A stretch of DNA of 48,072 nucleotides from Gemmatimonadota bacterium (GTDB lineage Bacteria; Gemmatimonadota; Gemmatimonadetes; Gemmatimonadales; Gemmatimonadaceae). The DNA lies in assembly GCA_031127095.1 (NCBI GenBank), contig JARIEX010000008.1, forward strand, positions 1 to 48,072, read 5' to 3'. Shown here piece after piece: positions 1-48,072 of this stretch (position 1 is the stretch's first letter; each line of letters begins with the position of its first letter). The notes beneath the pieces were generated by a model. That model was not told the origin of the DNA, did no database searches, and saw only the letters and a list, made by a program, of their open reading frames with translations. The translations under genes were made by a program, and so were the position numbers.

Positions 1-506
1 TACACCAGCCGGACGCCGTGCTCCGTCGCCGGGTACGCCGCCAGATTCATCGGTTCCCGCAGCGAATGACGCTCATCGCGATTCACCACCTGCTGCGCCA
101 CGCCCTGGCTGATGTTGAACACGATCGGCGCGCGGAAGTTGCCGGTCACCGGCTCCGAGGGCGTCATCGGCAGCGCCACCATCACCAGCGCCAGCGCATC
201 GGTGGGCTGCGCGATCTGCAGCGCCTCCCGCTCGGCATCGCCCAGATCGATGGCGTAGTCGGGATGTCCCACGAACGGATCGGCCAGCACGAACGTGGTG
301 TGCGGCTCCTGCACCGACAGCAGCCACCACAGCCCCTGACGGGCAGCGGGGAGCAGCGCGTACTCGGTGCGGTCGGGGAACCCCCACAGCGGGCTGCTGA
401 ACCGCATGATGGCATCGCCGCTCACGTCGATGGTCCCGACGGCCGGCGAGGTAATGGTGTACGTCTGCGTGCTACGATCCTGCTGGTCCATGACGGCGTG
501 ACTCAT
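1..506 (-). CDS. fliW: FliW, flagellar assembly factor (3' end cut by window edge)
   Basis: FliW binds CsrA and, in better-known species, flagellin, so that free flagellin releases FliW to block CsrA-mediated repression. Reading the minus strand from the ATG at 506 gives MSHAVMDQQDRS, followed by a FliW-like beta-rich protein. It contains the segment PLWGFPD and the strongly family-typical FRAPIVFNISQGVAQQVV near residue 140. About 168 residues are visible, so only a little of the C-terminus can be missing beyond position 1. The start lies 5 nt downstream of the flgL stop, so the two genes form an operon served by the sigma-28-type promoter at 1489-1515. Its presumed partner csrA lies about 44 kb away at 44928. 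The family call is confident; the C-terminus is not seen. Confidence 0.9.
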   Translation of the reverse strand, partial: MSHAVMDQQDRSTQTYTITSPAVGTIDVSGDAIMRFSSPLWGFPDRTEYALLPAARQGLWWLLSVQEPHTTFVLADPFVGHPDYAIDLGDAEREALQIAQPTDALALVMVALPMTPSEPVTGNFRAPIVFNISQGVAQQVVNRDERHSLREPMNLAAYPATEHGVRLV

Positions 507-511
507 CAACG

Positions 512-1420
512 TCAGAGGTAGTTGGCCAGGCTGAGGCCGAGGATGCGCGACGTGGCACTCATCGCAGCCTGATACAGCGTCTGCTTGCCCACCAGCTCCA
601 CCATCGCCTTGTCGATTTCGGTGTCGCGCAGGTCGGCCCGGAACATCTTGAGGTTGAGCTCGACCGTCTCGAGGTTGGCGGTCGCGGTCTCGAGCTCGTT
701 GAGGCGCGCGCCCTGCGTGCCGATGAGCGACTGCACGCTGTTGTTCGCGGTGGTGATCCGGTCGGCAGCTGCCTGAATGGCCACCGGATCGTTGTTCCCC
801 AGCGCCGTAGACAGCGCCCGCAGCGACTCGAGCGCATCGGAGTCGAGAAACACCTCGGTGCCGTTGTGCGCCGGCGTCACGAAGGCGTTGTCACCGACCT
901 CGAGCGTGATCGTGCCACTCGGATTGACCGGAGTACCCGCCACGAGCAGACGCGAAAAGCTGCCGACGGCCGGCGGCGGGGTCTCAAACGGCGCTTCGCC
1001 CGCCCGATGCCCACCGAACAGATACTCGTCGCCGAGCCGGGTGTTACCCAGATTGGCGGCAAAATTGATGAGCTGATCGACCTCGGCCTTCACAATCAGC
1101 CGCGACTGGGCATTGCCGGTGGCGGAGGCCTGTCCGATCCCCAGTTCGATGCCGCGCGTGAGCGTGTTCGTGAGCTGGTTGAGGACGTTCTCCTCGGCTG
1201 TGGCGCGGGCGATCCCGTTATCGACGTTGCGCTGGAACTGCGCGAGGGCGCGCATCGAACTGCCGATACGGACCAGCTCGCCACCACTCGTCGGGTTGTC
1301 GGACATCTTCCGGATCCGGACGCCGGAGGAAATGTCGTCGCGCACGCGATCGAGCCCCTGCAGTTGGGACTGCAGGCGCGTCTGGCTGTTGCGGGTGATG
1401 ATCGAATTGGTAACGCGCAT
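512..1420 (-). CDS. flgL: FlgL, hook-filament junction protein (HAP3)
   Basis: FlgL joins the FlgK ring to the filament. The protein (302 aa) starts MRVTNSIITRNSQTRLQSQL and has the flagellin-type N-terminal coiled coil with DDISSGVRIRKMSDNP, the D0/D1 signature. The matching C-terminal helix reads DKAMVELVGKQTLYQAAMSA and ends LSLANYL. The reading frame stays open upstream to 1519, but ATG 1420 is chosen because homology begins there and AGG lies 5 nt upstream. It is followed directly by fliW. Transcription is probably from the sigma-28-type promoter about 70 nt upstream, which suits a late gene. It is separated from flgK, which sits at 43473. Confidence 0.93.
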   Translation of the reverse strand: MRVTNSIITRNSQTRLQSQLQGLDRVRDDISSGVRIRKMSDNPTSGGELVRIGSSMRALAQFQRNVDNGIARATAEENVLNQLTNTLTRGIELGIGQASATGNAQSRLIVKAEVDQLINFAANLGNTRLGDEYLFGGHRAGEAPFETPPPAVGSFSRLLVAGTPVNPSGTITLEVGDNAFVTPAHNGTEVFLDSDALESLRALSTALGNNDPVAIQAAADRITTANNSVQSLIGTQGARLNELETATANLETVELNLKMFRADLRDTEIDKAMVELVGKQTLYQAAMSATSRILGLSLANYL

Positions 1421-1488
1421 CGGACCTGGGGTTCGGAGACCGTCACAACCCTGAGAGGGTGCAACACGGTGCCGGCATACTCCTCTCA

Positions 1489-1515
1489 GTATCGGACGGG
1501 TCAGCCCGTCCTTTA
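1489..1515 (-). promoter_or_regulatory. Sigma-28 (FliA) type promoter for flgL-fliW
   Basis: On the minus strand the sequence reads TAAAGGAC, then exactly 11 nt, then TCCGATAC. The sigma-28 consensus is TAAAGTTT-N11-GCCGATAA, so the -35 matches 5 of 8 bases and the -10 matches 6 of 8 with ideal spacing. The predicted start site near 1482 leaves a leader of about 60 nt before flgL. The leader holds a small hairpin (AGGGT/ACCCT, 1446-1461). A fliA gene is present at 37441. Confidence 0.75.
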
Positions 1516-1579
1516 GCAACGCGCGGCGGAATTCCGATCGATCTTAGCGTTTTTTCATCAAAGCGGCTAAATTTGCCGG

Positions 1580-1593
1580 GTCAGTGTACTGAC
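1580..1593. promoter_or_regulatory. Palindrome GTCAGTGTACTGAC upstream of the sigma-54 activator gene
   Basis: This 14-bp inverted repeat has 6-bp arms (GTCAGT/ACTGAC). It lies 40 bp upstream of the activator's ATG, in the divergent region between flgL and the regulator. It is a candidate operator, possibly for autoregulation. No -35/-10 pair could be assigned with confidence. Confidence 0.3.
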
Positions 1594-1633
1594 GCCGTTC
1601 GCCGGTCCTTTTGTCCCACCGCCGCACCCTGTC

Positions 1634-3127
1634 ATGGCCACCATTCTGTACGTCGATGACGAGCCAAGCGTCGGGCTGATCCTCGAGGACTCCCTTGCGC
1701 AGGCCGGCCATACGCCGGTCGGTGCGCGCAGCGTCCCCGAGGCGCTGCAGGTGTTGGAGCGGGGCGGCATCGACCTGATCATCTCCGACTACCGTATGCC
1801 GGGGCTCTCCGGGCTGGAGTTCATCCAGTTGCTCGCCCGGGAGGGGTACGACATCCCGCTGATCATGCTGACGGGGCACGCCAGCATCGAGCATGCGGTC
1901 ATGTCGATCAAGGCCGGGGCGATCGACTACATCACCAAACCGGTCCGCCCCCAGCAGCTCGAGCTGGCGGTCGATCAGGCGCTCGAGTTCGTCCGGCTGC
2001 GTCGCGAGAACGAGACGCTCCGTAAGGAAGTGATGCAGTTCCGGAACGAACGGCAGATCATCGGCGACTCGCCGGCGATCCGTCGGATCCTTCAGACGGT
2101 CTCCATGGCCGCCCCCACGCGGGCCACGGTGCTGCTGCAGGGGGAGTCGGGCACGGGTAAGGAGCTGTTCGCCCGCGCCATTCACGACCAGAGCGAGCGT
2201 CGCGACAAGCCGTTCATCAAGCTCAACTGTGCCGCGCTCCCCGAAGGGCTGGTGGAATCGGCGTTGTTTGGTCACGAGAAAGGCGCGTTCACCGGTGCGA
2301 TCAAGCGGGTGGAAGGCGCGTTCGAGCGGGCCAACCGCGGCACCCTGCTGCTGGACGAAATCTCCGAAATGCGCCTCGACCTTCAGGCGAAGCTGCTGCG
2401 CGTGCTGCAGGAGCAGGAGTTCGAGCGGGTGGGCGGCACCTCCCCCATCAAGGTCGATGTGCGCATCGTGGCCACGACCAACCGGGATCTGGCGGCCGAG
2501 GCCGACCAGGGGACGTTCCGGCAGGACTTGTACTATAGATTGTCCACGATCCCCGTCCTGATTCCGCCCCTGCGCGAACGCCCCGAAGATATCGCGGTGC
2601 TGGCGCTGCGCTTCGCCATGCGGACAGCGGCCGAACTGGGCAAGAAGATCGACGGCCTCTCGCCGGACGCACTGGAGTCGATGCAGCAGTATCCGTGGCC
2701 CGGCAACATCCGCGAACTGCAGCACGTGATCGAACGGGCGGTCATTTTGACCCCCGATCCGATGATCCACGCGCACTGCCTGGAAGGCACGCGCTTCGGG
2801 CTGGCCCATTCGCTGGGCGCCCCATCCATCCGCCCGCGGGTCATCCCCGTGCCGGGTGCGTCGGGCCCTGCCACGTCACCGTCCGGCGTCGGCCACGGGG
2901 CTGGCGCGGTTGCGGCCGGGGCCGCCGCAGGGGGCGGCACGGGCGGCAGCCAGATCGCGCTCACGTCGCTCAACGTGGCCGATGCGGAGCGGGTGCTGAT
3001 TCAGCATGCGCTGGCGGCTGCCGATAATAACCGGACCAAGGCGGCGGAGCTGCTGGGCATCAGCGTGCGCACCCTCCGCAATAAGCTCAATGGCCCCGGC
3101 AAGGACGCCGACGCCGACGACGAATAG
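1634..3127 (+). CDS. Sigma-54-dependent response regulator, NtrC/FlrC family
   Basis: This is a 497-aa transcriptional activator with three parts. The receiver domain (residues 1-120) has acidic residues D8, D9 and E10, phospho-acceptor D52, T80 and K102. The AAA+ domain (about 140-375) has Walker A GESGTGKE at 170 and the sigma-54-contacting GAFTGA loop at 217-222. A Walker B-type segment GTLLLDEISE follows. The C-terminal Fis-type HTH starts near 453 (NRTKAAELLGISVRTLRNKL). A Gly/Ala-rich linker of about 60 residues separates the last two domains. By position it is the likely FlrC/FleR equivalent acting on the promoters at 3320, 31308 and 38793; that link is inference. No cognate kinase is adjacent, and the only kinase-like gene in the window (45179) is degenerate. 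Confidence 0.92.
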   Translation: MATILYVDDEPSVGLILEDSLAQAGHTPVGARSVPEALQVLERGGIDLIISDYRMPGLSGLEFIQLLAREGYDIPLIMLTGHASIEHAVMSIKAGAIDYITKPVRPQQLELAVDQALEFVRLRRENETLRKEVMQFRNERQIIGDSPAIRRILQTVSMAAPTRATVLLQGESGTGKELFARAIHDQSERRDKPFIKLNCAALPEGLVESALFGHEKGAFTGAIKRVEGAFERANRGTLLLDEISEMRLDLQAKLLRVLQEQEFERVGGTSPIKVDVRIVATTNRDLAAEADQGTFRQDLYYRLSTIPVLIPPLRERPEDIAVLALRFAMRTAAELGKKIDGLSPDALESMQQYPWPGNIRELQHVIERAVILTPDPMIHAHCLEGTRFGLAHSLGAPSIRPRVIPVPGASGPATSPSGVGHGAGAVAAGAAAGGGTGGSQIALTSLNVADAERVLIQHALAAADNNRTKAAELLGISVRTLRNKLNGPGKDADADDE

Positions 3128-3221
3128 TCGTCGGCACGGTGGTGGGCGGCAATTATGGTCCGCACCGTACCCGGCAAGAGTTGCCCGATCGGCGTGATTG
3201 ACCACACGGGCCTTGCCTGCA

Positions 3222-3265
3222 AACACTCCCGACTCGTGACTTACACTCGCCACTCAAAGCTCACC
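3222..3265. repeat. ACTC-rich stretch resembling the 80-bp repeat unit at the right end
   Basis: The 255-bp gap between the regulator and flgB holds a run of ACTC words (CACTCCCGACTCGTGACT, then CACTCGCCACTCAAAGCTC). It shares CTCGCCACTCA exactly with the tandem array near 47887. It may be a decayed single copy of that element; short-word chance similarity cannot be excluded. Confidence 0.35.
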
Positions 3266-3304
3266 ACAGCAACGAGTTAGCGCGCAATACGCGATGTGTT
3301 TCCG

Positions 3305-3340
3305 ATGGCCGGGCCCGTGTGGCCCGGCCATTGCTTTTTA
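3305..3340 (+). terminator. Terminator-shaped hairpin overlapping the flgB promoter
   Basis: An 11-bp perfect inverted repeat (3305-3315 with 3321-3331) has a 5-nt loop CGTGT and is followed by TGCTTTTTA. As RNA this has the stem plus U-tract form of an intrinsic terminator for readthrough from the regulator gene. The right arm and the T-tract also form the sigma-54 promoter element at 3320-3335. Confidence 0.6.
3320..3335 (+). promoter_or_regulatory. Sigma-54 type promoter for the flgB-flgE operon
   Basis: The sequence TGGCCCG-GCCA-TTGCT matches the -24/-12 consensus TGGCACG-N4-TTGCW at 11 of 12 fixed positions. GG and GC are spaced as required. The predicted start is near 3346, about 37 nt before the flgB ATG. 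A near copy with the same hairpin context lies upstream of flgF at 38793. Confidence 0.72.
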
Positions 3341-3372
3341 CCGGTGTGGATACGCTCGCCCATTCACACCGG
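3341..3372 (+). promoter_or_regulatory. Inverted repeat covering the flgB ribosome binding site
   Basis: CCGGTGTG (3341-3348) is complementary to CACACCGG (3365-3372). The right arm runs into GGGAA, the only Shine-Dalgarno-like sequence before the flgB ATG at 3383. A transcript reading through from upstream would carry the whole stem. One starting at the sigma-54 site (about 3346) would lack most of the left arm. Either an RNA switch or a DNA operator is possible. Confidence 0.4.
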
Positions 3373-3382
3373 GAATTCTCAG

Positions 3383-3685
3383 ATGCTCTTCGGACTCGTT
3401 GATCGCAGCACCTCAGCCACCTCGCTCAAGGGAGCACTCGACCGCAGTGTCGAGCGCTCGCGTGGTATCGCGGATCGCGTCTCGAAGGCCTCCGTGCAGA
3501 ACGGCGACGGGTTCGCGCTGGAAGCCAAGGCCGGGACGGCCGTCGCCAACGCGAATCCGGTCAACCTCGAAGACGAAATGACGGCGCTGGCCGATGAGCA
3601 GATCCGCTTTCTCGCCACGAGCCGCCTGCTCGAAAAGACCTACGCCAGCCTGCGCACGGCGATCAAGGGCGGAGGGAACGGCTGA
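3383..3685 (+). CDS. flgB: FlgB, proximal rod protein (short, divergent)
   Basis: FlgB is one of the proximal rod subunits built on the MS ring and FliE. This product is only 100 aa, against about 130 for the family. The C-terminal half is typical: VNLEDEMTALADEQIRF, then LLEKTYASLRTAIKGG. The N-terminal half lacks the rod/hook signature (ANNIANADTPGY type); in its place is GIADRVSKASVQNG. Identity therefore rests on the C-terminal helix and the position in front of flgC and fliE. The start follows a GGGAA 8 nt upstream. The stop overlaps the flgC start (TGATG), indicating translational coupling. First gene of the basal body operon. Confidence 0.82.
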   Translation: MLFGLVDRSTSATSLKGALDRSVERSRGIADRVSKASVQNGDGFALEAKAGTAVANANPVNLEDEMTALADEQIRFLATSRLLEKTYASLRTAIKGGGNG

Positions 3686-4302
3686 TGTCGATTGACCCGA
3701 CGCGCCGCCCCGCCCTGCTCCCGATTCCGGGACAGCAGATGATCCGCCCGATGTTCCGCTCGCTGGGCATCGCCGCCAGCGGCATCTCCGCCCAGCGCCA
3801 GCGCATGGAAACGATCGCGCAGAACATCGCGAACGCCGACGTGACCCGTGGCGCCGATGGCGCGCCGTACAAGCGCCGCGACGTGGTGCTCGAAGCCGCC
3901 ACCTCGCAGAACGCGCTCTATAACACCGACAACTTCGCCTCGGCGATGGGAACGGCCGCCGCCAGCAACAGCGTACTCGGCAGCAACGCCTTCGAAATCG
4001 CCACGACAGACAGCCGCCGCGCCATCGAAGTCCCGGTCCTGCCCACAACGGGCGGGGTGAACGGATCGCTCGGCGGTGAATACGGCGTGCGCGTGGCCGG
4101 TATCGCCGAAGACCAGGGAGAAGGACGGCTCGTGTACGAGCCCGGCCACCCCGACGCCAACGAAGCGGGCTACGTACGCTACCCCGACATCGACACCACG
4201 CAGGAGCTCGTGAAGCTCATGGATGCCAAGCGCATCTACGAAGCCAACGCGGCGGTGTTCCAGACCGCCAAGTCGATGCTCCGCGCCTCGCTCGACATCT
4301 GA
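3685..4302 (+). CDS. flgC: FlgC, proximal rod protein
   Basis: FlgC is a proximal rod subunit (205 aa here, longer than the usual 135-150). It has the rod signature QRQRMETIAQNIANADVTRG, followed by PYKRRDVVLEA. The C-terminus YPDIDTTQELVKLMDAKRIYEANAAVFQTAKSML is classic FlgC. The extra length comes from an insert of about 40 residues in the middle and a short N-terminal extension. The ATG at 3685 overlaps the flgB stop. An alternative start at 3751 (MFRSLGIAASG) would match the usual N-terminus, so about 20 residues are uncertain. A long hairpin follows the gene. Confidence 0.92.
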   Translation: MSIDPTRRPALLPIPGQQMIRPMFRSLGIAASGISAQRQRMETIAQNIANADVTRGADGAPYKRRDVVLEAATSQNALYNTDNFASAMGTAAASNSVLGSNAFEIATTDSRRAIEVPVLPTTGGVNGSLGGEYGVRVAGIAEDQGEGRLVYEPGHPDANEAGYVRYPDIDTTQELVKLMDAKRIYEANAAVFQTAKSMLRASLDI

Positions 4303-4317
4303 TGACATCCCCATAGC

Positions 4318-4389
4318 GCTGCGGGTTCGGGGATCGGCGTGACTCTTCCTCCTCCTCCTCTCCGAACCACACGATCCCCGACCCGCAGC
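4318..4389 (+). promoter_or_regulatory. Long RNA hairpin with CU-rich loop between flgC and the unknown gene
   Basis: GCTGCGGGT-t-CGGGGATCG (4318-4336) pairs with CGATCCCCGACCCGCAGC (4372-4389). That gives 18 base pairs with one bulged T. The 35-nt loop carries CTTCCTCCTCCTCCTCTCC, a repeated anti-Shine-Dalgarno-like sequence. There is no T-tract after it, so it is not a standard terminator. It is more likely a processing, stability or translational element inside the operon. Confidence 0.55.
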
Positions 4390-4475
4390 ACGATTCGCCC
4401 GACCCGACCGACTGAACACCCGCTGCTCCACGGCCCACACGCTGCACCCGCGTCAACCGAACACCAGAGATTCAC

Positions 4476-4850
4476 ATGAGCGTCAACGGCATCACCAACA
4501 CCCCGCTGCTCCCGAACACCGGCTCGCTCACGCGCGCCGATGCGGCCCGTACGAACGGCGCGCAGCAGGGTGCCGATCGTGCACAGCAGGCCACCACGAA
4601 TGCGCGCGCGGCCGCACAGGCGGCCCTCAAGCCGCAGACGCCGATCGCCGGCCAGGCCACGCAGAGCACCATCCCGGCCGAGGCACCGGCGGGAACGGAC
4701 CCGACGCTGTGGAGCGTGTTGACGAACGACGAGCGCAACTTCTTCGCGAAGACCGCCGCGCTCGGCCCGCTGACGTACAGCCGCATCAAGGATGTCACCC
4801 ACCCCGTGCCGCCAGCGGCACGCGGGATTCGTCTCGACGTCCGCGCCTGA
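4476..4850 (+). CDS. Unknown small protein in the flagellar operon
   Basis: This 124-aa product is not recognised. The first 75 residues are low-complexity, rich in Ala, Gln, Thr and Pro, and look disordered. The last 50 look conserved-like: DPTLWSVLTNDERNFFAKTA, then ALGPLTYSRIKD and a basic-acidic end RGIRLDVRA. There is no signal peptide, membrane segment or cysteine. It sits between flgC and fliE, where no gene is found in the reference orders, 173 nt after flgC and 28 nt before fliE. Codon use matches its neighbours. The soluble, disordered-then-compact layout would suit an export substrate or chaperone, but that is a guess. Confidence 0.7.
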   Translation: MSVNGITNTPLLPNTGSLTRADAARTNGAQQGADRAQQATTNARAAAQAALKPQTPIAGQATQSTIPAEAPAGTDPTLWSVLTNDERNFFAKTAALGPLTYSRIKDVTHPVPPAARGIRLDVRA

Positions 4851-4878
4851 TTCACGATCCCCGCACCGACTGACCATC

Positions 4879-5196
4879 ATGCAGAATCGTATCGATCTCC
4901 TCACCCGCGCGATGCCCGAGTTCGGGCCCCGCGACACCGCCCTGAGCAAGCAGGTCCCGGTGCTCGGCGAAGGACAGAACTCGTTCGGCGACACGCTCAC
5001 GCGCGCGCTCAACGAAGCCTCCGACGCCGGTGCGCGGGCGGGCGACCTCACGCAGCGTTTCGCGGCCGGTGAGAACGTCGAGCTGCATCAGGTGATGGCC
5101 GCCGGTGAAGAAGCGGGCCTCGCGCTCGACATGATGATCGAACTCCGGAACAAGGTCGTTGAGGCCTACCGGTCCGTCATCGCCATGCAGTCCTGA
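4879..5196 (+). CDS. fliE: FliE, MS ring-rod junction protein
   Basis: FliE links the FliF ring to the rod and is the first exported subunit. The 105-aa product has the family C-terminus: ELHQVMAAGEEAGLALDMMI followed by ELRNKVVEAYRSVIAMQS. That matches the usual ...LVEAYRDVMRMQV ending. A longer open frame exists upstream, but homology and the position after the preceding stop favour the ATG at 4879. It lies 14 nt before fliF in the same operon. Confidence 0.93.
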   Translation: MQNRIDLLTRAMPEFGPRDTALSKQVPVLGEGQNSFGDTLTRALNEASDAGARAGDLTQRFAAGENVELHQVMAAGEEAGLALDMMIELRNKVVEAYRSVIAMQS

Positions 5197-5210
5197 CCCC
5201 GGTCGATCTC

Positions 5211-6797
5211 ATGAACTCCCTGATGGATTCTCTCTTCGGCCGCCTCGGCAACGGACGCCAGATCGCGATCATCGCGGTCGGCGTCATTGCCACGGCGCTC
5301 GTGTTCGGCCTCTCGCAGTGGGCGACGCAGCCGACGATGGTGCCGCTGTATTCGGACATCCCCGTCGAAAACGTGAAGGCGATGACCGACAAGCTCACCG
5401 AGTCGGGCATCACCTTCGAACTCGACCGCACGGGCTCGACCATCATGGTCGCGTCGGCTGATCTGGCGCGTGCGCGCGTAGACCTCGCCGCCGAAGCCAT
5501 GCCGGCCGGTGGCCGGCCCGGTCTCGAACTGTTCGACAAGCCGTCGTGGGGCATGACGGACTTCACGCAGAAGGTCAACTTCCGCCGCGCGCTCGAAGGG
5601 GAACTCGAGCGCTCCATCGGCAAGCTGAAGAACATCGAGATGGTGCAAGTGCATCTCGCGCTCGAAGACGACCAGGTGTTCAAGTCGAACGAGCGTCCGT
5701 CCAAGGCGTCGGTGACGCTCAAGATGGCCGGCGGGGAAACGCCGCGCGCGGAAACGGTGCATGGCATCGCGAGCATGGTGGCCAACTCGGTGGGCGGGCT
5801 CGACCCGGCCCACGTGACGATCGTCGACGAGCGCGGTCAGGCGCTCACGATGGAAGACGAAGGCTCGGTGGCCGGTCTCTCCAGTCGCCAGCTGCAGGTC
5901 CAGCGCGAAGTCGAGCAGTACATGGAACTGAAGGCCGACAAGCTGCTCTCCAGCCTCGTCGGGACGGGCAACGCCCGCGTGCAGGTGGCCGCGTCGATCA
6001 ACTTCGACAAGGTCGAGCGCACGGTGCAGGCCGTCGACCCCGAGCGTCAGGCGCTCGCCACGGAGCAGAAGGCGGAAGTGACGCCGAGCAATCCGGCCCA
6101 GGGCGCCGGGTACAGCACCACGGCCACATCGTACGAGAACACCAAGAGCGTGGAGAGCTTCAGCGGCGCCATCGGCAACCTGAAGCGGCTCACGGTGGCC
6201 GTGCTCGTGGCCGACAAAGTCACGATGCCGGCGCTGGACACGACCGCCACGACCCCGGCCGAGCCGATCATCACGGTACGCACGCCCGAGGAGATCGCAC
6301 GCATCGAGACGCTCGTGCGCAACGCGCTCGGCGTGGACTCCACGCGAGGCGACATGATCTCGGTGGTCAGCGCGCCGTTCGATATGCCGGCACCGATGGT
6401 TGCGCGCGACACCGTCGTGCCGCCGCAGGATATCGTGTCGAAGCTGCAGGCGAATCCGAAGCCGGTGGTGGCCATCGCGGCGCTGCTGGTGCTGCTGGTG
6501 ATCGCGCTCGTGACCGTCAGCGCACTCAAGCCAAAGAAGTCGAAGGAACTCGCCGGCACGTCGCCGAATACCCTGTCGCCATCGCCGAACTATCCGGAAC
6601 TTCCCGCGAGCGCGCAGATGCAGGCCGCGATGATGCCGGGCATGAGCAATTTCGATGACGAAGAAGACGAAGCACCGAAGCGGCCGGTGAAGTTGCCGCC
6701 GCCGCCCACCACCCCCGAGCGTGAACAGGCCATGGCCACCGTGGATCAGCGTCCCGACGCCGCCGTACGCGTGATGCGCGGCTGGCTCCGCTCGTGA
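5211..6797 (+). CDS. fliF: FliF, MS ring protein
   Basis: FliF forms the MS ring in the inner membrane, the base for export gate and rotor assembly. The 528-aa protein has an N-terminal membrane segment (about residues 18-38, IAIIAVGVIATALVFGL). The periplasmic ring-building domains follow, with typical GRPGLELFDKPSWGMTDF and NFRRALEGELERSI. A second membrane segment lies near 423-445 (VVAIAALLVLLVIALVTVSAL). The cytoplasmic tail ends RPDAAVRVMRGWLRS, the FliG-binding motif. The stop overlaps the fliG GTG start by 4 nt. Confidence 0.97.
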   Translation: MNSLMDSLFGRLGNGRQIAIIAVGVIATALVFGLSQWATQPTMVPLYSDIPVENVKAMTDKLTESGITFELDRTGSTIMVASADLARARVDLAAEAMPAGGRPGLELFDKPSWGMTDFTQKVNFRRALEGELERSIGKLKNIEMVQVHLALEDDQVFKSNERPSKASVTLKMAGGETPRAETVHGIASMVANSVGGLDPAHVTIVDERGQALTMEDEGSVAGLSSRQLQVQREVEQYMELKADKLLSSLVGTGNARVQVAASINFDKVERTVQAVDPERQALATEQKAEVTPSNPAQGAGYSTTATSYENTKSVESFSGAIGNLKRLTVAVLVADKVTMPALDTTATTPAEPIITVRTPEEIARIETLVRNALGVDSTRGDMISVVSAPFDMPAPMVARDTVVPPQDIVSKLQANPKPVVAIAALLVLLVIALVTVSALKPKKSKELAGTSPNTLSPSPNYPELPASAQMQAAMMPGMSNFDDEEDEAPKRPVKLPPPPTTPEREQAMATVDQRPDAAVRVMRGWLRS

Positions 6798-7849
6798 GCA
6801 CCGCCATGGTAGCGCTCCCGCGCGGCGGGTCGCCCGACCGGTACGCTCCCGATCGTCTCACCGGTCGCCAGAAAGTGGCGATCGTGTGCATGGCGATCGG
6901 CACCGAACACGCCGCCAAGATCACGGCGGGGCTGCACCCGGAAGAGGCCGAGATCGTGGCGCTCGAAATGGCGCAGCTCGATCGCGTGCCGCCCGCCACC
7001 GTGAATGCCGTGCTCGCCGAATGGCTCGAGCTCACGCTCGGCGTGGACTCGCTCAGTGCCGGCGGCGTGGAGTTTGCAAAGGACGTACTGGAAGCCGCTT
7101 TCGGTGCGATCAAGGCGCAGGCAATCCTCAAGCGGATTCAGGGACAGCTCGCTGACAGCGACCGCTTCGGCCGGCTGCGTCGCGCCGACCCGCAGCAGCT
7201 GGGCAACACGTTGCGCGGCGAACACCCGCAGACGATCGCCCTCATTCTGGCGCATCTGGATGCGGGCCATGTGGCTGCCATCCTGCGTGAACTCGATCCC
7301 TCCCTGGGCGGCGATGTGATGTACCGCATCGCCAAGATGGAAAAGGTCTCCCCCGAAATGATCTCCCTCGTGGAGCGCGCGATCGGCAGTGAAGCGGATC
7401 TCGCCTTCTCGCAGGGGATGTCCAGCGTGGGTGGTCCGGCCGCCGTGGCCGCCGTCCTCAACCTCGTCAGCTCCTCGCTCGAAAAAGAGGTGCTCGACCT
7501 GGTGGCGGAGAAGGACACGCAGCTCAGCGATCAGATCAAGAACCTCATGTTCGTCTTCGAAGATCTCTCCTCGCTCGACGACAAGTCGCTGCAGCGCCTG
7601 CTGCGCGAAGTCGACGTCAAGCAACTTGCTCTGGCCCTCAAGGCCGCGAGCCCGGAACTCAAGGCCAAGATCATGCAGACCATGTCGCAGCGTGCCGTCG
7701 CCGGACTCAAAGAAGAGATCGAGTTCCTCGGACCGGTCAAGATGCGCGATGTCGAAGCGGCGCAGACCGACATCGTCTCGAAGGTCCGTGCCCTCGAGGA
7801 AACCGGCGAGATCGTGCTGAGCGCCGGGTCCGACGATGTCATCGTCTGA
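6794..7849 (+). CDS. fliG: FliG, rotor/switch protein
   Basis: FliG couples the MS ring to FliM and carries the charged torque helix that faces MotA. The 351-aa product has the N-terminal DRLTGRQKVAIVCMAIGTEH domain. The middle EHPQTIALILAHLDAGH segment binds FliM, and the C-terminal torque domain ends LEETGEIVLSAGSDDVIV. The GTG start at 6794 overlaps the fliF stop (GTGA); an ATG at 6806 is the alternative. The next gene follows closely, with its ribosome binding site overlapping the fliG stop. Confidence 0.96.
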   Translation: MSTAMVALPRGGSPDRYAPDRLTGRQKVAIVCMAIGTEHAAKITAGLHPEEAEIVALEMAQLDRVPPATVNAVLAEWLELTLGVDSLSAGGVEFAKDVLEAAFGAIKAQAILKRIQGQLADSDRFGRLRRADPQQLGNTLRGEHPQTIALILAHLDAGHVAAILRELDPSLGGDVMYRIAKMEKVSPEMISLVERAIGSEADLAFSQGMSSVGGPAAVAAVLNLVSSSLEKEVLDLVAEKDTQLSDQIKNLMFVFEDLSSLDDKSLQRLLREVDVKQLALALKAASPELKAKIMQTMSQRAVAGLKEEIEFLGPVKMRDVEAAQTDIVSKVRALEETGEIVLSAGSDDVIV

Positions 7850-7859
7850 GGAGCGGCCG

Positions 7860-8489
7860 ATGCGCGCCACCGCGTGGTCCCTGGATGAATTTGCGATGTC
7901 GGCTGACTTCGGCGCGTTCACGCCGCCGGAGTCGGCCACGCCGGAGCGGCCCGCGACCGAGGTCGAGGCCGAGGTGCAGGCACGTCTCGCCGCGGAGCGC
8001 GCGCGGGCTGAAGCCGCGGCCTATAGCCGCGGCCGCGCCGACGGCGAGCGTGCCGGCCGCGCGGAAGCCGACGAGCAGGTGTCGACGACGGTCCAAGCGC
8101 TCAGCGAAGCGCTCGAACTGCTGCAGCAGAATGAAACGCGCTGGGTTGGCCACGCCGAGGAGAACATCGCGGCGCTGGCCGTGATGGTGGCGCGGCATAT
8201 CGTGCAGCGTGAGCTGACCACCGATCCGTCGTTCGTGCAGGAGATCGTCGAGCGCGCGCTGGCCCAGTACCCGGTCGATCAGGAAATCACCGTCCGCCTG
8301 AACCCCACCGACCTGGCCGCCTGCCGCGCGCCGATCGAGGCGAACGGCCCACGTGAGATCCGGTGGATCTCTGACGCCTCGATTCAGCGTGGCGGGTGCC
8401 TGATGGAAGGGCGCGAGCGCATTCTCGACGGCCGGATCGATACCGCCCTCGAGCGCGCCTACCGCAACCTTGGCGGCATTCAGGCATGA
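7860..8489 (+). CDS. fliH: FliH, export ATPase regulator/stator
   Basis: FliH dimers hold FliI and connect it to the C ring. The 209-aa protein has a long Ala/Glu/Arg-rich helix (residues 30-95). It contains a GxxxG-like SRGRADGERAGRAEADEQ, typical of FliH. The C-terminal domain reads QEITVRLNPTDL and ERILDGRIDTALERAYRNL. ATG 7860 is preferred because GAGGAG lies 6 nt upstream; the in-frame ATG at 7836 would overlap fliG by 14 nt. The stop overlaps the fliI start. Confidence 0.92.
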   Translation: MRATAWSLDEFAMSADFGAFTPPESATPERPATEVEAEVQARLAAERARAEAAAYSRGRADGERAGRAEADEQVSTTVQALSEALELLQQNETRWVGHAEENIAALAVMVARHIVQRELTTDPSFVQEIVERALAQYPVDQEITVRLNPTDLAACRAPIEANGPREIRWISDASIQRGGCLMEGRERILDGRIDTALERAYRNLGGIQA

Positions 8490-9874
8490 TGATGATGACG
8501 CCGGCGCTCTCCGCGACGCCGTTTGCCAACGGCTTCGCCACGATGTTCGAGGCGATGACCGACCGGTTCGAGAGCGCCGAGCGCTTTGGTGCGTACGGCC
8601 GCGTCACCCGCGTGGTCGGTCTCGTCATCGAGGCCGCCGGCCTCGACGTGGGTCTCGGCTCGCTGTGCCGGATCACCAGCCATTCGCGCGACCACTCGGT
8701 ACTGGCCGAGGTGGTGGGCTTCAACGAGCGCAGCGTACTGCTGATGCCGCTCGGAGAAATGGACGGTCTGCATGCGGGCGCGAGCGTGCAGTCGCTGGGG
8801 CGCACCTTCGGCGTGGACGTCGGCCCCGAACTGCTCGGGCGCGTGCTCAACGGGCTGGGGCATCCCATCGACGGCAAGGGCAAGCTCGACACCGTCGAGC
8901 GCGTGCCGCTGTCGGCCGAGCCGCCCAACCCGCTCACCCGCGACACCATCGAGCGCCCGCTCGAAACCGGGGTGCGCGCGATCGACGGCCTGCTCACGAT
9001 CGGCCGCGGACAGCGCGTCGGCATCTTCGCTGGTTCCGGCGTCGGCAAGTCCACCATGCTCGGCATGATCGCGCGCAACGCGAAGGCCGACGTGAACGTG
9101 ATCGCGCTGCTCGGCGAGCGCGGACGCGAAGTACGCGAGTTCATCGAGAACTCCCTCGGCGAAGAAGGACTCGCCCGCTCCGTCGTGATCGTCGCCACCG
9201 GCGACCAGGCCGCACTCGTGCGCGCCCGCGGTGCCCTCGTGGCCACGGCGATTGCGGAGTACTTTCGCGATCAGGGGAAGCAGGTGCTGCTGATGGTGGA
9301 TTCGGTCACGCGTGTGGCGATGGCCTGGCGCGAAATCGGCCTCGCCACCGGCGAGCCGCCCACCACGAAGGGGTATCCGCCCTCGGTGTTCGCCAACCTG
9401 CCGCGCCTGCTCGAGCGCGCCGGCAACGGCACGAATGGCGGGATCACCGGCATCTACACCGTGCTGGTGGACGGCGATGACTTCAACGAGCCGGTCGCCG
9501 ACGCCTCGCGCTCGATTCTGGACGGCCACATCGTGCTCACGCGCCGTCTGGCCTCGCAGAACCACTTTCCGTCCATCGACGTCCTCGACTCGAAGAGTCG
9601 CGTGAAGGATGCGATCACCAACGACGTCCAGAAGCGCGCCTGCAGCGCGATGCTGCGGCTCGAGGCAGCGTACCGCGAGAAAGAGGACCTGATCATGGTC
9701 GGCGCCTATCAGAAGGGGAGCGATCCCTACGTCGATGCGGCGATCGCCTATCGGTACAAGGTGCTGGAGTTCCTGCAGCAGCGGCCCGACGAAACCACGT
9801 TTTACGGCGACACCTACAGCGCCCTCGCGCAGATCGCCGAGGCCATTGAGACCTCGGTGCGGAGACGTCCGTGA
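8486..9874 (+). CDS. fliI: FliI, flagellum-specific export ATPase
   Basis: FliI is the F1-beta-like ATPase that helps unfold and deliver substrates to the flagellar type III gate. The 462-aa protein has Walker A GSGVGKST (G183-S189). It also has the ERGREVREF segment, the B-strand LLMVDSVTRVAMAWREI, and the family signature PPTTKGYPPSVFANLPRLLE. The start is chosen at the first of four consecutive ATG codons (8486), which overlaps the fliH stop as ATGA. Any of 8489, 8492 or 8495 could also serve. It overlaps the following fliJ by 4 nt. Confidence 0.96.
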   Translation: MMMMTPALSATPFANGFATMFEAMTDRFESAERFGAYGRVTRVVGLVIEAAGLDVGLGSLCRITSHSRDHSVLAEVVGFNERSVLLMPLGEMDGLHAGASVQSLGRTFGVDVGPELLGRVLNGLGHPIDGKGKLDTVERVPLSAEPPNPLTRDTIERPLETGVRAIDGLLTIGRGQRVGIFAGSGVGKSTMLGMIARNAKADVNVIALLGERGREVREFIENSLGEEGLARSVVIVATGDQAALVRARGALVATAIAEYFRDQGKQVLLMVDSVTRVAMAWREIGLATGEPPTTKGYPPSVFANLPRLLERAGNGTNGGITGIYTVLVDGDDFNEPVADASRSILDGHIVLTRRLASQNHFPSIDVLDSKSRVKDAITNDVQKRACSAMLRLEAAYREKEDLIMVGAYQKGSDPYVDAAIAYRYKVLEFLQQRPDETTFYGDTYSALAQIAEAIETSVRRRP

Positions 9875-10371
9875 GCTTCAAGTTCCGCCTGCAGCGCATC
9901 CTCGAGCTGCGCGAGCAGCATGAAAAGGCCAAGGCACGTGAGCTGGCGAGCGCCCGCGACGTGTCCGACGCCGCCCATGCCGCGAAGGACGAGCTCGCAG
10001 CGCTGCGCGACGACAGCAAGTCGCACATCGAGAAAACGGCCAACGAGGCACCGCGCGTGGGGCACCTGCAGCAGCTCGGCATCGTGCTCGATTCGCTCGA
10101 TGCCCGGGTGATTTTGGCCGCCGAGGCGGCAAAGCTTGCCGATGCCGACGTGCAGAAAGCGCAGGGGCTGCTGGAGGACGCGGCGCGCGACCGGCGCGTG
10201 CTTGATCGCCTAAAGGCCCGCCACACAGAGACTTACCGCGCCGACGCGGCGCAGCAGGACCGGGTGCAGATGGACGAAATCGCGTTGGCCCAATTCTCGC
10301 GAAAGAGTGTGTCGAACGCGGCGGACGACGCCGCGACCGGTAAGACCCCCATCGATGGTTCGCATTCATGA
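9871..10371 (+). CDS. fliJ: FliJ, export chaperone/stalk protein
   Basis: FliJ is a coiled-coil protein inserted in the FliI ring that activates FlhA. This 166-aa product starts FKFRLQRILELREQHEKAKA, the typical FliJ opening. It is predicted to be two long helices, rich in Ala, Glu, Lys and Arg. It is slightly longer than the usual 147 residues because of a polar tail. The GTG start overlaps the fliI stop, and the stop overlaps the next ATG, so the three genes are translationally coupled. Confidence 0.88.
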   Translation: MSFKFRLQRILELREQHEKAKARELASARDVSDAAHAAKDELAALRDDSKSHIEKTANEAPRVGHLQQLGIVLDSLDARVILAAEAAKLADADVQKAQGLLEDAARDRRVLDRLKARHTETYRADAAQQDRVQMDEIALAQFSRKSVSNAADDAATGKTPIDGSHS

Positions 10372-11063
10372 AGCAGCTGATCATTCCGATCGTGATTGGA
10401 CTCCTGGCCGGCCTCGGTGGCGGGACGGGCTACTCGTATATGCGGACGGCGGCGAAGTATGTGGCCGACTCCACGCATCTCGCGGACAGCCTCAAGGCCA
10501 ATCCGCCGGCGGATTCCGCCGCTGCCGAAGGGGAGCATGGTGCGCCGGCCGCGCATGACAGCACGGCCACGGACAGCACGGGCCACGGTATGGACCTGCC
10601 GGGAAACCATGAAGCCGCCGCCCCGATGACGCCGGCCGACAGCATCCGCGCGCTCGACGCCGCGCGCCACGACGCCGCGCCGGCGGCGGATCATGCCGCG
10701 CCGGCGAAGCCGGCCGCCAAGCCCGCCGCCACACCGGCGGCCAAGCCCGACGCCAAGCCGGCCGCCGCAGCGCCGGCGGTCACCCCGAAGGCCAACACCA
10801 CGGCGGCCGCGGCCACCGTCAAAGACGCCAGTAACGCCGTCATGCAGACGGCGCTCCCCGAGCAGCGCCTCGCCAAGATCTTCTCGGCGATGGCCGCCAA
10901 GGACGCCGCGAAGGTGCTTGAGCAGATGACCGATACCGACGTCCGAACCATTCTCGGCATGATGAGCGACCGCCAGGCGGCCGCCATCCTGTCCACCTTT
11001 TCTGCCTCGCGGGCCGCAGCCATCAGCCGCGGCACCGGCAAGGCGCCGGGAGGGATGCTGTGA
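10368..11063 (+). CDS. ylxF: YlxF/MotE-like membrane-anchored protein with MgtE-N-like domain
   Basis: This 231-aa protein has an N-terminal membrane anchor (residues 4-24, IIPIVIGLLAGLGGGTGYSY). A long Ala/Pro/Lys linker follows, in which AKPAAKPAATPAAKP is repetitive. The C-terminal helical domain reads QRLAKIFSAMAAKDAAKVLE, then MTDTDVRTILGMMSDRQAAA, matching the MgtE N-terminal/MotE family. It lies between fliJ and fliK, exactly where Bacillus has ylxF. MotE-type proteins act as periplasmic chaperones of stator partners in rhizobia; the role here is unknown. It overlaps both neighbours by 4 nt. Confidence 0.8.
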   Translation: MKQLIIPIVIGLLAGLGGGTGYSYMRTAAKYVADSTHLADSLKANPPADSAAAEGEHGAPAAHDSTATDSTGHGMDLPGNHEAAAPMTPADSIRALDAARHDAAPAADHAAPAKPAAKPAATPAAKPDAKPAAAAPAVTPKANTTAAAATVKDASNAVMQTALPEQRLAKIFSAMAAKDAAKVLEQMTDTDVRTILGMMSDRQAAAILSTFSASRAAAISRGTGKAPGGML

Positions 11064-13228
11064 ACATCCTGAAGGCCGTAGCCGCCGCCGCGCCGCGCGT
11101 TGAGCGCGCCGTGGAGCGTGGCATCGAGCGTGGCAGCGAGCGCCCCGTGCGTACCGCGAGCCCCGAGGGCGATCGCCAGCTCGAGACCACCGCGGGCACC
11201 GACAAACGTCGCGTCTCGCGCGCCGAGTTTTCTGCGGTGCTGGCGCTGCTCTCCGGTGTCGGTTCGCAGGTGCGCGCCGACCTCATGCAGCAGCTCCCCG
11301 CCGAGGGCGTGTCGATCATCGACAAGCTGCTCGACGACGCCGCCGGCGAACTGGTCGGCGAGATGCCCACCGACGCCGTCAACACCACCGCCCTCGATCA
11401 GCAGGCGGCTCAGGGCATCATCCCGCAGCACAACCCGCCGGGCCGCGCGGCCGCCACGACCAGCTCACCCGACCGCGTGGCGCAGCGCGCCGCGCAGGAC
11501 GCCAGCGAAGCGCTGCGCTACGGCGTGCTCAACGCGACGATCGCCAGCGACGCCGGCACCGGGGAGCCCGCGGCGGACATCATCGACCTGCCCACGTACG
11601 CCAAGACCCGTGGTCTGAACGGGTTGGCCGGGCTGGCCCGTGCGGCCGAGCGGATCAGCGGCCAACCGAATGCCGACATGGACCGCAATGCACTCGCGGT
11701 GCTGTCGCGCATTGCCACCGCACGGGGCTCGTCGCTGGAACAGCTTTTGGCGGTCGGCGACGTCCGCGGGGCGGATGCCCGGGCCGCGCTCGACGCCCTG
11801 TTGTCCAAGGCCGGCACCCCGGCCGGCGCTGAGATCGCCGATACGGGTGCGGGGCAGACCGCGACGGCGATGGATGCCATGGCCACGGCCACGGCACTGG
11901 CGGCGGCCAACGCGCGATCGGCGGCCGATCCGGCCTCGCCGGTCAAGGATCTGGACGCGGTGGCACCGGCACTGCGCTCGCGGGTGCAGCGTGTCATCGA
12001 GCGGATGAAGGGCGAGTACGGGCACGACGTCACCATCGTGGAATCGGCCCGGTCGCAGGCCCGGCAGGATGCCCTGTTCGAACAGGGGCGCACGCGCCCC
12101 GGTCAGGTGGTGACGTGGACGCGCGACTCCGCGCACACCCGCGGCGAGGCGGTCGATGTGGTCGTCGATGGCTCCTGGGACAACGCGCAGGGCTTCGCGC
12201 GTCTGCAGCGTATCGCCAAGGAAGAAGGGCTGCATACGCTGGGCATGAAGGATCCGGGACACCTCGAATTGGCGGAACACGGCGCGCGCGCCATGGACCG
12301 TGCGGCGCCGCGGGCCGTTGACTCGCTCAATGCGGCTTTCACACGCCAAGCGGCATCGGCCACGCCGGCGGCCGCGGCGTCAGTGGCACAGGTGGCCGGG
12401 GTGGCGCAGGTGGCGCGGGTGGCCGACGCCGCCAACGCGGCACCGCCCGCGCTAGGCGACGGCGCGGCGGCCTCCCTCGCGCAGACCACGGTCACATCGG
12501 GGCGCTCCGGTGAATCGAACGGCAACGCCTTCGGCCGCGGCGAACGCGATGAGCAGGGCAAACCACTCAACAACGGGCGTAAGCTCGGGCTCGATGCCCG
12601 CCACGCGGCCGGCGACACGTCGGCCTACGGTGCCACGCAGGGCGCCGCCAGCGGCGTGCCGTCACTCACGGGCGCCGAACGCGCGTCCACCGTGGGCGGA
12701 ACAGCCGGCAGTGAGCAGGCGCAGCGGGTCTCGGACATCCAGGCCATGCGCGCCGATGCCCCCGCCGGCCCGCTCTCCCGCATGACGCTGAACGTCGAGA
12801 ACGCGAACGGCACACAGGACCGCATCACCGTGGACCTGCGCGGCAACGTGGTGGACACGTTCATCTCGACCGACGCGTCGAGCGCCGAACGGATGAGACT
12901 GCGCACGGGCGAACTGCAGGAGTCGCTGAGCCGTCATGGCCTCGACGCCGAGAGTGTACGCATCAGCGGTACCGCGAAGCCGGAGTCGGCGGACGCCTCG
13001 CGTAGCCTCGGCTCAGAGCGTGACGCCCTGCGCATGGGCGGGACCACACCGACGATGTCGGGCGACGGCGCGCAGGGACAGTCGATGCGGGAACGCGCGA
13101 CCGACCGCGCGTGGGACAAGCAGCAGGAAGCCCGCCGCGAGCAGCAGGAGCAGGCTGACCGGGAACAGCAGCGCCAGCAGGCGAGCCAGCGCGACTGGCA
13201 GACCCTTTTCAACGGAACCCAGAAATGA
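11060..13228 (+). CDS. fliK: FliK, hook-length control protein, with embedded M15-type peptidoglycan peptidase domain
   Basis: This 722-aa protein combines two functions. Its C-terminal part (about 571-645, SRMTLNVENANGTQDRITVD and RTGELQESLSRHGLDAESVR) is the FliK hook domain that switches FlhB specificity. Between roughly residues 301 and 415 lies a domain resembling CwlK/phage endolysin M15 metallopeptidases. It shows RSQARQDALFEQGRTRPGQV, then SAHTRGEAVD with H359 and D366, and DPGHLEL with H401. These are the expected three zinc ligands. The rest is Ala-rich linker, and a Gln/Arg/Glu-rich coiled tail ends the protein. The GTG start overlaps ylxF; the stop overlaps flgD. FliK is exported through the rod, so the peptidase would be delivered to the periplasm (inference). 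FlgJ here has no hydrolase domain. Confidence 0.88.
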   Translation: MNILKAVAAAAPRVERAVERGIERGSERPVRTASPEGDRQLETTAGTDKRRVSRAEFSAVLALLSGVGSQVRADLMQQLPAEGVSIIDKLLDDAAGELVGEMPTDAVNTTALDQQAAQGIIPQHNPPGRAAATTSSPDRVAQRAAQDASEALRYGVLNATIASDAGTGEPAADIIDLPTYAKTRGLNGLAGLARAAERISGQPNADMDRNALAVLSRIATARGSSLEQLLAVGDVRGADARAALDALLSKAGTPAGAEIADTGAGQTATAMDAMATATALAAANARSAADPASPVKDLDAVAPALRSRVQRVIERMKGEYGHDVTIVESARSQARQDALFEQGRTRPGQVVTWTRDSAHTRGEAVDVVVDGSWDNAQGFARLQRIAKEEGLHTLGMKDPGHLELAEHGARAMDRAAPRAVDSLNAAFTRQAASATPAAAASVAQVAGVAQVARVADAANAAPPALGDGAAASLAQTTVTSGRSGESNGNAFGRGERDEQGKPLNNGRKLGLDARHAAGDTSAYGATQGAASGVPSLTGAERASTVGGTAGSEQAQRVSDIQAMRADAPAGPLSRMTLNVENANGTQDRITVDLRGNVVDTFISTDASSAERMRLRTGELQESLSRHGLDAESVRISGTAKPESADASRSLGSERDALRMGGTTPTMSGDGAQGQSMRERATDRAWDKQQEARREQQEQADREQQRQQASQRDWQTLFNGTQK

Positions 13229-14025
13229 TCACGGCCACGCGGAACGTCGCGAGCGCGTTCGATCCGTCCTCGACGAGACCAGCCTACGCCGCCACCGAGG
13301 CAACCGCACCGACCGGGCCGGCTGAGCCGTCCAGTGGTGCGCCCAGCCTGACCAAGAGCACCAAGGGAATGGGGCAGGACGAGTTCCTCAAGATGCTCGT
13401 CGCCCAGCTCAAAAATCAGGATCCCCTGAATCCGATGGACGGCAAGGACATGGCGGCGCAGCTCGCCCAGTTCTCGACCGTCGAGCAGCTGATCACGATG
13501 AACAAGTCGCTCGAGGCGCAAGCCGCCTCCGCGAGCGGAACCGCCGACGCCATCAAGGCGCTCGAAACCTCGCAGAGCGAGCGCGCGGACAATCTGGCGC
13601 AGTTGATCGAAGGACAAATGGCCATGGGGACCGTCGGCAAGATCGGCGTGACCCTCGGCAACACCACGTTCGTGGACAAGGCAGGGAACGGCACGGTCGT
13701 CGTGGACAGCGGCACGCAGAAGGGCGCGGGTCGCATCAGCATGATCAACGACAAGGGCCAGACGATCTCCTCCGCGAGCGTCGGCGACGTGAAGGGCGGA
13801 CAGATGGCGTTCGAGCTGGGTGACTACAGCTGGACGCCGCCGCTCGCCCCCGGGAAGTACACGTACAAGTTCGAGGTCGCAACGGATGGCGGCCAGTGGC
13901 AAGCAGCGAAGACGTACACCGCCGGACGGATCACCGGTATGCGGTACGAAAGCGGCAACCCCATCCTGATCATCGGTGATGCGCTCAGCGTCCCGATGTC
14001 GCAGCTCACCCAAGTGCGCAGCTGA
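13225..14025 (+). CDS. flgD: FlgD, hook cap / hook assembly scaffold
   Basis: FlgD caps the growing hook. The 266-aa protein has the N-terminal family signature GMGQDEFLKMLVAQLKNQDP, then NPMDGKDMAAQLAQFSTVEQ. A C-terminal FlgD Ig-like/tudor region follows (YSWTPPLAPGKYTYKFEVAT). The ATG overlaps the fliK stop by 4 nt. The extra 35-residue N-terminal stretch is Thr/Pro/Ala-rich and probably the unfolded export signal. Confidence 0.95.
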   Translation: MITATRNVASAFDPSSTRPAYAATEATAPTGPAEPSSGAPSLTKSTKGMGQDEFLKMLVAQLKNQDPLNPMDGKDMAAQLAQFSTVEQLITMNKSLEAQAASASGTADAIKALETSQSERADNLAQLIEGQMAMGTVGKIGVTLGNTTFVDKAGNGTVVVDSGTQKGAGRISMINDKGQTISSASVGDVKGGQMAFELGDYSWTPPLAPGKYTYKFEVATDGGQWQAAKTYTAGRITGMRYESGNPILIIGDALSVPMSQLTQVRS

Positions 14026-14055
14026 TCGCGACCTGACCCTCGAGGATTTTTTCAG

Positions 14056-15576
14056 ATGCTTCGTTCTCTCTTTGCCGGTGTCTCCGGCCTGCGCAACAAC
14101 CAGGTGCGCATGGACGTGATCGGTAACAACATCGCCAACGTAAACACGGTGGCCTTCAAGGCTGGCCGCGTGACGTTCAAGGAAGGCTTCGCGCAGCTGC
14201 TGCAGGGCGCGAGCCGTCCGCCCGGAGACCAGGGTGGTATCAACCCGGTACAGATCGGCCTCGGCATGCAGATCGGCTCGATCGACCAGATCTTCAATCA
14301 GGGCAATCTCGAGTCGACCGGCCTGAACACCGACGTCGCGATCCAGGGTGACTCGTTCTTCGTCGTGCGCAAGGGCAACCAGAGCTTCTACACGCGCGCC
14401 GGCAACTTCCAGGTGGACGCGAACGGTCAGATGGTGTCGCCGGCCAACGGCTTCATCGTGCAGGGGCGCATGTACGACAACGGCATCCTGCAGGACGGTA
14501 TTCAGGACATCCGCCTCCCGTTCGGCCAGAAGGTATCGGCCAAGCCGACCACGGAAGCCGTGCTCGCCGGCAACCTGAATGCATCGGCCCCGGCGTTCCA
14601 GGGTGACTTCCAGGATCCCCTGGTGCGTGCGCTGCCGATCAACGAGAAGTCGTGGACGGAATCGCAGATCGCCGTGTTCGACTCCCAGGGCACCAAGCGC
14701 GACATCAAGATCCAGATGTGGAAGACGGGCCCGAACTCGTGGGATTGGCAGATCGACCCGATCGCCTCGGGTGTGGTCGAGAACTTTCAGACGGATGCCA
14801 ACTCGCCGCCGTCGGACATCGAGCTGCCGACGCCGCCGGCCGGCTACGAGATCCTGCCGGCCAACGTGCGGGTGTACAGCGCGTCGGGCACGGAGTATGC
14901 CACGCCCGCCGACTACGGCTTCTCGGCCGGCCCGCCGCCGGCGGTGAATTTCACCTCCACCATGCCGTCGAGCTCGGAGATCAAGATCTCCTACTTCATG
15001 AGCCCGACCGCCGCCACGGCCAGCGAGAACAGCGGCACGTTCACGTTCGATCAGGCCGGCATCATGAACACCAACATTTCGGCCGCCATCAACTTCGGCG
15101 TCCCGGGCGCCAACCCGGTGCAGCTCAACCTGAAGCTCAACGGCGGCGTGAGCGGCCTGACGCAGTTCGCGTCCACGGCCTCCACGGCGGTGCTGCGTGA
15201 CCAGAACGGCTACACGGCCGGTACGCTGCAAAACTTCAGCATCGACCGCTTCGGGCTGATCACGGGCTTCTTCACGAACGGCACCACGTCGTCGCTGGCC
15301 CGCATCGTCCTCGCCGACTTCAACAACCCCACGGGTATGCTCCGTATCGGCGACAACATGTACCAGGAATCGGCCAACTCCGGCGGTGCCGTCCTCGGCT
15401 TCGCCCTGGAAGGGTCGCAGTCGCAGCTCACGAGCGGTGCCCTGGAAATGTCCAACGTCGATCTGGCGCAGGAATTCACGAACATGATCGTGGCCCAGCG
15501 CGGCTTCCAGGCCAACGGCAAGGTGGTCTCCACGTCCGACGAAATGCTGCAGGAACTCATGAGCATCAAGCGCTAA
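14056..15576 (+). CDS. flgE: FlgE, hook protein
   Basis: FlgE polymerises into the hook. The 506-aa protein begins MLRSLFAGVSGLRNNQVRMD, then VIGNNIANVNTVAFKAGRVT, the standard rod/hook N-terminus. It ends SNVDLAQEFTNMIVAQRGFQ, then ANGKVVSTSDEMLQELMSI. It is longer than enteric FlgE (about 400 aa) through the variable outer domains. GAGGA lies about 11 nt before the ATG. Last gene of the operon: a GC-rich hairpin follows at 15594 and then a 313-nt gap. Confidence 0.96.
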   Translation: MLRSLFAGVSGLRNNQVRMDVIGNNIANVNTVAFKAGRVTFKEGFAQLLQGASRPPGDQGGINPVQIGLGMQIGSIDQIFNQGNLESTGLNTDVAIQGDSFFVVRKGNQSFYTRAGNFQVDANGQMVSPANGFIVQGRMYDNGILQDGIQDIRLPFGQKVSAKPTTEAVLAGNLNASAPAFQGDFQDPLVRALPINEKSWTESQIAVFDSQGTKRDIKIQMWKTGPNSWDWQIDPIASGVVENFQTDANSPPSDIELPTPPAGYEILPANVRVYSASGTEYATPADYGFSAGPPPAVNFTSTMPSSSEIKISYFMSPTAATASENSGTFTFDQAGIMNTNISAAINFGVPGANPVQLNLKLNGGVSGLTQFASTASTAVLRDQNGYTAGTLQNFSIDRFGLITGFFTNGTTSSLARIVLADFNNPTGMLRIGDNMYQESANSGGAVLGFALEGSQSQLTSGALEMSNVDLAQEFTNMIVAQRGFQANGKVVSTSDEMLQELMSIKR

Positions 15577-15593
15577 GCGGGTAACCGGCGAGG

Positions 15594-15620
15594 CTGGACC
15601 CCCCGGAATCGGGGGGTCAG
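15594..15620 (+). terminator. GC-rich hairpin after flgE (possible terminator)
   Basis: GACCCCCC pairs with GGGGGGTC (stem 15597-15604 with 15611-15618). The stem extends to CTG/CAG with one bulged G, giving a very stable hairpin 20 nt past the flgE stop. No T-tract follows, so termination would have to be factor-assisted, or the hairpin protects the 3' end. Confidence 0.5.
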
Positions 15621-15889
15621 AGGGCGGAGGATGGGGGCACGCACGGGCCCTCGTCGTCCGCCTTTGGCGTGTGCGGAGCGGCAGAAAGTGCCGCGGGGTG
15701 CAAAAAGGACCGGACACATTCGGCGCCGGCCGTCGCGGCGTATGTTTTACTCTAATATATGGAAACCCTGTAAACCGTTACAGGAAATAGCGTTAGATAG
15801 CATTCTCGAAACATCCAGCCGTCTGGCACCGCTCCTGCTTTTAGAGAGGCCGAAGCCGTCCCTTTCCGTCCGTCCCGATTACTCGACCC
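15621..15889. other. Intergenic region before fliL
   Basis: The 313-nt gap between flgE and fliL shows no convincing coding frame. Bacillus has swrD here; no equivalent is seen. After the hairpin at 15594 it contains a second small hairpin, GCGGCA/TGCCGC (15678-15694). An AT-rich patch (15741-15760) includes TAATAT without a good -35 partner. The palindrome described separately at 15767 follows. It presumably holds the fliL promoter, but no sigma-54 or sigma-28 site is convincing. Confidence 0.5.
15767..15784. promoter_or_regulatory. Palindrome CCTGTAA-ACCG-TTACAGG upstream of fliL
   Basis: An 18-bp inverted repeat with perfect 7-bp arms lies just downstream of the AT-rich patch and about 105 nt before fliL. 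It is much more AT-rich than its surroundings and is not followed by a T-tract. It looks like a dimeric repressor or activator site rather than a terminator. Confidence 0.4.
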
Positions 15890-16441
15890 ATGGCCAACGA
15901 ACAGCCCGCAGCACCTGAAGGCGCAGCACCCGCGAAGGCGAAGCTCCCCATGCTCATCGGCATGGTGGCCGTCGGCCTCGCCATCGGCGGAGGAGCGGGG
16001 GCGATGTTCCTCGGGCCGATGGTCGCCCAGAAAATGGGCAAGGTGATGCCGGTGGCGGCCGATAGCGCGCACGCGGCCGAGGGCGACCACAGCGCCGAAG
16101 GGGCCGAAGGGGCCGCGGGGGCGGAGGGCGCCACGGCTGAGGCCGCCATTCACGTCCTGGACAACATGGTGCTCAATCCCGCCGGCAGCGGCGGGTCGCG
16201 GTACCTGCTGCTGACCGTCGCCATTGAAGCCGGCTCGGCAACGACCGTGGAAAGCTTCAAGGCACGGGACGCCGAGCTGCGCGACATCGTGCTCTCGACC
16301 CTCGGGACGAAGGCGGTGGATCAGCTCACCGATATGGCGGCCCGCGAAGGTTTCAAGGCCGAAATCAGTACCGCGGTGGATGAACGCTTCGGCAAGAAGT
16401 CCGTGAAGCGCATCTACTTCCCGCAGTTCGTCGTTCAGTAA
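15890..16441 (+). CDS. fliL: FliL, stator-associated membrane protein
   Basis: FliL rings surround and stabilise MotAB stators. The 183-aa protein has one N-terminal membrane segment (residues 18-43, LPMLIGMVAVGLAIGGGAGA). An Ala/Glu/Gly linker follows, then a periplasmic domain with HVLDNMVLNPAGSGGSRYLL, the usual FliL strand, and VKRIYFPQFVVQ at the end. The ATG is preceded by a long leader. It begins the fliLMN-fliOP group and lies 22 nt before fliM. Confidence 0.92.
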   Translation: MANEQPAAPEGAAPAKAKLPMLIGMVAVGLAIGGGAGAMFLGPMVAQKMGKVMPVAADSAHAAEGDHSAEGAEGAAGAEGATAEAAIHVLDNMVLNPAGSGGSRYLLLTVAIEAGSATTVESFKARDAELRDIVLSTLGTKAVDQLTDMAAREGFKAEISTAVDERFGKKSVKRIYFPQFVVQ

Positions 16442-16463
16442 GTCACGCCGCACCGACCACACG

Positions 16464-17456
16464 ATGGCCTCCGAGACTCTCAGTCAGAACGACATCGACC
16501 GCCTGTTGGGCGGCGGCGCGCGCGTCTCGCCGCTCTCCGCCGCGGCGATGGATGTGCAGGTCTACGATTTCCGCCGCCCGGCGCGCGTCTCCAAGGAGCG
16601 TCTCCGGACGCTCGAGGCGATGTACGAGCGCCTCGTGAAGGGACTCGAAGGGTGGCTCATCTCACGCGTGCGCGGACAGATGGAAGTCCGCCTCCAGAGC
16701 GTCGAGCAGTTCTCCTTCGGCGAGTTCACGCTGTCGCTGCCGATGCCCTGCTCGTCGTTCATTTTCGATATCGCCGGGACGGGACAAAAGGGCGTCATCG
16801 ACGTCGGTCCCGAGTTCAGCACCTATATCATCGAGCGCCTGTTCGGCGGCGAGGGCACGGGCAACGCGCTCACGCGCACCCTGACCCCCATCGAGCGCAT
16901 GGCCGTCCGGTCCGTCGCCGACAAGGTGACCGGGCTGCTGCAGGAGATCTGGCAGGACCACGTCCCGATGGACCTGAGCATCTCCGGCTTCGAGTCGTCG
17001 CCGGAAATCCTGCAGGTCGTCAACCGCGAAGATCCGGTGCTGGTGGCGAACGTGGAGTTCTCCACCGGCAACGTGAGCAGCCTCCTGCTCATCTGCCTCC
17101 CGTTCTCGGTGCTCGACAAGTTCTTCACGTCGCATGGCCAGCAGCGCACCGGGTTGCTCACCACGAGCGACCTGGAGCGTGAGACCACGCGCCAGCGCAG
17201 CGAAGCCGCCCTCCGCGCCACCAAGGTGCCGCTCACCGCGCGCCTCCCCGACTTTCAGCTCTCCATGCGCGACATCGCCGGGATCACGGAAGGCAGCATC
17301 CTTCCCACCGGCATCTCCACCGACGCGCGCATCATCCTGCGCGCCGGCACGCAGGAACGGTTCATCGGCCATCCCGGCCGCGTGAACGGCCATCTCGCGG
17401 TCCGCATTCTCGATGCGGTACCGAGCGCCACGACCCCCGACTCACGGACGACCTGA
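16464..17456 (+). CDS. fliM: FliM, flagellar switch protein
   Basis: FliM is the C-ring subunit that binds CheY-P. The 330-aa protein carries the CheY-binding peptide LSQNDIDRLLGG at residues 6-17. The middle CheC-like domain has FGEFTLSLPMPCSSFIFDIA and ERLFGGEG, followed by LTPIERMAVRSVADKV. A C-terminal SpoA domain includes TARLPDFQLSMRDIAGITEG. It is followed after 2 nt by fliN. Confidence 0.96.
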   Translation: MASETLSQNDIDRLLGGGARVSPLSAAAMDVQVYDFRRPARVSKERLRTLEAMYERLVKGLEGWLISRVRGQMEVRLQSVEQFSFGEFTLSLPMPCSSFIFDIAGTGQKGVIDVGPEFSTYIIERLFGGEGTGNALTRTLTPIERMAVRSVADKVTGLLQEIWQDHVPMDLSISGFESSPEILQVVNREDPVLVANVEFSTGNVSSLLLICLPFSVLDKFFTSHGQQRTGLLTTSDLERETTRQRSEAALRATKVPLTARLPDFQLSMRDIAGITEGSILPTGISTDARIILRAGTQERFIGHPGRVNGHLAVRILDAVPSATTPDSRTT

Positions 17457-17458
17457 GT

Positions 17459-17884
17459 ATGAATCCCGCCGAAATCGACGCCCTCGTCGCGAGCGCGCAG
17501 GCAGCCAAGGCGGCTGGACAGCCGATCTCGTCGCTCATGGACGAGTCCGCAGCCCCGGCCGCCTCGGCCCGCGCGCCGCAGCTCACCGAATTCGAGCAGA
17601 CGATGATGAGCACCACGGAGGTGCCGATCGGCATGCTCCTGGATCTCACCCTCCCTGTCTCCATCGAACTGGGACGCACCGCCATGACCGTGCAGGAGAT
17701 CCTGCGGCTCGGTCGCGGCTCGGTGATCCAGCTCGATCGCCTGGCCGGCGAACCGATCGACATCTACGTCGGCGACCGTCGCTTCGCCGAAGGGGAAGTG
17801 GTGGTGCTCGGCGAACACTTCGGCGTGCGCATCACGCGGGTGCTCGCCAATCCGAGCGCCAACAGCAGCGCCAACGCGGCCTGA
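17459..17884 (+). CDS. fliN: FliN, C-ring protein with CheY-binding-like N-terminus
   Basis: FliN forms the lower C ring and docks FliH. The 141-aa product has a SpoA domain in its C-terminal half: LLDLTLPVSIELGRTAMTVQ, then EILRLGRGSVIQLDRLAGEP and VYVGDRRF-type residues. Its extreme N-terminus, NPAEIDALVASAQ, resembles the EIDALL peptide by which FliM and FliY bind CheY-P. The two are joined by a 30-residue Ala-rich linker. It lacks the CheC-like phosphatase domain of FliY. The gene lies 2 nt after fliM and 6 nt before the fused fliO-fliP. Confidence 0.94.
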   Translation: MNPAEIDALVASAQAAKAAGQPISSLMDESAAPAASARAPQLTEFEQTMMSTTEVPIGMLLDLTLPVSIELGRTAMTVQEILRLGRGSVIQLDRLAGEPIDIYVGDRRFAEGEVVVLGEHFGVRITRVLANPSANSSANAA

Positions 17885-17890
17885 TTCCCC

Positions 17891-19720
17891 ATGCTGATCG
17901 CTACCCTCGGTGTCGTCGCCGCCCTCGCGTTCGTGCTCGGACTGGGAGCCCTCAGTCTCTGGGCGCTCAAGCGCGTCGGTGCCGGCGCCCTCGCGTCGAA
18001 GACGCGCGTGCCGCTCGAAGTCGTGCAGCGCATTCCGCTCGGCCCGAAAACGGGGCTCGCGGTGGTGCGCGTCGGCGAACGCGTCATGGCGCTGTCGGTC
18101 GGCGACGGCGGGGTACGGCAGCTGTTTGAACTCGATGAAGTCGATCGCCAGCGCGTGATCGCCACCAGCACGCTGCCGGTGCCGATGGTGTCCAGCGCCG
18201 CCGCCACGGCCGCGTTCTCCCCGGCACAGCTCCGCGCGGCACTCCCCGGCAAGTTCGGCGCGATGTTCCGGCGGTCGTTCGATACGCAGGCCATGGCCGG
18301 CGCAGTCGCCGCCGTCGCCGCCACGCACGACGCCGAGCCGGCTCTGCCGATCGCCCTTCCGATGGCCACGCCGGCGGCGGCTCCCGTGGTGGTCCTCCCC
18401 TTCTCCCCCACGGAGCGATGCGAGGTGCCGGGGTTCCTCACGGCGCCCGCCACCACGCGCCGCGGCGATGTTCTGACCTATGCGCCCCGTGCGGCGGCAC
18501 CGGCCGACCACAATCTCCGCCCACGGCTCGGCCTGTCGTTGGGAGGCGCCGCGCGCGTCGCCACGGTGGCCGCCATGCTGCTCCTGTCCGGCGCCTCGTC
18601 GCTGCGCGCCCAGGCCGCACCGCCGCGCCCGCCGGCGCCCGCGCCGGCCACCCCGGCGGCAGCCGCCACGAGCCCGGCCCCGCTGCCGGCCCCCGCACTG
18701 GCCGGCGCACCCGCCGGCCCGGCGGCCCTGCCCGCCCCCACCGCCCCGGCCGCCCCCGATTTCGCACTCCCGGCGTCGCTCACGCGCGTCACCAACGACC
18801 TCGTCCAGAAGGCCGCCGAGGCCGCCGCCGCGACGACCCCCGGGGCCCAACGGAATTCCCGGCTCGGCCGCACCCCGGTCGCCACCCCCCCGCGCGACAA
18901 CGGCGCCGCCCTCACCGCACAGGCCGCCGCGTCCCGCCGCCCGATGTCGCAGATGGTCGTCGATTCCGCGCGCGACGCCACCGGACGGGCCAACACCGCC
19001 TCCCCGGCCCCTGTCGGCACCGATGACGCCATCATGCGCATGATGCCCCAGATGGACATGAAGCTGGGCGGCGACGGCGAGGCCGGCGGCCTCCGCCTGA
19101 GCGGCACCGTGGGCATCGTGGTCATGATGGGGCTGCTGACGCTGCTCCCTACGCTGCTGCTCATGATGACGGGCTTCACCCGCATCCTGATCGTACTGCA
19201 CTTCCTGAAGCAGGCGATGGGGACACAAAGTGCCCCACCGGCACACCTGCTCGCGGGCATGGCGCTGCTGCTGACCGGCTTCGTGATGACGCCCACGCTG
19301 ACCCAGGTCAACCGCGACGCCATCACCCCGTGGCTGGACGGCAAAATGACGCAGGTCGAAATGATGAAGACCGGCGTCAAGCCCATGCGGGAGTTCATGT
19401 TACGCCAGACTCGGCAGGCCGACCTCAAGACCTTCGTCGAGATGAGCCGCATGCCGCGGCCCGACACCGTCGATGACGTGCCCCTGCACGTCCTGATGTC
19501 GGCCTTCGTGGCCAGCGAACTGCGCACCGCGTTCCAGATCGGCTTCGCGATTTACCTGCCGTTCATCATTATCGACGCGGTCGTGGCCTCGGTGCTCATG
19601 AGCATGGGTATGTTCATGCTGCCCCCCGCCATGATCTCCCTGCCGTTTAAGTTGCTGCTGTTCGTACTGGTTGATGGGTGGAGTCTCACCATTACCAGCC
19701 TGGTGCAGAGCTTCAAGTAG
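17891..19720 (+). CDS. fliP: FliO-FliP fusion, flagellar export gate
   Basis: One 609-aa frame holds both proteins. Residues 1-85 are FliO-like: a membrane segment (6-28) followed by PLEVVQRIPLGPKTGLAVVR and VGERVMALSV. An Ala/Pro-rich linker of about 300 residues follows. Inside it, residues 220-242 (RVATVAAMLLLSGASSLRAQ then A) look exactly like a signal peptide with an AxA cleavage site. FliP begins near residue 403 (LSGTVGIVVMMGLLTLLPTL) and has GFTRILIVLHFLKQAMGTQS and SAFVASELRTAFQIGFAIYL. It ends DGWSLTITSLVQSF. FliP is the core of the FliPQR gate. The internal signal suggests the two halves may be separated after insertion. No clear internal ribosome site was seen. Confidence 0.92.
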   Translation: MLIATLGVVAALAFVLGLGALSLWALKRVGAGALASKTRVPLEVVQRIPLGPKTGLAVVRVGERVMALSVGDGGVRQLFELDEVDRQRVIATSTLPVPMVSSAAATAAFSPAQLRAALPGKFGAMFRRSFDTQAMAGAVAAVAATHDAEPALPIALPMATPAAAPVVVLPFSPTERCEVPGFLTAPATTRRGDVLTYAPRAAAPADHNLRPRLGLSLGGAARVATVAAMLLLSGASSLRAQAAPPRPPAPAPATPAAAATSPAPLPAPALAGAPAGPAALPAPTAPAAPDFALPASLTRVTNDLVQKAAEAAAATTPGAQRNSRLGRTPVATPPRDNGAALTAQAAASRRPMSQMVVDSARDATGRANTASPAPVGTDDAIMRMMPQMDMKLGGDGEAGGLRLSGTVGIVVMMGLLTLLPTLLLMMTGFTRILIVLHFLKQAMGTQSAPPAHLLAGMALLLTGFVMTPTLTQVNRDAITPWLDGKMTQVEMMKTGVKPMREFMLRQTRQADLKTFVEMSRMPRPDTVDDVPLHVLMSAFVASELRTAFQIGFAIYLPFIIIDAVVASVLMSMGMFMLPPAMISLPFKLLLFVLVDGWSLTITSLVQSFK

Positions 19721-19782
19721 CCCCGGCGTCCGACAATGTGGGAGAAATCCTACGATTCGCCCGCCGGCGACCGGAACACCCC

Positions 19783-19809
19783 TCAAGTTGTGCGGCGTCC
19801 AGTCGACAA
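19783..19809 (+). promoter_or_regulatory. Sigma-28-like promoter for the chemotaxis block
   Basis: TCAAGTTG-N11-GTCGACAA compares with TAAAGTTT-N11-GCCGATAA, with 6 of 8 matches in each half and exact spacing. It lies 75 nt before the cheA ATG, in the 163-nt gap after fliP. Putting chemotaxis genes under FliA is common in other bacteria. Confidence 0.6.
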
Positions 19810-19883
19810 TTAACAAGGTGATAGCTTGTCGAGGCGATGACGCCTCCGCACCGAACGTGACGCAACATCGGAGTGGGTGCAGC

Positions 19884-22298
19884 ATGTCGGACCTTGATGA
19901 AGCCAACGATATCCTCAACGAGTTCCTCGTCGAAAGTTACGAGGGACTCGATCAGCTAGACCTCGATCTCGTTGAGCTCGAACAGAGTGGAGTGACCAAG
20001 GACCTCATCGGTCGGGTCTTCCGCTGCGTCCACACCATCAAGGGCACCTGCGGCTTTCTCGGCTTCGGCGTCCTTGAATCGGTCGCCCACGTGGGCGAAA
20101 ACCTGCTCTCCAAGGTCCGCGACGGCTCCATCGCCGTGACCCCCGAGCTCACCTCCGCCCTGCTGCGCCTCAACGACGCGCTGCGCGCGATGCTGGTCGA
20201 GATCGAAGAGCACGGCAAAGAGGGCGACACCGATCATTCGGCACTCATCCTGACGCTGGTCCGGCTCGCCGACGGCCCGGGCGCCCACAGTGATGACCAC
20301 CACGCGTCGGACGCGGACACCTCGAACCGTGCCGCGGAGGAGCCGAGCCCGGCACCCGCCGCGTCGGCACCCGAGGCGCCCCCGATCGTCGTGCCCCCAC
20401 TGGGACAAATCCTCATGAACAGCGGCGAGGTCAGTCTGGCCGATGTCGCGGCCGCCATGCACGAGCAGGAGCTCGTCGGCAGCCCCCCACGCGTCGGCGA
20501 GATCCTCGTCGCCCGCGGCAGCACCAGCGCGGCGGCCGTCAAGGACGCCCTCGATACGCAGCAGGACGCACGCACCGGTAACGTCAGCGACGGCAGCATT
20601 CGCGTCGATGTCGCGCTGCTCGACCGCCTCATGAACCTCGTGGGCGAACTCGTGCTCGCCCGCAATCAGATTCTGCAGTGCACCGCGTCCACGGCAGACA
20701 GCACCCTGCTCGGCACCACGCAGCGCCTCAACCTCATCACGTCCGAGCTGCAGGAAGGCGTGATGAAAACGCGCATGCAGCCCATCGGCAATGTCTGGAG
20801 CAAGTTCCCGCGCGTTGTGCGCGACCTCGCGGTCACCTGCGGCAAGCAGGTCACCATCCAGATGGAAGGCGCGGAAACGGAGCTCGACAAGACGATCATC
20901 GAGGCGATCAAGGATCCCCTCACGCACATCGTCCGCAACTCCGTCGACCACGGCATCGAGTCCCCGCGCGATCGCGTGCTCAACGACAAGAGCCCCGAAG
21001 GGCGCTTGCTCCTGCGCGCCTTCCACGAGGGCGGCCAGGTCAACATCGAAATCACCGACGACGGCGCCGGCATCGACCCGGCCCGCCTGCGCATGAAGGC
21101 CGTCGAGAAGGGGCTGATGACCGCCGAAGCGGCGGCCCGCCTCAGCGATCGCGAATCGATGCACCTCATCTTCGCCGCCGGGTTTTCCACGGCGGCCAAG
21201 GTCACCAACGTGTCCGGCCGCGGTGTCGGCATGGACGTCGTCAAAACCAACATCGAGAAAATCGGCGGCACGGTCGACGTCACCAGCGTGATCGGCGCCG
21301 GCACCACGCTCCGCATCAAGATCCCGCTCACGCTCGCGATCATCCCGGGACTCATCATCACCTCGGGGAAGGAACGTTTCGCCATTCCGCAGGTCAGCCT
21401 GCTGGAACTCGTGCGCATCGAGCACGAGGAAGCCAAGCAGCGCGTCGAGATGATCTACGACTCGCCCGTCTATCGCCTGCGTGGCAAGCTGCTGCCGCTC
21501 GTGCACCTCACGCAGACGCTGGGACTCGGCCGCCAGCCGTGGCCGCACGAGCCGGGCGCCATCGACCAGCCCCTCAACATCGTCGTTCTGCAAACCGACG
21601 GCATCTCCTTCGGACTCGTCGTTGACCAGATCAACGACACCGAGGAAATCGTCGTCAAGCCGCTCGGCAAGCAACTCAAAGGCATTGCCGCCTTCGCCGG
21701 CGCCACCATCATGGGCGACGGCAAGGTCGCGCTCATTCTCGACGTGCACGGCCTCGCCCAGCGCGCCGGCGTCCTCACTGGCGACCGCGACCGTCAGGCC
21801 GCCGATCAGCGCAACGAACAGAAGGGCGCGGGCGAGCCCACGCAAACGCTCCTGCTCTTCGGCTTCGGTGGTACGCATCGCATGGCGCTGCCGCTCTCCG
21901 AGATCGCCCGCCTGGAAGAGTTCGCCCCCGAGACCGTCGAGCGCACCGGCCGGTACGACGTCGTGCAATACCGCGACCGGATCATGCCGCTGGTGCGCCT
22001 CAGCGAGATTCTCGACGGCGTCACCTCCAACGCCGCTGCCGGTGACATGCTGCAAGTCATCGTCTACGCGTACGAAGACCAGTACGTCGGACTCGTCGTC
22101 GACCGCATCCTCGACATCGTCGAAAGCGCGGTCACCGTCCAGCGCCGCCGCCGCGCTGGCGCCGTCCTCGGCTCGGCCGTCATCCAGGACAAGGTCACCG
22201 ACATTCTCGATATCCGCCACCTCGTCCATCATCTCGAGGATGACTTCCTGACCACGACTTCCCTGAGCGACTCCCGCGAGGTCGTCCTCCATGGCTGA
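19884..22298 (+). CDS. cheA: CheA, chemotaxis histidine kinase with two CheW-like domains
   Basis: CheA autophosphorylates and passes phosphate to CheY and CheB. The 804-aa protein has a P1 domain (1-115) with phospho-His H50 in CVHTIKGTCGFLGF. Around 170-230 it has a double repeat (PPLGQILMNSGEVSLADV and PRVGEILVARGSTSAAAV) resembling the MshE N-terminal fold. P3 begins near 239 (RVDVALLDRLMNLVGELVLA). The P4 ATPase has the N-box HIVRNSVDHGIE (348 on), DDGAGID (about 392) and GRGVGMDVV. Two CheW-like domains follow (about 487-620 and 650-790). A GGAG lies 11-14 nt before the ATG, and the upstream frame has no homology. No separate CheY-binding P2 is obvious. Confidence 0.96.
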   Translation: MSDLDEANDILNEFLVESYEGLDQLDLDLVELEQSGVTKDLIGRVFRCVHTIKGTCGFLGFGVLESVAHVGENLLSKVRDGSIAVTPELTSALLRLNDALRAMLVEIEEHGKEGDTDHSALILTLVRLADGPGAHSDDHHASDADTSNRAAEEPSPAPAASAPEAPPIVVPPLGQILMNSGEVSLADVAAAMHEQELVGSPPRVGEILVARGSTSAAAVKDALDTQQDARTGNVSDGSIRVDVALLDRLMNLVGELVLARNQILQCTASTADSTLLGTTQRLNLITSELQEGVMKTRMQPIGNVWSKFPRVVRDLAVTCGKQVTIQMEGAETELDKTIIEAIKDPLTHIVRNSVDHGIESPRDRVLNDKSPEGRLLLRAFHEGGQVNIEITDDGAGIDPARLRMKAVEKGLMTAEAAARLSDRESMHLIFAAGFSTAAKVTNVSGRGVGMDVVKTNIEKIGGTVDVTSVIGAGTTLRIKIPLTLAIIPGLIITSGKERFAIPQVSLLELVRIEHEEAKQRVEMIYDSPVYRLRGKLLPLVHLTQTLGLGRQPWPHEPGAIDQPLNIVVLQTDGISFGLVVDQINDTEEIVVKPLGKQLKGIAAFAGATIMGDGKVALILDVHGLAQRAGVLTGDRDRQAADQRNEQKGAGEPTQTLLLFGFGGTHRMALPLSEIARLEEFAPETVERTGRYDVVQYRDRIMPLVRLSEILDGVTSNAAAGDMLQVIVYAYEDQYVGLVVDRILDIVESAVTVQRRRRAGAVLGSAVIQDKVTDILDIRHLVHHLEDDFLTTTSLSDSREVVLHG

Positions 22299-22740
22299 CG
22301 GCACGCAGTACTGCACCTTCTGGGTCGGCTCGCTCTACCTCGGCACCGATGTGCACCGGGTCCAGGAAGTGATGCGCACCCTCGAAATGACCCCGGTGCC
22401 CCTCGCCCCGCCCGCCGTGCGTGGCCTGATCAACCTCCGCGGCCAGATCGTCACCGCCATCGACCTGCGCCGCCGCCTCGGCTTGCCCGAACGTCCGGAC
22501 GGTCAGGAACCGATGAACGTCGTTATGCGCACCGACGATGGCGCCGTGAGTCTGCTGGTGGACGAAATCGGCGATGTCATCGAAGTGAACGAATCGGCCT
22601 TCGAGCCGCCGCCCGATACGCTCAAGGGCGAAGCCCGTGCCCTCATCAAAGGCGTGTACAAACTGAACGGTCAGCTCCTGCTCATTCTGGATAGCGTCAA
22701 AACCGCGTCCACCGAAACCGCCCTTTCGCTGGTAAGCTGA
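22291..22740 (+). CDS. cheW: CheW, receptor-kinase coupling protein
   Basis: CheW bridges chemoreceptors and CheA in the array. The 149-aa single-domain protein reads [20 protein letters not shown], then [20 protein letters not shown] and the DEIGDVIEV strand. It matches the family in length and order. The ATG overlaps the end of cheA by 8 nt, so translation is coupled. It is followed 2 nt later by the first chemoreceptor gene. Confidence 0.95.
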
Positions 22741-22741
22741 G

Positions 22742-24910
22742 ATGACGACGACATCAACCGACGCGGCTACCCCCACGCTGTACGACGAACTGGGCGGCGC
22801 CGCCGCGATCGAAGCCACGGTCGACCAGTTCTACGAGCGGGTGCTCGCCGATGACGAACTGAAGCCGTTCTTCGCCAGCACCAACATGCAGTGGCTGCGC
22901 AAGCGCAACACACAGTTCTTCACGCAGGCCCTCGGCGGGCCAGCGGTGTACAAGGGGAAGGGGATGCAGGCCGCACACGCCGGCCTCCCCATCCAGATGG
23001 AGCATTTCTCCCGCGTCGCCGGTCACCTGACCGACGCGCTCGACGCCTTGGGGGTTCCCCAGGCACTCATCTCCCGGGTCATCTCTGCGGTGGCCCCCCT
23101 TTCGGAGCAGATCGTGACATCCGCAGCGAAGCCCGTTCCCCCCGCGCGCCGTAGCGCGCCTTCAAAGTCCACCGCCTCACGGACCCCGACGCAGGGATCA
23201 GCGGATTCGTTCAGTCATGCGATGCTCGAGAACGTCCCGATCAACGTCATCGCGGCCGACACCGACCTCAACATCACCTATGTGAACCCGGCCTCGGTGC
23301 GCACGCTGCGCACGCTGCAGGCTCACCTGGCGGTGCGGGTCGATGACATGATGGGCCAGTGCATCGATGTGTTTCACAAGGATCCCGAGCTGCAGCGCCG
23401 CATTCTGCGCGATCCGCGCAACATGCCGCACACAGCCAACATCCAGCTCGGCCCCGAAACCCTCAGCCTGCTCGCCACCGCCGTCTACGATGCCGACGGC
23501 ACGTACGTCGGCCCGCAGATCACGTGGGAAGTCATCACCGAGAAGCTCAAGGTGGAAGCTGGACTGGATCGGGTCATGTCGATGATGGAGAACGTCCCCA
23601 TCAATCTCATGATGGCCGACCTCGATCTGCACATCACGTACCTCAACCCGGCTTCGACGGCGACGCTCAAGACCATCGAGCATCTCATGCCGATCAAGGC
23701 CGACAAGGCCCTCGGCGCCAACATCGATATTTTCCACCGCGATCCCAAGCATCAGCGCAACATCCTCAAGGATCCGCGCAATCTGCCGCACCAGGCGCAC
23801 ATCCAGCTTGGCCCTGAAACGCTCGACCTCCGCGTGAGCGCGATCTACGACAAGGCCGGCGCCTACGTCGGACCGATGATCAGCTGGGCGGTGATCACGC
23901 AGCAGCTCGAAACCGAGCGGATGGTCAAGGAAGCGCAGGACCGCGAGACCACTGCCGCGACGGAACTGCGCCAGAAAGTCGACGCCATGCTCGAGGTGGT
24001 CAACGCCGCCGCCGAGGGGGACCTCACGCGCCAACTGCACGTCAAGGGCAGCGATGCCATCGGGCAGATGGGCGAGGCCCTCTCGCGCTTCATCGGCGAC
24101 CTGCGCCTCAGCATGAAGGCGATCGGCAACAACGCCAGCGCGCTGGCCGCCGCCGCCGAAGAGCTCACGGCCGTCAGCCACCAGATGAGTGCCAACGCCG
24201 AAGAGACGAGCGCGCAGGCCAACGTGGTCTCCGCCGCGTCGGAACAGGTGAGCCGCAACGTCGTGACCGTGGCGACCGGCACCGAAGAAATGGGCGCCAG
24301 CATCCGCGAAATCGCGGGCAGCGCGGCCAACGCCTCCAAGGTGGCCGAAAACGCGGTACGTGTGGCCGAGTCCACCAACCACACGGTCTCCAAGCTTGGC
24401 ATCTCGAGCGCCGAGATCGGGAAGGTCATCAAGGTCATCACGTCCATCGCGCAGCAGACCAACCTGCTGGCACTCAACGCCACCATCGAGGCGGCACGAG
24501 CGGGTGAAGCGGGCAAGGGCTTCGCGGTCGTGGCCAACGAAGTGAAGGAGCTGGCCAAGGAAACCGCCAAGGCCACCGAGGACATCAGCCAGAAGATCGA
24601 AGCGATCCAGGCCGATACCGCCGGTTCCGTCACGGGCATCCGTGAGATCGGCGAGATCATCGCCCAGATCTCCGACCTGCAGACCACGATCGCCAGCGCC
24701 GTCGAAGAACAGACCGCGACCACGAACGAGATGGCGCGCAACGTGAGCGAGGCCGCCAAGGGGGCGTCCGAGATCGCGCAGAACATCACCGGCGTCGCAC
24801 AGGCCGCGTCCAGCACCTCGCACGGTGCCTCCGACTCGCTCCGCGCATCGTCCGAACTGGCCCGCATGTCCTCCGAGCTGCAGGCGCTGGTTCAGCGCTT
24901 CACGCTCTAA
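22742..24910 (+). CDS. Soluble chemoreceptor with truncated-haemoglobin and two PAS domains
   Basis: A 722-aa methyl-accepting protein without membrane segments. Residues 1-125 are a truncated haemoglobin: [20 protein letters not shown], then [10 protein letters not shown] and [20 protein letters not shown], where H88 is the expected proximal haem ligand. Two tandem PAS-like repeats start at 161 and 281, exactly 120 residues apart, each with ENVPIN and an ITYxNPAS segment. A HAMP-like stretch (about 412, [11 protein letters not shown]) leads to the signalling domain with hairpin tip [20 protein letters not shown] near 571. It probably senses oxygen, NO or redox state. Usual oxygen receptors of the HemAT type use a 3/3 sensor globin instead. 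Confidence 0.93.
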
Positions 24911-24928
24911 GGCGGGCCGCACCACCCC

Positions 24929-26518
24929 GTGTCCCATCGCCCGCGCACGCGCTCGACCCTCCGCCGGGGGGTCCAGCTGGTCGGCCTCTCGGCCGATCTG
25001 GTGCGCGCGCGGACGATGGGTGCCGACGCTGCGCTGCGTGCGCGCATTGTCGCCCGGCTCGGCGCCATGCACGGCCTGCCACAAAAAATCGGGCAGGTGA
25101 TCAGCCTCGGGGAACTCGACGCCGACGAGCCGCCGGACGTCGCGTACACCGCGCTCACCGAATCCGGGGCCGCGCTCCCCATCGCCGAAGTGCAACCGCT
25201 CGTCGAACAGGCCCTGGGTGGGCCGCTCGCCGAGCGGTTTCGCTTTTTTTCCCCCGTCGGCATCGCCGCCTCCATCGGGCAGGTGCACCGCGCCACACTG
25301 CACGACGGTCGCAGCGTGGCGGTGAAAGTGCAGTATCCCGGCATCGGCGACGCCATGAGCCTCGACCTCGGGGCCCTGGACTGGCTCACGATTCCCTTTG
25401 GCGGATTCGGACGGGGCTTCGACATGGCCGCGTACCGCGGCGAAGTCGGGGCGATGCTAGCCAGCGAGCTCGACTATACCCGCGAGGCGGCCACCCTGCG
25501 CCAGCTCGCCACCCTCACGGAGCTCATTCCGGGGCTCGAACTGCCGCGCGTGGTGACCGAACTCTCCACGTCCACGGTCCTCACCATGTCGTGGCTGGCC
25601 GGCGGCACGTTTCAGGACACCCGACAGTGGTCGGCGGCGCAACGCGCCGACGCACTGCGCATCCTCGCCCGGTTCTTCCTCGAGAGCATCTTCCAGGCGC
25701 GCCTCCTGCACGCCGATCCGCACGCGGGCAACTACCGGTTCCGGCTCGACGACCAGGCCGTCCGTGTCGGGGTGATCGACTTCGGCTGCGCCAAAACGCT
25801 GCCGGTGCCCTTCACCGATGCGCTCGCCCGCCTGTTCCGCCTCGCGCTGGCGGGCGAAACGTCCGCCGCGCCGTATCTGGCCTGCTACATCGATTTGGGC
25901 TTCCGCCCCGAACTCATGGAGCCAATGGCCGATCGCCTCGGTGCATTTACCGCGCTGATGCTCGAACCGTGGCTCGCTGAGGCCCCGTTCGACTTCGACA
26001 CGTGGCAGCTGGGGCCTCGCATGGCCCGCGTGCTCGGGGAGTTCCGATGGAACCTGCGTGTATCGGGCCCCGCCAACGCCATCTTCGTGGTGCGCGCGTG
26101 GCAGGGCCTGTTGTCCTATGCGCGAGCCTTGCACGCCCCGGTGGCACTGCGCCCCATGCTCGACGCGATGCTGGGCGACGACTCACCACTCGCGGCCGCA
26201 GCGGCCTCTCCGGCCCGCGCCGCCCTGCGGACGCCCGTCATGACCCGCGATATGGCCGACCCGCGCACGCCGGCCCTCGCGCAATACCTCAAGATCCGCG
26301 TCACCGAGGCCGGTGCCCCCAAGGTCACGCTCACCTTCCCGGGGCGATGTGCCGATACTTTACAGGAGTTAATGCCGGATGACCTGCGGGCACGTCTTGC
26401 GGACGAAGGGACCGACCTCGCCGGTATCGTGCAGCAGTCCGCCCGGCGCGGGCATGCACCCGCTGTGTTATTCGAATCGCACCATGCACAGCAGCATATT
26501 CGAGTGTGGCTGGAGTAG
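24929..26518 (+). CDS. ABC1/UbiB-family atypical kinase
   Basis: A 529-aa member of the ABC1/ADCK/UbiB protein-kinase-like family. It shows the KxGQ motif as KIGQ (53-56), the Ala-rich loop as [20 protein letters not shown] with the ATP-site lysine, the catalytic LHADPHAGN, and IDFG. Known relatives act in quinone synthesis or as membrane-associated ATPases. No quinone genes are nearby. It sits between two chemoreceptor genes in the che operon, 18 nt after the first. About 100 extra C-terminal residues (after 430, [20 protein letters not shown]) are not recognised. The GTG at 24929 is the assumed start. It has no clear membrane segment. Confidence 0.88.
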
Positions 26519-26571
26519 CCGACGACGGCATTCCTGCGAACTTTTCAGGATCTTTTAGCCGGTTCGTCCCC

Positions 26572-28161
26572 ATGGCATCCACTACGACCTCGCCTCTCGG
26601 CTCCGCCGCCGACACCGACACCGACGCCCACGACAAGAACGCCCACGCGCTCGTCGATGCCATCTCCCGGGCGCAGGCGCTGATCGAATTCGACCTCGAC
26701 GGCACCATTCTCACCGCCAACGACAACTTCTGCACGGCGATGGGCTACCGGCTCCGCGACCTCCAGGGCCGTCATCACCGGATGTTCGTGGACCCTGCCT
26801 ACGCGGCCAGCCCCGAGTATGCCCGGTTCTGGAGCGACCTGCGCGCCGGACGGTTCGTCACCGCCGAATTCACGCGACGGAAGCAGGACGGCAGCGACAT
26901 CATGCTGCAGGCCAGCTACGTCCCGGTGCTCGATGCCCAGCGTCGCCCGGTCAAGGTCATCAAGTTCGCCACCGACATCACCGCCGCGAAGCAGCGCGAG
27001 GCCGATGCGGCCAGCCGCCTCGCCGCGATCAGCCGGGCACAGGCGGTCATCGAGTTCAACCTCGACGGCACCATCATCACCGCCAACGACAACTTCCTGA
27101 ACGCGCTGGGTTACCGCCTCGACGAAGTCGCCGGCAAGCACCACAGCATGTTCGTGGACCCGACGTACGCGCGCTCGGCCGAGTACAAGAAGTTCTGGGC
27201 CGACCTCAACGCCGGTACCGTGCAGCAGGCCGAATACAAGCGGGTGGGCAAGGGTGGCCGCGCCGTGTGGATTCAGGCCAGCTACAATCCGATCTTCGAC
27301 CTGAGTGGCAAGCCATACCGGATCGTGAAGTTCGCGACCGACGTGAATGAGCAGAAGCAGCTGCTGGCCATGATGAGCAGCAGCGCGCAGTCACTGGCCG
27401 GCGCCGCCGAGGAACTCACCGCCACGGCGCAGACCATGAGCGCCACCGCAGAAGAAACGAGCGCGCAAGCCAACGTGGTCTCCGCCGCCTCGGAGCAGGT
27501 GAGCCGCAACGTCTCCACGGTTGCCACCGGGACCGAGGAGATGGGCGCCAGCATCCGCGAGATCGCCTCCAACGCCGCCGAGGCCTCCCGCGTCGCGATG
27601 CACGCGGTGAAGGTGACCGAGAGCACGAACGCCACCGTGGCCAAGCTGGGCATCTCGAGCGCCGAGATCGGCAAGGTGATCAAGGTCATCACGTCGATCG
27701 CGCAACAGACCAACCTGCTGGCGCTCAACGCCACCATCGAGGCGGCGCGCGCGGGTGAGGCGGGCAAGGGCTTTGCGGTCGTGGCCAACGAAGTGAAGGA
27801 GCTGGCCAAGGAAACGGCCAAGGCCACCGAGGACATCAGCCAGAAGATCGAAGCCATTCAGGCGGATACCACCGGGGCCGTGAGCGCCATCAAGGAGATC
27901 TCCACGATCATCGACAAGATCGCCGAGATCCAGACCACGATCGCCAGTGCGGTGGAAGAACAGACCGCCACCACGAACGAGATGGCGCGGAACGTGACCG
28001 AAGCGGCCATGGGCGCGTCGGAAATTGCGCAGAACATCACCGGTGTCGCACAGGCCGCGATCGCCACGTCGCAGGGGGCCGCCGACTCGCTGCACGCCTC
28101 CGCCGAACTCTCCCGCATGGCCACCGACCTGCAGTCGATGGTCGGCAAGTTCAACTTCTGA
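26572..28161 (+). CDS. Soluble chemoreceptor with two PAS domains (BdlA-like layout)
   Basis: A cytoplasmic methyl-accepting protein of 529 aa. Two PAS domains repeat the same core: [20 protein letters not shown] near 35 and [20 protein letters not shown] near 157. Each is followed by a RMFVDP or SMFVDP segment. They resemble the flavin or haem PAS pairs of Aer and BdlA. A signalling domain follows ([20 protein letters not shown], then [20 protein letters not shown]). It is very close, even at the DNA level, to that of the receptor at 22742. There is no membrane segment. ATG 26572 is chosen; a GTG at 26506 is in frame and would overlap the ABC1 gene, so 22 residues are uncertain. Confidence 0.92.
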
Positions 28162-28201
28162 GCCGAACACCTTCTATGCCCCTTCTCTCCGGAGTGCTCG
28201 C

Positions 28202-28576
28202 ATGCGTGCCCTGATCGTGGACGACTCACGCGCCATGCGCGCCGTGATCGGCAAAATGGTGAGTGATCTGGGTGTCACCACCACCTTCGCCGCCAACGGT
28301 CGCGATGCGCTTGAGCAGCTCGAGGCCCACGGCCGCCCGGACTTCGCGCTGGTGGACTGGAACATGCCCGAAATGAACGGATTCGAGCTGCTGCTGGCCA
28401 TCCGTGCCGACGTGCGGTACGCCGACATGCCGCTGGTGATGGTGACCACGGAAACCGAGATGAGCCAGGTCATGAAAGCGCTCGAGTTCGGTGCGAACGA
28501 GTACGTCATGAAGCCGTTCACCGCCGACATTCTGCGCGACAAGCTCGACATGCTCGGCCTCGTTCCCGCGGCCTGA
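28202..28576 (+). CDS. cheY: CheY, chemotaxis response regulator
   Basis: A 124-aa single receiver domain that, when phosphorylated by CheA, binds the switch. Acidic D7/D8, phospho-acceptor D52 (VDWNMPEMNG), the MVTTETE threonine and the YVMKPF lysine are all present. CGGAG lies 7-8 nt before the ATG. It is followed by cheB after 2 nt. Two candidate switch docking peptides exist in this window, in FliM and FliN. Confidence 0.95.
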   Translation: MRALIVDDSRAMRAVIGKMVSDLGVTTTFAANGRDALEQLEAHGRPDFALVDWNMPEMNGFELLLAIRADVRYADMPLVMVTTETEMSQVMKALEFGANEYVMKPFTADILRDKLDMLGLVPAA

Positions 28577-28578
28577 GC

Positions 28579-29793
28579 ATGCGTCGTATCCGTGTCCTGG
28601 TGGTCGACGATGCCGTCGTCGTCCGCCGGCTCGTCACCGACGTGCTGGCGGCCGATCCCGACATCGAGGTGGTCGGGGTGGCCGCGAACGGGCGGATCGC
28701 GCTGCAGAAGATCGCGCAGCTCGCCCCCGATCTGATCACGCTCGACATCGAGATGCCCGAGATGGACGGGCTCACCACGGTCACGGAGCTCCGGAAAACC
28801 TGGAAAACGCTCCCGGTGATCATGTTCAGCACGCTCAGCGAGCGCGGCGCCCAGGCCACCATGGAGGCGCTGTCGCGCGGAGCCACCGACTACGTCACCA
28901 AGCCGGCCAATGTCGGCAGCGTCACCGTAGCGCAGCAACGGGTCCGCGACGACCTGATTCCCAAGATCAAGAGCCTGTGCGCGGGGGTGTTGCCCGCCAA
29001 GGCGGCCCCCGTCGCGGCGGCTGCCCCGTACTCGGCGGCATCGGTGTCCGCCCAGCTCGCGAAGGTGGCGGGATCGCCACCACCGCGGCCGCCGCGCCCT
29101 CCTGTCACGGGACCGCTGCAGCCCATCAGCATCGTCGCCATCGGCTGCTCCACCGGCGGCCCCAATGCACTGATCGAGATCCTCCCGAAGTTCCCCGAGA
29201 ACTTCCCGCTGCCGATCGTGATCACGCAGCATATGCCGCCGATGTTCACCAAATTTCTCGCCGACCGCCTGTCGCTGATGTCCAAGCTGACGGTGCGCGA
29301 AGCCACCGAAGGGGCCGCCATCACCCCGGGGTTCGTCTGGATCGCCCCGGGCGACCATCACCTCGTGCTCAAGACGGTGGCCGGCCAGGTGATCGCCACG
29401 CTCACGCAGGGCCCACCGGAAAATTCCTGCCGTCCCGCCGTCGATGTGATGCTGCGGTCGGTCGTGGAGTGCTATGGTCCCCGCGTGCTGTCCGTTATCC
29501 TCACGGGAATGGGACAGGACGGGCTGCGGGGCAGCGAAGCCGTGCACGACGCCGGCGGCACAGTCTTCGCGCAGGACGAAGCCAGCTCCGTGGTCTGGGG
29601 TATGCCCGGGTTTGTCGCCCGCGCCGGTATCGCCAGCGCGATCGTCCCCCTCGATCAGATCGCACACGCCATCATCAACCGCGTCGGCCCGTCCGCCCGG
29701 TTGTCTCACACTGCTGCACCGCGTGACCTGCCGCCGCCGGCACCACGCGTCGCTCCGTCTACTGCAACACCGTCAGGTGGCACATGGCAATGA
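28579..29793 (+). CDS. cheB: CheB, receptor methylesterase
   Basis: CheB removes methyl groups from receptor glutamates and is activated by phosphorylation. The 404-aa protein has an N-terminal receiver (RVLVVDDAVVVRRLV, then ITLDIEMPEMDGL with its aspartate). A Pro/Ala linker follows. The esterase domain carries the triad S191 (IGCSTGGPN), H218 (ITQHMPP) and D314 (MGQDGLRG). It has a 35-residue Pro-rich tail longer than usual. The stop overlaps the cheR start by 10 nt. Confidence 0.96.
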   Translation: MRRIRVLVVDDAVVVRRLVTDVLAADPDIEVVGVAANGRIALQKIAQLAPDLITLDIEMPEMDGLTTVTELRKTWKTLPVIMFSTLSERGAQATMEALSRGATDYVTKPANVGSVTVAQQRVRDDLIPKIKSLCAGVLPAKAAPVAAAAPYSAASVSAQLAKVAGSPPPRPPRPPVTGPLQPISIVAIGCSTGGPNALIEILPKFPENFPLPIVITQHMPPMFTKFLADRLSLMSKLTVREATEGAAITPGFVWIAPGDHHLVLKTVAGQVIATLTQGPPENSCRPAVDVMLRSVVECYGPRVLSVILTGMGQDGLRGSEAVHDAGGTVFAQDEASSVVWGMPGFVARAGIASAIVPLDQIAHAIINRVGPSARLSHTAAPRDLPPPAPRVAPSTATPSGGTWQ

Positions 29794-30641
29794 CGCCAAA
29801 GACCTTCGGGTACATCCGTCAGCTCGTTCTCACACGGTCGGCGATCGTGCTCGAGCCGGGCAAGGAATACCTCGTCGAGTCACGGCTGGGACCGCTGGCC
29901 AAGGTACACGGCTTCGCGTCACTCGATGAGTTCGCCGACGCGATGGCCGCCGCCCCCTTCGGGACGATGCATCGCCAGACCGTCGAGGCGATGACCACGA
30001 ACGAAACGAGTTTCTTCCGGGACATCCACCCGTTCGAAGCCCTCAAGAAAACGCTCATCCCCGAGATCATCGCCCGCAAAGCGGCGTCGCGGCAGATCAA
30101 CATCTGGTGTGCGGCCGCCTCCAGCGGACAGGAGCCGTACTCGGTGGCCATGCTGCTGCGCGAGCACTTCCCGGAGCTGGCCAGCTGGAAAATCACCTTT
30201 ATCGCCACCGATCTCTCCAACGCGGTGCTCGCCAAGGCGCGCAGCGGCCGCTACGGACAGCTCGAGGTCAACCGCGGACTCCCCGCCCCGCTCATGGTGA
30301 AGTACTTCACCAAGGACGGCACGGAATGGGTGATCCGCGACGACATCCGCAACATGATCGACTTCCGTGAGCTCAACCTCATCGAAAAGTGGCCGCTCAT
30401 GCCGGTGTTCGACCTCGTCATGATCCGCAACGTCCTGATCTACTTCGACATCCCCACCAAGAAGCAGATCCTGAAGAACATCCGGCAGGTGATGTCCCCC
30501 ACGGGCATCCTCATGCTGGGCGGCGCCGAGACCACGATGGGTCTCGATGACCAGTTTGAGCGCGTCCAGGTGGACAAGGGCGTCGCCTACCGTCAGATCA
30601 GCACCCCCTCAGGTGCCGGGAGACCGCATGTCGCAGCTTGA
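29784..30641 (+). CDS. cheR: CheR, receptor methyltransferase
   Basis: CheR methylates receptor glutamates using S-adenosylmethionine. The 285-aa product has the N-terminal helical domain, then TNETSFFRDIHPFEALKKTL. The SAM site reads NIWCAAASSGQEPYSVAMLL. The C-terminal NVLIYFDIPTKKQILKNI is typical of the family. It overlaps cheB at its start and the next gene at its end. No pentapeptide-tether domain is obvious, and neither receptor here ends in a NWETF-type motif. Confidence 0.96.
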   Translation: MAMTPKTFGYIRQLVLTRSAIVLEPGKEYLVESRLGPLAKVHGFASLDEFADAMAAAPFGTMHRQTVEAMTTNETSFFRDIHPFEALKKTLIPEIIARKAASRQINIWCAAASSGQEPYSVAMLLREHFPELASWKITFIATDLSNAVLAKARSGRYGQLEVNRGLPAPLMVKYFTKDGTEWVIRDDIRNMIDFRELNLIEKWPLMPVFDLVMIRNVLIYFDIPTKKQILKNIRQVMSPTGILMLGGAETTMGLDDQFERVQVDKGVAYRQISTPSGAGRPHVAA

Positions 30642-31104
30642 TGAAGCCATCAATGGCATTGTGAGCACCGTGTGGGACAGCGTGCTCGGCGTTCAGGTCG
30701 AGTCGGAAGACCCCATCTCGGTATTCAGTCATCAGGGCGGTGAGGCCGACCCGGCCACCCCGCAGCACACCTACGCTGGCGTGATCCAGATCAGCGGCGC
30801 GTGGGAAGGCGCCGTGGCGGTGCAATGCTCCGAACGCGCCGCCCGACAGGCCGCCTGCACGATGTTCGGCCTCGACGAGGCCGATGTCACGCTGGCCGAC
30901 CTGCAGGACGCCCTCGGCGAACTGACCAACATGACCGGCGGCAACATCAAAGCCCTCCTCCCCGAACCCTGTAACCTCGGGCTCCCCGTGGTGGTGGAAG
31001 GGCAGGACTACCGCTTCCGGCTCCCGGGCAGCACCACCGTGCGCCGGTCCACCTACCGTGCCGGCAGCGAATTGATCGTCGTCACGATGCTCGAACGCGC
31101 CTGA
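30628..31104 (+). CDS. cheX: CheX-like CheY-P phosphatase
   Basis: A 158-aa protein with the CheC/CheX/FliY phosphatase signature ALGELTNMTGGNIKALL, whose Glu and Asn act on CheY-P in characterised members. A single signature copy is present, as in CheX (CheC and FliY have two). The strand HTYAGVIQISGAWEGAVAVQ is also typical. It overlaps cheR by 14 nt and closes the chemotaxis operon. With no FliY or CheZ in the window, it is probably the main CheY-P sink. Confidence 0.87.
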   Translation: MSQLDEAINGIVSTVWDSVLGVQVESEDPISVFSHQGGEADPATPQHTYAGVIQISGAWEGAVAVQCSERAARQAACTMFGLDEADVTLADLQDALGELTNMTGGNIKALLPEPCNLGLPVVVEGQDYRFRLPGSTTVRRSTYRAGSELIVVTMLERA

Positions 31105-31122
31105 TTCCACCCCATATCCGCT

Positions 31123-31156
31123 CACGGCCGCCCGCGTTCCCACGCCGGCGGCCGTG
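31123..31156 (+). terminator. Hairpin after cheX (possible terminator)
   Basis: CACGGCCGCC (31123-31132) pairs with GGCGGCCGTG (31147-31156) across a 14-nt loop. It lies 18 nt past the cheX stop and has no T-tract. The remaining 263-nt gap to fliQ holds a small GGTC/GACC hairpin near 31228 and the promoter at 31308. Confidence 0.45.
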
Positions 31157-31307
31157 GTCGTATCCGGGCCCGGCGGCACATCTGGCCGCCATCGCACCCG
31201 GCAAATCCTGCCGAAACCCGCGGATCGGTCAAAACGACCGCATGAGATAAATTCCGTAAGTGCTTCATTGACAATGTTTTAGACACATTCGCAAGGCTCG
31301 GCCGCCG

Positions 31308-31323
31308 TGGTACGGCCCCTGCT
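31308..31323 (+). promoter_or_regulatory. Sigma-54-like promoter for the fliQ-fliA operon
   Basis: TGGTACG-GCCC-CTGCT matches TGGCACG-N4-TTGCW at 10 of 12 fixed positions, with the GG and GC pairs kept at the right spacing. The -24 region sits in a weak inverted repeat (GGCCG/CGGCC). The predicted start is near 31334, where a 6-bp inverted repeat GCTCGG/CCGAGC (31333-31357) begins just before fliQ. Confidence 0.58.
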
Positions 31324-31367
31324 TTATCACGTGCTCGGAAGTCCCATTCACCCGAGCCGAACCCCGG

Positions 31368-31637
31368 ATGTCCCACCAACTCGTCATCGACCTGACCCGT
31401 GAAGCGCTCGTGACCGCGCTCATGATCGCCGCGCCGATGCTGCTCATTGCGCTCGGCGTCGGGCTCGTCATCGCGATCATCCAGTCGGTCACGCAGATTC
31501 AGGAACAGACCCTCGTCTTCGTGCCGAAGCTCGTCCTCGTGGGCGGCGCCTTCATCGTCGGCATGCCGTGGCTGCTCCAGATCCTCATCCGCTATACCAC
31601 GCAGCTCATGCGCGGTATCCCCGCGATGGTCGGCTGA
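31368..31637 (+). CDS. fliQ: FliQ, flagellar export gate protein
   Basis: FliQ is the two-helix subunit of the FliPQR export gate. The 89-aa product has two membrane hairpins: ALMIAAPMLLIALGVGLVIA, then LVGGAFIVGMPWLLQILIRY. Between them is the family motif IQSVTQIQEQTLVFVPKL. The length is standard. It is the first gene after the 263-nt gap and is separated from its partner fliP by the whole chemotaxis block. Confidence 0.95.
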   Translation: MSHQLVIDLTREALVTALMIAAPMLLIALGVGLVIAIIQSVTQIQEQTLVFVPKLVLVGGAFIVGMPWLLQILIRYTTQLMRGIPAMVG

Positions 31638-31651
31638 GCGGGATCGATCGG

Positions 31652-32473
31652 ATGCCGACCTCCGCCTTCTTCGGGCTCCCCGACTTCTTCGCCCCCGGCG
31701 TCGCGACGGCCTTCGTGCTGACCGCGCTCCGCGTGGGCGGGTTGCTGCTCGTCGCCCCGGCCTGGTCGGCCAAGAGCTTCCCCATGAAGCTCCGCACCGC
31801 CCTCCTCGTCATCTTCGCCGTGCTGCTCATCCCCAGCGCCACGGCCAACGCCGATCTCGCCACGCTCCGCGTCACCCCCACCACCTTCCTCAGCGAGACC
31901 GTCGTCGGCTTCGTGATCGGCCTCGCCGCCGCCATCGTCGTGGCCGGCGCCGAGTTCGCCGGCGAACTGATGACCACCTCGATCGGTCTGTCGGGCGCCG
32001 CCATCTTCGATCCGGTCAACAACACGCAGGGCGCCATCCTCGGCGCCTTCATGCAGATGCTCGCCGTCACGCTCCTCCTCATGGGCGGCGGCCACATCAT
32101 CATGCTGCAGGCCGTCGCGCAGAGCTTCGTCGCCATGCCCCTCGGCGCCCCGATCGAGCTCGGCAACGGCCTCCTCGCCGTCACCAAGGCCGGGACCACG
32201 ATCTTCGCCTCCGGCATGCAGTTCGCCGCGCCGGTCATCGCCGCCATTCTCGTCACCAACATCGCGCTCGCCGTGCTGGGCCGCGCCGCGCCGCAGCTGC
32301 AGATCATGAGCGTCGCCTTCCCGATCCAGATCGGCATCGGCCTGCTCACCCTCGCCGGCTCGCTCGGCCTGGTCGTCCACGCCCTCAGCGACTGGACCCC
32401 GGCCTACGCCCGCACCCTCGACTCTTTTGCGCGGGCCGTGCAGGTCGCCCCCGTGCCGGCGACGGGGCGCTGA
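31652..32473 (+). CDS. fliR: FliR, flagellar export gate protein
   Basis: FliR (273 aa) is the third gate component. It shows repeated membrane segments, including VATAFVLTALRVGGLLLVAP and VVGFVIGLAAAIVVAGAEFA. The segment FAGELMTTSIGLSGAAIFDP matches the family core (GE..g...G...a...dP). The start at 31652 follows fliQ by 14 nt; it is 3 nt before flhB. Sigma-54-type control from 31308 is inferred. Confidence 0.94.
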   Translation: MPTSAFFGLPDFFAPGVATAFVLTALRVGGLLLVAPAWSAKSFPMKLRTALLVIFAVLLIPSATANADLATLRVTPTTFLSETVVGFVIGLAAAIVVAGAEFAGELMTTSIGLSGAAIFDPVNNTQGAILGAFMQMLAVTLLLMGGGHIIMLQAVAQSFVAMPLGAPIELGNGLLAVTKAGTTIFASGMQFAAPVIAAILVTNIALAVLGRAAPQLQIMSVAFPIQIGIGLLTLAGSLGLVVHALSDWTPAYARTLDSFARAVQVAPVPATGR

Positions 32474-32476
32474 TCC

Positions 32477-33574
32477 ATGGCAGATTCCGATTCCGGCGAA
32501 AAGACAGAAGCGCCCTCAGACAAAAAAATTGAGGACGCACGCAACGACGGACAGATCGCGAAGAGCCCCGAGCTCACCACGGCGGCCTTTCTGCTGGGCT
32601 CCACGCTCACCCTCGCGCTGGCCGGCCCGCCGCTCTTCCAGTTCCTGCTCGACACGATGGGCAACACCCTGGCCAACGCGGGCGACCTCGACCGCGCCGG
32701 CCCGTCCGCCATTCCGTTCCTGCAGGTCATGGGCTTCCGCACCATCGTTGCCATGGTCGGCATGATGGCAGCCCTCGCCGTGATCGCCATCGCCGTACAG
32801 GCGCTCCAGACCGGCGGCCTGTTCACCACCAAGACGCTCGAACCAAAGTTCAGCCGCCTCAATCCGCTCACCAACGCCAAGCGCCTGCTCAGCAAGCAGG
32901 CACTGGTGGATCTGTCCAAGGCGCTCCTCAAAATGGCCATCGTGGGCTGGGCCGTATACGCCACCCTCGGCAACGCCTGGCCCGACATTCAGGGGCTGGC
33001 CCTCGACCGGTCGCCGGCCGCGCTCATGCAGGTCGTCTCGAAGTACGCCATGGCGATGCTCAAGAATGCCGGCCTCATGTTCCTCGTGCTCGCCGGCGCG
33101 GACTACGCCTGGCAGAAGTACAGCACGACCGAGCAGCTCAAGATGACGAAGCAGGAAGTCAAGGAAGAGGCGAAGTCGCAGGAAGGCAATCAGGAGATGA
33201 AGGGGCGCCGCCGGCAGATCGGCCGCGAACGCATCCGTCGGCAGATGTTCGCCGAAGTCCCGAAGGCCGATGTCGTCATCGTGAACCCGGTGCACATCGC
33301 CATCGCCATCAAGTACGACCCCATGGTCGCCCCCGCGCCGTACGTCGTCGCGATCGGCCAGCGCAAGATCGCGCTCCGCATCAAGGAGCTCGCGTTCAAG
33401 CACAACGTCCCCGTCATCGAAAACATCCCGCTCGCCCGTGCCCTCATCGTCGTGGCGAAAGTCGGGACCGTGATCCCGGTCGAGATGTATCTGGCCGTCG
33501 CCGAGGTGCTCGCCTTCGTGATGCGTCAGCAAGAACGCTTTGGCGCCAAGTGGCGCGGAACGGCAGCCGCATGA
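32477..33574 (+). CDS. flhB: FlhB, export specificity switch protein (NPVH variant)
   Basis: FlhB (365 aa) switches export from rod/hook to filament substrates after self-cleavage. It begins with EKTEAPSDKKIEDARNDGQI, the family N-terminus, followed by four membrane segments. The cytoplasmic linker KMTKQEVKEEAKSQEGNQEM leads to the cleavage site, which reads N270-P-V-H instead of the near-invariant NPTH. The flanking VIVNPVH and IAIKYD are otherwise standard. The Asn-Pro bond needed for cleavage is kept. The partner that triggers the switch is the unusual FliK at 11060. Confidence 0.96.
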   Translation: MADSDSGEKTEAPSDKKIEDARNDGQIAKSPELTTAAFLLGSTLTLALAGPPLFQFLLDTMGNTLANAGDLDRAGPSAIPFLQVMGFRTIVAMVGMMAALAVIAIAVQALQTGGLFTTKTLEPKFSRLNPLTNAKRLLSKQALVDLSKALLKMAIVGWAVYATLGNAWPDIQGLALDRSPAALMQVVSKYAMAMLKNAGLMFLVLAGADYAWQKYSTTEQLKMTKQEVKEEAKSQEGNQEMKGRRRQIGRERIRRQMFAEVPKADVVIVNPVHIAIAIKYDPMVAPAPYVVAIGQRKIALRIKELAFKHNVPVIENIPLARALIVVAKVGTVIPVEMYLAVAEVLAFVMRQQERFGAKWRGTAAA

Positions 33575-33593
33575 ATCTCCTGAGGATTTCGCT

Positions 33594-35678
33594 GTGACCA
33601 GCGCCGCACTCCCCATGCCGATGGACGGCGAATCCGGCAAGAAGCCGGAGCTCGCGCTCGCCATCGCGGTCGTGCTCATCCTGGCACTCATCGTGGTGCC
33701 GTTGCCGCCGATCCTACTCGACCTGTTCCTCGCCGCCAGCATCGGGCTCTCGCTCGTCGTGCTGCTGGTGTCGCTGTACACCACCAATCCGCTCGACTTC
33801 AGCAGCTTCCCCGCGCTCCTCCTGCTGCTCACGCTCTTCCGGATCGGCCTCAACGTCTCGTCCACGCGCCTCATTCTCACGCAGGCGCACGCGGGCAAGG
33901 TCATCGAGGCCTTCGGCAATTTCGTCATCGGCGGCAACTATGCCGTCGGTATCGTGATCTTCCTGCTGCTGATCGGCATCAACTTCATCGTCATCACGAA
34001 GGGTGCCGGCCGCATTGCAGAAGTCGGTGCGCGCTTCGCGCTCGACGCCATGCCCGGCAAGCAGATGGCCATCGACGCCGATCTCTCGGCTGGCCTGATC
34101 GACGAGAAGGAAGCCCGCATCCGCCGCGAAGAGATTTCGCGCACCGCTGATTTCTACGGCGCGATGGACGGCGCCTCGAAGTACGTGAAGGGTGATGCCA
34201 TCCTCGGCATCCTCGTCGTGTTCGTCAACATCCTCGGCGGCATCTTCATCGGCGTCATCCAGCGCGGCATGCCGCTGGAGAAGGCCGCCAGCACCTACAC
34301 GCTCCTCACCGTCGGCGACGGTCTGGTGTCGCAGGTGCCGGCGCTCATCATCAGCACCGCCGCCGGCCTCATGGTCACCAGCGCGGCCGGCACCGACCGC
34401 ATGGGCGTGGTGCTCAGCAAGCAGCTCGGGGCGCATCCGCGCGCCATGTGGATCGTGGCCGGTGTGCTCGCGTCGTTCGCGCTGATCCCCGGCCTCCCCA
34501 TGTTCCCCTTCCTCACCCTCGCCGGCGGCGCGGCCGTGCTTGCGCGCGTGTCGGAGAAAACGCTCAAGACGCAGCGGGAACTCGCGCAGTTCTCCGCCGC
34601 ACCCATCGAGGAGATCGAGGCGCCGGTCCCGTCCGATCCGATGCGCGACCTGCTGCAGATCGATCCCATTGAACTGGAAGTCGGCTACTCGCTGATCCCG
34701 CTCGTCGACGAAAGCCAGGGCGGTGACCTGCTCGAACGCATCGGCCTCCTGCGCAAGCAGGCAGCGCTCGAACTCGGCATTCTCGTGCCGGCCATCCGCA
34801 TCCGCGACGACATCCGGCTCCCGGCCAACGAGTACGTCATCAAGCTGCGTGGCTCCGAAGTCGCGCGCGGCGAGGTGCTCCCGCGCTTCGTGATGGCGCT
34901 CAACACCGGTGGCGTGATCGAGGAAATCTCCGGCATGGACACCGTCGATCCGTCGTTCGGCATGCCAGCCAAGTGGGTCTCGCTGGGCCAGAAGTCCGAC
35001 GCCGAAGCGCGCGGCTACGTGGTCGTCGAGCCCACCACCGTCGTGGCCACGCACCTCCTCGAGACGCTCAAGAACAGCGCCGCCGAACTGCTCGGCCGCC
35101 AGGAAGTGCAGGAGATGGTCGAGACGCTCAAAAAGTCGCACCCCGCGCTCGTCGAGGAGATCATTCCGAACAAGGTCTCGCTCAGCGTGCTGCACCGCGT
35201 GCTGCAGCGCCTGCTCCGCGAGCGGGTGCCCATCCGCGACCTCGTCACCATCCTCGAAGCGCTGGGCGACGGCGCCGACACCACGAAGGATCCGGAAGCG
35301 CTCACCGAAGTCGTGCGCCGCTCGCTCACCAATGTCATCGCGCGCCTCTTCGCCGATCAGACGGGCGTCGTGCGCGGCATCACGATCGGCGGCCGGCTCG
35401 AGTCGGCGCTGCTCGGTCTCTTCTCGCCGCGGGCCACCAACGGCAACGCGCCGGTGCTCACCCCCGAGTCGCTCGCCGCGCTGCTGCGCGATCTCAACCA
35501 GCTGGCCACCACCTTCTCGGTCGATGGCCGTCCGCTGCCGCTCATTACGCCGCCGTCGCTGCGCGTCGGCGTGCGCCGCCTGATCGAACCCGTGTTGCCC
35601 AGCCTCCCGGTGGTCTCGCTCGCCGAGCTCCCCGCGCAGATCACGCTGAGCAGTGTGGCTACCTGGGAGATGAACTAA
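33594..35678 (+). CDS. flhA: FlhA, export gate and substrate docking protein
   Basis: FlhA (694 aa) forms the nonameric ring that receives chaperone-substrate complexes. It has about eight N-terminal membrane segments. The family signature is seen in RFALDAMPGKQMAIDADLSA, followed by GLIDEKEARIRREEI. A cytoplasmic domain of about 330 residues follows, with ELEVGYSLIPLVDE and ETLKNSAAELLGRQEVQEM. The GTG at 33594 is chosen because GAGGA lies 7 nt upstream. The stop codon is immediately followed by the flhF ATG. Confidence 0.96.
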   Translation: MTSAALPMPMDGESGKKPELALAIAVVLILALIVVPLPPILLDLFLAASIGLSLVVLLVSLYTTNPLDFSSFPALLLLLTLFRIGLNVSSTRLILTQAHAGKVIEAFGNFVIGGNYAVGIVIFLLLIGINFIVITKGAGRIAEVGARFALDAMPGKQMAIDADLSAGLIDEKEARIRREEISRTADFYGAMDGASKYVKGDAILGILVVFVNILGGIFIGVIQRGMPLEKAASTYTLLTVGDGLVSQVPALIISTAAGLMVTSAAGTDRMGVVLSKQLGAHPRAMWIVAGVLASFALIPGLPMFPFLTLAGGAAVLARVSEKTLKTQRELAQFSAAPIEEIEAPVPSDPMRDLLQIDPIELEVGYSLIPLVDESQGGDLLERIGLLRKQAALELGILVPAIRIRDDIRLPANEYVIKLRGSEVARGEVLPRFVMALNTGGVIEEISGMDTVDPSFGMPAKWVSLGQKSDAEARGYVVVEPTTVVATHLLETLKNSAAELLGRQEVQEMVETLKKSHPALVEEIIPNKVSLSVLHRVLQRLLRERVPIRDLVTILEALGDGADTTKDPEALTEVVRRSLTNVIARLFADQTGVVRGITIGGRLESALLGLFSPRATNGNAPVLTPESLAALLRDLNQLATTFSVDGRPLPLITPPSLRVGVRRLIEPVLPSLPVVSLAELPAQITLSSVATWEMN

Positions 35679-36533
35679 ATGCACTCCAGCCTCGCCGAAC
35701 GATTCCGCGGCGCCGACCTCTCGCGCGTCGCCGACCGTGCGCGCCGCACGCTGGGCGACGACGTGATGATCCTGCACACGCGCACCGTGCGTGACGGCGG
35801 CGTCCCCATGGTCGAAGTCCTGGCCGCGACCTCGTCGGCGCTCGACCGGGTGCGCGCGCGCCTCGAGCCCACGCCGTTCCCCGCGAACATGCGCCGCGCC
35901 GACGGCCGGCCGTACTGCATCGCGCTGGTGGGCCCCACCGGCGCCGGCAAGACCACCACCGCCGCCAAGCTGGCGGTGCGGCGCGGCATGTTCGGCGCCG
36001 CGCGCCCGGGCCTCCTCACCATCGACACGTATCGCGTGGGTGGCATGGAGCAACTCGCCACCTATGCCGAACTGGCGGACGTCCCCTTCGAAGTGGTGTA
36101 CGAGGCGCGGGAAGTGGCCGCGGCCATGAAACGGCTGTCCGGCACCTGTGATGTGATCATCGTGGACACACCGGGACGCAGTCCGGCATCGGCCGAACTC
36201 ACCGAACGCTGGCGCTCCCTGCTCGATACCATCGCCCCCGACGAAGTCCACCTCGTGGTGCCGGCCACGCTGCGCGCCGATCTCGCGGTGGACATCGGCC
36301 GCGCGTATCGTGCCACCCGTCAGCACTGCGGCGCCACGCACCTGCTCCTCTCCAAGGTGGACGAGGTGCCGCGGGAAACCGGGATCAGCGATCTTGCGCT
36401 CTCGCTCGAGATGCCCGCACGCTGGGTCACCGATGGCCAGGACGTTCCCACCGATCTCAAGCCCGGCGTGCCGCGGCTGCTGCGCGCGTGGGGGCTGACG
36501 GCCGATGCGGAACCCGACTGGATGCCCGCATGA
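35679..36533 (+). CDS. flhF: FlhF, SRP-type GTPase (short)
   Basis: FlhF sets the site and number of flagella in many polar species. This 284-aa version is shorter than usual (360-450). The N-terminal B domain is only about 75 residues. The NG domain has P-loop GPTGAGKTTT (G85-K91), LTIDTYRVGGMEQL, VIIVDTPGR and LLLSKVDE. All G-motifs look intact. It overlaps flhG by 4 nt, and both sit after flhA as in Bacillus. Confidence 0.93.
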   Translation: MHSSLAERFRGADLSRVADRARRTLGDDVMILHTRTVRDGGVPMVEVLAATSSALDRVRARLEPTPFPANMRRADGRPYCIALVGPTGAGKTTTAAKLAVRRGMFGAARPGLLTIDTYRVGGMEQLATYAELADVPFEVVYEAREVAAAMKRLSGTCDVIIVDTPGRSPASAELTERWRSLLDTIAPDEVHLVVPATLRADLAVDIGRAYRATRQHCGATHLLLSKVDEVPRETGISDLALSLEMPARWVTDGQDVPTDLKPGVPRLLRAWGLTADAEPDWMPA

Positions 36534-37405
36534 ACAGTCCGCTTCTCATGTCCCCGCCCCGCGGTACCCAGGTGGACCAAATGATGCAGGGTCGTGGTCC
36601 GCGCCCGACCGGCCAGGGCACCAGCGCCACCCGCGGTGCCACCACGCTGTTGGTGGCCAGTGGCCGCGGCGGCAGCGGCACCTCGCTGGTGTCAACGCTG
36701 CTCGCGGTCGCCGCCGCCGGCAGCGGCTACCGTGTCCTGCTCATCGACGGCGACGATTTCGTCGGTCCGCTGGCGGTCACGCTGGGCGTCCAACCGCGCG
36801 CCACCTGGCAGGATCTGCGTGGCGGACGGGTGGACCCGGCCGATGTGGCCACCCCGATCAGCACCACCCTCACGCTCGTCGCCGGCGGGGCCCCACGGGG
36901 CTCAAACGATAGTTTGCCGCTGTCAGCCGCCGAACGGCGCGCCTGTATGCGCCGACTGAGCGGTCTGGCCGAGGGCATGGATCTGGTGGTCGTCGACTGT
37001 GGGTCACGGCTCGACACCGTTATGGCGGCCATTTCGCCCCATGCCGATGAACGGCTCATCACCGTATCATCAGGGAGTGATCCGGTCGGGTTGGCCGCGT
37101 CGTACGCCCTGTGCAAGGCGGTCCACAGCCGTCATAGTGCCTTTCCGATGGATGTACTCGTCAATCGGCTCGAAGGGAGCGAAGCCGCTCGCTGCTTCGA
37201 CGCCATCGACGCCGGTGCCCGTCAGTTTCTTGGAATATCCCTGCGCCTCTCCGGTGCAATTCCCAACGATCCGACGCTCGACACCGCGCTCCGCGCGGGC
37301 ATGCCATTTCCAGACGCGGCCGCCGGTTCACCGGCTGCGATCGCTGCTCACGATGTCGTGATGCGCGCGCTGGCCGCTGCTTCACCCTCCCGATCTGGTG
37401 CCTGA
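36530..37405 (+). CDS. flhG: FlhG/FleN/YlxH, MinD-like protein with altered P-loop
   Basis: FlhG is a MinD-type ATPase that limits flagellar number with FlhF. The 291-aa product has the fold (LLVASGRGGSGTSLVSTLLA, VLLIDGDDFVGPLAVTLGV, MDLVVVDCGSRLDTVM). However, the deviant Walker A, normally KGGxGKT/S, reads RGGSGTS at 46-52. Both lysines are replaced, by R46 and T51. ATP hydrolysis is therefore doubtful. Near the N-terminus VDQMMQGRG partly resembles the DQAxxLR peptide that stimulates FlhF. Ser and Thr are over-represented compared with family members. The ATG overlaps the flhF stop. Confidence 0.87.
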   Translation: MNSPLLMSPPRGTQVDQMMQGRGPRPTGQGTSATRGATTLLVASGRGGSGTSLVSTLLAVAAAGSGYRVLLIDGDDFVGPLAVTLGVQPRATWQDLRGGRVDPADVATPISTTLTLVAGGAPRGSNDSLPLSAAERRACMRRLSGLAEGMDLVVVDCGSRLDTVMAAISPHADERLITVSSGSDPVGLAASYALCKAVHSRHSAFPMDVLVNRLEGSEAARCFDAIDAGARQFLGISLRLSGAIPNDPTLDTALRAGMPFPDAAAGSPAAIAAHDVVMRALAAASPSRSGA

Positions 37406-37440
37406 CCGTGTCACTCGCTTCTCCTCAAGGACCCGCCAGC

Positions 37441-38196
37441 ATGAACGCGAAACTCTGGCAGTCGTATCACGCCGGGAATGACACCGCGCGCGACCGTCTG
37501 CTCGAGGAACACCTCGGCCTGGTGCATCACGTCGCACGACAGATCTCCCGCACCCTCTCGGTGCGCGCTGATTTCGACGAGCTGGTGAGCGCCGGCACGA
37601 TCGGCCTCATGGCCGCGCTGGAAGGCTTCGATGCCTCCCGCGGGCTCGCCTTCAGCACGTTCGCGGCCCCCCGCATCCGCGGCGCCATTCTCGACGAACT
37701 CCGCAAGCAGGACCACGTACCGCGCAGCATCCGCCGCAAGACGCGTGAGATCAGTGCCGCCCGCGAGGCCTTTCAGCGCGCGCACGGCCGGGCGCCCGAA
37801 GACCGGGAGCTGGCCGAGTCGCTGAACGTGGACATGGATACCCTCTGGCGCTGGCAGGCCGACGTGGAAGGCGCGCACCATGTGCCGCTCGACCGCGCAC
37901 CGGGCGACCGCGAAAATTCGGCACCGGTGCCGGCCGACATGCTCTCCAATGATGGCGAGAACGATGTCGACGACAGCCTCACGCACGAGCAGGAGGTCTC
38001 GCACCTCAAGGCGGCCCTCCAGCACCTCAAGGAGCAGGAGCGCGTCGTGCTGTCGCTGTACTACTTCGAAGAGCTCAAGCTGCACGAGATCGCGAAGGTG
38101 CTCGAGCTCACGGAGTCGCGCGTCTCGCAGATCCGCTCCAAGGCGCTGGGCAAGCTGCGCATCGAGCTCACCCCGCTCCGCGGCGACGCCGAATGA
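37441..38196 (+). CDS. fliA: FliA/SigD, flagellar sigma factor (sigma-28)
   Basis: FliA directs RNA polymerase to late flagellar promoters such as those at 1489 and 19783. The 251-aa protein has region 2 (FDELVSAGTIGLMAALEGFD, then FSTFAAPRIRGAILDELRKQ). It also has region 3 (RAPEDRELAESLNVDMDTLW) and region 4 (HEIAKVLELTESRVSQIRSK). ATG 37441 is preferred because AAGGA lies 9 nt upstream; a GTG at 37408 is also in frame. It overlaps the next gene by 4 nt. No anti-sigma flgM was found in the window. Confidence 0.95.
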   Translation: MNAKLWQSYHAGNDTARDRLLEEHLGLVHHVARQISRTLSVRADFDELVSAGTIGLMAALEGFDASRGLAFSTFAAPRIRGAILDELRKQDHVPRSIRRKTREISAAREAFQRAHGRAPEDRELAESLNVDMDTLWRWQADVEGAHHVPLDRAPGDRENSAPVPADMLSNDGENDVDDSLTHEQEVSHLKAALQHLKEQERVVLSLYYFEELKLHEIAKVLELTESRVSQIRSKALGKLRIELTPLRGDAE

Positions 38197-38606
38197 AGGG
38201 CGCGGCCATGATGCGTGAATCGCTGCAGATGCTCGCCGTGGGCGTCGGCGTCACGGTGATCGGCCTGCTCGTCGGTGCCGTGGTCGTGTCCCCGGCCGTC
38301 TCCCCGACGCAGCGCCTGCTGGGAATCGGCGCCCTCGCTGGCGCCGCCGCGCTGTGGTACGTCGCCCGGTTCGTGCTCCGGGCCCTGCGGCAACGCCCCG
38401 CCCGGACCCCACGGTCGCCGCGCCAGACGGCGGCGCCCACCATCAAACTCGGTGGCGGCCGCAACACGCGGACCCCGCGTGCCGTGGCGGCGCTGGCCGC
38501 GGCCGGGGCCGATCCGTCCGAAATCGCCCGGAAAACCGGACTGTCGTTCGACGCCGTATCAATGCTGCTCCGGCTCGCCGGCGGCGCGGTGCCCACCGCG
38601 GCCTAG
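38193..38606 (+). CDS. SwrB/YlxL-like membrane protein with HTH-like C-terminus
   Basis: A 137-aa protein with two membrane segments near the N-terminus: QMLAVGVGVTVIGLLVGAVV, then LLGIGALAGAAALWYVARFV. A basic Arg/Pro linker follows. The C-terminus reads PRAVAALAAAGADPSEIARK, then TGLSFDAVSMLLRLAG, resembling a DNA-binding-like helix-turn-helix. In Bacillus the gene right after sigD is swrB (ylxL), a single-pass protein with the same helical tail that promotes FliP/export gate assembly. Position and layout agree, but sequence similarity is only general. It is coupled to fliA by a 4-nt overlap. Confidence 0.62.
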   Translation: MKGAAMMRESLQMLAVGVGVTVIGLLVGAVVVSPAVSPTQRLLGIGALAGAAALWYVARFVLRALRQRPARTPRSPRQTAAPTIKLGGGRNTRTPRAVAALAAAGADPSEIARKTGLSFDAVSMLLRLAGGAVPTAA

Positions 38607-38641
38607 CCGCCGCCGTTCGACCGCCACAGGTCGTCGGCGGC
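38606..38641 (+). terminator. Hairpin at the end of the fliQ-fliA operon
   Basis: GCCGCCG (38606-38612) pairs with CGGCGGC (38635-38641). An inner CGACC/GGTCG stem continues it with a small internal loop. It starts at the stop codon of the swrB-like gene and lacks a T-tract. The 244-nt gap to flgF also contains a CATAAG/CTTATG inverted repeat (38739-38767), which could be an activator site 30-55 bp from the promoter. Confidence 0.42.
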
Positions 38642-38777
38642 AACTCCCGCCGATGCGGGGCCACCATCCGGTCCGTCACGGCACGAATTGCCGACCTCCG
38701 GGTTCCCCAGACACCCGACTCGGCACCCCGCAGTACCGCATAAGATCAAGCAGCATAACAACTTATGAAAAATCCTC

Positions 38778-38813
38778 CGGTCGGGCCATTTGTGGCCCGA
38801 CCGTTGCTTTTTC
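38778..38813 (+). terminator. Terminator-shaped hairpin overlapping the flgF promoter
   Basis: CGGTCGGGCC (38778-38787) and GGCCCGACCG (38794-38803) form a 10-bp perfect stem with a 6-nt loop. It is followed by TTGCTTTTT. The form and even the TTGCTTTTT tail copy the element at 3305-3340. The right arm forms the -24 box of the sigma-54-type promoter. Confidence 0.6.
38793..38808 (+). promoter_or_regulatory. Sigma-54 type promoter for flgF-flgK-csrA
   Basis: TGGCCCG-ACCG-TTGCT matches the consensus at 11 of 12 fixed positions, with the -24 and -12 boxes identical to the flgB promoter. The predicted start near 38819 leaves a leader of about 32 nt before flgF. Downstream, CTGGTGTATCCGTGCC also resembles the sequence after the flgB promoter. 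Confidence 0.72.
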
Positions 38814-38850
38814 CCCTGGTGTATCCGTGCCCTCTTTCCCGACCACGACT

Positions 38851-39555
38851 ATGCCAGGACCCGTCCGTACCAACGGTATGAGCAGTGCCGCCGCCGCCAT
38901 GCAGATGCTGGAGCGGAAGCAGCAGGTGCTCGCCAACAACCTCGCGAACGCCTCCACCCGCGGCTTCAAAGCGGAAACGGCGTTCTCGCGGCTCATGGAC
39001 AACCAGCTCGCCAAAACCGATACGGCCCTCGACCTCTCCGCCGGCAACCTGACCGAGACACACAACAGTCTCGATCTCGCCGTCGAGGGGGATGGCTTCT
39101 TCGTGACCCAAACCCCCAACGGCGAACGCTTCGTCCGCAACGGCAGCTTCCGGCTCGATGCCGGTCGCCAGCTGGTGGATGAGCGCGGCAACCCCGTCAT
39201 GGGAGAGAGCGGCCCGATCGTGCTGCCGCAGGGCACCGTCGAGATCGGCGCCGATGGCATGGTCAAGGTGAACAACCACGCCGTTCAACGGCTGCGCCTC
39301 GAGCGCGTCGCCCCCGGCACGCAGCTCCAGCACGAGGGCGGCACCCAGTTCGTCCCCGACGCCAGCCGCCAGGCCATTCCCCCGGCCGAACGCTCGGTGA
39401 AGCAGGGTTTTCTGGAAGAATCCAATGTGAACACGATGTCGGCGATGACCGACATGCTCGCGGTGCTGCATCGCTATGGCGCCGCACAAAAAACGCTGTC
39501 CACCATCGACGCGGTGCGCGGGATCGCCGTGAACGACCTCGCCAAGCCCGTCTAA
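38851..39555 (+). CDS. flgF: FlgF, proximal rod protein
   Basis: FlgF is a rod subunit next to FlgG. The 234-aa protein has QMLERKQQVLANNLANASTR, then GFKAETAFSRLM, the rod signature. LDLAVEGDGFFVTQTPNGER and the C-terminus FLEESNVNTMSAMTDMLAVL are typical. ATG 38851 is used; ATG 38878 (MSSAAAAMQM) is the alternative. Neither has a good Shine-Dalgarno, which is notable for the first gene of an operon. It is 12 nt before flgG. Confidence 0.9.
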   Translation: MPGPVRTNGMSSAAAAMQMLERKQQVLANNLANASTRGFKAETAFSRLMDNQLAKTDTALDLSAGNLTETHNSLDLAVEGDGFFVTQTPNGERFVRNGSFRLDAGRQLVDERGNPVMGESGPIVLPQGTVEIGADGMVKVNNHAVQRLRLERVAPGTQLQHEGGTQFVPDASRQAIPPAERSVKQGFLEESNVNTMSAMTDMLAVLHRYGAAQKTLSTIDAVRGIAVNDLAKPV

Positions 39556-39567
39556 GGAGAATACGAC

Positions 39568-40356
39568 ATGGATCCGGCACTGCGCGCCGCCGCCAGCGGC
39601 ATGATGGCACAACAGACTCGTACCGAAGTCATCGCCAACAATCTGGCCAACGTCAACACGCCCGGCTTCAAGAAGAGCCGCGCGCACTTCGAAGATCTCC
39701 TCTATCAGACGGTGCAGGATCAGGCTGTGCTCGGCCAGACGGCCACCGATACCACCGCCGCCATCCAGGTCGGACGCGGGACGCGACTGGCCGGCGTGCA
39801 GCGCATGCATCAGCAGGGGCCGCTCGAGCAGACCAATCGCAATCTCGACATCGCGATCGAAGGCGAAGGCTTCTTCCAGATCCAGATGCCCAACGGCGAA
39901 ACCGCCTACTCGCGCGACGGCAGCTTCCAGATCTCCGACCAGGGGCAGCTCGTCACGAGCTCCGGGTACGGGCTGCAGCCACCGATCTCCATTCCCATCG
40001 ACGCCGCCGAACTGACGATCTCGAACACCGGCATCGTCTCCGTGCGACGCGGCAACGACATCCAGCCGACCGAGCTCGGACGCATCGAGATCGCCCGTTT
40101 CGCCAACCCGTCGGGACTCATGTCCCTCGGCCAGAACCTGCTCGCGCCCACCGCCGCCTCCGGACAGCCGGTCATCGGCTTCCCGAATGACGAAGGGATG
40201 GGACGCCTGCAGCAGGGGAGCCTCGAAGGGAGCAACGTCGAAATCGTGACCGAGATGGTCGAGATGATCGCCGCCATGCGCGCCTACGAGATCAACTCGA
40301 AGGCCATCAAGACGGCCGACGAGATGGGCCAGATCGCCAACAACATCACCCGATAG
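39568..40356 (+). CDS. flgG: FlgG, distal rod protein
   Basis: FlgG makes the distal rod that crosses the periplasm. The 262-aa protein is of standard length. It begins MDPALRAAASGMMAQQTRTE, then VIANNLANVNTPGFKKSRAH, and ends SLEGSNVEIVTEMVEMIAAM, then RAYEINSKAIKTADEMGQIA. A strong AAGGAG lies 9 nt before the ATG, the best ribosome site in this operon. Confidence 0.97.
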   Translation: MDPALRAAASGMMAQQTRTEVIANNLANVNTPGFKKSRAHFEDLLYQTVQDQAVLGQTATDTTAAIQVGRGTRLAGVQRMHQQGPLEQTNRNLDIAIEGEGFFQIQMPNGETAYSRDGSFQISDQGQLVTSSGYGLQPPISIPIDAAELTISNTGIVSVRRGNDIQPTELGRIEIARFANPSGLMSLGQNLLAPTAASGQPVIGFPNDEGMGRLQQGSLEGSNVEIVTEMVEMIAAMRAYEINSKAIKTADEMGQIANNITR

Positions 40357-40364
40357 CCGCGCTC

Positions 40365-40826
40365 ATGACGCCCGTGGTGCTTCGACTGCTCGTGGCGATC
40401 GGCGTGCTCGCCGTGACCGCCCCCGGACTCGCGGCGCAGGTGCGCACGGTCTCGGTGTCCGTCGCGGCGCGCGCCATCGCGCGTGGCGACACGCTGCAGG
40501 CGGCGGACATCGCGACCGTGGATACCACCATCGTCTGGCGCTGGACCACCATCGCGCCGGACACCACCCGCGCGCTCCCGGGCTGGGTCGCGCACCGCCA
40601 CATCGCCGCCGGCGAAGTGCTGCGGGCACCGGCCGTCTCGGCCGCGCCCGTCGTCACCAGCGGCACCAAAGTCACCGCGATCTGGCAGGATGGACCGGTC
40701 CGCTTGGTCTTCACCGGCATCGCCACCAATTCCGCCGCCATCGGGGCACCCGTCGGCGTGCGCATCGATCCCACACGTCGGCTCGACGGCATCGCCGCCG
40801 GACCGAACACCGTCCGCCTCCGTTGA
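40365..40826 (+). CDS. flgA: FlgA, P-ring assembly chaperone (short)
   Basis: FlgA is a periplasmic chaperone for FlgI. The 153-aa product has a signal peptide (LRLLVAIGVLAVTAPGLAAQ, cleavage near residue 24). It then has an SAF-like domain: ARAIARGDTLQAADIATVDT, RHIAAGEVLRAPAV. The C-terminal segment GAPVGVRIDPTRRLDGIAAG is typical of FlgA. It is shorter than enteric FlgA (219) because the N-terminal extra domain is missing. Its stop overlaps the flgH start (TGATG). Confidence 0.88.
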   Translation: MTPVVLRLLVAIGVLAVTAPGLAAQVRTVSVSVAARAIARGDTLQAADIATVDTTIVWRWTTIAPDTTRALPGWVAHRHIAAGEVLRAPAVSAAPVVTSGTKVTAIWQDGPVRLVFTGIATNSAAIGAPVGVRIDPTRRLDGIAAGPNTVRLR

Positions 40827-41533
40827 TGCCCCATCCCTCCATGTCCCCACGTATGCATCCCACACGCCGGTTCCGCTGGGCGGCGCTCGCCGCCGCGCTC
40901 GCCCTCGTGGCCCAGCCGCTCGCCGCCCAGGCCGCCGGAGCGACACCGCCTGCCACACCGCCAGCGGTCCCACCGGCCACACCACCGGCGGCCGCCGCGG
41001 CAGCGAACACGGTCCCCCCGGTGCCAGTCATCAAACCACGCGAATCGTGGACCGCCGACCGCCGCAGCTTTGCCGTCGGTGACATCATCACCATCCTGAT
41101 CGACGACTACACCATCTCCACGGCCGTGAAGGAGAACAACGCCACCGATGCCCGCACCCGCGGTCTGTCGGTGAACGCCAAGCTCCCCGCCAGCTCCAAG
41201 AGCGTGGGCCTCGATGCGCGCAATTCCGCCGACCAGCAACAGCGCGGTCAGGCCCGCCGCGAAAACCGCTTTCAGAACGAGATGAGCGTCCGCGTGGTGG
41301 CCACCGGGCCCAACGGTCTGCTGCAGGTGAAGGGCGCCAAGCAGATCGACATCGACAAAGCGCTCCAGGACATCGTGTTCACCGGATGGCTGCGCGCGCA
41401 GGACGTGTCGGTCACCAACGTGATCGAGTCCAGCCGCGTCGCCGACGCCACCATCGGCTACGCCTCTCCCGGCCCGCTCGGTAAGCCGAAGCAGGGCATG
41501 GTCACCAAGGTCCTCGGAGCACTCTGGCCGTGA
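40826..41533 (+). CDS. flgH: FlgH, L-ring protein without lipobox
   Basis: FlgH forms the outer-membrane L ring. The 235-aa product has the core ADRRSFAVGDIITILIDDYT, then TTV/SV-type strands ending DIVFTGWLRAQDVSVTNVIE and a typical ...MVTKVLGALWP end. The signal peptide (RWAALAAALALVAQPLAAQA) ends in an AxA site. There is no cysteine anywhere in the protein, whereas FlgH is normally a lipoprotein with an LxGC lipobox. A Pro/Ala/Thr stretch follows the signal. Three nearby ATG codons (40826, 40841, 40853) are possible starts; 40826 overlaps flgA. Confidence 0.9.
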   Translation: MPHPSMSPRMHPTRRFRWAALAAALALVAQPLAAQAAGATPPATPPAVPPATPPAAAAAANTVPPVPVIKPRESWTADRRSFAVGDIITILIDDYTISTAVKENNATDARTRGLSVNAKLPASSKSVGLDARNSADQQQRGQARRENRFQNEMSVRVVATGPNGLLQVKGAKQIDIDKALQDIVFTGWLRAQDVSVTNVIESSRVADATIGYASPGPLGKPKQGMVTKVLGALWP

Positions 41534-42573
41534 AGTCTCTCCTGAACGTCCTCAGCGCGGCCGGGCTGCTGCTCGCACCAGCCGTAGTGCACGCCCAGAA
41601 CGATGTCAAAATCCGTGACCTCACCAGCGCCGAGGGGGCCCTCCCCGTGCGACTCGTGGGCTATGGCCTCGCCATCGGCCTCGACGGCACCGGCGATCGC
41701 GCGATCGGTGGCCAGTCGGCCGGCCCCACGATCCAGAGCGTCGTCAACATCCTCCGGCGCTTCAACATCGAAGTCCCGGCCGACCTCATCCGCATGCGCA
41801 ACGTCGCCGCGGTGCTGGTCACGGCCGAAGTCTCCCCCTACCTGCGTGCCGGCGGCCGCTTCGAGGTGAACGTGGCCTCCATGGGCGACGCCCGCTCGCT
41901 GCGCGGTGGCACCCTCTACATGACGCCGCTCGTGGCCGACGCCAGCGGCCCGCCGCTCGCCTCCGCCCAGGGATCGCTGATGGTCAGTGACGGCGGCGCG
42001 ACCACGCGCTATGCCCCGTCGCACGAAACCTCGGCCCGTATCCCCACCGGCGGCGTCCTCGAAGCCGACCTGCCCCGCCCCGCCATCGTCGCCACCTCGC
42101 GCCTGCTGCTGCGCGAACCCGACCTCGGCACCGCCGCCCGCATCGCCACCGCCATTAACGCCACCTACGGCGAGAAAACGGCCACCGTGGAAGACGAAGG
42201 CTCGGTCATCGTGACGCTCCCCGACTCGGTCCAGAAGCCCACCGCCCTCGCCCGGATCCGCGACCTGCCGATCAAGCCCGAGTCGCGCCTGCGGCTCATC
42301 ATCGACGGCAAGGACGGCACCGTCGTGGCCGGCGGCGAGATGATCGTCGGCGCGGCCACCGTGAGCCACGGGGCCGTCACGCTCGCCATCGGCACCGACA
42401 CGGCCAACGACACCACCGCCATCCCGGGGAGCGTCCGCCTGCCGGCCGGCATTCCTGTCCAGCGCGTCGCCTCGGCCCTCCACGCCGTCCGGACTCCGGC
42501 CAACGAGATCGCCGCCATCTTCGCCGCCCTCCGCGAGGTCGGGGCCATCACCGCCGAGGTCGTGGTTCGATGA
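41530..42573 (+). CDS. flgI: FlgI, P-ring protein
   Basis: FlgI forms the periplasmic P ring around the distal rod. The 347-aa protein has a signal peptide ending near VVHAQ (residue 23). It then shows VKIRDLTSAEGALPVRLVGY and GLAIGLDGTGDR, both strongly conserved. The middle has RNVAAVLVTAEVSPYLRAGG. The end NEIAAIFAALREVGAITAEV is standard. The GTG start overlaps the flgH stop, and the stop overlaps the flgJ ATG. Confidence 0.96.
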   Translation: MKSLLNVLSAAGLLLAPAVVHAQNDVKIRDLTSAEGALPVRLVGYGLAIGLDGTGDRAIGGQSAGPTIQSVVNILRRFNIEVPADLIRMRNVAAVLVTAEVSPYLRAGGRFEVNVASMGDARSLRGGTLYMTPLVADASGPPLASAQGSLMVSDGGATTRYAPSHETSARIPTGGVLEADLPRPAIVATSRLLLREPDLGTAARIATAINATYGEKTATVEDEGSVIVTLPDSVQKPTALARIRDLPIKPESRLRLIIDGKDGTVVAGGEMIVGAATVSHGAVTLAIGTDTANDTTAIPGSVRLPAGIPVQRVASALHAVRTPANEIAAIFAALREVGAITAEVVVR

Positions 42574-42926
42574 TCGATGGCATTTCCGCCCGAACCGGCC
42601 GGCTGCCTGGGGCCACGCCCGCTATTCTGTCCCCCAAGGACGAACGCGACGCAAAGCTGATGAAGACAGCGGGCCAATTAGAAGGCATGTTTGTTCAGCA
42701 ATTGTACAAGGCCATGCGCGAGACCGTCCCCCAGCAGGAGGGCATCGTCTCCGGCGGTGCAGGTGAAGACATCTTCACAGGACTGCTGGATCAGCACCTT
42801 GCTGCCGAGACTCCCAAACAGTGGGAGCATGGCATCGCGCAGGCGCTCTACCGTCAATTGCGTCACGGTTCCACCGCTGACGCACCATCGGCCTCCGGGC
42901 CGACTCCTGATTCAACGAACCGCTGA
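42570..42926 (+). CDS. flgJ: FlgJ, rod-binding domain only
   Basis: A 118-aa protein equal to the N-terminal rod-binding half of FlgJ: KTAGQLEGMFVQQLYKAMRE, then GGAGEDIFTGLLDQHLAAET. The muramidase domain that enteric FlgJ uses to open peptidoglycan for the rod is absent. That function may be supplied by the M15-type domain inside FliK (11060). It overlaps flgI and flgN by 4 and 1 nt. Confidence 0.9.
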   Translation: MIDGISARTGRLPGATPAILSPKDERDAKLMKTAGQLEGMFVQQLYKAMRETVPQQEGIVSGGAGEDIFTGLLDQHLAAETPKQWEHGIAQALYRQLRHGSTADAPSASGPTPDSTNR

Positions 42927-43471
42927 TGTCGCCGATGACACACTTCGCCAACGAACCAGCCCCCCGCAAGGGCGTCCCCACCGGGGCGCTGCTGGATGCG
43001 CTGCACGACGCCTTGAACAGCGAGCGGAAACTGCTCGACGATCTCATCGCGCAGATGCGACAGCAGCGCGCATCGGTCGCCGTCGATGACATCGACGGGG
43101 TGGACCAGAGTACGTTCGCGACGCACCGCATCCTGGCCACGCTCGGGCAGGCACGCACGCGTCGCCGGCAGCTCAACGTGCTGCTGGGCGGCAGTGAAGA
43201 CTGCACGCTGCGCGAACTCGAAGACATGCTCGGCGATCAAGTCGACGAACGGCTGCGCAGCGCGCGCCAGCGGCTCACGCAGGCCGCCGACCTGCTCACG
43301 CGCGAAGTGGGCATGAACCGCAAGCTGCTGCGTGAAGCGCTCACGAACACCGACCAGCACGTACGCACCCTCGTGGGCGCGCCTGCGCAGCCCACCACGT
43401 ACGCCACCGAAGGCGTGGCCACGCCCGCCAGCGGTGCACCGCGCGGTGTGCTCGTGAACCGGACCGCCTGA
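42926..43471 (+). CDS. flgN: FlgN, export chaperone for FlgK/FlgL
   Basis: FlgN binds the C-termini of FlgK and FlgL and delivers them to FlhA. This 181-aa all-helical protein has ALLDALHDALNSERKLLDDL near the start and LRSARQRLTQAADLLTREVG later. It is in the standard place, between flgJ and flgK. Sequence similarity in this family is weak, so the call leans on helix pattern and position. Confidence 0.75.
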   Translation: MSPMTHFANEPAPRKGVPTGALLDALHDALNSERKLLDDLIAQMRQQRASVAVDDIDGVDQSTFATHRILATLGQARTRRRQLNVLLGGSEDCTLRELEDMLGDQVDERLRSARQRLTQAADLLTREVGMNRKLLREALTNTDQHVRTLVGAPAQPTTYATEGVATPASGAPRGVLVNRTA

Positions 43472-43472
43472 T

Positions 43473-44921
43473 ATGTCTTCCGGCCTGTTGAGCATCGCGC
43501 GCACCGCGCTCCTCACGCACCAATCCGCGCTCCAGACGGTGTCGCAGAACATCGCGAACGCGGAGACGCCGGGCTATTCGCGTCAGGAAGCCGTGCTCGT
43601 GGCCAACACGCCGTTGCGCATGTCGTACGGCAGCGTCGGCACCGGCGTACACATCGAAACGATCCTCCGCCGGCGCGACATCCTGCTCGACGACAACTTC
43701 CGCTCGGCCAGCACGCTGGCCGGCGGGACGGAGATGCGCCGCGATCTCATGAGTCAGGTCGAGAGCGTGTTCGGGGAGCCCTCCGACGCCGGTATGGCCA
43801 GCGCGCTCGACGCGTTCTGGGGCTCGTGGAGCGATCTCTCCGCGTCACCCAACAGTGTGGCCATCCGCTCGGTGGTGCAACAACGCGGGCGCCAGGTGGC
43901 CACGCTGTTCAACGAGTACGACACGCAGCTCACGCAGCAGCGCAGCTCCACGCTCGAGCGGCTGCAGAACACCGTCGGCACGATCAACGCCATCGCGGAA
44001 CAGGTGGCCGAGCTCAACGCGCGCATCGTCACGTCGGAGAGCGTCGGCCAAACGAACAACGACCTGCGTGACCTGCGCGACGTCAAGCTCGACGAGCTGT
44101 CGAAGATTGCCGGCACACGCGTGCTGCAGCAGGCCAACGGCAGTGTGTCGGTGCTGATCGGCAACTCCACGCTCGTGGACAGCAGCACGGCCCGCCCGCT
44201 GTCGATCAGCCTCGAAGTCCCCGTCCCGCCGCCGGCCACACCGATGGCCGACATCGACGTAAAAATTCGGCTGGGCGGGTCACTCGACCGGCTGGCCCCG
44301 TTGGGTGGTGAGCTCAAGGCGATCGTAGATGTCGTCAACACCGACATCCCCGACGCGCGCGGCCGACTCGACGCCATGGCGGCGCAGTTCGCGCAGGCCG
44401 TGAACACCGTGCACACCACGGGCTACACGTTTACCGGCAACACCATCCCGGGCACCGCCGCCGGCAACTTCTTCGATCCCGGTTCGGCCACGATCCCGGT
44501 TAGCGCGGCCACGCTCAAGCTGTCCAGCGCCGTCGCCATCGACCCCACCAAGATCGCGGCCAGCGGCAACGCCAACGGCCCCACCGATAACAGCATCGCG
44601 CAGGGCGTCTCCGCCCTGCGGATCGCCGACGGGACCGTGAGCTTTACGGGATCCGGTGGCGCCAGCGAGTCGGGCTCGTTTCTGGGGTTCTTCCGCAGCA
44701 TGGTCACGCGGATCGGGCTCGAGACGGCGTCCGCGACGGACAACGCCACCGTGTACCGGAGTCTCACCGATCAGGCCGATGCCCGGCGCCAGGCGGTGAG
44801 CGGCGTGAGTACCGACGAGGAACTGGTGAACATGATGCGCGTGCAGCAGTCTTATCAGGCGGCCACGAAGCTGATCAAGGCGGCCGACGATATGATGCAG
44901 ACGCTCCTTTCCCTGATCTGA
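43473..44921 (+). CDS. flgK: FlgK, hook-filament junction protein (HAP1)
   Basis: FlgK forms the first ring on the hook. The 482-aa protein has the N-terminus LSIARTALLTHQSALQTVSQ, then NIANAETPGYSRQEAVL. The C-terminus reads VSTDEELVNMMRVQQSYQAA, then TKLIKAADDMMQTLLSLI. Both halves are classic. Its partner flgL is at the far left of the window on the other strand. The gene is 6 nt before csrA. Confidence 0.96.
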   Translation: MSSGLLSIARTALLTHQSALQTVSQNIANAETPGYSRQEAVLVANTPLRMSYGSVGTGVHIETILRRRDILLDDNFRSASTLAGGTEMRRDLMSQVESVFGEPSDAGMASALDAFWGSWSDLSASPNSVAIRSVVQQRGRQVATLFNEYDTQLTQQRSSTLERLQNTVGTINAIAEQVAELNARIVTSESVGQTNNDLRDLRDVKLDELSKIAGTRVLQQANGSVSVLIGNSTLVDSSTARPLSISLEVPVPPPATPMADIDVKIRLGGSLDRLAPLGGELKAIVDVVNTDIPDARGRLDAMAAQFAQAVNTVHTTGYTFTGNTIPGTAAGNFFDPGSATIPVSAATLKLSSAVAIDPTKIAASGNANGPTDNSIAQGVSALRIADGTVSFTGSGGASESGSFLGFFRSMVTRIGLETASATDNATVYRSLTDQADARRQAVSGVSTDEELVNMMRVQQSYQAATKLIKAADDMMQTLLSLI

Positions 44922-44927
44922 CGCGCG

Positions 44928-45176
44928 ATGCTCATCCTTGGACGTCGCGAAGGCGACTCGATCATCATCGACGGCGGCATCCGCATCGTCGTGGTCTCCT
45001 GCGACCGCGGCGGCGTCCGGATCGGCATCGAGGCGCCGGCCAACGTGAAGATTCTGCGCGGCGAGATCGCCGATCAGGTCAAAACGGAGAACGAGCGGGC
45101 GGCGGCCGTGCCCGTGAGCGCCGAGTGGCTGGCCACGCTCGGGGCACCGGCCCCGACTCCCCCCGCAGAGAGCTGA
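44928..45176 (+). CDS. csrA: CsrA, carbon storage / translational regulator
   Basis: CsrA binds GGA motifs in mRNA leaders and blocks translation; FliW antagonises it in flagellated bacteria. The 82-aa product starts MLILGRREGDSIIIDGG, with L4 and R6, and has RIGIEAPANVKILRGEI with R44, the key RNA-binding residues. A C-terminal extension of about 25 residues (Ala/Pro-rich) is typical of FliW-containing species. It follows flgK directly. It meets the minus-strand gene at 45179 tail-to-tail, only 2 nt apart. Confidence 0.95.
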   Translation: MLILGRREGDSIIIDGGIRIVVVSCDRGGVRIGIEAPANVKILRGEIADQVKTENERAAAVPVSAEWLATLGAPAPTPPAES

Positions 45177-45178
45177 TG

Positions 45179-45847
45179 TCAGCGCGCGCGCCGCGAGGCC
45201 TGCAGCGTGGGCACCTCCATGCGACAGCCGTAGGCATGGGCCTCGCCCTGCCCGCGGCTGCCCTCCAGCAGCCACGTCACAGCCGCCGCGTCGAGCGCGA
45301 GATCATCGACATCGCCTTCCCCGGTACTGCCGTCGGCGGAGACATCCAGGCGCACCACGTCGCCCTCGGTGCTCAGCGCGACCCGCACGCCCGCGTGGGC
45401 CGCTCCGCCACGCCCCGCGCCCACGCGCGCCGCCGCCGTGAGCGCCACGCACAGCGCATGCGCCAGGGCCACCGGATCGGCACGCACCGGGGCCACGTCA
45501 TCGGCCGCCACCACGGTGCATGCCACATCCCGGAATTCGGGATGACACGCGAACAACGCCAGCGCCGTCCGCACCGCATCGCCGGCCAGCATCGGCTCCG
45601 CCTCGGCGTCGGCGCGACGCGGCAGCTGGCGCAACTGCTCCAGCAGCCGCTCCAGCCGCTCGGCATCCACGCGCAATCCGGACAGCACCCGCTCGTCGGG
45701 CAGCCGGGCCGGATCGAGCAACGAGGCAATGGCGGAGACCGTCGCCACCCGGTTGCTTACATCATGTGCCAAGCCGCGCAGTAAATCGTCATGTACCGTG
45801 AGCCAGCGCGCCGAAGCGCTGACGCGGCTCAACGCTGATTTCTCCAC
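45179..45847 (-). CDS. Degenerate histidine-kinase-like / phosphotransferase-like protein
   Basis: Read on the minus strand from GTG 45847, this is a 222-aa soluble protein. Its first half looks like a kinase dimerisation/phospho-acceptor domain: LLRGLAHDVSNRVATVSAIA, with H28 in the H-box. The helix LRVDAERLERLLEQLRQLPR follows. The second half aligns loosely with a kinase ATPase domain (RADPVALAHALCVALTAAAR) but has no N-box asparagine, DxGxG or second Gly box. It may be a phosphotransfer protein in the style of ChpT, or a dead kinase. It lies antisense between csrA and motA, 21 bp from the motA start. A TTG at codon 6 is an alternative start. Confidence 0.68.
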   Translation of the reverse strand: MEKSALSRVSASARWLTVHDDLLRGLAHDVSNRVATVSAIASLLDPARLPDERVLSGLRVDAERLERLLEQLRQLPRRADAEAEPMLAGDAVRTALALFACHPEFRDVACTVVAADDVAPVRADPVALAHALCVALTAAARVGAGRGGAAHAGVRVALSTEGDVVRLDVSADGSTGEGDVDDLALDAAAVTWLLEGSRGQGEAHAYGCRMEVPTLQASRRAR

Positions 45848-45868
45848 TCGTTCTTCAGGACTCCCTGC

Positions 45869-46726
45869 GTGTTCGTCATAATTGGTCTGGTCATCGTGAT
45901 GGGCTCCGTCATCGGTGGCTATTTGATGCACCATGGCGAGTTCGCCGTGCTCATCCAGCCCAACGAGTTTCTCATTCTCGGTGGTGCGGGACTTGGCTCC
46001 ATGATCATCGCCAATCCGCCGGCGGTGCTGAAGGGCGTCGTCTCGCAGGCCCTCGCCCTGCTCAAGCCCAATCCGTTCGGCGCCACCGCCTACGCGGAAT
46101 TGCTGCAGGTACTCTACGAGATCTTCCAGAAGGCCCGCAAGGACGGCCTGGTCGGTCTCGAGTCGCACATCGAAAACCCGGAATCCAGCGACATCTTCCA
46201 GAAGTACCCGTCGTTCATGGGCAATCACCACGCCGTCTCGCTGCTGTGTGATACGCTCAAGGTGCTCCTCACGGGCACCGTGGAAGATCATAACCTCGCC
46301 GAAATCCTCGACGTGGACCTCGAGAAGCATCACCACGAGGCCATGCTGGTGCCCAGCGCCGTGACCGCCGTCGGTGACGCGATGCCTGGCTTCGGCATCG
46401 TCGCCGCCGTACTCGGCGTGATCATCACGATGGGCTCGATCGGTGGCGCCGCCTCCGAAATCGGCGAAAAGGTCGCCGCCGCCCTCGTCGGCACGTTCCT
46501 CGGCATTCTGCTCGCCTACGGCGTGTTCGGCCCCATCGCCAAGGCGATGGAAAACCGCATCGCCGCCGAGCACGATTACATGCTCTGCGTGCGCACGGCG
46601 CTGCTCTCGTTTGCGCGTGGTGATGCGCCGATGACCGCCGTCGAGTTCGCGCGCCGCAACGTCGAGCCGCACGAGCGCCCCAGCTTCACGGAACTCGAAG
46701 AGCTCACCCGCAAGAAGGCCGCGTAA
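45869..46726 (+). CDS. motA: MotA, stator proton-channel subunit
   Basis: MotA forms the stator pentamer that pushes on FliG. The 285-aa protein has four membrane segments: VIIGLVIVMGSVIGGYLM, LILGGAGLGSMIIANPPAVL, GFGIVAAVLGVIITMGSIGG and AALVGTFLGILLAYGVFGPI. The cytoplasmic loop includes EKHHHEAMLVPSAVTAVGDA. The start is GTG at 45869, with AGGA 8 nt upstream; homology (MFVIIGLVIVMGS) begins exactly there. Its promoter would have to lie inside the antisense gene, or it is read through from flgK-csrA. Confidence 0.95.
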   Translation: MFVIIGLVIVMGSVIGGYLMHHGEFAVLIQPNEFLILGGAGLGSMIIANPPAVLKGVVSQALALLKPNPFGATAYAELLQVLYEIFQKARKDGLVGLESHIENPESSDIFQKYPSFMGNHHAVSLLCDTLKVLLTGTVEDHNLAEILDVDLEKHHHEAMLVPSAVTAVGDAMPGFGIVAAVLGVIITMGSIGGAASEIGEKVAAALVGTFLGILLAYGVFGPIAKAMENRIAAEHDYMLCVRTALLSFARGDAPMTAVEFARRNVEPHERPSFTELEELTRKKAA

Positions 46727-46732
46727 CCGGTC

Positions 46733-47593
46733 ATGGCACCGCGCGGCGGCAAGAAGATCGTCATCGTCAAGAAAAAGGTCGCCGGTCACGGCGGCCACCA
46801 CGGCGGCTCATGGAAGGTGGCCTACGCCGACTTCGTGACCGCCATGATGGCGTTCTTCATGGTGATGTGGATTCTGGGCATGGACGACAAGACGAAGCAG
46901 GCCATCGAGGGCTACTTCGCCAACCCCGTGGGCTACAAGAAGGGATACGGCGCCGGCTCGAGCCCGCTCTCCACCGGCACCGCCCCCACCAACGTCCAGA
47001 AGACGCCGCTGCGCATGATCGTGCGCAACACCGAGCAGCGCACGTTCGAGCAGGTCAAGCAGGCCATCCTCGACAAGCTGGCACAGAGCGATTCGCTCAA
47101 GGCACTCAACGCCGTGGTCGATGTGCAGATCACCAACGAGGGGCTGCGCATCGAGCTCGTGGAGTCAGGGCGTGGTGACGTGTACTTCCCGCTCGGAAGC
47201 GCACGCATGAAATCGGCCACCATGCTCGCGCTGCAACTGGTCGGCACCGAGCTCGCCATTCTGCAGCACCCGGTGATTCTCGAAGGACACACCGACGGCG
47301 CGAAGTTCGGCGCCGACGGCGCCTACGGGAACTGGGAACTCAGCGCCGATCGCGCCAACGCCGCGCGCCGCATCCTCGAAAGCGCGGGACTCAAAGACGG
47401 CCGCATCGTGGAAGTGCGCGGCTACGCCGCCACCAAGCCCCGCGTGGTCGACGATCCACTCTCCCCCGCCAACCGCCGCATCTCGGTACTGCTGCCCTTC
47501 AGCGCCCCACGCGACGGCGCACCGGACGCGGCCACGATGGCGCAGTTCAAGACAGATTCGATGCGCGCGGACATCGCCAAGCGGGTCCAGTAG
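46733..47593 (+). CDS. motB: MotB, stator anchoring subunit
   Basis: MotB binds peptidoglycan and provides the proton-accepting aspartate. The 286-aa protein has a basic, Gly/His-rich N-terminus. One membrane segment (WKVAYADFVTAMMAFFMVMW) carries D33. The OmpA-like domain reads VILEGHTDGAKFGADGAYGN, then WELSADRANAARRIL. It lies 6 nt after motA. A proton- rather than sodium-driven motor is likely from MotA/B-type residues, but this is inference. The array of repeats starts about 25 nt after its stop. Confidence 0.95.
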   Translation: MAPRGGKKIVIVKKKVAGHGGHHGGSWKVAYADFVTAMMAFFMVMWILGMDDKTKQAIEGYFANPVGYKKGYGAGSSPLSTGTAPTNVQKTPLRMIVRNTEQRTFEQVKQAILDKLAQSDSLKALNAVVDVQITNEGLRIELVESGRGDVYFPLGSARMKSATMLALQLVGTELAILQHPVILEGHTDGAKFGADGAYGNWELSADRANAARRILESAGLKDGRIVEVRGYAATKPRVVDDPLSPANRRISVLLPFSAPRDGAPDAATMAQFKTDSMRADIAKRVQ

Positions 47594-47618
47594 GAACGGG
47601 GAGTCGGGAGCCAGAAGG

Positions 47619-48072
47619 ACTCGCAACTCCAAACTTCGACTCGCAACTCGAGACTCACGTGAGTCTTGAGTGTTGAGTCCAAGTTCCGAGTCATGAGTAC
47701 TCGCAACTCCCAACTTCCACTCACAACTCACCACTCACGTGAGTCTTGAGTCATGAGTCCAAGTTCCGAGTCCCAAGTACTCGCAACTCCCAACTTCTAC
47801 TCACAACTCACCACTCACGTGAGTCTCGAGTGTTGAGTCCAAGTTCCGAGTCATGAGTACTCGCAACTCCAAACTTCCACTCACAACTCGCCACTCACGT
47901 GAGTCCCGAGTCTTGAGTCCAAGTTCCGAGTCCCAAGTACTCGCAACTCCCAACTTCCACTCACAACTCACCACTCACGTGAGTCCCGAGTCTTGAGTCC
48001 AAGTTCCGAGTCATAAGTACTCGCAACTCCCAACTTCGACTCGCAACTCACCACTCACGTGAGTCCCGAGTC
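47619..48072. repeat. 80-bp tandem repeat array built from ACTC and GAGT words
   Basis: The word TCGCAACTCC recurs at 47621, 47701, 47781, 47861, 47941 and 48021, exactly 80 bp apart. The array runs off the window with more than 5.5 units. Each unit has a left half of ACTC-led heptads (ACTCGCA, ACTCCCA, ACTCACA) and a right half of GAGT words. They meet at the perfect palindrome ACTCACGTGAGT (47653, 47733, 47813, 47893, 47973, 48053). Each unit is thus an imperfect 80-bp inverted repeat. Units differ by a few substitutions. No gene is supported inside it. Confidence 0.93.

Follow-up and report, generated by a model that had tools for sequence, protein, structure and literature searches.

Probable intrinsic terminators superposed on putative sigma-54 promoters before flgB and flgF in a Gemmatimonadota genome

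Two hairpins in a Gemmatimonadota flagellar gene cluster, one before a probable flgB and the other before flgF, share their bases with putative sigma-54 promoters (Table 1). Comparison with relatives makes it probable that each element is an intrinsic terminator of the upstream operon, overlapping the sigma-54 promoter of the next. The covariation found in the stems most likely reflects selection for termination, not a role for the hairpin in the promoter. The window (the whole stretch of DNA analysed, 48,072 nucleotides) is one contig of a 3.5-Mb genome; its closest named relatives belong to Gemmatimonas or are metagenome-assembled genomes of Gemmatimonadota.

Table 1. Positions in the window of the flgB and flgF elements and of the features around them.
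Feature	Position	Strand	Remarks
NtrC-family sigma-54 activator (receiver, AAA+, Fis-type HTH)	1634..3127	+	co-directional, upstream of the flgB copy
GGCAAGAGTTGCC, GGCA-N5-TGCC palindrome	3173..3185		147 bp before the -24 box of flgB
flgB hairpin, first copy	3303..3333	+	13 pairs including G-T; stem extends into TTG of the -12 box
flgB putative sigma-54 promoter, TGGCCCG-GCCA-TTGCT	3320..3335	+	T-run continues to 3339
probable flgB	3383..3685	+	C-terminal half matches FlgB models, score below cut-off
FliA/WhiG-type sigma-28	37408..38196	+	upstream of the flgF copy
small conserved ORF, 137 aa, no family	38193..38606	+	co-directional, directly upstream of the flgF copy
GGCACGAATTGCC, GGCA-N5-TGCC palindrome	38680..38692		113 bp before the -24 box of flgF; likely activator site
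flgF hairpin, proposed terminator stem, CGGTCGGGCCATTTGTGGCCCGACCG	38778..38803	+	stem 11 bp, loop TTTG
flgF putative sigma-54 -24/-12 promoter, TGGCCCG-ACCG-TTGCT	38793..38808	+	stem's 3' arm doubles as -24 box and spacer
flgF -12 box and T-run, TTGCTTTTT	38804..38812	+	candidate U-tract in read-through RNA
flgF	38851..39555	+	start codon about 32 bp past the predicted sigma-54 start (about 38819)

The flgF hairpin has an A-T pair at the top of its stem. Folded as RNA it has a minimum free energy (MFE) of -26.1 kcal/mol (z -6.5), and none of 200 shuffles was equally stable. The tail after the stem has T at seven of nine positions, with GC in the middle. The sequence-only reading had placed this element at 38778-38813; its sequence and coordinates are right except at the end, since the T-run stops at 38812 and position 38813 is a C. 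That reading had also described the flgB element as having the same boxes and a different stem, and this is borne out: the flgB element, 3303-3339 in all, has the same layout, with TGGCCCG-N4-TTGCT at both sites. Its hairpin has an MFE of -27.6 kcal/mol (z -5.4 in the shuffle comparison), and its longer stem leaves CTTTTT as the tail. In both promoters the GG and GC of the -24 and -12 boxes are present, at consensus spacing.

Such sites are rare in the window. Just four positions on its + strand form a 10/10 stem closed by a loop of 3-9, and two of them are the flgB and flgF TGGC sites; the next-best among about 440 TGGY sites has an 8/10 stem. A scan for a stem plus a T-run on the same strand also puts these two sites first (scores 18.0 and 15.5; the next is 11.5), while 20 shuffled windows gave one hit of at least 15 in total. 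Exact TGGC-N7-TTGC sequences on this strand are limited to the flgB and flgF promoters. Across the genome, pattern searches returned further strict sigma-54 matches that were mostly inside coding frames or due to chance. One other consensus site, TGGCACG-AGCA-TTGCT (C152:6228-6243, - strand), is about 100 bp before a likely PEP-CTERM gene, and has neither a complementary upstream arm nor a hairpin; the sequence-only reading had counted sigma-54 sites of this kind against selection of the hairpin itself, and this is one.

The flgB and flgF sites look like sigma-54 promoters, as had been claimed from their sequences: the same genome encodes RpoN (E 4.7e-62), an NtrC-like activator gene is adjacent, and a GGCA-N5-TGCC palindrome is found upstream in 40 of 54 flgB and flgF regions of the genus (permuted motifs in 6 of 54 or fewer), usually 110-150 bp before the promoter. 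The NtrC-like activator encoded at 1634-3127 probably binds this palindrome. The predicted flgF transcription start is derived from the position of the -12 box; because the hairpin is upstream of this start, it would be absent from the flgB and flgF mRNAs and present only in read-through RNA.

Several other conserved sequences were seen around these promoters. A motif resembling AACAACTTA, in the 38758-38766 region some 30 bp before the -24 box of flgF, is conserved in the genus between the activator site and the promoter. Both flgB and flgF have a segment of approximately GRRTTCGYKYRCCCTTTC ahead of the start codon and after the predicted sigma-54 start (3351-3375 and 38819-38840), and relatives of the genus have it too; before flgB, many relatives place this segment in the loop of a stem, and the stem sequence differs by species (variants include CCGGTGTG/CACACCGG, GTACCGGA/TCCGGTAC, and GGTCCGG/CCGGACC). 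Away from these genes, the end of the contig (47608-48072) is an 80-bp tandem repeat of 5.8 copies, rich in ACTC/GAGT inverted units and CACGTGAGTC.

Within the genus, 27 flgF and 27 flgB upstream regions were gathered by a protein search independent of the motif. All 54 keep the promoter core; 20 of the flgF and 8 of the flgB regions contain a close embedded stem, and in two more flgB regions (L080 and L087) the same 3' arm pairs across a long loop (GGGCGGG/CCCGCCC; MFE -30 and -33, z -6.5 and -4.6). The single-contig genome G029 carries the stem at both loci. In most of the stem-bearing relatives, 0 of 2000 shuffles match the stem. The proposal that hairpin and promoter form one joint element is not supported by this comparison: the stem is lost and the promoter kept in 17-19 of the 27 flgB regions and 7 of the 27 flgF regions, a pattern which the sequence-only reading had itself named as telling against it, so that its own grounds for refutation hold in part.

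The covariation of the spacer bases, first noticed between the two copies, is found in the relatives as well. In aligned stem-bearing loci, three of the four pairs in the spacer change in a compensatory way (counted in the correct register): pair 1 occurs as C-G, T-A, and G-C, pair 2 as G-C and C-G, and pair 4 as T-A, C-G, and G-C. Because relatives carry these changes, the hairpin itself has been selected, as had been suggested, but in part of the genus and not as a component of the promoter. A formal count, restricted to the outer eight pairs because the inner two, and L135, are out of place in the MAFFT alignment, found 94% paired cells vs. 87% in shuffles and a covariation score of 0.223 vs. 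0.092; 0 of 500 shuffles reached either value, and the result was far above slid registers. The pairing looks RNA-type, with G-T pairs tolerated and loop lengths of 5-7 nt across relatives. Within the -24 box the 3' side is invariant, while the 5' side includes G-T pairs and, in one clade, a T-C mismatch; five flgB relatives retain this mismatch in the stem, which is a point against a terminator.

A hairpin that acts as a terminator would be expected to matter only where transcription comes from upstream. Inserted genes of differing direction at the flgF loci provide a natural experiment: the embedded stem is present in 20 of the 23 regions where the upstream gene is co-directional, and in none of the four where it is divergent (L040, L048, L051, and L055); in L056, which has an unrelated co-directional gene upstream, the stem is retained. 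The flgB neighbour in the genus is always the co-directional activator gene, and here a separate terminator-like hairpin is found upstream in 10 of the 17 regions without an embedded or long-loop stem, and in 0 of the 10 with one; that in L078, for example, is ACCGACCGGCAGGAATTTCCTGCCGGCCGGT-TTTTGTC. Fisher tests give p 0.002 for the flgF stem against neighbour direction and p 0.003 for replacement at flgB, both ignoring relatedness, with some three or four changes of each state on the tree behind them, an independent-pairs test low in power, and classes partly assigned by eye (L083, L080, L087, and some neighbour orientations). Across these sequences, stem presence tracks an apparent need to stop transcription from upstream, not the promoter.

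There are exceptions, which speak against an overlapping terminator. Despite co-directional neighbours, L050 and L058 have no stem and L041 has a partial one, and the T-run is retained in stem-less flgB promoters of the genus. Seven flgB loci have neither a stem nor a separate hairpin, though L072 and L076 retain apparently decayed hairpins; L034 has an embedded stem and a separate terminator together. Several of the separate flgB hairpins contain a GGCA/TGCC core, and so could be operators.

Outside the genus, three genomes of g24 have the same element with the same stem at flgF, and g16 has a flgF element with a new stem; CCGGCGGGC/GCCCGCCGG is a different stem seen in the same place outside the genus. 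In g29 the whole flgF promoter is folded into a stem, and in g20 separate terminators are found 30-40 bp upstream of the promoter. Many others have neither an embedded stem nor a separate terminator; in most other genera, fliA is co-directional and upstream of flgF yet the embedded stem is absent, a further argument against the terminator reading. Of the promoters outside the genus, 4 of 4 with a stem have a T-run after TTGC, against 3 of the 28 that lack one. The g29 promoter (L154, L165, and L169) is wholly inside a near-perfect palindrome, GGGCAACCGG-CACA-CCGGTTGCCC, and its reverse strand is also -24/-12-like.

An intrinsic terminator overlapping a sigma-54 promoter might act as follows. 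Polymerase would arrive from the upstream operon, which is the NtrC-like gene before flgB and the long flgB-to-fliA run before flgF. In the read-through RNA the 3' arm, GGCCCGACCG, would pair with CGGTCGGGCC, and UUGCUUUUU after the stem would release the RNA. In the DNA, that 3' arm would serve as -24 box and spacer, and the start of the U-tract as -12 box; sigma-54 RNA polymerase would bind there, and the activator at its upstream site would open it. Because sigma-54 promoters strictly require an activator, a leak from upstream transcription would defeat their control, and the hairpin may shield the sigma-54 operon from read-through. We infer termination, sigma-54 initiation, and this insulating role for these bases from sequence comparisons; their sharing would pack the operon boundary into about 35 bp. 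One argument against efficient termination is the GC that interrupts the U-tract, which may weaken it; the interruption would be forced by the -12 box.

Four other readings of the stem were weighed. As a DNA operator, it would bind a dimeric regulator on both arms over the -24 box, controlling access of the sigma-54 holoenzyme. The strong conservation of the flgF arms, GGTCGGGCC/GGCCCGACC, across most of the genus would fit this, although conservation of the half-site within the -24 box can be attributed to sigma-54. Against it, the stems vary in arm spacing (loops of 5-7, and long loops in L080 and L087) and in arm sequence, which differs in complementary fashion between sites and genera; the stem is also missing where the upstream gene is divergent, and seems exchangeable with a separate terminator-like hairpin. 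Loop variation and replacement by separate hairpins disfavour this reading, and we regard it as quite unlikely. It is very unlikely that the hairpin belongs to the promoter mechanism, with extrusion of a hairpin or cruciform in the -24 box DNA tuning closed-complex binding or melting. Stem, -24 box, and spacer do coincide exactly at both sites, and the covariation is located in the spacer. The promoter is however present in 54 of 54 genus regions and the embedded stem is not, which places the hairpin outside the promoter mechanism; many relatives and the PEP-CTERM site of the same genome have a promoter without a stem, and stem presence follows the direction of the upstream gene. A promoter-intrinsic hairpin was rejected because the promoter persists where the stem is absent.

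A conditional attenuator, in which an antiterminator or RNA-binding protein at the hairpin would regulate read-through into flgB or flgF, would suit an overlapping terminator between co-directional flagellar operons, and the conserved sequence between promoter and start codon is in its favour too. It seems highly improbable nonetheless, as relatives lose the stem or swap in other hairpins, and inspection short of a systematic search showed no conserved partner for an alternative pairing. An Rfam covariance-model search of the element gave no match above gathering score or chance, and identity with an Rfam riboregulator was rejected for this reason. Finally, TGGCCCG is GC-rich and partly self-complementary, and might yield hairpins by chance as a by-product of promoter sequence. 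This is hardly credible, given that two of the four 10/10 stems on the + strand coincide with the only two exact consensus promoters there, and given the shuffles of the stem-bearing relatives; the compensatory changes and conservation data contradict it.

Beyond the preferred reading of overlapping terminator and promoter, these elements could be cases of a recurring design: sigma-54 promoters would evolve within intrinsic terminators, a parked closed complex would act together with the hairpin to block incoming polymerase, and read-through would in turn evict the sigma-54 polymerase. We consider this unlikely. If true, it would link one flagellar operon's output to the next, and the flgF elements of g24 (same stem), g16 (new stem), and g29 (folded promoter) would be repeated inventions. 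In any case, a terminator made from the promoter's own bases would be compact, one sequence meeting both constraints. A conserved stem at a promoter can belong to the preceding operon, which calls for caution in interpreting such stems, and the boundaries of flagellar operons become testable in a phylum for which transcript data are sparse.

Junctions at which the terminator of one operon overlaps the promoter of its neighbour are known in general. As in these, one transcript would end and the next begin within shared sequence here; the difference is that -24 box, spacer, and -12 box are exactly superposed on stem and U-tract. No account of so exact a superposition for sigma-54 was found in the open-licence papers searched, which is weak evidence of absence. 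The elements resemble intrinsic (Rho-independent) terminators in their GC-rich stem, short loop, and T-rich tract directly after it, in their position after a co-directional gene, and in their exchange with separate terminator-like hairpins among relatives; they differ in the GC interruption, and in that the 3' arm and the start of the U-tract double as a putative sigma-54 promoter. With other sigma-54 (RpoN) -24/-12 promoters they share the TGGC-N7-TTGC core, the adjacent NtrC-family activator, and palindromes about 110-150 bp upstream, whereas their -24 box is TGGCCCG in place of the usual TGGCACG, and is embedded in a terminator-shaped hairpin.
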